Assembly (NCBI GenBank): GCA_938010785.1
Contig: CALLVC010000465.1
Location: forward strand, 1-37,944
DNA: 37,944 nt
DNA from: an uncultured Saprospiraceae bacterium
GTDB lineage: Bacteria; Bacteroidota; Bacteroidia; Chitinophagales; Saprospiraceae
Direction of reading: 5' to 3'
Part shown: positions 1-37,944 of the stretch, one piece after another
Layout: every line of letters begins with the position of its first letter
Position numbering within the stretch: position 1 is the first letter of the stretch
Position numbers and translations under genes: made by a program
Notes under the pieces: model-generated
Database searches by the model: none
What the model saw: the letters and a program-made list of their open reading frames with translations, nothing else
What the model was told of the DNA's origin: nothing

Positions 1-4
1 CTGA

Positions 5-1015
5 CTACCCCACCAAATTCTTCAACATCTTAATCGCATTACCACTATCAATCGCTGCTTTTGCTTCTGCAATACAATCTTTGATATCTGTCGTTGGTTT
101 AAATCGTTGAATGGCAAATCCTGCATTTGCACAAACTGCCAAAGTCTGTGCCTCCGTCCCATTTCCACTTAAAACATTTGTCAAAATTTTAGCGGAATCG
201 GCTATTGTTTCGCCACCTCTTAAGTCGTCAGGATTTAACGTTTTTAAGCCTAAATCTTCTGGACTTACCACTCCATCAAAACTATTAGAACGAACTTCAA
301 AAGGACTTGTCAAAGAGATTTCGTCGTATACATCTAATGAATGTACCGTGGCATAATTGATACCCATATCCTCAAAAACGGCTTTGTAAAGTGGTAATAA
401 GGCTGGAGAAAAAACACCTGTCAATTGGTGATTGGGTCTTGCTGGATTTAATAAAGGGCCGAGCATATTGAAAAAAGTCTTCACGCCTAATCCTCGCCTA
501 ATCCCTCCGACATGTTTCATCGCTGGGTGAAATAAGGGGGCGTGCATATAGCAAAAATTGGCTCGGTCTAAACAAGCTCTTAGTTTATCATAATCGTTGG
601 TCATTTCATAGCCTAAATGTTCCAAGACATTGGACGAACCACAATTGGAAGATACACCGACGTTGCCATGTTTCGCTACTTTGTATCCTGCGCCTGCTAC
701 TACAAAAGAGGAAGTCGTTGAAATATTGAAAGTATCTTTTCCATCGCCACCTGTTCCACACATATCTATCGCATCCATATCCGAAATGTCGATGTGTAAT
801 GCCAATTCAATCATCGCTTCTCTGAATCCCGCTAACTCCTCTCCTGTGATTGGTCGCATTTGAAAACAGGTCAATAAGGCCGTCGTTTGGTGTGGATTGA
901 CTTGCCCTTTTCCGACTGCGGTTAAGATGGCCTTCGCACGTTTTTTATTTAATTGCTCCCCCGCAAATAAATCATTGAGGGTCTCTTTTATATTTAAGCT
1001 TACTACTTCTGACAT
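5..1015 (-). CDS. trpD: Anthranilate phosphoribosyltransferase TrpD
   Basis: This enzyme transfers phosphoribose from PRPP to anthranilate, the second step of cytoplasmic tryptophan biosynthesis. The 336-residue protein has the usual family length and is complete: its TAG stop lies five bases from the window edge. The glycine-rich PRPP loop GTGGDGKDTFNIST is near residues 87-100, followed by KHGNVGVSSNCGSSNVLE near 114-131 and the anthranilate-site segment HPAMKHVGGIRRGLG near 162-176. It is divergent from tnaA across a 404-base gap. The bases just before its ATG are tandem copies of a CCGTAAACCGT-type word that also precedes tnaA. Further trp genes would lie beyond the left edge. The identification is firm. 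Confidence 0.97.
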   Translation of the reverse strand: MSEVVSLNIKETLNDLFAGEQLNKKRAKAILTAVGKGQVNPHQTTALLTCFQMRPITGEELAGFREAMIELALHIDISDMDAIDMCGTGGDGKDTFNISTTSSFVVAGAGYKVAKHGNVGVSSNCGSSNVLEHLGYEMTNDYDKLRACLDRANFCYMHAPLFHPAMKHVGGIRRGLGVKTFFNMLGPLLNPARPNHQLTGVFSPALLPLYKAVFEDMGINYATVHSLDVYDEISLTSPFEVRSNSFDGVVSPEDLGLKTLNPDDLRGGETIADSAKILTNVLSGNGTEAQTLAVCANAGFAIQRFKPTTDIKDCIAEAKAAIDSGNAIKMLKNLVG

Positions 1016-1020
1016 TTATA

Positions 1021-1075
1021 AGTACGGTTTACGGTTTACGGTTCACGGCGCACGGTTCACGGTTCACGGGCTTAT
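1021..1075 (-). repeat. Tandem CCGTAAACCGT-type word before trpD
   Basis: Read toward trpD, this is a run of variants of CCGTGAACCGT and CCGTAAACCGT in consecutive 7-8 base units, ending five bases before the start codon. The same word in the same sense precedes tnaA, so the two blocks form an inverted pair across the intergenic region. Confidence 0.85.
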
Positions 1076-1315
1076 TTCCCAAAACCGTCGGCATAAAAAT
1101 ATTGGAACGGGTAAAGTTATTAATTGTCTCGTTTATTATGGGGTATTTTTATAAAAACTATTTTTTGCATTTGAACCAAGACTTTTTTAACTTCGTTCCA
1201 TGAAGTTTTTTATTTATCGCTTTATTAAGCAACGTGATTCTTTTCTTGGATAATCTTTCCTTTTTGCATACGATTCTGTGTGCTAAATTTTTCTGTTTTT
1301 TTTAATTGGTATTGT

Positions 1316-1416
1316 TTTACGGTGTGCGGTATTATGATTCACGGTATACGTTATGGTAAACCGAGGAATTGGTAATTTAAGTCCGTTCACCGTAAACCGT
1401 GTACCGTAAACCGTCT
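1316..1416 (+). repeat. Tandem CCGTAAACCGT-type word before tnaA
   Basis: Two parts are visible. At about 1316-1370 the word appears as ACGGTGTGCGGT and similar forms. At about 1382-1414 it appears in the opposite sense as CCGTTCACCGTAAACCGT and CCGTAAACCGT, stopping a few bases before the tnaA ATG. The block contains an in-frame GTG at 1399 that extends the tnaA frame spuriously. Confidence 0.85.
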
Positions 1417-1419
1417 TTC

Positions 1420-2796
1420 ATGAAACTACCACATATTCCTCCTTATAAAACTAAAGTTGTCGAGCCTGTATATTTTAGAACAAAAGCAGAGCGGACAGAA
1501 AAGATAAAAGAAGTCAATTATAATTTATTTAACCTGCATAGCGATTGGGTAATTATCGACCTAATGACCGACTCTGGTACTGGTGCCATGAGTGAGCAAC
1601 AATGGGCAGAAATTATGCTCGGAGATGAAAGCTATGCTGGGTCAGAATCTTATTTTAAACTCAAACGCTCCGTCAAGGAAATTATGGGTTTTGATTATTT
1701 AGCGCCAACCCATCAAGGACGAGCCGCTGAAAATATTTTATTCTCGGCAGTAGTCAAAGACGGAGATGTCGTGCCTGGTAATGCGCACTTTGACACCACA
1801 AAAGGTCATATCGAATTCCGAAAAGCGGAAGCCATTGATTGTACCATCCAAGAGGCTTTTGACACGGAAACTTATCACCCTTTTAAGGGGAATATTGATT
1901 TAGAAAAATTGGAATCGGTCATTAAAAAATATGGACAAAAACGGATTCCATTTATCAATATCACGGTTACTTGTAATACCGTCGGTGGGCAACCAGTCTC
2001 CTTATCGAACATTAAGGCGACTTGTCAACTGGCACAAAAATATGGTATTCCAATTTACATGGATATTGCTCGCTATGCCGAAAATGCTTACTTCATTAAA
2101 ATGCGAGAAACAGCCTATGCAGACTGGTCCATTGCCGAAATTGTCAAGGAAATGTTCAAAGATGCGAGCGTTGTTTGGATGAGTAGCAAAAAAGATGGTT
2201 TGGTCAATATCGGTGGTTTTATCGCTTTAAACGATGAAGCTTTGTATGAAAAATTGGGCCAATTCACGATTATTTATGAAGGCTTTCTGACTTATGGGGG
2301 CATGAGTGGTCGAGCAATGGGCGCACTAGCCGTTGGTCTAAAAGAAGGAATAGAATTTGACTATTTGGATGACCGTGTAAAACAAGTGCAGTATTTAGCA
2401 AAAAAATTAAAAGATTACGGCATTCCGATTCAAGAGCCTGTCGGTGGGCATGCGCTTTATATTGATGCCAAAAGAATGTTGCCCCATATCCCTCAATCTC
2501 AATACCCAGCCCAACTTTTAGGCGTGGAAGCCTATATTGAAGGCGGTATTCGAGGGGTGGAAATAGGTACGCTTTTAGCGGACAGAGACCCTGCAACTGG
2601 TAAAGACCGATTGCCAAAAATGGAATTACTGCGCTTGGCGATTCCTCGTCGAGTATACTCTCGCAACCATATGGACTATGTGGCCGCTACGATGGCGAAT
2701 GTGATGGCAAGGCGTGATGAAATTACGGCTGGTTTTAGAATTACTAAACAGGCGGAGATTTTACGGCATTTTACGGTGGAATTGGAGGCGATATAA
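1420..2796 (+). CDS. tnaA: Tryptophanase (tryptophan indole-lyase)
   Basis: This PLP enzyme cleaves tryptophan to indole, pyruvate and ammonia. I start it at the ATG at 1420 (458 residues, MKLPHIPPYK) and not at the GTG at 1399, because the seven extra codons are pure intergenic repeat and E. coli TnaA is of similar length from its equivalent start. Family motifs include LLTDSGTGA-like DLMTDSGTGAMS, PTHQGR, and SSKKDG with the PLP lysine. Three positions separate it from tyrosine phenol-lyase: the Asp in HFDTTKGH (Thr in TPL), the VEIG segment in GIRGVEIG (MERG in TPL), and the His in LRHFT (Phe in TPL). All match tryptophanase. No Trp-containing TnaC-like leader is visible upstream. A hairpin follows the stop. 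Confidence 0.95.
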   Translation: MKLPHIPPYKTKVVEPVYFRTKAERTEKIKEVNYNLFNLHSDWVIIDLMTDSGTGAMSEQQWAEIMLGDESYAGSESYFKLKRSVKEIMGFDYLAPTHQGRAAENILFSAVVKDGDVVPGNAHFDTTKGHIEFRKAEAIDCTIQEAFDTETYHPFKGNIDLEKLESVIKKYGQKRIPFINITVTCNTVGGQPVSLSNIKATCQLAQKYGIPIYMDIARYAENAYFIKMRETAYADWSIAEIVKEMFKDASVVWMSSKKDGLVNIGGFIALNDEALYEKLGQFTIIYEGFLTYGGMSGRAMGALAVGLKEGIEFDYLDDRVKQVQYLAKKLKDYGIPIQEPVGGHALYIDAKRMLPHIPQSQYPAQLLGVEAYIEGGIRGVEIGTLLADRDPATGKDRLPKMELLRLAIPRRVYSRNHMDYVAATMANVMARRDEITAGFRITKQAEILRHFTVELEAI

Positions 2797-2806
2797 ATGA
2801 TGGTAT

Positions 2807-2846
2807 GATTGTGTGATTGTCCCGTTAGTTGGGCAATCACTCAATC
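2807..2846 (+). terminator. Hairpin after tnaA
   Basis: The arms GATTGTGTGATTG..CCC and GGGCAATCACTCAATC flank a GTTAGTT loop, with one mismatch and one bulge, beginning about ten bases after the tnaA stop. A T-rich tract follows. It also fits the junction-word pattern: a G-rich word after a stop, then its complement. Confidence 0.6.
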
Positions 2847-2885
2847 ATTTAGTTTTCATTCATTTTTCATAGCGGCTAAAGAAAG

Positions 2886-3146
2886 AGCCCCAGATAGCTA
2901 TCGGGGCTGAAAGTATCGCTTTCTAGGCTTCCCTAGCAGGAGATACTTTGAAAGTATCTCTTGCTTTTCGGTCAATAATCCCTTAGCCTGACGGCTATGG
3001 TCCAGACTGGAAACCAATATCTGGTCGTCTCCCGACGACCGTATCCTTTTTTGCTACAATACACTCGTCTGGAGACGAGTCGGATACGCATATCAAGCCC
3101 GCCTGACTTGTGTGCGAGCAGGTCTGGAGACTTGATATATCGGGAT
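2886..3146. repeat. Composite block of palindromic repeats
   Basis: About 260 bases of consecutive hairpins: AGCCCC-A-GATAGCTATC-GGGGCT at 2886-2908; GAAAGTATC/GATACTTTGAAAGTATC elements at about 2910-2967; GGTCGTCTCCCGACGACC at about 3026-3043; ACTCGTCTGGAGACGAGT at about 3063-3080, with flanking GTATCC/GGATAC; and TATCAAG...CTTGATA enclosing 3089-3139. Short open frames on both strands across it are by-products of the symmetry. It lies directly downstream of the small gene at 3147-3323 and between converging transcripts. It resembles REP/BIME-type elements, but I cannot assign a known family. Confidence 0.7.
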
Positions 3147-3323
3147 TTAAGTAACCAATTCAAACAATATAACAACTAAGACAAGCGTCCCGTAGGTTAA
3201 TATTTTCCATTTTCGTGCTATCGTCTCACTTTTATAAATTCCGTAAATGCCAAGCGGCGGAAAAAAAAGTAAGAATGCGCCAACCATCTGTGGGTCGTTA
3301 TACCATTTATCTTTAGTTATCAT
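3147..3323 (-). CDS. Small two-helix membrane protein
   Basis: An open frame of 58 codons begins at ATG (3323) and ends at TAA (3149-3147). The product starts MITKDKWYNDPQMVG, has a hydrophobic segment AFLLFFPPLGIYGIY (residues about 16-30), a basic link KSETIARKWK, and a second hydrophobic helix ILTYGTLVLVVILFEL (about 41-56). The W-(Y/N)N...FPPLGIYGIYKS arrangement looks like small membrane proteins I have seen in Bacteroidota, which supports a real gene, but I know of no assigned function. Its stop touches the palindrome block. Codon use and the clean two-helix pattern argue against chance; the short length leaves some doubt. Confidence 0.6.
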   Translation of the reverse strand: MITKDKWYNDPQMVGAFLLFFPPLGIYGIYKSETIARKWKILTYGTLVLVVILFELVT

Positions 3324-3388
3324 TTTGTAGGTTATGAAAGTTGTTCTTGAATTCGGACCTAACTAGAGTGTCCAATAAAAAAGTGATG

Positions 3389-3453
3389 AAATCCGTTGGG
3401 AATAATAATCGGTTGGAAAAATGACCTTACGGATTAAATTCCCCAACGGATTT
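3389..3453 (-). terminator. Hairpin after the GH26 gene
   Basis: AAATCCGTTGGG at 3389-3400 pairs with CCCCAACGGATTT at 3441-3453, ending seven bases downstream of the mannanase stop codon on the minus strand. A 40-base loop separates the arms, so this is an imperfect long-range hairpin and not a textbook intrinsic terminator. Confidence 0.45.
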
Positions 3454-3459
3454 TAAATT

Positions 3460-4860
3460 TTAATTGCCTTGTTTAAAGAACGAAATACTCATTCCTTTAC
3501 CTAATTTACTATCTGTTAAATTTACAAAATAAAGACCAGTAGGCAAATTCTGTAAAACAATTTCACTACTAATAAAATATTTATCCGCTTTTAATACCAA
3601 CTGCCCCAAACTATTAAAAATAGCCAAATCAAACCTATCCTCCAAAGCACCGCCCTTCAATTCCACTCGAATATAATCCACCGCAGGATTTGGACTAATG
3701 ACCAATTCCATGTCCTCAAAAAAATTATCCTCAACCGATGTACTCATCACCAAACTACAATCATACATATCTGGCAAATCCTGTTCAAAGACCGTAAAAT
3801 CATCGTCGTAAAAAGCAACAAAATCCTCATGCGTCGCTTCTTCTGGCAATGGCACCCAATGATGATTGGGACGGTCATTCCGCCAAGTGTGGGCATAAGC
3901 TAATTTTCGAGCAATCGTATCTTCTTTTAAGGTTTGCAAGAAAGTCGTTGTGAACCAATCTGGTCTATCGGCAAATTGTACGCCGCCGCTGACGCCAAAT
4001 TCTGTGAGTGCCGCGACCTTGTCATTGGCTTCCGCAAATTCCACGACTAGCTGTGCATTGGCGAGCAAAAACATTTCATATAATATGGTGGCGTAGCTAT
4101 CGAAGCCGATAATATCCACATAATCATTGCCCGGATAACGTGCTTCATACCCTCCACTAAAGGCTGGGTCGGACGGCGAGTAGGCATATAATACATGATG
4201 GATATTTCGGGTATTTCGTAGATAATCAACGGTAAACTGCCAAAGGGCTACATATTCTTCGGGCGTACAATGGGGTGCACTCCACCAAAACCAATCGCCC
4301 GTATTTTCGTGAAAAGGGCGATAAATAACAGGTATTAAATCTCCATTTTTATCAACCAAAGTATTTAAAAAATCAGCCACTTGATTGAGGTGTGTAATCA
4401 ATCTTTCTTGAGCGAGACTGTTTTCGGTCAAGATTTCTTGGACAGGATTATTTTGCGTATCCCATGAATCGCCACCTGTTTGAAAATTTTCCATGTGGTC
4501 ACTGAAAGTAATCACCGCACCTCTTTCATGTGCCCGAATGGTATGGTTTCGGAAAATGAAACCTCTCACAAAATCAAAACCATAGACCGCTGGATAATCG
4601 CCTACTGCTTCCAAACAATCAGAACGGTCGGCTAAGCCGTTGTTGTCTACCCAACCAATGCCTTCCAAGGTGGTGTTTTGGTGACCAAATAATAAGTTAT
4701 CGTTGCTCACATTTTTTAATTGTTGATAGAGGGCTTGGGTTTGGCAAGTGGCGGATATATCGGATTGTCCCACAATAAATTGGGCACTAATTAAAACCAA
4801 CGATATGGTTAGTACTATTGCTTTAAGCAGCGATGTGAGGATGTGTTTAGTAAATTGCAA
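3460..4860 (-). CDS. Secreted GH26 beta-mannanase with T9SS tail
   Basis: Predicted endo-beta-1,4-mannanase that cleaves mannan backbones outside the cell. Residues 1-31 form a signal peptide. The catalytic barrel spans roughly 40-360. The motif YRPFHENTGDWFWW carries the likely acid/base Glu185, and ALTEFGVSG the likely nucleophile Glu287, the standard GH26 pair. DHMENF near 121-126 and YAYSPSD near 225-231 also fit the family. The last ~80 residues, starting at the SPNP box (389-392), are a type A type IX secretion sorting domain ending in SISFFKQGN, so the enzyme should cross the outer membrane by T9SS and be surface-attached or released. It stands alone, without SusC/D or sugar-uptake neighbours. 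Other GH26 specificities (for example xylanase) cannot be excluded. Confidence 0.9.
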   Translation of the reverse strand: MQFTKHILTSLLKAIVLTISLVLISAQFIVGQSDISATCQTQALYQQLKNVSNDNLLFGHQNTTLEGIGWVDNNGLADRSDCLEAVGDYPAVYGFDFVRGFIFRNHTIRAHERGAVITFSDHMENFQTGGDSWDTQNNPVQEILTENSLAQERLITHLNQVADFLNTLVDKNGDLIPVIYRPFHENTGDWFWWSAPHCTPEEYVALWQFTVDYLRNTRNIHHVLYAYSPSDPAFSGGYEARYPGNDYVDIIGFDSYATILYEMFLLANAQLVVEFAEANDKVAALTEFGVSGGVQFADRPDWFTTTFLQTLKEDTIARKLAYAHTWRNDRPNHHWVPLPEEATHEDFVAFYDDDFTVFEQDLPDMYDCSLVMSTSVEDNFFEDMELVISPNPAVDYIRVELKGGALEDRFDLAIFNSLGQLVLKADKYFISSEIVLQNLPTGLYFVNLTDSKLGKGMSISFFKQGN

Positions 4861-5246
4861 ATAATTGATTTTGATTAAAAAAGTAATGGTTATGCGTTAT
4901 CAAAGTTCGGATGAAATTAAAAAAGAGATTTGATAATAATTAGTTAGCTATTCTAGGAGGATAGGTTGTACGGACCCGCCTGAATGCGTAGCGGGCAGGT
5001 TCGTCGGTACGTTTAGAACTTACGCAATATGCCCTTCAAATTTACCTATTTAAAATTATGGATGCAGGGTAAAAATCCCTATCGTCCCCAACTTGACTTT
5101 TTATTGACAATCGTTTTATTATGCTCCTATAAAAGTATTCATCCAAAGTTCTAATACCCATCCTGGGCTGTGTGAAGACCCCGCAAAAGTATTGGATGAC
5201 CTTTTTGAACGGTATGTTTTATAAGATAAGAAAATTCGTTAGCAAC
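4861..5246. other. Gap upstream of the mannanase gene
   Basis: This 386-base region lies between two minus-strand genes and has no supportable gene. It should contain the mannanase promoter near 4870-4960. At about 4970-5011 there is an imperfect palindrome (CCCGC, spacer, GCGGG, with flanking GTACGGAC and TTCGTCGGTACG) of the same general kind as the other GC-rich palindromes in the window. I see nothing else in it. Confidence 0.5.
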
Positions 5247-6488
5247 TTATGTTATTGCCGCCCGAATCTTATACTCCGCCTTGTCCCAAGCTTTTGTCTC
5301 CATTACCTTTTTAATAATTTTCACCACCTTAAAAATATCTTGATACCGCAAATACATTGGTGTAATCCCAAATCGCAAAATATCAGGTGTTCTAAAGTCA
5401 GAAATAACGCCCTCTTTTTTTATAGCTTGGTAAACGCCATGTCCTTCCGTATGTCGAAAAGCAACGTGACCCGCTCGTTTTTCATCCTCCTTTGGACTTG
5501 CCAATTCAAAACCAAATGCTGCACATTCTTGCGCCATTAAATCAATGAATAATCGACTAAGTTGGATGGCTTTTTTTCTTAAATCGGCAATAGAGGTTTT
5601 AGCAAATAAATCAACTCCACATTCCAAGGCTGCCATACCTAGAATACCGGGGGTACCGCATCGGAAGCGAGCTATATCGGGCGAAGGAGTGTACGCATCT
5701 GTGAAGGCAAATGGGTCTTGATGTCCCATCCAGCCTGCCAAAATAGGTAAGGCTTCCTTTTGATGTCTCTTGGCTACATAAATAAAAGCTGGCGCGCCGG
5801 GACCACCATTTAAAAATTTATACCCACAACCTACTGCAAAATCTACTTTGCATCTGTTGAGTTCAACTTCTATCGAACCAACACTATGACTTAAATCCCA
5901 CACCACTAAAACGCCTTTGTCGTGTGCTTTTTTAGTGATGGTTTTCATGTCTTTGATGGTCGCTGTTTTATAATGTACTTGTGTCAGTAATAAAACAGCT
6001 ACGTCTTCAGTCAGATTATCTAAAATCGCTGCTGGTTCAACTACTTTGGCAGTTAGTTTTCCATCCGAAAAGGCTTCGATACCTTGCATCATGTATAAGT
6101 CCGTAGGGAAATTGCCTGCTTCGGAAAGCATTACTGTTCGCCCTTTTTGAAGACTTATCGCTGCACATAAGGCTTTATAAATATTAACGGAAGTGGTATC
6201 TGCTACGATTACTTCTCCTTTATCGGCTCCTATCAATGTCGCTATTTTATCTCCTACTTTAATCGGTGAATCAAACCAACCTGCCTGTGACCAAGAACCT
6301 ATCATGCCTTCCCCCCACTCTTTTTGCATCACCTGCTTTAATCTTTTAGTCGTGATTTTGGGTAAGGAACCTAAAGAATTACCATCCATATTGATTTTAC
6401 CCTTAGGTAAATAGAACTCCTTTCTTAGGTGTGCTAAAGGGTCATTTTTATCAAGCTGTTGGCAATAGGACTTGGTTATATTTTGCAT
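5247..6488 (-). CDS. kynU: Kynureninase
   Basis: PLP enzyme that splits kynurenine (or 3-hydroxykynurenine) into anthranilate (or 3-hydroxyanthranilate) and alanine. The 413-residue length is normal. N-terminal YLPKGKINMDGNSLG and GEGMIGSWSQAGW are family signatures. WDLSHSVG carries the cofactor-binding Asp198, and GCGYKFLNGGPGAPAF carries Lys224, which holds PLP. GWMGHQDPFAF and RFRCGTPGILG complete the active-site set. The anthranilate it makes is the substrate of the nearby TrpD. It is divergent from the queuosine-salvage cluster. No other kynurenine gene is adjacent; a lipoprotein hydrolase at 18975 has only a loose resemblance to kynurenine formamidases. Confidence 0.95.
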   Translation of the reverse strand: MQNITKSYCQQLDKNDPLAHLRKEFYLPKGKINMDGNSLGSLPKITTKRLKQVMQKEWGEGMIGSWSQAGWFDSPIKVGDKIATLIGADKGEVIVADTTSVNIYKALCAAISLQKGRTVMLSEAGNFPTDLYMMQGIEAFSDGKLTAKVVEPAAILDNLTEDVAVLLLTQVHYKTATIKDMKTITKKAHDKGVLVVWDLSHSVGSIEVELNRCKVDFAVGCGYKFLNGGPGAPAFIYVAKRHQKEALPILAGWMGHQDPFAFTDAYTPSPDIARFRCGTPGILGMAALECGVDLFAKTSIADLRKKAIQLSRLFIDLMAQECAAFGFELASPKEDEKRAGHVAFRHTEGHGVYQAIKKEGVISDFRTPDILRFGITPMYLRYQDIFKVVKIIKKVMETKAWDKAEYKIRAAIT

Positions 6489-6648
6489 TAAAGTGCTGTT
6501 TTGAACTTGTTTAAATTTAAATTAGTTCTTATATCAGCGAATTTCTAAGAATAATCTGATTTATCGCAGGTTTTTCAATTAAATATTTTCAAAAATCGCT
6601 GTGGGGAATATTTTAGTTAAAAATACGGTTAGGAAAAGGGAGATAGTT

Positions 6649-6656
6649 TACTTTTG
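6649..6656 (+). promoter_or_regulatory. -7 box TACTTTTG for the queuosine-salvage cluster
   Basis: The sequence matches the Bacteroidota -7 consensus TAnnTTTG and is followed by CA, about 43 bases before the transporter start. The -33 element is not clear. Confidence 0.45.
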
Positions 6657-6698
6657 CAAAATTTTTAATAGATAAGTGATACCTACAACAACTAGCTA

Positions 6699-7490
6699 AT
6701 GGATTTTATTTCTGAAAAACTAATCACCATCATGAACGCTTGGCCGCCAGAGGCTATCTGGGTATTGATGTTGATTATCTGCTTTTTAACCATCCTTGGC
6801 GCTAATCGTTATTATGGTCCTGGCGGTTTATTTGCCTATATAGCCGTTTCTATTATCATCGCCAATATTCAGGTGTTAAAAGCGGTACAATTTAATTTGT
6901 ATCCTGAACCTGTTGCTTTGGGGACGATTCTTTTCTCTTCTACCTATTTGGCAACAGATATTCTTGGAGAAAACTACGGCATTAAAAAAGCAAGAAATGG
7001 CGTTTTTATGGGTTTATTTGCCCACCTCTTTTTCTCCATTATTATGCTATTTACACTTGGCTTTTCCCCACTCACGCCCGAACAAGCAGGAGAAGCGATG
7101 GCTTGGGCTTTGCCTTATCACGACCATATTTCTAAATTATTCACTTTACAATTCTCCTTATTTTTTGCGGGTTTAGCAGCTTATCTAACCAGTCAATTGT
7201 ACGACATTTGGTTTTATGATTGGATTAAACGGAAAACAAAAAATCGCTACTTATGGTTGCGAAATAATGCTTCGACGATGGTTTCTGCGCTCATCGACAA
7301 TACTGTTTTTTCCGTTTTAGCATGGATTGTACTTAGCTCAAACCCTCTTCCTTTTATGACCGTTTTGGTTACTTATATTTTAGGTACGTATTGGCTACGA
7401 TTGTTTATTGCCATCTTAGATACGCCGATGATTTATTTGTCTAAACAGTGGAAGTATGTTGGAGAAACGATTAACGAGAGTAGAGAGTAG
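6699..7490 (+). CDS. yhhQ: Queuosine-precursor transporter (YhhQ/QPTR family)
   Basis: Inner-membrane importer of the queuosine family (COG1738, Vut_1 fold), carrying queuine or its precursors into the cell. The 263-residue protein is almost wholly hydrophobic with about six or seven membrane helices. Family signatures are visible: ATDILGENYGIKKARNGV (about residues 87-104) and the segment LRNNASTMVSALIDNTVFS (about 187-205), where small and charged residues line the substrate path. The next two genes on the same strand are a tRNA-guanine transglycosylase and a queuosine-salvage nucleosidase, which fixes the substrate class. The exact molecule imported (queuine, queuosine or preQ1) cannot be read from the sequence; the neighbours favour queuine or queuosine. 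Confidence 0.9.
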   Translation: MDFISEKLITIMNAWPPEAIWVLMLIICFLTILGANRYYGPGGLFAYIAVSIIIANIQVLKAVQFNLYPEPVALGTILFSSTYLATDILGENYGIKKARNGVFMGLFAHLFFSIIMLFTLGFSPLTPEQAGEAMAWALPYHDHISKLFTLQFSLFFAGLAAYLTSQLYDIWFYDWIKRKTKNRYLWLRNNASTMVSALIDNTVFSVLAWIVLSSNPLPFMTVLVTYILGTYWLRLFIAILDTPMIYLSKQWKYVGETINESRE

Positions 7491-7559
7491 AGACCATTCC
7501 GCAAGCGGAATTGAGGGAATAGAGACTTACAACCAGCGTTTCACCGAGTAAAGTCTCTT
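7485..7559 (+). repeat. GAGAGTAGAGAGTAGAG word at the transporter stop
   Basis: The TAG stop of the transporter is itself part of a tandem GAGAGTAGAGAGTAGAGAC word. A small palindrome TTCCGC-AA-GCGGAA, a further GAATAGAGACTT copy and the complementary AAGTCTCTTC follow, so the purine-rich and pyrimidine-rich copies can pair. This fits the stop-to-start word pattern seen elsewhere in the window. Confidence 0.55.
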
Positions 7560-7617
7560 CTATTAATAATATTTTCACAACTAACAAATTCATCATTCAT
7601 CATTTATTTATATTCCT

Positions 7618-7625
7618 TATTTTTG
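7618..7625 (+). promoter_or_regulatory. -7 box TATTTTTG immediately before tgt
   Basis: TATTTTTG followed by C matches TAnnTTTG and ends only four bases before the tgt ATG. If it is active, transcription would begin at or next to the start codon and give a leaderless or nearly leaderless mRNA. A chance match in AT-rich DNA is possible, since tgt could also be read from the transporter promoter. Confidence 0.35.
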
Positions 7626-7629
7626 CCGA

Positions 7630-8811
7630 ATGTTAGAATATCCTGGATTTAATTTTGAAGTAGTAAAAGAAGCATCGGACACTAATGCTCGCTTAGGCTT
7701 ATTGACGACTCCTCATGGGACGATAGAAACGCCTAATTTTATTTTTTGTGCGACCAAAGCAGCAATAAAAGGAGCTGGCCCCGAAGATTTGAGGGCGGCG
7801 AATACCGATATTATTTTGGCCAATACTTATCATCTTTTATTAAGACCTGGCCCTGATTTGATTGAAAAAATGGGTGGTTTACATAAATTTATGAATTGGG
7901 ATGGCCCGATGCTAACGGATAGTGGCGGATTCCAGATTTTTAGTTTGGGACATGGGTCAGTTGCAGAGGAGATAAAAGGAAAAAGAAATTCTGGTTATCA
8001 AAAAAGCCTCAAAAAAATAACGGAACAAGGGGCTACCTTTAAATCTTATATTGATGGAAGTAAAAAAGTCCTTACACCAGAATCAGCGATTGATACTCAG
8101 CGAAAATTAGGGGCTGATATTATTTTAGTGTTGGATGAGTGTACCCCTTTTAATGTAGATAAGAGATACACAGAGAGGTCTATGGAATTGAGTCATCGTT
8201 GGGCTATAAGAAGCTTAGAAGAATTCAAAAGAGGGCATAATGGCAAACAAGGCTTATATGGGATTATCCAAGGAGGTGTTTATGAAGATTTAAGATTGAG
8301 AGCGTCTAATTTTATTTCCGAGCAACCTTTCTTTGGGCATGCCATTGGAGGTTCATTAGGGGCTAATAAAGCGCAGATGTATGAAGTGGTGGAGATGGCT
8401 ATGGCTGGATTGAGAAAAGACAAACCTATTCATTTATTAGGAATTGGTGGCGTACAAGATGTTTGGGAAAATGTAGCAAAAGGTATTGATACTTTTGACT
8501 GTGTCTCGCCGACTCGAATTGCTCGACATGGTTGGGCATTGGTGCGTACAGAAAAGCGATATAGATTGAATCTGATGAATGCGACGCATAGAGAATCTGA
8601 TATTGCGGTTGACCCTGAATGTGATTGCCGAACTTGCCAAAATTATAGTCGAGCTTATATTCATTATTTATTGAAAGCGAAAGAGTTACAAGGGATGCAT
8701 TTGCTGACCGTTCACAACATCCGATTTATGACTCGCTTATTTGAAACGGTTCGTGAGGCAATTAAAAATGATAATTATCTGGAAGCTAAGCGGGCTTGGT
8801 TGCAGGTTTAA
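7630..8811 (+). CDS. tgt: tRNA-guanine transglycosylase, Chlamydia-like type
   Basis: Exchanges the G34 base of GUN-anticodon tRNAs for a 7-deazaguanine. The 393-residue TIM-barrel carries Asp97 in TDSGGFQIFSL, the nucleophile Asp290 in TFDCVSPTRIARHG, and a zinc site at Cys331, Cys333, Cys336 and His362 (CDCRTC...VHN). It departs from usual preQ1-type bacterial enzymes: GHGSVAEEIKG after the DSGGFQ motif, and AIGGSLGANKAQM where most bacteria have GGLSVGEP. As I remember the chlamydial Tgt, which accepts queuine directly, it has very similar segments (YGSVAEEIK, AIGGSLGRN, HLLGIG). With the adjacent transporter and Qng1-like gene I infer that this enzyme inserts queuine. Function as a Tgt is firm; substrate preference is inference. 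Confidence 0.92.
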   Translation: MLEYPGFNFEVVKEASDTNARLGLLTTPHGTIETPNFIFCATKAAIKGAGPEDLRAANTDIILANTYHLLLRPGPDLIEKMGGLHKFMNWDGPMLTDSGGFQIFSLGHGSVAEEIKGKRNSGYQKSLKKITEQGATFKSYIDGSKKVLTPESAIDTQRKLGADIILVLDECTPFNVDKRYTERSMELSHRWAIRSLEEFKRGHNGKQGLYGIIQGGVYEDLRLRASNFISEQPFFGHAIGGSLGANKAQMYEVVEMAMAGLRKDKPIHLLGIGGVQDVWENVAKGIDTFDCVSPTRIARHGWALVRTEKRYRLNLMNATHRESDIAVDPECDCRTCQNYSRAYIHYLLKAKELQGMHLLTVHNIRFMTRLFETVREAIKNDNYLEAKRAWLQV

Positions 8812-8985
8812 TACACTTATTTGTATTTTGTCTCGCCCACTTCGTGGGTTCAACTAGAAGATAACCTTTTTACACCCTACACTTAATTACCTATTGGATG
8901 AAAATTATTCGATATTATTTTCGGCTTTTGTATGGTTATAAACGAAAACTTCCCCAAGTTATAAATACATTCAGTTTTTGACGAA

Positions 8986-9034
8986 TTCATCGTTTCTACC
9001 TGTCGGTAGACAGGCGTCATTTATCATTCATCAT
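8986..9034 (+). repeat. 49-bp dispersed repeat, copy 1
   Basis: This stretch matches 19935-19983 on the opposite strand at 44 of 49 positions. It contains the stem-loop CCTGTC-GGTA-GACAGG and ends in the word CATTTATCATTCATCAT, just before the ATG of the Qng1-like gene. A shorter variant of the tail, TTCATCATTCATCATTTAT, precedes tgt at about 7589-7607. Confidence 0.85.
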
Positions 9035-9038
9035 TTCA

Positions 9039-10001
9039 ATGAATATATTCGAAGACATTCGACATAAAACACGTTTAGTGGCGGAAGCCGCAAAATACGT
9101 AACCATACATTTCGCTAAGCTAGATGCCTACGCTAAAGCTTTACCTATTGAATCCATAAAAAACCCACCTCTCGATGCGGATTGCCATTATCTTGGGCAT
9201 GCCGAACATACCTTATTGTATTTTTTGACTTTAGAAGCTATAAATTTTGGTTCGGGCTATTTTCCGTATTTAAAAAATAGTGTAGAAGGTTCAGGTTATT
9301 TTACCGTAGCAAAAGCATGGAAGACTTACTTTGAACAACATTCACCTGTCTCTGCGGTGGACTTGACCAAATTAACACCCCAAGATTGTTTGACTATTTT
9401 TGGGCAATCCAAAGACAATGCACCCATTGTAGAATTAATGGAACACTTTGCCATTGCTTTAAATCAAGTGGGTGATTTCCTATTAGAAAAATTTGAGGGC
9501 GAGGTGAAACAAATGTTTAAATCCGTCCATCACTCTGCGGAAGGATTGGTTAATTTACTGATACAAATTCCTTGTTTTCAAGATTTTGCAACTTACGGTG
9601 AGTTAAGAGTACCGATTTTGAAACGGCCACAAATTACAGTGGCAGACATTTCCTTAGCATTTAACAATCAAGGATTAGGCTATTTTAAGGACTTAGACCA
9701 ATTAACTATATTTGCCGACAATATGGTCCCACATGTCTTGAGATGTGATGGCATTATCTCCTATGAGGCTTCCTTAGCAAATACTATTGATACGAACCAA
9801 TTAGTTCCAGCAAGTTCTACCGAAGAAGTAGAAATTCGAGCTTGTGCGATTTATGTCGTAGAATTATTGCGCGCTAAATTTCAAGCCGCAGGATACGATT
9901 TCACCTCCGTTGATTTAGACTACCTCCTTTGGAATAGAGGACAAGCTGCTTTCTATGAAACAACCTATCCTATACATCTGACTCGTACTACTTTTTATTA
10001 G
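9039..10001 (+). CDS. Queuosine-salvage nucleosidase, Qng1/DUF2419 family
   Basis: Homologue of the Q-salvage (DUF2419) family, whose eukaryotic member Qng1 (C9orf64) releases queuine from queuosine 5'-monophosphate. The 320-residue soluble protein shows the family pattern: an N-terminal P-x-D-x-x-H-Y segment and TLEAINFGSGYF (about 64-75); VPILKRPQITVADI (191-204); DQLTIFADNMVPHVLRCDG (220-238); TEEVEIRACAIYVVELL (261-277); LDYLLWNRGQ (293-302); and a C-terminal HLTRTTFY resembling the conserved P-x-HRTRTxxY ending. It follows tgt on the same strand, after a 227-base gap. Together with the transporter this implies import of queuine or queuosine derivatives, release of the base and direct insertion into tRNA. 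Whether the substrate is the nucleoside or the 5'-phosphate is not visible. Confidence 0.85.
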   Translation: MNIFEDIRHKTRLVAEAAKYVTIHFAKLDAYAKALPIESIKNPPLDADCHYLGHAEHTLLYFLTLEAINFGSGYFPYLKNSVEGSGYFTVAKAWKTYFEQHSPVSAVDLTKLTPQDCLTIFGQSKDNAPIVELMEHFAIALNQVGDFLLEKFEGEVKQMFKSVHHSAEGLVNLLIQIPCFQDFATYGELRVPILKRPQITVADISLAFNNQGLGYFKDLDQLTIFADNMVPHVLRCDGIISYEASLANTIDTNQLVPASSTEEVEIRACAIYVVELLRAKFQAAGYDFTSVDLDYLLWNRGQAAFYETTYPIHLTRTTFY

Positions 10002-10032
10002 TTAATTCAAGTTGTAGAACGTAAGAAAAACT

Positions 10033-10131
10033 GGTAGTAAAGCCTTTAGGCTTTCCCGTTAACGACCTTTAGGTCGATTTTGTGAAGAGGTCTAAAGACC
10101 TTGGACAGGAAAGCCTGAAGACTTTACTACC
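10033..10131. terminator. Nested cloverleaf palindrome between convergent genes
   Basis: The outer arms at 10033-10056 and 10108-10131 pair at 22 of 24 positions (GGTAGTAAAG...GGCTTTCC with GGAAAGCC...CTTTACTACC). Inside are two more hairpins, GACCT-TT-AGGTC (10064-10075) and AGGTCT-AA-AGACCT (10088-10101), which can also pair with one another. It fills the gap between the Qng1-like gene and the antiporter gene, which converge here, so a bidirectional terminator or mRNA 3'-end stabiliser is the natural role. The nested architecture is richer than a simple terminator. Confidence 0.7.
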
Positions 10132-10160
10132 GATTTGTCCCTTGAATTATTGAAGAAAAA

Positions 10161-11459
10161 CTATTTTACTTCTTCTTCTACAACGACCGCGGGTGCTTCC
10201 CAACGTCGATAGCCAACAGGAGCAATTTCTGCTTTCTTCACCGCTTTACCGCCTCTATTTTTATCATAAATCATTGCAAAAGTCATTATTAAACTGGTTC
10301 CGATAATCGTCCATAGCAAAATACCTGGTTGAAAACCTTCAATTTTAGCACTTTCTGGAATCGCATAATACAATAGAATCGTAATCAAACCTCTTGGTGC
10401 AATGAATAATTGTGGTAAAATATCTTCTCCGATAAAAGCTCTAAGAATAATATAACGAATGGCATAAATTGATAAAATAATCAAACCACTAATCATCGCT
10501 ACTTCTAGGTTGGCTAAAGAAGATAAAACAATCGTAATACCAAAAATTACAAAGAAAAAAGTTCTTACCACAAAAGCAGTTTCCATCGTAATGACGTGTA
10601 AACCTTCGTAGATATGGTGCGCTTCTTTGTAGTTTAAATATTTCTTTAATGGCCCAAAAAAGAACAATTTCATGTTCGCTATCAATAAGCCAAAAATCAA
10701 AATCATCAATAAAGAGGAAAGATGTATTTGTTTTCCTAAAGAATAGAATAATAAAAGCACTGCTATTAATAAAAACAGCTTAACGTGGCTTTTTATCTTT
10801 TGAAATATTAAGACGATTAAATAACTAATTATCAGTGAAACAACAACCGTTAAAACAATATTCATCAAAAAACCTGCTGTCCCACCTGTCCCTTCTGCGG
10901 CTTCTAATTGTCCTGATAAAAAATAGAATAACATGATTCCCATAATGTCAGAAAAAGTACTTTCATAAATATGAAATTCTTTTTTATCTGAACGTAAATC
11001 TCCAACACTTGGAATAATAATCGCACTCGATAAAATCGACAGTGTCGTCGCATACAACCAAGCTGAAACGCTCGTCATACCGGGTACAAAGTACTGTAGA
11101 ATCATTGCCGCTGCCCAAGTCGATGCAATTAAACCGATAAAGGCTATCAACATAGATTTGGCAATGGGCACTAACTTTTCCCGCTTCAATTCCAGCTCTA
11201 ATGCCGCCTCTAATACAATCATAATCAAACCCACTGTACCTAAAATGGGCAAAATAGAATCAAAATCAAATCCTCCTAACTTGTCTGCTAAGGCAATATT
11301 CGCCACTATTCCCAATATAATGAGCATCAAAACAGACGGAATACTGGTCTTTTTTGCCAATTCTCCAAAAACGAAGGAAATAATAATTACTGCTGATGCC
11401 GCAATAATTAAGGTGTAGGTAGAACCAGCTCCGAGTAAAAATGGTAAGGTTGAAAACAT
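10161..11459 (-). CDS. Cation/proton antiporter (CPA superfamily)
   Basis: Inner-membrane Na+ or K+/H+ exchanger of the Na_H_Exchanger family, 432 residues with about 11-13 hydrophobic helices. The core shows STLSILSSAIIIPSVG-like TM4 (about 138-153) and the ion-site helix YESTFSDIMGIMLFYF (165-180). CPA1 proteins usually have ExxxND here; this one has ESTFSD, keeping Glu166 and the carboxylate Asp171 but replacing Asn with Ser170. LFIAPRGLITILLYYAIP is the usual basic late helix. There is no C-terminal TrkA or Usp domain, only a short charged tail. It is the last gene of a three-gene operon, 42 bases after the MscS-like gene, suggesting that ion exchange is controlled by the two upstream products. 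The exact ion is unknown. Confidence 0.85.
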   Translation of the reverse strand: MFSTLPFLLGAGSTYTLIIAASAVIIISFVFGELAKKTSIPSVLMLIILGIVANIALADKLGGFDFDSILPILGTVGLIMIVLEAALELELKREKLVPIAKSMLIAFIGLIASTWAAAMILQYFVPGMTSVSAWLYATTLSILSSAIIIPSVGDLRSDKKEFHIYESTFSDIMGIMLFYFLSGQLEAAEGTGGTAGFLMNIVLTVVVSLIISYLIVLIFQKIKSHVKLFLLIAVLLLFYSLGKQIHLSSLLMILIFGLLIANMKLFFFGPLKKYLNYKEAHHIYEGLHVITMETAFVVRTFFFVIFGITIVLSSLANLEVAMISGLIILSIYAIRYIILRAFIGEDILPQLFIAPRGLITILLYYAIPESAKIEGFQPGILLWTIIGTSLIMTFAMIYDKNRGGKAVKKAEIAPVGYRRWEAPAVVVEEEVK

Positions 11460-11501
11460 AATTATTTGTCTACTTGAATAATTTTAATAACTAATGACTA
11501 A

Positions 11502-12305
11502 TTATATAGCTCCTAATTTACAATTATACCCCCACTCTTTGATGAGTGCAATTAATTCATGTAAATGACTTTCTTCTTTTATTAGCACTTTAGCTTCTAA
11601 TTGATTTTCTTGGTTATCATCTTGAAAAATTTCAGGTTTATGATGCCAATCTACGTAGGGTGCCGTCGCAAATAAATCCAATAAGTGGACCTTATGGTTG
11701 GACACATTGTTTAGATTTTCTTTTGGCGTCAATTCTAAATGATAAAAACCACCAATCTCTTCTCCAGAAACTATAGTATAGCCGTTTTTAACTAATTGAT
11801 TATAACTTAAATGGTGCACTCCTTCACTTGTTTGCAGGTGTAATTTCACACGGTCCATTTTTGATACCACTCCCTGCAAATCAGCCGTCCGAAGTTCTAT
11901 TCCTTCTGTTATCGCATTATCAAAGTTCACCCATCTTCCATTAATATAACTTCTTAAATAGGTCCAACTCCCTACTACTATAAATCCAATAATTAATCCA
12001 TGCAATAGTGGATTAATCCAAATAAAAACGCCTGCAAGCGTCACAATAGCTATCAGTTCAAATACAACAAATATTTGTCTAAATAGCTCTCTAAATCGAT
12101 TCTGATAGCGTCCAGAAAAAGAACTATGCTTGGTCAGCTGTTGGATTTCAAAAAGAATAAAGTATAGGACTGCTAGCCCAAGCGCCACTAAGAAGAATTC
12201 GCCCCAACTTATATTTATTAGTTGGTCCATAATTCCTTCGCTATGCTCCACTTTATCTGTCTGTTCCAGCACAACTGAACTTTCCGTTGTATCTTTATTT
12301 TCCAT
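11502..12305 (-). CDS. Membrane protein with MscS-like beta domain
   Basis: 267-residue protein with an acidic N-terminus, a first hydrophobic helix (about 34-52), a basic amphipathic link, two more helices (about 78-96 and 98-117), and then a soluble domain. The segment INPLLHGLIIGFIVVG...GIELRTADLQGVVSKMDRVKLHLQTSEGVHHLSYNQLV has the layout of an MscS pore helix and beta domain (G-x-V, strand, T-x-x-G, then a PN-like turn). The usual glycine/alanine-rich pore helix is weakly conserved, so a conventional channel is doubtful. It starts seven bases after the ATPase stop and is co-transcribed with it and the antiporter. I propose it as the membrane receptor or regulatory partner; the function is unknown. 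Confidence 0.75.
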   Translation of the reverse strand: MENKDTTESSVVLEQTDKVEHSEGIMDQLINISWGEFFLVALGLAVLYFILFEIQQLTKHSSFSGRYQNRFRELFRQIFVVFELIAIVTLAGVFIWINPLLHGLIIGFIVVGSWTYLRSYINGRWVNFDNAITEGIELRTADLQGVVSKMDRVKLHLQTSEGVHHLSYNQLVKNGYTIVSGEEIGGFYHLELTPKENLNNVSNHKVHLLDLFATAPYVDWHHKPEIFQDDNQENQLEAKVLIKEESHLHELIALIKEWGYNCKLGAI

Positions 12306-12312
12306 TATTTCT

Positions 12313-14715
12313 TTATTTTAAAGCTTCTCGATGATATTTCAGATAACCTTTATCTTCTAATAAATGTCCTAATTCATTAACCAAGGTCTCATTGATTTCT
12401 AACCAGCCATCCAACTGACGCCGTAATAAACCTATCCCTAATAAACGTTGTGAAATCGGAGCATATTTTTCCGTAAAGGCGGGACCAAATAACCTTCTCA
12501 GTCGATATTCATTTGTCCGTTTTTCCATCATGATAGCGGATAATAAAATGGCTGAATCTGGAGTTAAAAAATCAGGCAAACCAAAATTAACCCCTCCATT
12601 ATGGAGTACATTTTCCTCATCTACCCGCTGAGTGGCACAAGACCATCTATTTAATGCTTCTCCAATATTACCCCCTGAAACTTTATAAATCTTGTCAATC
12701 TTCTTTTGGAATTCATGTCCCGATAAAGCTTCTCCATCTTTATTCAGTAATTTTTTATGGGTCGCACCATGTCGAATCATAATGGCTTCTCGAATTTCGG
12801 CTAAAGACATTTTATCCACATTGATTTCTGCTTGAAATACCTTGCTTGTATCGTGGAACAAATTTAAGTGGGTATTCAACCAATTACTCATGGATACTAA
12901 AAAGAATAATCGGTTGGCATTATTATCAATAAATTTTCGCAAGGTGCGTACGTTCTGACTCAATGGCATGTCTCTGTCCCACCACAATTCCATGTCATCA
13001 ATCCAAATCATTGGTGGTCTTTTGGGCGCATATTTTTTTATAAATGCCAAAGCTGGTTCTAAATCAAAACCCGTCGTCATTCGTCTACCATTCAAATTTA
13101 TTAGGCTGTTCGGCGCTAATCGAATCGTATTATTATCAAAAAATTGATTGGCAATTAACTCCCCTAAAATCGTTTTACCTGAAAATCTTTCCCCTGTTAT
13201 CACTACTGCGCCTCTATAACCATCTCTCCAATTGTCTATCAGGTTTTTAGCATGAGCTAATTCTTGCTCTCGGCCTACTGCAAATGATTCTCCTATAAAT
13301 CCTTTAGTCAAAAAGATACTAGCATAGTTACTATTATTCAATTCCCCTGTTCTGCTTTGTATCAACCGAACAATTTTTTCAGAATCGCTTAGTGCATCTT
13401 CTCTCGCTACTGTTTTTCGAAGGTCCTGAATTCTTTTCCATTGTTGATTGAATAAATTACCTACTCGATTTTGGATTTTATTTTGTCCTTTTTTAAACTG
13501 ATTGAGTGTCGCTGCTTGAATTGGAATGGGCAAAAATGCTCGTTCGGTGTCGTATATTTCTGAGACGTTAAAGTCTTTCGCTAATCTTTCGTGAATAAGC
13601 GCTCTTAATTCCGCAATACTGGTTTCCGCCTGTGCCGCAACCCTATAAAATACATTTAAAGGCTGGCTAATCGTTGCCTTATCCAAATCGACTTTCTTTC
13701 CTTCTTTTTCCTCTGCGTCTAATAAAATTGCCCGATTTTTAATATTAATCAAAGCCATTTTTAAGCCGTTATGGGTATTTTCGGTCAACTCCCATATTTC
13801 ATATAAAATAGGCAGAATCTCCGCATCCAACCATTGCTTCGTACTTCGCTTAAAGGTCAAATCTTTTATCTCTACCATTCCCCCATCTACTCCGACAGGC
13901 ATTTCTCCTTTTACGACAATATCATTAATACGGTGTTCTAAATTTGTCGTAAAACTATTAAAGTGATTGGGTAGGCTGATTCCTGCTTCTAAGTCTTCTA
14001 GATGTTTAACTATCTGTCCTAATCTAGGCAAATTATCATTTTCAATATCTGCTATAGTTTGGTCGGCTATTTGTTTAACTCCTTTTATTTCATCTGCACA
14101 GAACTTTTCCGTTTGGCGTACTAAATCTTCAATCTCATTAAAATTAGCCGCTACATTTAACAAAACTCGATAATCTTTTTGCAGTACTTGGCATTGCTCC
14201 CCCATCTCGACTAGCTGCTTTTTATAGACTGGCCAAGGATTTTGCTGCAACTGCCATTGTTTGATATGTTTTGTACGTTCTTTTTCTAAAACATTTAACC
14301 CTCTTTCGACATCTCCTTTAAAATCATAAATCGCCTTTTCGAGCGATTCCTGAGATTGTAAATTTAATGCTCGCAATGCCGTAGCAGATGTTAGTCGGTC
14401 AATTTTAATGATTTGACCTTTCTGCTGTTGGAACAAAATATCTCGCCACAAAATCATAAACTCCTTCGCTAAGTTCGTCCATTCAAAACATACCCAATTG
14501 TATGCGAAACGTTGCTTTTCGGTTAACTCCGCTTCATTGTTCATCAATTCTTGATGACAATAATCTCCTATCGATACCAAAGCTGCGCTTATATTCGTGG
14601 CTTCACTAGCCATTGTCTCCAAATTAATAGGCAAGTTTTTTGCTTCCCATGTTTTCTTAATGCTTTGGGCTGTAACCGTTTCAAAATTCGTCAATAAGTC
14701 TTGTAACTGATTCAT
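12313..14715 (-). CDS. 800-residue AAA+/STAND-like ATPase, unknown function
   Basis: Large cytoplasmic ATPase of an unrecognised family. Residues 1-470 are helical and charged, with coiled-coil-like stretches and no domain I can name. The NTPase module begins at GREQEL (481-486) and has Walker A GERFSGKT (508-515), Walker B MIWIDD (569-574), a sensor-1-like Asn in LVSMSN (611) and a sensor-2-like GGNIGEALNRW (681-691). The remainder resembles a winged-helix lid (RLLGIGLLRRQLDGWLEI). The order GREx, Walker A, WIDD, winged helix is that of ORC/STAND switch ATPases. No signal peptide or membrane helix is seen. It heads an operon with the MscS-like and antiporter genes, implying nucleotide-driven control of a membrane ion exchanger. 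A stress-sensing or defence role are both possible. Confidence 0.8.
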   Translation of the reverse strand: MNQLQDLLTNFETVTAQSIKKTWEAKNLPINLETMASEATNISAALVSIGDYCHQELMNNEAELTEKQRFAYNWVCFEWTNLAKEFMILWRDILFQQQKGQIIKIDRLTSATALRALNLQSQESLEKAIYDFKGDVERGLNVLEKERTKHIKQWQLQQNPWPVYKKQLVEMGEQCQVLQKDYRVLLNVAANFNEIEDLVRQTEKFCADEIKGVKQIADQTIADIENDNLPRLGQIVKHLEDLEAGISLPNHFNSFTTNLEHRINDIVVKGEMPVGVDGGMVEIKDLTFKRSTKQWLDAEILPILYEIWELTENTHNGLKMALINIKNRAILLDAEEKEGKKVDLDKATISQPLNVFYRVAAQAETSIAELRALIHERLAKDFNVSEIYDTERAFLPIPIQAATLNQFKKGQNKIQNRVGNLFNQQWKRIQDLRKTVAREDALSDSEKIVRLIQSRTGELNNSNYASIFLTKGFIGESFAVGREQELAHAKNLIDNWRDGYRGAVVITGERFSGKTILGELIANQFFDNNTIRLAPNSLINLNGRRMTTGFDLEPALAFIKKYAPKRPPMIWIDDMELWWDRDMPLSQNVRTLRKFIDNNANRLFFLVSMSNWLNTHLNLFHDTSKVFQAEINVDKMSLAEIREAIMIRHGATHKKLLNKDGEALSGHEFQKKIDKIYKVSGGNIGEALNRWSCATQRVDEENVLHNGGVNFGLPDFLTPDSAILLSAIMMEKRTNEYRLRRLFGPAFTEKYAPISQRLLGIGLLRRQLDGWLEINETLVNELGHLLEDKGYLKYHREALK

Positions 14716-14720
14716 TTATT

Positions 14721-14742
14721 TGAGTTGCGAGTTGCGAGTTAT
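14721..14742 (-). repeat. AACTCGC tandem word before the ATPase start
   Basis: In the sense of the ATPase gene this reads AACTCGCAACTCGCAACTC, seven-base units repeated, ending six bases before the ATG. It is another C/A-rich word directly upstream of a start codon. Confidence 0.7.
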
Positions 14743-14917
14743 TAATTGTATGTATGTAGGGACAGCAATTTGATGACTAAATTTTAATCTCGGATAATCC
14801 GCTGTGATAAAGTCAAATTAATTACAATACTTTTCTTTCTGCTCCGTAAGAAAATGCCTAAAATTAAATGTACCACGTAATTTCTCCGAAAACGATAAAT
14901 TTTGGTGCTAAAATAAG

Positions 14918-14925
14918 CAAAACTA
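14918..14925 (-). promoter_or_regulatory. -7 box TAGTTTTG for the ATPase operon
   Basis: TAGTTTTG followed by C on the minus strand matches TAnnTTTG. It would give a leader of about 195 bases before the ATPase ATG. No clear -33 element is visible, so this is tentative. Confidence 0.35.
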
Positions 14926-15029
14926 TGATTTTTTAGATAAAGACTTAATTTTATCAAATAGTCACGGAAATTTAGCTGCTTTTTTTCTACTTATTCTATG
15001 TTTTTGAGACCATCTTGTTGCATGTTTTT

Positions 15030-15037
15030 TACATTTG
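15030..15037 (+). promoter_or_regulatory. -7 box TACATTTG for the SDR gene
   Basis: This is an exact TAnnTTTG match about 70 bases before the SDR start, with TTG-containing sequence (CATCTTGTTG) upstream. Confidence 0.4.
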
Positions 15038-15107
15038 TAGCTTTGTTTCTCAGATTCCCCTTCCTGATTTCTATTTTTAGTGTGCTGATAATTTTTAATC
15101 TATCATT

Positions 15108-15893
15108 ATGAAGCAGTTATTTAGTTTAAAAGATAAAGTTGCCATCGTTACTGGTGGCGGAAAAGGTATTGGAGAAAGTATCTGTAAAATTTTTGCCCAA
15201 CAAGGAGCTATTGTTCATATTTTAGATATTGACAAAGACAACGGCATTCGAGTCAGTATGCAAATTAGAAATGCGAAAGGCAAAGCTATTTTTCACCATA
15301 TTGACTTGACCAAACATAAAAAATTAGGCAAGCTTTTTAAAGAAATTTATAAAAAAGAAGAAAGTCTAGATATTTTGGTGAATAATGCGGGCATTATGCG
15401 CTCCGGAAATGTAGAAAAAACGACGCCCAAAGATTTAGATAAACTTTATACCGTCAATGTCAAAAGTGTATACAGTTGTTTGCATTATGGTGTAAAATAT
15501 ATGAAAAAATCTGGCGGAGGATCTATCGTCAATCTTGCCTCTATTGCTTCGGTCATTGGTTTGTCCAATAGATTTGCTTATTCGGCTACCAAAGGGGCCA
15601 TTTATACCATGACTTTCTCCATCGCTAAAGATTATATCCAACACCGCATCCGTTGTAATGCAGTTGGTCCTGCAAGAGTTCACACCCCTTTTATAGATGG
15701 TTATTTGGAAAAATATTATCCCAGGCAAGAAAAAGAAATATTTGAATTGATTTCTAAGAATCAACCTATCGGACGAATGGGACGACCCGATGAAGTAGCA
15801 CAGTTGATTACTTATCTATGTTCTGATGAAGCGGGTTTTGTAACGGGTAGTTTTTATCCGATTGATGGTGGGGCTTTGACGTTGAATGCTTAG
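15108..15893 (+). CDS. Short-chain dehydrogenase/reductase (classical SDR)
   Basis: 261-residue NAD(P)-dependent oxidoreductase. The cofactor motif TGGGKGIG is at 15-22, with Asp40 after the second strand suggesting NAD preference. NNAG is at 92-95, and the catalytic tetrad is Asn117, Ser145, Tyr158 and Lys162 (YSATK). The tail QPIGRMGRPDEVAQLITYLCSDEAGFVTGSFYPIDGG is the standard SDR C-terminus. The PARVHTPFIDGYLEKYYP insertion resembles sugar-acid or hydroxybutyrate dehydrogenases, but substrate cannot be assigned. The gene is monocistronic and converges with an AraC-family gene 34 bases away. Confidence 0.9.
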   Translation: MKQLFSLKDKVAIVTGGGKGIGESICKIFAQQGAIVHILDIDKDNGIRVSMQIRNAKGKAIFHHIDLTKHKKLGKLFKEIYKKEESLDILVNNAGIMRSGNVEKTTPKDLDKLYTVNVKSVYSCLHYGVKYMKKSGGGSIVNLASIASVIGLSNRFAYSATKGAIYTMTFSIAKDYIQHRIRCNAVGPARVHTPFIDGYLEKYYPRQEKEIFELISKNQPIGRMGRPDEVAQLITYLCSDEAGFVTGSFYPIDGGALTLNA

Positions 15894-15927
15894 AGGTGGG
15901 ACAGACAAAATGCTCCATTCTGAACAC

Positions 15928-16806
15928 CTAAGCCAACTCCTGTTGCCGATACTGAGCAGGCGAAGCTCCTGCATTCTTAGAGAACAGTCGAGAAAAATAA
16001 GCAGGGTCATCAAACCCCAATTCAAAGGCAATTTCCTTTACTGTCTTAGTAGAAAACTTCAATTGTCGTTTAGCTTCTAACACCAAGCGGTCTTTGATAA
16101 TTTGAGAAGGGCTCGGATAGTCTAATACTTTGAGTCTTTTGGTTAAAGATTTGGGCGCAATAAATAACTTTTCAGCGTAGCCTGTCACAGTATGTTCTTG
16201 ACGAAAATGCTTTTCGACTAAAGCAATAAAATCTTGTGCTAATTGGTCTTGTTGATGCGTCACTTCTTGTACTTCTGCTTCTTTAATATCTACTAGCCGT
16301 AATGTTTGAATCAAAAACATCCGCAAATAAGTCTCCAACATGTCTCGGTGAGAACTTCCTTTATTTTCTAACTCTCCAACCATCTGATTGACCAAATTTT
16401 GGAAAATGGACTTCTCTTCTTCTTTGACCGCAATAGCGGTAGCTCGGTGTACATTATTGAATAGGAGACCATTACACGCAATCTCTTTTCCATGCGTTTC
16501 TATACAGTAAAAATCTTTGTCAAAAGCTATTTGAAAAGCTGATTGCACTTTCTCACTCTCTACCGTAAAAACCTGACCGGGAGACAAACAAAAAATACCG
16601 GACCCGCTAATGGTAAATTCTTTAAAATCGATGCTATACTTCCCTGAACCATCTTCTATCCAATAGATTTTATATTGGTCCGACACTTCACTCTTATTCG
16701 CTACGCAATACGTATTTACTTTTAGTGAAGTTAATTCAAAAAAAGGCGCGTTTTCTTGTAGTTTAAAATCTTGAAATAAGTAGGTCTCCTTAGTTGTTAA
16801 AGCCAT
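15928..16806 (-). CDS. AraC-family transcriptional regulator
   Basis: 292-residue regulator with an N-terminal AraC-binding/cupin-like sensor domain (about 1-170) and a C-terminal HTH_18 domain (about 195-288). The first helix-turn-helix includes VTGYAEKLFIAPKSLTKRLK. The second ends in the hallmark VKEIAFELGFDDPAYFSRLFSKNAGASPAQYR. The pattern is typical of Bacteroidota one-component regulators whose ligand is unknown. It could act on nearby genes: a perfect 14-base direct repeat with 21-base spacing lies upstream of thioredoxin at 17831-17865, and a TTGGACAAA half-copy lies just upstream of this gene at about 16856. Confidence 0.9.
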   Translation of the reverse strand: MALTTKETYLFQDFKLQENAPFFELTSLKVNTYCVANKSEVSDQYKIYWIEDGSGKYSIDFKEFTISGSGIFCLSPGQVFTVESEKVQSAFQIAFDKDFYCIETHGKEIACNGLLFNNVHRATAIAVKEEEKSIFQNLVNQMVGELENKGSSHRDMLETYLRMFLIQTLRLVDIKEAEVQEVTHQQDQLAQDFIALVEKHFRQEHTVTGYAEKLFIAPKSLTKRLKVLDYPSPSQIIKDRLVLEAKRQLKFSTKTVKEIAFELGFDDPAYFSRLFSKNAGASPAQYRQQELA

Positions 16807-16873
16807 ATTGTAAAAATAATATTTTTTAAAGGAAACAACAGGAAGATAGAATTAGTTTGGACAAAAATAAAAA

Positions 16874-16903
16874 ATTGAGTAACAACGACTACTGTTACTC
16901 AAT
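16874..16903 (-). terminator. Intrinsic terminator after the small-protein pair
   Basis: The perfect arms ATTGAGTAACA and TGTTACTCAAT enclose an eight-base loop and are followed on the minus strand by a T-rich run. It lies six bases after the stop of the 71-residue protein gene. Confidence 0.8.
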
Positions 16904-16908
16904 TTCTT

Positions 16909-17124
16909 TTAACATTCACAATAGTACCAAGCATTAAGCTCTCCCGATAATACGTCTAAATGTTCTAAAATAGCTTTGAGCCCGCTAACTTTTTCGCGAC
17001 CATCAATTAATCGAGGGGTTTTAAGTTTAGTTAGTTGCTTTTTTGTAAAAGCCAAAGACAACTCTTTTAACTTGGCTTCAATTTCTTGAACTGCGGGACT
17101 TAATACTTGATATTCTAATGTCAT
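16909..17124 (-). CDS. Small hypothetical protein, 71 residues
   Basis: Begins MTLEYQVLSPAVQEIEAKLK and ends LNAWYYCEC. It is mostly amphipathic helix, basic in the middle (TKKQLTKLKTPRLIDGREK), with two cysteines at the very C-terminus. There is no signal peptide or membrane segment. I do not recognise the family. It follows the 55-residue Cys-containing gene by 24 bases and has its own intrinsic terminator, which supports it being real and co-transcribed with that gene. Confidence 0.55.
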   Translation of the reverse strand: MTLEYQVLSPAVQEIEAKLKELSLAFTKKQLTKLKTPRLIDGREKVSGLKAILEHLDVLSGELNAWYYCEC

Positions 17125-17148
17125 GATGTTTTTTATTTTGGAAAATAA

Positions 17149-17316
17149 TTAAAGATATTTTTTAATGAATTTCAGGATAAAACCATCTTGAGTCTTATCG
17201 GTTCGCTTTAATTGTTTTTGGCAAACAACGCCGTTCCACTCTTGGTGTCCCCAACAATTGCCACATTCGATTTCATTGATTTCTAAGTGCTGTTGATTCA
17301 AATTCTGTACATTCAT
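17149..17316 (-). CDS. Small Cys-motif protein, 55 residues
   Basis: An open frame of 55 codons from ATG at 17316 to TAA at 17151-17149. The protein begins MNVQNLNQQHLEINEIECGNC and contains C-x-x-C followed by WGHQEW and a later VCQ, then a basic tail FILKFIKKYL. The C-x-x-C, His and third Cys suggest a metal or redox site. I recall similar short ECGNCWG proteins in Bacteroidota but no function. It lies between the thioredoxin terminator and the 71-residue gene, with which it probably forms a two-gene transcript. Confidence 0.6.
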   Translation of the reverse strand: MNVQNLNQQHLEINEIECGNCWGHQEWNGVVCQKQLKRTDKTQDGFILKFIKKYL

Positions 17317-17379
17317 GATAAGTATTTTAAAGGGTTTAGGAAATTATGAAAAACAAGTTGGTCATCATAAAGTAAAAAA

Positions 17380-17404
17380 GGGCGACTGATGTAATCAATC
17401 GCCC
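17380..17404 (-). terminator. Intrinsic terminator of the thioredoxin gene
   Basis: On the minus strand, GGGCGATTGAT and ATCAGTCGCCC form a stem with one mismatch and a three-base loop, followed by six T residues: a textbook intrinsic terminator, about 30 bases after the trxA stop. Confidence 0.85.
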
Positions 17405-17432
17405 TCGGGGGTTAATTACAATTTTACTAAAA

Positions 17433-17756
17433 CTATGCTGGTATTAAAAATTCTTGAATTACTTGCTCTAAAGCATGTTCTGACTGTAGACCAACTAATG
17501 ACTTCTCTACTTTTTTGTCTTTTAGGACAAAAAGTGCTGGAATACTACGCACCTTAAACTGCTGAGCTAGTTGAGGATTTTTGTCCACATTAATCTTGCG
17601 GATTTCAAAATCATTCTCGTATTTCTCTGCTAACTTTTCTACCGTTGGTAAAAGTGTTTGGCAAGGTCCACACCAGTCTGCGTAAAAATCTAGCAATACT
17701 GGCTTATCTTGATTAACTAGTGCTTCGAAGTCTTTTAAATCTTTTATCTCTTTCAT
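17433..17756 (-). CDS. trxA: Thioredoxin
   Basis: Cytoplasmic disulfide reductase of 107 residues, the normal thioredoxin length, with no signal peptide. The active site WCGPC lies in LLDFYADWCGPCQTLLP (about residues 22-38), and the cis-proline in VRSIPALFVLKDKK. The buried Asp of the family is present in VLLDFYADW. It is monocistronic, with a clear terminator. Upstream is a pair of 14-base direct repeats spaced 21 bases apart that could bind an AraC-type regulator. Confidence 0.95.
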   Translation of the reverse strand: MKEIKDLKDFEALVNQDKPVLLDFYADWCGPCQTLLPTVEKLAEKYENDFEIRKINVDKNPQLAQQFKVRSIPALFVLKDKKVEKSLVGLQSEHALEQVIQEFLIPA

Positions 17757-17830
17757 GATATTTATTTTTGGATGATTAAGTGATTAAATAATTATACCAC
17801 AAAGATGCAGGCAAAAGCGACCTAAAAAAA

Positions 17831-17865
17831 TGGACAAAGGTTCTGCGGACTTGGACAAAGGTTCT
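17831..17865. promoter_or_regulatory. Two 14-bp direct repeats, 21-bp spacing
   Basis: TGGACAAAGGTTCT occurs at 17831-17844 and again, identically, at 17852-17865. The 21-base start-to-start distance is two helical turns, the geometry of AraC-family half-sites. The nearer copy is 75 bases upstream of the thioredoxin start. An AraC regulator gene lies about 1 kb away and has a partial copy upstream of itself. Confidence 0.45.
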
Positions 17866-17870
17866 TAAGT

Positions 17871-17921
17871 AAGGTAATGAGGTAGATAAGGTAATGAGGT
17901 GAATAAGGTTAATAGAGTAAA
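17871..17921. repeat. Three 17-bp tandem units
   Basis: AAGGTAATGAGGTAGAT, AAGGTAATGAGGTGAAT and AAGGTTAATAGAGTAAA follow one another without gaps, the third degenerate. They lie between the GNAT stop and the thioredoxin promoter region. A GCAGTAAGCAGTAGTG word, like that at 24 kb, directly follows the GNAT stop. Confidence 0.75.
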
Positions 17922-17943
17922 GTATTGCTATTGACACTACTGC

Positions 17944-18447
17944 TTACTGCGGCTTCATACGTTTCACTTCTTTATATAACTTAAAACCTCTAGCTTTATA
18001 ATTATTCAAGGCACTTGGGTGGTCTAGACTACAGGTATTTACCCTAATCCGTTGGGTTCCTCCCCATCCCCATGCTTCTTTAATCGCTTGAGATAATAGA
18101 TAACCACCAAATCCTTTACCAATAAAATTTTGAGCTAAGCCAAAGTAGGTGAGTTCTACAGAACCTTCGGCTTTTTGTTGGAGTTCGAAATAACCTGCGA
18201 TAGTTCCTTTATAATAAGCTATCCAAGTTCTCAGGTTGTCATTTTCGGCATAGCTTTGCCAAGCTGAATCGGAGCGTTTCAATTTGTCGGTCCACTCCCA
18301 AGCGGCACCGACAAATTGATATAAAAATTTATTGACTTGAAATTGCTTGATTTCACATTCTTTAATAATTAAACCCTTGGAATCTAATTTTGGGTTTAAT
18401 GCCGATGGTGAAGTCATTTCCAAATAATAAGTAATTACTTCTTGCAT
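17944..18447 (-). CDS. GNAT-family acetyltransferase
   Basis: 167-residue acyl-CoA-dependent acetyltransferase. The acetyl-CoA loop is seen in YFGLAQNFIGKGFGGYLLSQAI (about 101-122), with the family's (Q/N)-x-x-G-x-G pattern. Preceding strands TWIAYYKGTIAGYFELQ and SVELTYFGL fit the GNAT core, and NTCSLDHPSALNNYKARGFKLY is motif B. The substrate is unknown. It ends upstream of the thioredoxin gene and starts 50 bases after panD on the same strand, so co-transcription with panD is possible. Confidence 0.85.
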   Translation of the reverse strand: MQEVITYYLEMTSPSALNPKLDSKGLIIKECEIKQFQVNKFLYQFVGAAWEWTDKLKRSDSAWQSYAENDNLRTWIAYYKGTIAGYFELQQKAEGSVELTYFGLAQNFIGKGFGGYLLSQAIKEAWGWGGTQRIRVNTCSLDHPSALNNYKARGFKLYKEVKRMKPQ

Positions 18448-18497
18448 ACAAAGTATTTGAAATCACCAGATTTTAAGGAGGAAAAATAAGCCCGTCA

Positions 18498-18872
18498 TTA
18501 TTTCTTCTTTTTCTTTTTCTTCTTTTTGGGCACCTGATTATTGGCATCGGGAAAAACAATTTTTGGTTTTGTCTTTTTCGCCTCTTCTGGTGTCATCCAA
18601 CCATAAGCAATAATAATTAACACATCACCAATTTGTGCTTTTCTAGCCGCTGCCCCGTTCAAACAAATGATTCCAGAACCTCTTTCTCCAATAATCGTGT
18701 ACGTTTCAAAACGTTCTCCATTATTATTATTGACTATCTGCACTCGCTCCCCTTCATAAAATCCTGCCGCATCCATTAGGTTTTCGTCAATTGTTATACT
18801 ACCTACATAGTTTAATTGCGCCTCTGTTACCTTTACTTGATGTATCTTTCCTCTAAATCTTTGTATCAACAT
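18498..18872 (-). CDS. panD: Aspartate 1-decarboxylase with polylysine tail
   Basis: Pyruvoyl enzyme that makes beta-alanine for pantothenate and coenzyme A. The self-cleavage site is the Gly24-Ser25 bond in NYVGSITID, where Ser25 becomes the pyruvoyl group. The barrel motifs NGERFETY and [19 protein letters not shown] (about 65-83) include the usual Asn-Gly-Ala-Ala proton-relay segment, and [10 protein letters not shown] is typical. Oddly, the C-terminus extends after the barrel as KKTKPKIVF...VPK followed by lysines only, nine in a row, coded by mixed AAA and AAG codons. The enzyme assignment is firm; the role of the tail is unknown. Confidence 0.95.
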
Positions 18873-18943
18873 TATTATTAATTTTATTAGTAATTTTCCC
18901 TAATATAAACGAATTTGCCGTCTATTAAGTCACTATTTTATGA

Positions 18944-18951
18944 CAAATGTA
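18944..18951 (-). promoter_or_regulatory. -7 box TACATTTG for panD
   Basis: The minus-strand sequence is an exact TAnnTTTG match about 70 bases before the panD start. A TTTG lies 15 bases further upstream, slightly closer than the usual -33 spacing. Confidence 0.45.
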
Positions 18952-18974
18952 CCAACTAACTTTAAACAAAATCA

Positions 18975-19952
18975 ATGACTCTTCTAAAATATATCCTTTT
19001 TACTGCAATAATTGGGCTAACTTTTGCCTGTAATACTCCTTCTACTACCAAACAAAACGACAATACAAAAATTAAGGAGACCGAAAAAACGGTTGCCACT
19101 ACTCCCGAAAGCATCGAATATACCACCCATAATGTCCCGTGGAAAGAGGTCAATAGTTTTGAAAAAGTGCCTTTCGATTATATGGTTCCTTATGGAGAAG
19201 AAGAATTACAGATTGGTGAATTGCGCACTCCTCTAACCCAAGATACCTTTCCTTTGGTCATTTTCATTCATGGAGGCTGCTGGCTATCCGCTTATAATTT
19301 GGATTATCTTTCCGCAGTAGCAGGTGATTTGGTGAAAGAAGGGTATGCTGTCTGGACACCTGAATATCGCCGTGTGGGTGATGAAGGTGGTGGCTATCCC
19401 AATACCTTTAAAGATGTGCAAGCAAGTGTTGATTTTGCTCGAACATTAGCAGACATTTATCCACTAGACCTTGAAAATGTTGTAATTATGGGGCATTCCG
19501 CAGGAGGACATTTAGCTTTATGGCTCGCTTCACAAAATAACCTCTCCGATAAAAGTCGATTATATAATCCTAATCCACTTCCCGTAAAAGGCATTATTTC
19601 TTTAGCGGGAATTACGGATTTAGCAGCTTATGATAAAGTAGGAAACGATTGCAGTATGGCTGTCGTAGAATTAATGGGCGGAAAAGCCAATGATATGCAA
19701 TCTAGATATACTAAATGTAGTCCTATCCACCTATTGCCAAGCAATATTCCAACTCGGCTGATTCAAGGAGCGGTTGATAATATCGTACCTGCCGACCAGG
19801 GTGAGACTTATGCTGCCAAAGCCAAAGCAGCAGGGGATGATGCACAAGTAATTAATATCGAAGGTGGTGGCCATTTCGATATGGTTTCTCCTCATTCTGC
19901 TGCTTGGAAGGTGATAAAATCAGAGTTAAAATTAATGATGAATGAAAAATGA
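18975..19952 (+). CDS. Lipoprotein alpha/beta-hydrolase (esterase-like)
   Basis: Envelope lipoprotein of 325 residues: a short hydrophobic signal and the lipobox LTFAC, with Cys19 as the lipidation site, followed by a Thr/Lys-rich linker (about 20-50). The catalytic domain has the oxyanion motif FIHGG (97-101), the nucleophile elbow GHSAGG (Ser175), Asp268 in GAVDNIVP and His300 in GGGHFD, a complete triad. This is the HSL/BD-FAE-like esterase group that also contains kynurenine formamidases, but the lipid anchor argues for an envelope esterase or peptidase role. The stop overlaps the start of the next gene by 11 bases, within a dispersed repeat. Confidence 0.88.
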   Translation: MTLLKYILFTAIIGLTFACNTPSTTKQNDNTKIKETEKTVATTPESIEYTTHNVPWKEVNSFEKVPFDYMVPYGEEELQIGELRTPLTQDTFPLVIFIHGGCWLSAYNLDYLSAVAGDLVKEGYAVWTPEYRRVGDEGGGYPNTFKDVQASVDFARTLADIYPLDLENVVIMGHSAGGHLALWLASQNNLSDKSRLYNPNPLPVKGIISLAGITDLAAYDKVGNDCSMAVVELMGGKANDMQSRYTKCSPIHLLPSNIPTRLIQGAVDNIVPADQGETYAAKAKAAGDDAQVINIEGGGHFDMVSPHSAAWKVIKSELKLMMNEK

Positions 19953-19983
19953 TGCCTGTCTATCGACAGATAGAAATGATGAA
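19935..19983 (-). repeat. 49-bp dispersed repeat, copy 2, across a gene overlap
   Basis: This is the inverse copy of 8986-9034 (44 of 49 identical). It covers the end of the lipoprotein gene and the ATG and first 14 codons of the YdiJ-like gene. Here the central stem-loop is CCTGTC-TATC-GACAGA, one pair weaker than in copy 1. Confidence 0.85.
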
Positions 19984-22956
19984 CTCGTAAAAGCATTAAC
20001 CCAATTAGCTCAAGCATTAGTAGGCGAATTACATTTTGATAGCCTCATGCGAACGCTTTATGCGACTGACGCTTCTGCCTATCAAGAACTTCCTTTAGCG
20101 GTAGCCTTACCCAAAACAGAAGGAGATATTAAGGCATTGATTCAATTTGCTAAAACGCATAAAACGTCCATTATTCCACGTACTGCGGGAACCTCTTTGG
20201 CTGGTCAATGCGTTGGCGATGGCATTGTCGTGGATGTCTCCAAATTTTTTACTAAAATTTTAGAATTTAATGCGAAAGAAGGATGGGTGCGGGTCCAACC
20301 GGGCGTTGTCCGAGACAGATTAAATCATTTTCTAAAACCGCATGGTTATTTTTTTAGTCCGATTACTTCTACTGCCAATCGAGCAATGATTGGAGGGATG
20401 GTAGGTAATAATTCGAGTGGTACAACTTCTATTGTCTATGGCACAACGAGAGAACATGTTCTCGAATTGAAAACTATTTTAAGTGATGGTTCGACCGCTA
20501 TTTTTAAGGAAATTGACCTACCTACTTTTGAAAAAAAGAAAACACAAAAGGGTTTAGAAGGGCAGATTTATCAGCATATCTTTGACGAATTAAGCCAATC
20601 TGATATTCAACAAAATATTATTGAGGAATTTCCAAAACCTTCTATTCATCGACGAAATACGGGCTATGCGGTGGATTATTTATTAAAAACGACTCCATTT
20701 CAATCTTTAGCAGCGAAACCCTTGGAGGGTTTGGAACCCTCCAAGGGGTCTAACGATATTGCCAATTTTAACTTCTGCAAGCTTCTTTGTGGTTCTGAAG
20801 GGACACTAGCTTTCACTACCGAAATAAAAATCCATGTTGACCCTTTACCGCCACCTCACGATATCGTGGTAGCAGCACATTTTGAGTCGATTAACGAAAG
20901 TATGAGGGCAACTCAATTTGCCATGAAACATACGCCGAGTGCTTGTGAATTGATGGATAAAATTATCTTGGATTGCACCAAAGATAATATTGAACAAAGT
21001 AAAAATAGATTCTTTATTGAGGGAGACCCCGAAGGTGTTTTGATGGTTGAATTTAGAGGCACAACGGCAGCCGAAGCGGAAGCAAAAGCTGATGCTTTAA
21101 TCGCTGATTTTAAAAGTAAAAATTTAGGTTTTGCTTATCCCAAAGTTTATCCTCCCAATACTGGAAAAGTTTGGAAATTGAGAAGTGCAGGTTTAGGCTT
21201 ATTATCCAATATTCCGGGAGATAAAAAGGCAACAACTTGTATTGAAGATACGGCGGTCGCTCTAGAAGATTTGCCCGATTACATCGCCGACTTCGAAGAA
21301 ATGCTGGCTGGTTATGGACAACGTAGTGTGTATTATGCGCATGCAGGTGCTGGCGAAATTCACCTGCGCCCTGTGTTGAATTTGAAAACAGAAGAAGGCA
21401 ATCAACAATTTCGAGAAATTTCTTTGGCTTCCGCCAAATTGGTCAAAAAATATCAAGGGTCTTTAAGTGGGGAACACGGCGACGGTCGCTTACGGGGAGA
21501 ATTTATCCCAATGATGGTCGGAGAAGAAAATTATAATTTGTTTAAACGCATCAAAAACAAATGGGACGCCAACCATATTTTCAACCCCAATAAAATAGTG
21601 AACGCTCCACCAATGAATACGGTGATGCGGTTTAACCCACAAAAACAAACACCTGACTTTCAAACGATTATAGATTTTTCTGATACAGGTGGAATTTTAC
21701 AATTAGCTGAAAAGTGTAATGGCTCGGGAGATTGTAGAAAGCTGCCTTTATCTGGCGGAACGATGTGCCCAAGTTATATGGCAACACGAGATGAAAAGGA
21801 AACAACCAGAGCCAGAGCCAATACTTTACGCACCTTTTTAACCGAAAATACTAGCCCAAATCCTTTCAATCACGAAGAAATAAAGGAGGTCATGGACCTA
21901 TGTATTTCTTGCAAAGGTTGCACTTCAGAATGTCCGTCCAATGTGGATATGTCTAGCTTAAAGGCAGAATTTCTGCATCAGTACTACAAAAGTAATGGCG
22001 TGCCTTTGAGAGCAAAAGCCTTTGCAAAAATTAATCAATTAAATAAACTAGGCGCTCTTTTTCCTAGCTTGAGTAATTTCTTTTTGGGCAATGGCTTAAC
22101 GGGTGGCTTATTGAAAAAAATATTAGGTGTTGCTCCTCAACGGTCTTTACCTAAAATTCAAAAAACTACTTTAAGAAGTTGGTATAAAAAGCACTACCCT
22201 ACTCTAAAAAATAATCAAAATACTAAAGGAGAACTTTATCTTTTTTGTGATGAATTTACCAATTATAACGATACTGAAATTGGTATTAAAACCATTAAAT
22301 TATTAGCTCGATTAGGGTATGCTGTTAAGTTGATAGCACATCCCGAAAGTGGTCGTGCTGCCTTATCGAAAGGCTTATTACCAATGGCACAAAAAGTAGC
22401 CATTGAAAATGTAAATATCTTTAGTCCGCTAGTTTCTAAAGAGGTACCACTAGTAGGTATAGAACCTTCCGCTATCCTAAGTTTCAGAGACGAATATCCA
22501 AGATTGGTTGCGGAGAACAATAGAAAAAAAGCCAAGGAATTAGCTAAAAACACGTTTACGATTGAAGAATTTTTAGCTAACGAAATCAAACAAGGACACA
22601 TTGTTTCTGAGCAATTTTCTAAGGTAGAAAAACACATTTTAGTCCATGGTCATTGTCACCAAAAAGCCTTGTCAAGTGTAGAATACGCTGCTTGGTTATT
22701 GGGACTACCTGAAAACTATTCGGTCGAAGTCATCCCTTCGGGTTGCTGTGGGATGGCTGGCTCTTTTGGCTATGAAAAAGAGCATTATGAGGTCAGTATG
22801 CAAATTGGTGAATTAGTCTTATTTCCAGCGGTTAGAGCAGCAAAAAAAGAGGTGATTATTGCCGCCGCAGGAACGAGTTGTCGGCATCAAATAGCAGACG
22901 GAACGGGTCGAAAGGGATTGCATCCTGTAGAAATTTTGTATGATGCATTGATTTAA
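19942..22956 (+). CDS. ydiJ: YdiJ-like FAD/FeS D-2-hydroxyacid dehydrogenase
   Basis: 1004-residue fusion of a GlcD-type flavin domain and a GlpC-type iron-sulfur domain, the length and layout of E. coli YdiJ (D-2-hydroxyglutarate dehydrogenase). FAD-binding segments are PRTAGTSLAGQCVGDG (79-94) and GGMVGNNSSGTTSIVYGTTR (151-170). The oxidase C-terminal half contains SGEHGDGRLRGEF (509-521). Cluster cysteines follow: Cys592, Cys598 and Cys609 in KCNGSGDCR...MCPSY, then CISCKGCTSECP (654-665). A CCG-type domain has HGHCHQKAL and SGCCGMAGSFGY. Residues 260-269 (PLEGLEPSKG) are coded by a perfect palindrome inserted in a loop before KLLCGSEGTL. No start codon other than the one inside the dispersed repeat is available in frame before the conserved domain. 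Confidence 0.9.
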   Translation: MKNDACLSTDRNDELVKALTQLAQALVGELHFDSLMRTLYATDASAYQELPLAVALPKTEGDIKALIQFAKTHKTSIIPRTAGTSLAGQCVGDGIVVDVSKFFTKILEFNAKEGWVRVQPGVVRDRLNHFLKPHGYFFSPITSTANRAMIGGMVGNNSSGTTSIVYGTTREHVLELKTILSDGSTAIFKEIDLPTFEKKKTQKGLEGQIYQHIFDELSQSDIQQNIIEEFPKPSIHRRNTGYAVDYLLKTTPFQSLAAKPLEGLEPSKGSNDIANFNFCKLLCGSEGTLAFTTEIKIHVDPLPPPHDIVVAAHFESINESMRATQFAMKHTPSACELMDKIILDCTKDNIEQSKNRFFIEGDPEGVLMVEFRGTTAAEAEAKADALIADFKSKNLGFAYPKVYPPNTGKVWKLRSAGLGLLSNIPGDKKATTCIEDTAVALEDLPDYIADFEEMLAGYGQRSVYYAHAGAGEIHLRPVLNLKTEEGNQQFREISLASAKLVKKYQGSLSGEHGDGRLRGEFIPMMVGEENYNLFKRIKNKWDANHIFNPNKIVNAPPMNTVMRFNPQKQTPDFQTIIDFSDTGGILQLAEKCNGSGDCRKLPLSGGTMCPSYMATRDEKETTRARANTLRTFLTENTSPNPFNHEEIKEVMDLCISCKGCTSECPSNVDMSSLKAEFLHQYYKSNGVPLRAKAFAKINQLNKLGALFPSLSNFFLGNGLTGGLLKKILGVAPQRSLPKIQKTTLRSWYKKHYPTLKNNQNTKGELYLFCDEFTNYNDTEIGIKTIKLLARLGYAVKLIAHPESGRAALSKGLLPMAQKVAIENVNIFSPLVSKEVPLVGIEPSAILSFRDEYPRLVAENNRKKAKELAKNTFTIEEFLANEIKQGHIVSEQFSKVEKHILVHGHCHQKALSSVEYAAWLLGLPENYSVEVIPSGCCGMAGSFGYEKEHYEVSMQIGELVLFPAVRAAKKEVIIAAAGTSCRHQIADGTGRKGLHPVEILYDALI
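20719..20747. repeat. Perfect palindrome inside the ydiJ reading frame
   Basis: The arms CCCTTGGAGGGTT and AACCCTCCAAGGG match perfectly over 13 bases around a three-base loop (TGG). The GC-rich hairpin is in frame, coding for about ten residues (PLEGLEPSKG) in a variable loop of the flavin domain. It looks like the GC-rich intergenic palindromes elsewhere in the window. Confidence 0.9.
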
Positions 22957-23052
22957 AATAATCGCTAAATTTTGAATTGTAATTAATATAATCTCTATCT
23001 TTTCCTTATCATTGTCTTCAATTTCATCATCAAATTAAAACTATTAAAAGTC

Positions 23053-23991
23053 ATGGTCCACGGTACACATAATGCACTCCCCGATAAACGTAACGAAAAT
23101 GTATTAATCTATGTAAATGGAGAATTGTTTCCACGAAACGAAGCTAAAATCTCTGTCTTCGACAGCGGCTATTTAGTGGGCGATGGCATATGGGAAGCCT
23201 TACGTTTGCACGATGGGGTTTTGGTTCACCTAAAAGAACATCTCGACCGACTTTGGCAAGGGGCAGCAACCGTAGGCATGGATATGGGAATGACGCGAGC
23301 CGAATTGGTCGAAAAAATATGGATGGTGTTGAATGCCAATAAGATGCAAGACAATGTACATTGTCGTTTTATGGTGACCAGAGGTATTAAAAAAACGCCT
23401 TCTCAAGACCCCAGATTGACTATTAGTGGGCCAAATTTAGTCATCATAGCAGAACATAAAGCAGCCTCCCCTGAAAGTAAAAAAAATGGAGTGACGCTTT
23501 TTACCAGCACCATTCGTCGGGGTTCTCCAGACTACTTAGACCCACGATTGAATTGCCATAGTAAATTACATGAAGTCATGGCTTTGGTGCAAGCAATTGA
23601 AGCGGGCTGTGATGAAGCCTTGATGTTGGATATTAACGGTTTTGTTTCTACTTGTAATGCCACGAATTTCTTTATGGTAAAAGACGGAGAAGTCTGGACT
23701 TCTACTGGCCAATACTGTATGAATGGCATCACTAGAGGTACTTTTATCAAAATTTGCAAAGAAAAAGGGATTCCTGTTTATGAAAAAAACTTCTCTCTTT
23801 TTGATGTCTATGGTGCAGACGAGGCCTTTGTAACGGGTACTTTTGGTGGACTGACTCCCGTGACTAAAATAGATGGTAGAATAATAGGTGATGGTCAATT
23901 GGGCAAATTAAGCCAACAATTAAGCGAATGGTACGAGCAAGATATACGAAAAGAAGTCGCTGCGGTGAAAGCTGGACAAGCGCATTTTTAA
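23053..23991 (+). CDS. Class IV PLP aminotransferase (BCAT/DAAT-like)
   Basis: 312-residue fold-type IV transaminase related to branched-chain (IlvE), D-alanine and aminodeoxychorismate-lyase enzymes. The N-terminal YVNGELFPRNEAKISVFDSGYLVGDGIWEALR is typical. Lys171 in NCHSKLHEVMALVQAIEAG is the PLP lysine, followed by GFVSTCNATNFFMVKDGEV (the cofactor-phosphate region) and MNGITRGTFIKIC. EAFVTGTFGGLTPVTKIDGR is the usual C-terminal motif. Branched-chain versus D-amino-acid specificity cannot be decided, so no gene symbol is given. It follows the YdiJ-like gene by 96 bases and ends in a large inverted-repeat element. Confidence 0.88.
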   Translation: MVHGTHNALPDKRNENVLIYVNGELFPRNEAKISVFDSGYLVGDGIWEALRLHDGVLVHLKEHLDRLWQGAATVGMDMGMTRAELVEKIWMVLNANKMQDNVHCRFMVTRGIKKTPSQDPRLTISGPNLVIIAEHKAASPESKKNGVTLFTSTIRRGSPDYLDPRLNCHSKLHEVMALVQAIEAGCDEALMLDINGFVSTCNATNFFMVKDGEVWTSTGQYCMNGITRGTFIKICKEKGIPVYEKNFSLFDVYGADEAFVTGTFGGLTPVTKIDGRIIGDGQLGKLSQQLSEWYEQDIRKEVAAVKAGQAHF

Positions 23992-24212
23992 CAGTAGGCA
24001 GTAGGCAGTTTGCAATTTGCAGAACTGCCTACTGTTTACTGCTTACCAGCAATTCTAGGTTTGACTTTTTTCCATCCAGTAACTTCCTGTTACTGGTTGA
24101 TTTATAGCCTACATTCGATAAAATTATCCAGTGACGGGAAGTTACTGGATAGAAGCAACTGCCAAACCAAGAATTGCTGACTGCTTACTGCTTACTGCCT
24201 ACTGTTTATTGT
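23992..24212. terminator. Large nested inverted repeat between convergent genes
   Basis: The 220-base gap between two converging genes is almost entirely symmetrical. Outermost are tandem CAGTAGGCAGTAGGCAGT (23992-24009) and its complement CTGCTTACTGCTTACTG (24181-24206). Inside these, AGCAATTCT (24048-24056) pairs with AGAATTGCT (24170-24178). The core arms ATCCAGTAACTTCC (24074-24087) and GGAAGTTACTGGAT (24137-24150) match perfectly. Each core arm is also part of its own hairpin (CCAGTAAC-TTCCT-GTTACTGG; CCAGTGAC-GGGAA-GTTACTGG). Read from either gene, the same G-rich GCAGTA word comes first after the stop. A bidirectional terminator is the simplest role. Confidence 0.75.
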
Positions 24213-24659
24213 TTATTGCAACTCTACGCCCATTTTCTCTGGCACTAACAGCTTTAAATAAACTCTTTCGTTGATATCTTTATAATTCACTTGCAGAGCT
24301 TTAGTGGATTTGTCTTTATATTGTAAAACCAAAGCATTGGCTTGAACAGATTCTGAAATGGTATATCGCTTTTTGCGCATCAACTCATTAAAAACACTAT
24401 TGGGTGCATTTTCTAAATGTATTTCTTGCTCCACTAAAATAGCATCTCCTTGCCAATAATCATATTCAAAATCTTCATGATTGTCTATCGCAATAACTAC
24501 TTTCCCTATTTCTTTTTTGACTTCAATCGTTCGGTATAATACTTTGGAATTTTTAGGATATTTTCGAGCAAGGCTTTCGGATTCTTGAGCAAAAATGCTG
24601 GTACTAAAAAGTACTAGAATAGCTAGTAAATAGTTTGCTTTTTGTAATTGTAAGAACAT
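24213..24659 (-). CDS. Small exported protein, unknown
   Basis: 148 residues with a signal peptide (hydrophobic 9-22, cleavage after IFAQ at about 25) and a mature part rich in beta-forming stretches (LYRTIEVKKEIGKVVIAIDN, AILVEQEIHLENAP, ERVYLKLLVPEK). The repeated strand pattern around IGKVVIAIDNHEDF recalls the DUF4097/adhesin-like beta-helix proteins of Bacteroidota, but the match is weak. No catalytic motif is seen. It is periplasmic or outer-membrane associated, and monocistronic between the inverted repeat and the TolC-like operon. Confidence 0.65.
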   Translation of the reverse strand: MFLQLQKANYLLAILVLFSTSIFAQESESLARKYPKNSKVLYRTIEVKKEIGKVVIAIDNHEDFEYDYWQGDAILVEQEIHLENAPNSVFNELMRKKRYTISESVQANALVLQYKDKSTKALQVNYKDINERVYLKLLVPEKMGVELQ

Positions 24660-24889
24660 AATTTTGATGCTGTAAACTCTGTTTCAGTATTTGTTGGAAC
24701 GAAGTGGTAGGGAGGATATTTGGGGAATGAGGGAATTGATGAGGGATAATTCTCCGTTGAACTGTAAACAAGTGTTTGTTTTAAGAAAATAGCGTTAAAA
24801 CCTGTCGGAAGGGACTATCAAGTTAGCTAATTCTCACAAGGAAAGCAACTTGTTTATAAAAGAAGCGAAGTATCAGGCTAATTATTGTT

Positions 24890-26083
24890 TCATTTAGACA
24901 ATAAATCGTAGGCTGAAGCAGCAAATAACAGCTCTGTCAACTTTAGGTAATCCAAATATTCGGCATAAATTGCCATCTCTAATTTTAATACTTCCAATTT
25001 TTTCTCAATTTGTGCTTCTTTTTGATATAGCGTAAATAACGGATTATCTCCTCGCATAGCACTACTCTTTTGGGCAATTGAGAGCATTTTTTTAGCCTGT
25101 TCGGCATAAAGTTTTTTACTAAAAATAAGCTCTTCTATTAATAAATCTAACTTATTACGCGAATCTTTTTCCTTATATTTATTCAATTGTTTTTCGGCTA
25201 ATCTTTCTTGTTGCAGCATTTCTTTTTCAATGGCAATCTCCTCCATTTTTAATTTCCGACCTGATGAAAATGGTAGTCTAAAAGCAGCGGTTAAAGAAAC
25301 TCGCTCTTTTAATAAATCTTCGTGTGGCCCACGATACTCCACTTGTACAAAATCTAAGAGTTTTTTCTGTTCTGCTTGCTCTAGCTCCTCTTCTCTTTCA
25401 ATAATTAGATTTTCTACATCGTATGCTCTAGCTTTTAAGGGAAAGCGATTATTTGTATTATTTCCCAATTGGTTTAAAATACTATCTGCAGGAATTAAAT
25501 CTTCCCAATTCAACCCTTGGAATTCCCATGTACTAAGAATATTGGCCTCTTTGTAAATATCTATTTCCAACTGAGCAATATCTTCCTGTATCTCTAGCCA
25601 ATCTTTGGGTATTTCTTTAGACACTTGACTCAACTTCCCCCAAACTTTCTCTTGGTCTTGCAGCACTATTAATAATTCCTCCTTAATCGATAATTTGCGG
25701 TAAGCTTCATAAAAAACTAGTACTTCTTCATAGGCTATTTCTATAAAATCCTTTCGTAAAAGGCTGTTTTTTAAGTCCGCCTTTTTAAGATATAATTGAT
25801 GTAAATTTGTTTGCGCAGTTCGTATTTTGGGCGTACTTGGTGAAACTCGAAACAAATATCGCTGTCGTTCAAAATCAAACTCATCTGTTTCTGTTCTTAT
25901 ATCCATTCCATCTATCCAACCTGCATTGAATTGCTGATTTCTAGCACTACGCTCAGGTAAGTTATCCAGCGAGGCTACCCTATTTTGAATATAAGTAGGT
26001 ATGCTAAGGGGCGCTTGCGCAAAAGACATTACTGTACTTACACACCAGATTAGAACAATAATTAGACGGCTATTTATTAACAT
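24890..26083 (-). CDS. TolC-like outer-membrane/periplasmic channel protein
   Basis: 397-residue protein with a signal peptide (1-23, MSFAQ cleavage). The rest is long helical, with two coiled-coil halves (about 85-190 and 225-390). The segment FVQVEYRG..ERVSLTAAFRLPFSSGRKLKMEEIAIEKEMLQQE is the second-half signature of outer-membrane efflux proteins (strand pair followed by a G-rich turn and long helix). It lies 45 bases after the HlyD-like gene in one operon with a DUF4956 protein. I infer that it is the outer component of a three-part envelope conduit. It is shorter than standard TolC (about 430-490 residues). Confidence 0.7.
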   Translation of the reverse strand: MLINSRLIIVLIWCVSTVMSFAQAPLSIPTYIQNRVASLDNLPERSARNQQFNAGWIDGMDIRTETDEFDFERQRYLFRVSPSTPKIRTAQTNLHQLYLKKADLKNSLLRKDFIEIAYEEVLVFYEAYRKLSIKEELLIVLQDQEKVWGKLSQVSKEIPKDWLEIQEDIAQLEIDIYKEANILSTWEFQGLNWEDLIPADSILNQLGNNTNNRFPLKARAYDVENLIIEREEELEQAEQKKLLDFVQVEYRGPHEDLLKERVSLTAAFRLPFSSGRKLKMEEIAIEKEMLQQERLAEKQLNKYKEKDSRNKLDLLIEELIFSKKLYAEQAKKMLSIAQKSSAMRGDNPLFTLYQKEAQIEKKLEVLKLEMAIYAEYLDYLKLTELLFAASAYDLLSK

Positions 26084-26128
26084 GAGTAAAGTTTACTTTG
26101 CTACTATAGACTGCTTCAAATAAAATGT

Positions 26129-27202
26129 CTATTCATTTACTTTTAAATCAACCATTGGCGCCCGCTTTTGCATCGGCTTGTAGTCTTTGGGTGGGTTCAA
26201 GAATTCTAATATGACCTTTTCTTTTTGTAGAAAATTATTCTCTTTTGGTATGCTAATTAATATTTCTCGACCAAAGGTTTTGTAATCTCTCATTTTCCGT
26301 AAACGCTCGGGAATCTCTACTATTCGCGACCCTAATCCCGTCACTATTCCATAACAGAAAGTATTCGCTTCTTTAGTTGACCGAATCAAAAAAGAGTCTT
26401 TCAAAGCCACATGCAAAATCAAATCCTCTTGCACAAATCCTTTGACCAAGGATGGATTCGGTTCATAGAAAGAAATTAGTGTTTTATAGGAAGGTATGTG
26501 TTCCGCTTCTTTGCAATAAATATTTCCAATCAATCCTTTGGCAGGCGCTTTTAATTGGATATCAATCATTTTATTTTCAGCATCAAATGCCTGCTCGGCT
26601 TGCAATCGATTAATCTCTACTTTATAAGGATTACCTCCTATTTTCAACTCCGCTCTTATATTCTCAATCTTTTGGTCAAATGTCTCAATAACCAAACCCC
26701 TTTCGTTTTCTAACGCTTTTATTTTATCATCAATTGGCGAATTCGCCGTCTCCGTTTTATCAATACTTTTTAAATCTTCATAAAGTGTTGATTGAAATTT
26801 TTTCTGCGCTTTTAACTTTTGAATATCATTAGCTATTTGCTCTAATTCTAATCGTTTTTGAGTCTGAATCAATTTAATATCCCCTTCTTTTTCGGATAAC
26901 CATGCACGTTCTTTTGCTTTTAACTCCCTAATTCTAAAAGGCTGGTCCGCCAATGTTTCTTTAGATTGAATTCGGAACATATCCAATAAGGGGGTCCCTT
27001 CTTCTACCAATTCACCAGGGCTCACATGAATCTTACCAACAGCAACCGAATAATTAAAATTAATTTCAGTTTCCTTATTTTCCGCAAATCCATAGAAAGT
27101 CACGACCTCTTTATTCATAGAGCTGTTAAGCCGCCAAAGTAGCAAGCCTACTATTATCACAAAAAGGTAAAATATGTTTAAGTATCTCATTAAGGTAGTC
27201 AT
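26129..27202 (-). CDS. HlyD-like membrane-fusion/adaptor protein
   Basis: Periplasmic adaptor with one N-terminal membrane anchor (about 6-24) and a barrel-sandwich hybrid split by a long coiled coil. The first half is KIHVSPGELVEEGTPLLDM (about 57-75), the hairpin covers roughly 90-200, and the second half is IDIQLKAPAKGLIGNIYCKEAEHI (about 218-241). A beta-barrel follows (SLVKGFVQEDL). The start is uncertain: ATG at 27202 (MTTLMRYLN) lies inside a tandem repeat, while ATG at 27190 (MRYLNIFYLF) begins right at the anchor. The genes on both sides code for DUF4956 and TolC-like proteins, so no ABC or RND pump is linked. Confidence 0.85.
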   Translation of the reverse strand: MTTLMRYLNIFYLFVIIVGLLLWRLNSSMNKEVVTFYGFAENKETEINFNYSVAVGKIHVSPGELVEEGTPLLDMFRIQSKETLADQPFRIRELKAKERAWLSEKEGDIKLIQTQKRLELEQIANDIQKLKAQKKFQSTLYEDLKSIDKTETANSPIDDKIKALENERGLVIETFDQKIENIRAELKIGGNPYKVEINRLQAEQAFDAENKMIDIQLKAPAKGLIGNIYCKEAEHIPSYKTLISFYEPNPSLVKGFVQEDLILHVALKDSFLIRSTKEANTFCYGIVTGLGSRIVEIPERLRKMRDYKTFGREILISIPKENNFLQKEKVILEFLNPPKDYKPMQKRAPMVDLKVNE

Positions 27203-27228
27203 TAGTTAATTAGTCATTGGTCATTAGG
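27196..27228 (-). repeat. AATGACTAATTAACTAATGACT word before the adaptor gene
   Basis: In gene sense this is CCTAATGACCAATGACTAATTAACTAATGAC, tandem variants of CTAATGAC. The word contains the ATG at 27202 and runs into the coding sequence, so the annotated start may be supplied by the repeat. Confidence 0.75.
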
Positions 27229-27257
27229 TCTTTCTTACTCCCACCCCCTTAGTCAAT

Positions 27258-27998
27258 CTATAACTTCACAGATTCTTTCCCAAACTTCAAGCGTAAATCT
27301 CGTAAATCAGGAAGTTTTTCTAAATCATTAGCAAAATCAGACATTGTTTTTCCTCGCTTTAGGCGAACCGAATAATTCAATTCTTTAAGGTTTTCTAATT
27401 CTGTTTCTTCGATTATGTTACCTGCAACATCTTTTATTTTGCCTGTTTTCCGTAGGTTCAAAAAACGAATTTGGTTCAACACAAATTTATCACAATACCC
27501 TTTCAGTATTTTTGTAATCCGCTCTTCTAAGCCACTTTCAATTGGAATATCTATTTTTAAAGTCCCTGTTAATTCATCGGTGTTTGCCAAAGGAGAAAAC
27601 CGTAAAATAATGGCTGCAATACAAAAACCAAAGGTACCTATAAAGGCAATTGTGAACCCAAATACCCCACATGCTATCCCTGTTGCTAAGGACGCAAACA
27701 TAAACGACATATTCCGTGGGTCATCCAATACTGTTCTGAATCGTATAATGGCTAACGCCCCAAGCATACCTAATCCTCTTGCCAGAGAGTCTCCTATTGC
27801 CTGCATTACCGTAGCTGCCACAATTGAGATTAAGACCATCGACTGTAAAAAATGAACAGGTCGATGTATCCCTTTCGTCGTCAATTCATAGGTAAAAACT
27901 ATAATAGAGGATAAAAAAAAAGAACATAAGACCGTAATGAGAATCCCCAAGGCAGTGGGGTTATCGGTATTATTATGCGTCAATAAAAATTCAAACAT
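27258..27998 (-). CDS. DUF4956 inner-membrane protein
   Basis: 246-residue protein with about four membrane helices in the first 135 residues and a soluble C-terminal domain (about 140-246). The conserved DUF4956 core GLGMLGALAIIRFRTVLDDPRNMSFMFASLATGIACG (about 75-111) is plain. DUF4956 proteins are commonly encoded with VTC-type polyphosphate polymerases or CotH proteins; here the partners are an HlyD-like adaptor (55 bases downstream) and a TolC-like protein. I infer that DUF4956 is the inner-membrane part of the machine, with the soluble domain in the cytoplasm. Its biochemical activity is unknown. A -7 box lies upstream at 28113. Confidence 0.85.
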   Translation of the reverse strand: MFEFLLTHNNTDNPTALGILITVLCSFFLSSIIVFTYELTTKGIHRPVHFLQSMVLISIVAATVMQAIGDSLARGLGMLGALAIIRFRTVLDDPRNMSFMFASLATGIACGVFGFTIAFIGTFGFCIAAIILRFSPLANTDELTGTLKIDIPIESGLEERITKILKGYCDKFVLNQIRFLNLRKTGKIKDVAGNIIEETELENLKELNYSVRLKRGKTMSDFANDLEKLPDLRDLRLKFGKESVKL

Positions 27999-28393
27999 AC
28001 TTGTTTTGATAAGCGATTTCGGTCATAAAATAGAATCGTAAAAATAACTAATTCTTAAGTAAATAATAAATTAATGCAAAATAGATACTTTGTTGATGTT
28101 TCATAGTTCTTTCAAATCTAGAATTTCGTTGCATTCTATTCCTTGCTTTTTTAATAATAAGCTACTAATAGACAAATTGTACTCAATGAAACCCATTTTT
28201 TTAATAAAAATTATGGTGTCTTTCCTTTATTATTCTATATAGTTATATTTTTTAGCTATCTCCAAACATCAAATTTATAGGGCGCAAAACTTATTTTAGG
28301 ATAAAAAAAATATTTTCAGAATGAATTTTAATCGCTAGAAGATTTTTATATTGCGAGTTATATTGACAACAAGTTAAATTAAGTGGTATAACT
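27999..28393. other. Divergent gap between DUF4956 operon and mscS
   Basis: This 395-base AT-rich region has no supportable gene. It holds the DUF4956-operon promoter candidate (listed) and should hold an mscS promoter, possibly near 28340-28370, but no consensus box stands out there. Confidence 0.5.
28113..28120 (-). promoter_or_regulatory. -7 box TAGATTTG for the DUF4956 operon
   Basis: The minus-strand sequence matches TAnnTTTG and would give a leader of about 110 bases before the DUF4956 gene. A -33 element is not evident. Confidence 0.35.
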
Positions 28394-29221
28394 ATGAATG
28401 AAGTACAAATCGTAGAACGCTATGCAAAAGATGCATTAGATGCAATTATTCGTTTCACTCCTCAACTATTATTTGCCATTGCAATAATAGTTATTGGCTT
28501 TTGGGTAATTAAAAGAATCAATAAAGTGGCCACAGCCGGACTACAAAGAACTGGAATTCCCCAAGAAATTATTTCTTTCTTTTCTTCTTTTCTAGATATT
28601 GCGATGAAAGCAGTTGTCTTGTTAGTCGCTGCAGGAAGAATTGGTTTTGATGCAACTTCTTTAGTCGCTTTGCTTGCCGCTGCTGGATTCGCGGTTGGTA
28701 TGGCATTGCAAGGATTCTTAGGAAATTTTGCTTCAGGAATCACCATCGTATTTTTCAGACCTTATAAAGTCGGGGATTGGGTTCAAGTAGCTGAACAATT
28801 TGGAAAAGTAGAAAGTATACAAATTTTTAATACAACGCTAATTACACCAGGGCAAAAGACCTTGATTGTACCAAATGGTCAAGTTACAGATAATGTAATT
28901 ACCAACTTTTCCACTAAGGGGCATATTCGATTAGAGTTGAATGTAACCATGCCATATGCGGAAAGTTTTCCGAGGGTCAAAAAAATTATTTTAGAAGCCT
29001 TAAAGGATGTGCCTAATATTGTTAATGACCCAGCACCTGAAGTTGGTATTGAAAGTTATGATAGCCATAATATAGTATTAGCTATTCGTCCTTTCATCAA
29101 CCCCGACGATTATTGGAACGCCACTTATGATACCTTAGCTCACATAAAAAAGGCATTTAGTGAAAATGGTGTTCAGGCAGCTTATTCTGAAGGGGTGGAA
29201 TTAGGACCGATTGGCTCCTAA
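28394..29221 (+). CDS. mscS: Small-conductance mechanosensitive channel MscS
   Basis: Inner-membrane tension-gated channel that releases solutes on hypo-osmotic shock. At 275 residues it has the length of E. coli MscS. Three helices lie at about 21-40, 62-82 and 88-118. The third is the pore helix LLAAAGFAVGMALQGFLGNFASG with alternating Gly and Ala, followed by FRPYKVGDWVQV and the beta-domain motif TLIVPNGQV. The C-terminal alpha/beta domain is complete. It stands alone with its own region upstream and is divergent from the DUF4956 operon. Confidence 0.95.
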   Translation: MNEVQIVERYAKDALDAIIRFTPQLLFAIAIIVIGFWVIKRINKVATAGLQRTGIPQEIISFFSSFLDIAMKAVVLLVAAGRIGFDATSLVALLAAAGFAVGMALQGFLGNFASGITIVFFRPYKVGDWVQVAEQFGKVESIQIFNTTLITPGQKTLIVPNGQVTDNVITNFSTKGHIRLELNVTMPYAESFPRVKKIILEALKDVPNIVNDPAPEVGIESYDSHNIVLAIRPFINPDDYWNATYDTLAHIKKAFSENGVQAAYSEGVELGPIGS

Positions 29222-29528
29222 TCAAAGTGTATTTGTTAGTTAGAATTTTAGAGATGAAACTACCTACTTTTGGGTAAAGTTATATTAAAGATTGATTGTT
29301 TATTAATTCTTAATCGCTCAAATGAATTCTTACTAGTAGAAATATGCTAACTTTGTAGCAAGAAATTCGCGTTAATATACAAGAGACATTCTATTTTGTT
29401 CTCTCAATAAATTTCTAGTTTTCCTATAATTAAGGTTAGAGATGTTGTTTTTCGCCACTCTAACTATCTATTTAATTTGCATTAAAATAGGTTACTATTA
29501 CTATTTAACATTTTCTATTTAAGAACAA
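29222..29528. other. Gap between mscS and the TPR-AraC gene
   Basis: This 307-base AT-rich stretch contains the promoter candidate at 29348-29355. I see no gene, hairpin or repeat of note in it. Confidence 0.5.
29348..29355 (+). promoter_or_regulatory. -7 box TAACTTTG before the TPR-AraC gene
   Basis: An exact TAnnTTTG match, giving a leader of about 165 bases. The upstream -33 element is weak. Confidence 0.4.
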
Positions 29529-31376
29529 ATGAAACAGGAGAGAATCAGAGGAGATGACTTATCTCCCTCATTATTACTATCAGCAAACACCCAATGGATA
29601 CTTCCATTAATACCCCTTTATTCCTTTCTTTCTAAATCTTTCCTGTTATTTTTATTCAGCCTTTCTTTTGCTCAATCAATTTATGGAAAAAAAGCGCTTA
29701 CTTTTGATAAAAACCAATTGAGGGTCAGTGAAATAAAGACTATTTCAAATCCACATGAAAGAGGTGTTGCATTTTTAATTACGCTATACGAAACAAGTAT
29801 AAAAGCCCCTAAACAAACCAAAGATTTTGTTGAAAAAACAGAATTGTTGTGGTTAGATACTTATCCTTTAAAATCTGCTTTTTTATTACTTGGAAAGGCA
29901 GAGATTGCCCAGTCAAATGGCACTTTCAGAAATACGACAAATAATACGCTAAAAGCAATTCAAATAATTGAAGCAAGTGAAGAAACAACAGCTAAGAAAA
30001 AGATTCTTTGCATGGCCTACCTAGCCTACGCTAGATATACGCAATTTACGAAAGAGAAAAATGGAATAGACTATGGATATAAAGCTTTACAGATAGCAGA
30101 GGGCATAAATTTTACAATAGGAAAAATTATCGCTCATGACCTAATCGGCACTCTCAGAGGCTATTTTAATAAGGACTATCAATTGGCATTAAAACACTAT
30201 CAAAAAGCAGAAAAACTACTGCCCCAACTAGCACCAGATAGCACCTTCCTTAAATATTGGGTGTTAGCAAATATTGCTAAAGCGTGGTCTGACCTTGGAT
30301 ATATAGAAAAAAGTATTGATTACAAATTAAATTTTTTAACGGACAGTGTTTCTAATGATAATATATTATTGCTCATTGCGGTTTATAATAATTTGGGAAC
30401 CAATTATTTTGATTTAAAAAGATTTGATGAAGCAGAAAAAACGCTGCAAATAACCATTGATTTGATGAAACAACACAAGGTTATTTATCACTTGGGCATC
30501 CCATTACTTAGAATGGGGTTAATCAAATTAGAGCAAAAGAAAATAATTGAAGCTGTCTACTACGCAGATGCTATTGATTTTTGGTTGCTTGAGCAAAAAT
30601 TTATTGGTAATTATCAAGTCATTTTTTATCAATTCAAAAGTAAAATTGCTAAAGCCAAAAAGGATTATGAACAAGCCAACTATTGGTTAGAAAAAGCTTC
30701 TATAGAGCAAGATTCTATAGACAGAATTGCAGGCGCTAATAATTTAATTCACCTAGAAGAAAGTGCTAAGTTAAGAGAGATTAAAAGAGAACAATTAATT
30801 TTAGAAAAAGAAGTAGCTTTAAATAAGGCGACAATTAATATGCAATATGTCATTTTATCTGCTATTTCATTAATAGCAATCTTATCACTTTGGTTTGGAA
30901 TTACATTTTATGAAAAAAATAAAGAAGTAACAGAAGCCTACGATTATATACTCGCTCAAAGTAGAGAAAAACAGCAAGTATTTAAAGCAAAACAAAAAAC
31001 AAAGGAAGCTCCTATTGTTCTCCCTTCCAAACATATCGATGAAACTTTAAAACAAAGAATCATTTATTCTCTCTCCTCTGATAAATCTTTTCTCGCTCCT
31101 GATTTGACTTTAAAGAAGTTTGCCGACTTAATAGAATCCAATACTAGCTATGTCTCTCAAACTATCAATGCTGGTTTTGGTAAAAATTTTAATGCCCTCA
31201 TTAACGAATATAGAATTGAAGAGGTCTTGCGCCTTTTTCAAGAAGGACAACACCAAACTTTTACCATTGAGTCTATTTATCAAAAGGCTGGCTTTAAATC
31301 AAAGTCTTCTTTCCAAAAAGCTTTTAAAGCAAAAACTGGTGTGACTGCTTCCCATTATTTAAATCATATCTCTTAA
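29529..31376 (+). CDS. Membrane-anchored TPR regulator with AraC-type DNA-binding domain
   Basis: 615-residue one-polypeptide sensor-regulator. A hydrophobic N-terminal segment (about 24-48, ending SFAQSIYG) looks like a signal peptide or anchor after a polar start. Residues about 100-400 are helical repeats of TPR type (for example YNNLGTNYFDLKRFDEAEKTLQ). A transmembrane helix follows (about 437-460, YVILSAISLIAILSLWFGITF), then a linker, and an AraC HTH_18 domain at about 505-612 ending with SIYQKAGFKSKSSFQKAFKAKTGVTASHY. The topology puts the TPR domain in the periplasm and the DNA-binding domain in the cytoplasm, a design known in Bacteroidota. The target genes and signal are unknown; none of its neighbours is an obvious partner. 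Confidence 0.85.
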   Translation: MKQERIRGDDLSPSLLLSANTQWILPLIPLYSFLSKSFLLFLFSLSFAQSIYGKKALTFDKNQLRVSEIKTISNPHERGVAFLITLYETSIKAPKQTKDFVEKTELLWLDTYPLKSAFLLLGKAEIAQSNGTFRNTTNNTLKAIQIIEASEETTAKKKILCMAYLAYARYTQFTKEKNGIDYGYKALQIAEGINFTIGKIIAHDLIGTLRGYFNKDYQLALKHYQKAEKLLPQLAPDSTFLKYWVLANIAKAWSDLGYIEKSIDYKLNFLTDSVSNDNILLLIAVYNNLGTNYFDLKRFDEAEKTLQITIDLMKQHKVIYHLGIPLLRMGLIKLEQKKIIEAVYYADAIDFWLLEQKFIGNYQVIFYQFKSKIAKAKKDYEQANYWLEKASIEQDSIDRIAGANNLIHLEESAKLREIKREQLILEKEVALNKATINMQYVILSAISLIAILSLWFGITFYEKNKEVTEAYDYILAQSREKQQVFKAKQKTKEAPIVLPSKHIDETLKQRIIYSLSSDKSFLAPDLTLKKFADLIESNTSYVSQTINAGFGKNFNALINEYRIEEVLRLFQEGQHQTFTIESIYQKAGFKSKSSFQKAFKAKTGVTASHYLNHIS

Positions 31377-32049
31377 AATACCAAGTGCACTTATTTTTTC
31401 AACCTTCTGATAAGGAACGATGAAAAAATAAACTTACAAACCTGCCCGACCCTCAGGCAGGTTTGTAAATCTATTTCTACATCGTTCCTAAGGGATAAAA
31501 AAGTAGCGGATAAAAGTACTTTTTAGACAAATAAAACGCTAAAATAGGGATTGATTTATAAATAAGTCCTTATTTCGTTTTGTCAAAACTCATTTTGTGG
31601 TTAATTTTATAACCCACGATTATGACTATTTTCTCTATAAAAAAACTCCCTAAAAATAATAGCACGTTTCTCAGTTAACTTTTATTTAGACAATCGTATC
31701 TAATCAATTAAAACTAAATCTAATTTATTGCAGTAGTAAAATTATTTACTTGTAATAGAGAGAATCTAAAAGGCAAATTATTATTATAGATTTTTGTTTT
31801 AAATAGGTGTTTTTTATTACTTAGTTAGATACTAGCTTGTTGATAATTGATTTCTAGAGGGACGTGCACTTTTTTTAAATTGAGTAAATTTTGTAGTTAG
31901 ACGAGGCGAAAAACACAGACATAGGCTAGATATGGTGAGTATTTTCAACAGAAAGATAGCTGCAAAAGACACAGCCAAGTTGTTCAAGTTATTCCGTTAT
32001 TTATCACTCTAAGTGAACAAGATTTCTAAACACTGTATTAAATAAAAAA
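31377..32049. other. Long non-coding gap after the TPR-AraC gene
   Basis: About 670 bases between converging genes. It contains a nested hairpin at 31413-31489, an AT-rich featureless middle, and from about 31890 to 32012 a less AT-rich stretch with a 26-codon frame (ATG at 31932, TAA at 32010). That frame reads MVSIFNRKIAAKD...KLFKLFRYLSL, lacks supporting signals and may be a fragment of something decayed. No complete gene is supportable. Confidence 0.5.
31413..31489. terminator. Nested hairpin after the TPR-AraC gene
   Basis: The outer arms AGGAACGATG (31413-31422) and CATCGTTCCT (31480-31489) match perfectly. The inner stem TTACAAACCTGCC / GGCAGGTTTGTAA (31434-31446 and 31456-31468) is 13 perfect pairs around a nine-base loop. 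It starts 37 bases after the stop and is a strong candidate terminator of the same two-level design as those at 10 and 24 kb. Confidence 0.75.
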
Positions 32050-32077
32050 GCGCAACACTCAATTAAGAATGTTGCGC
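32050..32077 (-). terminator. Intrinsic terminator of the atp operon
   Basis: GCGCAACA and TGTTGCGC enclose a 12-base loop; on the minus strand a run of six T follows (and T-rich DNA follows on the plus strand too, so it may act in both directions). It lies about 25 bases after the atpG stop. Confidence 0.85.
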
Positions 32078-32103
32078 AATTTTTATATCGTTTATCTTGA
32101 TAT

Positions 32104-32997
32104 TTATCCTGCCAACGCTGCTGCTCCACCCACAATCTCTGATAATTCTTTCGTAATTGCCTCCTGTCGTGCTTTGTTGTAAGAGATTTTCAATTCTTTC
32201 ACTAACTCCTCTGCATTCTCCGTAGCGGCGTCCATAGCCGTCATACGTGCGCCATGCTCTGATGCGTGTGTATCTAAAACAAACTTTTGAAATTGGGTCT
32301 GTAAAATACTTGGAATCAGTTGCTTTAATAATTCCTCCTTGCTTGGCTCGAAAATATAATCTGCTTTGTGCTTCTGTACATTCTCCCCCTCTGCTTCTAA
32401 TTTTTCTACTGGTAAGAACTGCACACATTCTGGATACTGAACCGCGGCATTTCTAAATCTTCCGTAAGCCACATGAACAGAATCATACTCCTTTCCTTCA
32501 AAGGCATCCATCAATTTTTGAGATACCTCTGCTACATTATCGAAGCTTAAATCATCGAATAATAAAACATGATCCTCAACAATCGTACAATCCTTATATC
32601 TTTTCTGAAAGTAAGCGTTTCCTTTTTTACCAATAGGTATAATAGTCAACTTCCCTGCTGCTTTTTGTGCAGCATACTTCTCATTTATCGTTGCTACTGC
32701 TGCTTTTATTACATTTGTATTAAAAGCGCCACAAAGTCCCTTATTTGAAGTGACTACTACTACACATGCATTTTCGATTGCTCTTTCATCTCCAAAAGAT
32801 GTATTTGCATCTCCTTCTAAGTTAGACAAGATATTCTTCAACATCGAGTTCAACTTATTGGCATAAGGGCGCATCTGCGTAATTGCCATTTGTGCTCTAC
32901 GCAATTTAGAGGCAGATACCATCTTCATCGCCTTGGTAATCTGCTGGGTATTTTTGACGGACTTAATCCGCTCTCTTACTTCTTTAAGATTAGCCAT
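32104..32997 (-). CDS. atpG: ATP synthase F1 gamma subunit
   Basis: Central rotor shaft of F1. The 297-residue protein begins MANLKEVRERIKSVKNTQQITKAMKMVSASKLRRAQ, the conserved N-terminal helix, and ends with MTAMDAATENAEELVKELKISYNKARQEAITKELSEIVGGA, the C-terminal helix that fits the alpha/beta hole. It is the last gene of the operon, before an intrinsic terminator. atpD and atpC (beta, epsilon) do not follow, so they must be elsewhere in the genome, as is common in Bacteroidota. Confidence 0.98.
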   Translation of the reverse strand: MANLKEVRERIKSVKNTQQITKAMKMVSASKLRRAQMAITQMRPYANKLNSMLKNILSNLEGDANTSFGDERAIENACVVVVTSNKGLCGAFNTNVIKAAVATINEKYAAQKAAGKLTIIPIGKKGNAYFQKRYKDCTIVEDHVLLFDDLSFDNVAEVSQKLMDAFEGKEYDSVHVAYGRFRNAAVQYPECVQFLPVEKLEAEGENVQKHKADYIFEPSKEELLKQLIPSILQTQFQKFVLDTHASEHGARMTAMDAATENAEELVKELKISYNKARQEAITKELSEIVGGAAALAG

Positions 32998-33000
32998 ACT

Positions 33001-33067
33001 GGTTGATTGATTATTAGTTGATTGATTATTTAGTTGATTGGCTTCTTGCCAATCAACTAATCAACCA
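33001..33067 (-). repeat. GTTGATT junction word, atpA-atpG
   Basis: In mRNA sense, GGTTGATTAGTTGATTGG follows the atpA stop, then a loop, then CCAATCAACTA and two AATCAATCAACT copies directly before the atpG ATG. The stem TAGTTGATTGG/CCAATCAACTA (33031-33041, 33049-33059) is perfect. Confidence 0.85.
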
Positions 33068-33075
33068 ATAATTAA

Positions 33076-34659
33076 TTATTTATATTGTGCAGTCAATTCT
33101 GCTGCTAAATCTGTCACTACTTTCACCGCCTCATCTGCTAACTTACCAGATTGGAAAGTCTTCAATGTTTCTGGACTTCTTTGTTCTAAAGTAGATAAGA
33201 ATAACTCTTCGAATTCTTTCACTTTATTTACAGGTACATCTTTTAATAATCCTTTTGTACCTAAGTATATAATTGCCACCTGCTTTTCTACCGTTACTGG
33301 AGAATATTGTGGTTGCTTTAAGATTTCCACATTACGCTTACCTTTCTCTAAGATAGCCATCGTCGCAGCATCCAAATCAGAACCAAACTTAGAGAATGCT
33401 TCTAATTCACGGTATTGCGCTTGATCTAACTTCAACGTACCAGATACCTTCTTCATCGACTTAATCTGAGCGTTTCCACCCACACGTGATACGGATACCC
33501 CTACGTTAATCGCAGGACGTACACCAGCATTAAATAAGTTCGTCTCTAAGAATATCTGACCATCTGTAATAGAAATTACGTTGGTTGGGATATAAGCAGA
33601 AACGTCACCCGCTTGTGTTTCGATAATTGGTAATGCAGTCAAAGAACCACCACCTTTTACGATACCAGCTTTCTTTAAAGATTCTGGTAAATCGTTCATT
33701 TCGTTAGCAATCTTATCATCGTTGATAATCTTTGCCGCACGCTCTAATAAACGAGAGTGAAGGTAGAATACATCACCTGGATATGCTTCCCGACCTGGAG
33801 GACGTCTTAATAATAAAGATACCTCTCTATAAGCTACTGCTTGCTTTGATAAATCATCATAAACAATCAATGCTGGTCTTCCTGTATCTCTGAAAAATTC
33901 TCCAATCGCTGCGCCCGCAAATGGTGCGTAGAACTGAAGTGGAGCTGGGTCAGAGGCAGAAGCTGAAACGATACAGGTGTATGCCATCGCTCCGTTTTCT
34001 TCTAACGTCTTTGCCACGTTTGCTACTGTTGATGCCTTCTGTCCAGAAGCTACATAAATACAGTATACAGGCTCTCCTTTATCGTAAAATTCTTTTTGGT
34101 TGATAATGGTATCAATCGCAATCGCCGTCTTTCCAATCTGACGGTCACCAATGATTAATTCCCGCTGACCTCTACCGATTGGAATCATCGCGTCAATCGC
34201 TTTGATACCCGTCTGTAATGGTTCGGCTACAGGCTCTCTATAAATTACACCTGGCGCTTTACGCTCCAATGCAATTTCATAAGTATCACCAGTAATTGGA
34301 CCTTTACCATCAATTGGTGTTCCTAAGGCATCTACAACTCTTCCCATGAATCCTTCTCCAACATTGATAGAAGCAATCCGACCTGTTCTACGAACTGTCG
34401 CGCCTTCCTTAATGCCTTCTCCTGAACCCATCAATACTACCCCTACGTTGTCTTCTTCTAAGTTCAAAACGATTGCTTGTACGCCTGTTTCAAATTCTAC
34501 CAATTCCCCTGCCTGAGCAGAGTTCAAGCCATATATACGTGCAATACCATCCCCTACTTGAAGTACTGTTCCTACTTCTTCTAATTCTGAGGATGTTTTG
34601 AAACCAGAAAGTTGCTGCTTTAGTATCGCAGATATTTCGTCAGGTTTTACGTTAACCAT
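33076..34659 (-). CDS. atpA: ATP synthase F1 alpha subunit
   Basis: Non-catalytic nucleotide-binding subunit of the F1 hexamer, 527 residues. The Walker A is GDRQIGKT (171-178), where most species have [77 protein letters not shown] is the expected Walker B and catalytic-interface region, and [15 protein letters not shown] and [15 protein letters not shown] follow. It lies between atpH and atpG, with repeat words filling both junctions. Confidence 0.98.
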
Positions 34660-34671
34660 ATCTATATAATT

Positions 34672-34749
34672 TAGTTATTAGTTATGAGTGATGAGTTATG
34701 AGTATCGAGTTAATTGCATTTACTGCGTATAACTCATTGCCCATAACTA
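34672..34749 (-). repeat. GTTATGAGT junction word, atpH-atpA
   Basis: In mRNA sense, TAGTTATGGGCAATGAGTTAT (34729-34749) follows the atpH stop. ACTCATAACTCATCACTCAT and AACTAATAACTAA copies (34672-34710) precede the atpA start, so the two blocks are complementary across a spacer of about 20 bases. Confidence 0.8.
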
Positions 34750-34755
34750 AAAAAT

Positions 34756-35316
34756 TTACATTTTGTTTACGTACTGATTTCCAGTGAACTCTTTTTTAAG
34801 TTTATTCAACTTGTGAGCTACACTAGCATCATATAATTTATCTCCAAATTCGATAACAAAACCACCGATAATGTCTGGATTAACGGCTGTTTCTATTTCG
34901 ATATTTGCTGCTGTTTCGCTACTTCCTTTCAACTGTGCCTTGATTGCTTCCAATCCTGCTTCTGTTAAAGGTGCTGCCGTGGTAACTTTTACAGTAGAGA
35001 TTTCCTTTAAAGCTCTATATTGTAGTATAAATTCATCGGCAATATCTGGCAAATATCCCTCTCTTCCTTTGCGAAGAATGATATTGATAAAAGCCATTGA
35101 CAATTCATCAAACTTACCACTAAAAATTTCTTTTAAAATAGTCCCTTTCTTGTCTGGATTGACAATGGGACTCTTTAATAATAAAAAGAAATCTCTTTGC
35201 TCCGTCGCTTTTTGGAATGCTTGAATATCTTCCAACACTCGCTCTAATTTGTTTTGCTCTTGCGACAAATCAATTAGCGACTTCGCGTATCTTGATGCTA
35301 TTCTTGTTACTGACAT
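34756..35316 (-). CDS. atpH: ATP synthase F1 delta subunit
   Basis: Stator protein that joins the alpha3beta3 head to the b subunits. The 186-residue protein begins SVTRIASRYAKSLIDLSQEQNKLERV, the conserved N-terminal bundle, and ends with the OSCP signature NPDIIGGFVIEFGDKLYDASVAHKLNKLKKEF. The ATG is preceded by the CAACTTACCACTTACCACTT word. Confidence 0.95.
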   Translation of the reverse strand: MSVTRIASRYAKSLIDLSQEQNKLERVLEDIQAFQKATEQRDFFLLLKSPIVNPDKKGTILKEIFSGKFDELSMAFINIILRKGREGYLPDIADEFILQYRALKEISTVKVTTAAPLTEAGLEAIKAQLKGSSETAANIEIETAVNPDIIGGFVIEFGDKLYDASVAHKLNKLKKEFTGNQYVNKM

Positions 35317-35323
35317 CTGAATT

Positions 35324-35390
35324 AGTTGTAAGTGGTAAGTGGTAAGTTGTGAGTGGGATTTACCACTTACAACTTACCACTAATCACTAA
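35324..35390 (-). repeat. GTAAGTGGTAAGT junction word, atpF-atpH
   Basis: In mRNA sense the atpF stop TAG is itself part of the word (TTAGTGATTAGTGGTAAGTT). The palindrome arms GGTAAGTTGTAAGTGG and CCACTCACAACTTACC match at 15 of 16 positions around a six-base loop. More CCACTTACCACTTACAACT copies run to within nine bases of the atpH ATG. Confidence 0.9.
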
Positions 35391-35899
35391 TTTAATTTTA
35401 TTTCTCCTACTAACTTATCTACAAAAGACGCTTGGTCTGGATTGCCTTTTAATTCTTTACGAATTACTTTTTCTGCAATCGTCAATGCCATTTGTCCTAC
35501 TTCATTCTTCACTTCTGTCAAAGCCGCTTTCTTCTGTGCTTCAATTTCCGCTTTAGCAGAACTAACGATTCTATTCGCCTCTTCTTTTGCCTTTGCTTTT
35601 GCATCGTTAATCATCGATTCTTTAGCGGCCTTCGCTTCTTTGATAATCAATGCTCTTTGCTCTTGCGCTTCTTTGATTAACTCTTCATTCTTGCTATTCA
35701 AGGCTTGCATTTCTTCTTTTGCCTTCTTTGCTTCATCCAAAGCATCTTGAATATCAGAAGTACGCTTCTTTAAAGATTCTGCAATTGGTTTGAAGGCAAA
35801 CTTTCCGATTAATAACCAGAACAATAAAAAGAAGATAGATGTCCAGAATAATAATCCAAAATCTGGCTTGATTACACTAAAATCTGCTAAGAACAACAT
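35387..35899 (-). CDS. atpF: ATP synthase Fo b subunit
   Basis: Membrane-anchored stator stalk, 170 residues. It has a single membrane helix at about 15-33 (LLFWTSIFFLLFWLLIGKFAF), then a long alanine-, lysine- and glutamate-rich coiled coil (EEMQALNSKNEELIKEAQEQ...), ending IAEKVIRKELKG...FVDKLVGEIKLN. One copy only; there is no second b-type gene in the cluster. Confidence 0.97.
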   Translation of the reverse strand: MLFLADFSVIKPDFGLLFWTSIFFLLFWLLIGKFAFKPIAESLKKRTSDIQDALDEAKKAKEEMQALNSKNEELIKEAQEQRALIIKEAKAAKESMINDAKAKAKEEANRIVSSAKAEIEAQKKAALTEVKNEVGQMALTIAEKVIRKELKGNPDQASFVDKLVGEIKLN

Positions 35900-35962
35900 A
35901 ATATTATTATTTTAGAAGCTACATTAAAAAAATAACTGTAGCGTTTTAAATTTTAATTTGTG

Positions 35963-36002
35963 TAAGACTGACCCACAACCAACCGTTGCGTAGTCAGTCT
36001 TA
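35963..36002 (-). repeat. Junction hairpin, atpE-atpF
   Basis: The perfect arms TAAGACTGAC and GTCAGTCTTA surround a 20-base loop with its own partial symmetry (CAACGG.TTGGTTG). CCCCACAAAA after the atpE stop complements TTGTGGGT inside the loop. This word differs from the other atp junctions. Confidence 0.75.
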
Positions 36003-36017
36003 ATTCTTTTGTGGGGA

Positions 36018-36236
<219 letters not shown>

Positions 36237-36262
36237 TTATATAAATGAAAAAATATCTTGTT

Positions 36263-36472
36263 AGTGATTGGTAATTGATGACTAGTGATTGGTGTATGCA
36301 TTAAGCTAACCTCTCTCTAATTTTCAACTACTTTTCACTTTTGATTATTCTTATTATTTCGATTCACTGCTGAACCAAATTTCTATCTATATTTAGAATT
36401 ATTTGATTGATAACTAGAGTAGATTCAATGAAAAACAAAAACTATTCACCAATCTACCAATTACCAGTCACT
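36263..36472 (-). repeat. Separated inverted words, atpB-atpE
   Basis: AGTGATTGGTAATTGATG...AGTGATTGGTG (36263-36294) is complementary to CACCAATCTACCAATTACCAGTCACT (36447-36472). The arms lie at the two ends of the 252-base gap and enclose about 150 bases without a gene. In mRNA sense the G-rich arm follows the atpB stop. Confidence 0.75.
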
Positions 36473-36476
36473 ATAA

Positions 36477-37784
36477 TTAATGTGCATGTGCATCATCATG
36501 GTGATGCTCCTCTGTTGCTGCTCCGATGTAAGAAGCTGTTAAAATGGTAAAGACAAACGCTTGTACAAATGCAACGACTAACTCAATTGCCATCATAAAC
36601 AAGGTTAATAATCCTGCTCCAACTACACCTCCCATTGCGCCAGGAATACTTTCGCCACTCTTACCGAAGATGAAAATGAAACTTACAAAAATCAAGATTA
36701 CCATGTGACCTGCTGTGATGTTTGCAAACAAACGTAGCATTAAAGTAATAGGCTTGATTAATAATCCCATTAATTCCACAGGTACTAAAATTAATTTTAC
36801 GAACCAAGGTGTGCCCGGTGCAGTGAATAAGTGACCCCAGTAATCTCTATTTCCGTTGATATTAGTAACGATGAAAGTAATAATCGCTAAAACAGCGGTT
36901 ACTGCCAAGTTACCTGTTACGTTCGAACCACCAAAGAATGGAATCTGTCCGAATAAGTTTAATCCTAAAATAAAAAAGAAGATAGCTAATAAGAATGGTA
37001 AGAATTTATCTGACTTTTCTCCTAAGAATGGAATGGCTACTTCATCTTGAATGAATGCAACAAATGGTTCCATAAAGTTTTGCAAGCCTGTTGGTGCTTT
37101 CCCTTCATTTCGCTTCGCTGCTCTAGCTACTGACAAAAATAACCAGCTTAAGAAAGCTAGTACAATTGCCATAGAGGTTACATTCTTCGTGATTGAGAAA
37201 TCATAGAATGACGTAATTCCTCCTCCAAACAAACCACCATCTGCGGTACTCTTTGAGTCTGTTGGATATAAATTATTATTATAGCACACAAAAGCAGCAT
37301 CTTTTTTCTTGCCATCTACCTCTATTTCCTTATGTACAATACCGCTAATATTTACTTCGCCTTCTGGGAATCCTGCTCCCGTTACTCTCTTTACCGAACC
37401 TCCGTCTAATACATATCCATTGTATGCCATATGTCCATCACCATGACCAATAAAATCTGCATGAAACTTAGAGGCCATGAAGAAATCCCATCCTTTATCT
37501 GGTGCATATAAAATCACAGGTAAAGGAATTTGGATGGGTCCGATGCTATAAACGTTGGCATCTGCAATGTGGTGAATCGCATTATCCCCAGCGTTGAACT
37601 CGTGATGTGCTTGTTCTCCACAAATTGTTGCGCCGTGTCCGTGACCGCCATCTGCTGCGTGGCTATGGTCGCCATGGTCATGCCCATGTCCATGATCTCC
37701 GTGGTCGTGATTATGGTCGTGTTGAGCGAGGCCCAATAAAGCAAAGGAAAATATATATATGGTAGATAAGAAAAAACGAAGCAT
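36477..37784 (-). CDS. atpB: ATP synthase Fo a subunit with His-rich N-terminus
   Basis: Stator proton channel. The core (about 200-425) has five or six helices with the essential Arg351 in ITLMLRLFANITAGHMV. At 435 residues it is much longer than E. coli AtpB (271). A signal peptide (1-21) is followed by a histidine stretch with 12 His among residues 22-50 (repeats of HDHGDHGHGH), then a periplasmic domain of about 150 residues rich in charged residues, before the channel core. The C-terminus EEHHHDDAHAH is also His-rich. Extended AtpB with a signal peptide is known in Bacteroidota; the His-rich run is the odd part. It is the first gene of the operon. Confidence 0.97.
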   Translation of the reverse strand: MLRFFLSTIYIFSFALLGLAQHDHNHDHGDHGHGHDHGDHSHAADGGHGHGATICGEQAHHEFNAGDNAIHHIADANVYSIGPIQIPLPVILYAPDKGWDFFMASKFHADFIGHGDGHMAYNGYVLDGGSVKRVTGAGFPEGEVNISGIVHKEIEVDGKKKDAAFVCYNNNLYPTDSKSTADGGLFGGGITSFYDFSITKNVTSMAIVLAFLSWLFLSVARAAKRNEGKAPTGLQNFMEPFVAFIQDEVAIPFLGEKSDKFLPFLLAIFFFILGLNLFGQIPFFGGSNVTGNLAVTAVLAIITFIVTNINGNRDYWGHLFTAPGTPWFVKLILVPVELMGLLIKPITLMLRLFANITAGHMVILIFVSFIFIFGKSGESIPGAMGGVVGAGLLTLFMMAIELVVAFVQAFVFTILTASYIGAATEEHHHDDAHAH

Positions 37785-37908
37785 TGATATATTATTTTGA
37801 AATTCTGCTTTTTTATAAAAAAATAAAATTGCTAATCAGGCTCAAGTTCGAAAATGGCCCTATTTGGCTGTTTTTTGTTACTTTCTAGCCTCTTTTCAAA
37901 AATCGGTG

Positions 37909-37916
37909 CAAAGGTA
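37909..37916 (-). promoter_or_regulatory. -7 box TACCTTTG for the atp operon
   Basis: On the minus strand, TACCTTTGC is an excellent match to the Bacteroidota -7 consensus, with a leader of about 120 bases before atpB. The -33 region lies close to the window edge and is not clear. Confidence 0.55.
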
Positions 37917-37944
37917 TTATTATTAAGTTGCTTATAAAAGCCTA

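Follow-up and report, generated by a model that had tools for sequence, protein, structure and literature searches.

The window analysed here, a stretch of 37,944 nucleotides that forms one contig of a 6.2-Mb genome bin, carries a minus-strand operon encoding an ATPase, a membrane protein of predicted MscS fold and a cation:proton antiporter. We consider it slightly more probable than not that this operon is an ion-homeostasis module, in which a nucleotide-driven switch controls an ion path by way of the MscS-fold protein. The trio belongs to a large and apparently undescribed family of bacterial operons, where the gene of an ATP-binding switch almost always adjoins that of a channel-like membrane protein and, in several branches, that of a potassium, sodium or chloride transporter; the role of this family is probably regulation of the cell's salt balance, not defence against viruses. 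A limited search of the open-access literature returned no description of such a system, in agreement with the first-pass annotation of this DNA, which had put the trio forward as a candidate undescribed system.

The operon and its three products

The three open reading frames adjoin on the minus strand at positions 10161-14715 with spacers of 7 and 42 nt, and this layout, already reported in the first-pass annotation, was reproduced exactly in its coordinates. The features of the operon are as follows.

12313..14715, minus strand: switch ATPase, first gene of the operon, 800 aa (open reading frame; relatives in 26 of 101 related genomes; AF2 mean pLDDT 85)
13336..14715, minus strand: N-terminal region of the ATPase, residues 1-460, predicted all-helical stalk (AF2 model; no known family)
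12556..13335, minus strand: ORC/Cdc6-like AAA+ domain of the ATPase, residues 461-720 (structural match to 1w5t; Foldseek E 8e-6)
13171..13194, minus strand: Walker A motif GERFSGKT, residues 508-515 (alignment of trio ATPases)
12988..13011, minus strand: Walker B region WIDDMELW with invariant D573 (alignment of trio ATPases)
12331..12555, minus strand: C-terminal winged-helix domain, residues about 721-795 (AF2 model, structural match)
11502..12305, minus strand: MscS-fold membrane protein, 267 aa (open reading frame, AF2 model, fold matches)
11919..12011, minus strand: TM3a/TM3b of the MscS-fold protein, residues 99-129, without the canonical MscS Gly/Ala pore pattern (AF2 model, motif check)
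11784..11897, minus strand: diverged beta domain of the MscS-fold protein, residues 137-174 (AF2 model; below PF00924 detection)
10161..11459, minus strand: CPA-family cation:proton antiporter, 432 aa (PF00999, 76.6 bits)
10947..10961, minus strand: STFSD motif of the antiporter, containing D171 (invariant in 25 of 25 antiporters)

An Rfam scan of the window gave zero matches, and the window thus holds no known riboswitch. The number of sites in a promoter scan of the window was not above that in shuffled sequences; terminator-like sites were more numerous than in shuffles. Beside the trio, a plus-strand queuosine block (6699-10001) encodes a queuosine-precursor transporter (Vut_1), a tRNA-guanine transglycosylase and a queuosine salvage protein. 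A separate canonical MscS channel is encoded at 28394-29221 of the window and, unlike the trio's MscS-fold protein, has an intact TM3 pore motif.

In the AF2 model of the ATPase (mean pLDDT 85), a helical N-terminus is followed by an ORC-type AAA+ domain and a winged helix, and the predicted fold thereby combines the AAA+ core and C-terminal winged helix of an ORC/STAND AAA+ ATPase. Its top structural match was ORC2 of A. pernix (1w5t), with Z 15.6 and an rmsd of 5.2 for an alignment of 318 residues that takes in the winged helix, and for the AAA+ domain Foldseek gave an E value of 8e-6. When the protein was compared with Pfam, AAA_16 (26.7 bits, cut-off 32.6), nSTAND3 (17.7 bits, cut-off 27.2) and a weak AAA_14 match all stayed below the curated cut-offs, so that no curated Pfam family could be assigned, and a PDB sequence search returned no match. 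The unrecognised N-terminal region that had been noted on this ORC/STAND-type ATPase withstood closer inspection: about 460 residues are predicted to be all-helical apart from a small beta hairpin (residues 270-286), and no convincing match to them was found in Pfam, NCBIfam or PDB sequences. In the fold-search lists, absence of a fold was not counted as exclusion. A helical stalk is common to the pore, CPA2 and SLC12 classes described below (hhalign 97% and 87%) and is shared weakly with the trio, whose stalk resembled the SLC12-fused one at an hhalign probability of 49% and had no convincing hhalign similarity to that of the pore class. Among 28 trio ATPases, the Walker A motif reads GK[ST] in 24 and GR[ST] in 4 (L063, L025, L075 and L076), while the Walker B Asp (D573) is invariant; Arg in place of the Walker A Lys in these four argues against hydrolysis being needed everywhere.

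The middle protein had been described as MscS-like, and its predicted fold is indeed that of MscS, despite the lack of a Pfam family above cut-off. The AF2 model (mean pLDDT 85) consists of TM1, TM2, a kinked TM3a/TM3b, a beta domain and an alpha/beta domain. Its best fold matches are MscS structures, with Z up to 11.3 for E. coli MscS (5aji; 215 residues aligned), where the poor global rmsd of 12.9 arises because the domains are differently oriented. In addition, the profile of the MscS-fold family matches MscS chains at E 4e-4. The protein has no PF00924 match and only a weak, below cut-off match to a mechanosensitive-channel model of NCBIfam, and it is not among the 11 PF00924 loci of the host genome; some partners in other trios do match PF00924 (e.g. 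L073, 28.7 bits).

The third gene, annotated at first pass as a CPA antiporter, was confirmed as such by PF00999 at 76.6 bits (cut-off 26.2), which covers the CPA transmembrane domain. Its best NCBIfam match was a potassium/proton antiporter (44.6 bits, below the cut-off of that model), and a PDB search with the antiporter profile gave no match. D171 within the invariant STFSD motif is, judged by CPA family motifs, presumably the ion- or proton-binding Asp. The antiporters of different trios are 58-89% identical, and antiporters at about 58% identity or more accompany the ATPase, except at broken contigs. More distant homologues, at 44-56% identity, had neither ATPase nor MscS partner wherever their neighbourhoods could be read. 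One relative with 56% identity (L122:1810-4200, genome G070) carries a fused domain of voltage-gated K+ channels (PF00520, PF07885) and is adjoined by a CorA gene; as far as sequence goes, this fusion hints at K+ as the transported ion.

Conservation of the trio and of the ATPase/MscS pair

Relatives of the trio ATPase were found in 26 of 101 related genomes. After longer flanks had been fetched, the order ATPase, MscS-fold protein, antiporter on one strand was present in 27 of 27 genomes with a readable neighbourhood, while three genomes have short or broken contigs: those of G003 and G008 end too early to be read, and in G008 the ATPase and the antiporter lie on separate short contigs. Since the order is kept in all readable genomes, the linkage is not due to chance, and the outcome that would have spoken against the first-pass proposal, neighbours in this genome only, did not occur in the neighbourhood search. 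Mean pairwise identity within the trio is 66% for the antiporter, 32% for the ATPase and 29% for the MscS-fold protein. The distance matrices of ATPase and MscS-fold protein correlate with r = 0.96 over 24 trios, which in part reflects shared species history, and those of ATPase and antiporter with 0.72.

A profile of the ATPase domain (A4) was then run on 395 sampled Bacteroidota genomes and matched in 84, the weakest matches being marginal. After removal of duplicates the ATPase-domain family comprised 102 genes from 99 genomes. A same-strand MscS-fold gene is directly adjacent in 92 of the 98 cases with readable neighbours, downstream in 83 and upstream in 9, with a median gap of 2 nt and with 34 of the 92 pairs overlapping or abutting. 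Given 11 PF00924 loci in the host genome, chance adjacency would be expected at well under 1%. Two further ATPases, both from trios, adjoin a partner that has lost the beta domain, and four relatives are without an MscS-fold neighbour (L166, L167, L171 and L172). The two shortened partners (L075:5672-6229 and L076:5672-6235) are 185-187 aa long, and their ATPases carry the Walker A Arg. Within family f44 the ATPase occurs in 47 of 92 genomes and is thus common but not universal. In one f44 genus (L085, L089, L137-L140 and L142) the ATPase has shrunk to AAA+ domain and winged helix (about 300-450 aa), and the MscS partner is kept.

A neighbourhood without any functional link is scarcely credible in view of 27 conserved trios out of 27, 92 ATPase/MscS adjacencies out of 98, their spread over many families of the phylum and the conserved orientation; no point in its favour was found.

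Exchange of transporters and contrast in the pore motif

Around the constant ATPase/MscS pair, the transporter varies: it is a CPA antiporter in the window, a fused SLC12-type protein in a second class and a fused CPA2 exchanger together with TrkH and TrkA in a third, while a fourth group, which includes most of family f44, has no secondary or Trk transporter. In four loci (L077-L079 and L087) the ATPase forms the C-terminus of a protein of about 1700 aa with an SLC12-type cotransporter at its N-terminus (PF00324, 164 bits; PF03522 in L077; K-Cl cotransporter model TIGR00930, 382 bits, below its cut-off of 953). In six others (L161-L164, L195 and L196) its fusion partner is a Na_H_Exchanger domain (PF00999, 75.8 bits; weak match to the CPA2 model TIGR00932), and these operons run from an exchanger paralogue through the fused ATPase and MscS to TrkH and TrkA. 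The membrane protein of about 414 aa in this Trk-bearing branch was at one point taken to be unrelated; this was rejected, since hhalign (98%) shows it to be paralogous to the fused exchanger. In L165 the genes for TrkA and TrkH come before that of a fusion protein (L165:6562-10959), in which the ATPase is joined to a 13-TM domain without a corresponding Pfam or NCBIfam family. The fused CPA2-type exchanger is not close to the trio antiporter (hhalign probability 19%), and the two were, by this sequence comparison, probably recruited independently. A single genome (G038) carries a trio, an SLC12 fusion and a pore-type pair.

The fusions bear on the possibility that the ATPase is a DNA-binding regulator, which through its winged helix controls transcription of the adjacent transport genes. 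The combination of an ORC-type AAA+ domain with a winged helix behind it would suit such a function, and winged helices often bind DNA. They are, however, also a standard protein-contact element of STAND proteins, and with the module fused to polytopic membrane transporters in forms of about 1500 and 1700 aa, action at the membrane fits better. We therefore regard a DNA-binding regulator as improbable.

A motif pattern defined after inspection of the sequences detected the canonical TM3a pore motif in 53 of 53 MscS partners whose operons lack secondary and Trk transporters; among the 35 transporter-bearing operons, that of the window included, none showed it. On the ATPase tree each transporter class forms one group, the SLC12 class at only 72% support, and the presence of a transporter requires a single change. 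Because of this one split, the contrast in the pore motif counts as one evolutionary event; an earlier reading with several independent losses of the motif was dropped, as the tree allows for a single change. In two genomes of family f37, a CorA-family gene follows straight after the ATPase/MscS pair (L080:4321-5436 and L179:4287-5369), with a second MscS gene behind CorA in L179, so that ion transporters are not wholly absent from the pore class.

The trio's MscS-fold protein might still be a conducting channel, with ATPase, channel and antiporter co-regulated but working separately and forming no complex. The predicted retention of the MscS fold including the TM3 kink is consistent with this, as is the canonical motif in partners of the pore-type group, and ordinary co-transcription would account for the operons. 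On the other hand, the pore motif is missing from every transporter-bearing operon, and the covalent ATPase/transporter fusions together with the near-invariable ATPase/MscS adjacency suggest physical coupling. We judge separate action of the three proteins unlikely, though it deserves consideration.

As an alternative, it had been proposed that the trio might serve an abortive type of defence with membrane ion balance as the effector. In such a defence against phages, a STAND-like ATPase would sense infection and trigger an ion leak via the MscS-fold protein and the antiporter. STAND-based conflict systems, which are built of switch NTPases with variable partners, are common in Bacteria (PMC7159879, PMC8195603); the terms 'mechanosensitive', 'ion channel' and 'antiporter' are absent from the main texts of both papers. 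In favour of defence, known sensors have a similar STAND/AAA+ architecture with a large region at the N-terminus, and presence, in 26 of 101 relatives, is patchy. In the search against known defence families (PADLOC), the ATPase gave a single, very weak match (PDC-S02, E 0.007 over 74 residues), and the MscS-fold protein and the antiporter gave none. Against defence, no homologue was present among 50,697 phage or 72,556 plasmid records. The raw tally of PADLOC matches among 99 neighbour proteins consists of scattered single ones, each family being found once and none recurring. Moreover, pore-type relatives keep a housekeeping synteny with amidase, uridine kinase and pantothenate kinase, and the transporters belong, by sequence, to families of K+/Na+/Cl- homeostasis and have conserved, apparently functional motifs. 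Abortive defence is accordingly improbable. Taken together, the transporter families and the evidence on defence favour ion homeostasis. What stands of the original proposal, a switch ATPase joined with MscS protein and exchanger for osmotic or pH control or for defence, is a conserved coupling that most likely serves osmotic or ion control, while its defence part is not supported.

Proposed mode of action and relation to known systems

In the ion-homeostasis module that we propose, the ATPase would be a cytosolic switch, the MscS-fold protein a membrane adaptor and the transporter or channel the ion path. The ATPase would sense the nucleotide state and cycle between states, possibly with ATP hydrolysis, and its N-terminal stalk would probably receive an additional signal from the cell. 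We infer that the ATPase contacts the MscS-fold protein and acts on it, the beta and alpha/beta domains offering a docking ring beneath the membrane, and that regulation runs in this direction. In relatives without a transporter gene, the ATPase may gate a canonical MscS channel directly. In the window, the MscS-fold partner, from whose pore helix the channel signature has been lost, would couple the ATPase to the CPA antiporter, and the ATPase could in this way switch K+ (or Na+)/H+ exchange on or off for the control of turgor, pH or K+. A broader version, held with somewhat less than even confidence, is that a constant regulatory core of switch and MscS-fold protein has been fitted with unrelated transporters across the phylum (a CPA1-like antiporter, a CPA2 exchanger with Trk, an SLC12 cotransporter), and that the MscS fold, once a channel, became a subunit for coupling.

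With the MscS superfamily (MscS, YnaI, YbiO, MscK, plant MSL), the middle protein of the trio shares the predicted TM1, TM2, kinked TM3, beta and alpha/beta domains; it differs in a beta domain that lies beyond PF00924 in the window protein and in the absence of the TM3a Gly/Ala pattern from the trio. To our knowledge, an MscS channel that has an AAA+/STAND ATPase of its own has not been described. The antiporter agrees with CPA antiporters (NhaP2/CvrA-like K+/H+ antiporters, KefB/KefC) in PF00999 and the invariant S-D motif, whereas at 432 aa it is too short to include a large regulatory domain at the C-terminus like that of KefC, and two separate proteins, the ATPase and the MscS-fold protein, would provide its control. 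As in Trk/Ktr systems of K+ uptake with their TrkA/KtrA gating rings, a cytosolic nucleotide-binding protein is proposed to regulate a K+ transporter, and in two related branches TrkH and TrkA genes lie within the operon itself. Instead of a Rossmann-fold RCK/KTN ring, however, the regulator here is an ATPase of the ORC/STAND AAA+ type that has an MscS-fold protein as its partner, and it is additional to TrkA. The ATPase, finally, shares the AAA+ domain and the winged helix with ORC/Cdc6 and STAND ATPases, and its top structural match is A. pernix ORC2, but its family is set apart by the link to membrane ion transport, the long helical N-terminal stalk and the transporter fusions of its relatives.

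Control of K+ and Na+ transport in bacteria is usually ascribed to RCK/KTN gating rings, second messengers or two-component systems, and for MscS channels membrane tension is the customary explanation. If true, the pairing of an MscS fold with its own AAA+/STAND ATPase, as found in much of the Bacteroidota, would be a new type of control. With pore-type and transporter-type branches at hand, gating of an MscS fold by an ATPase and its reuse as a transporter subunit are directly testable, and the SLC12-fused form may be what corresponds in bacteria to regulated NKCC/KCC cotransport.
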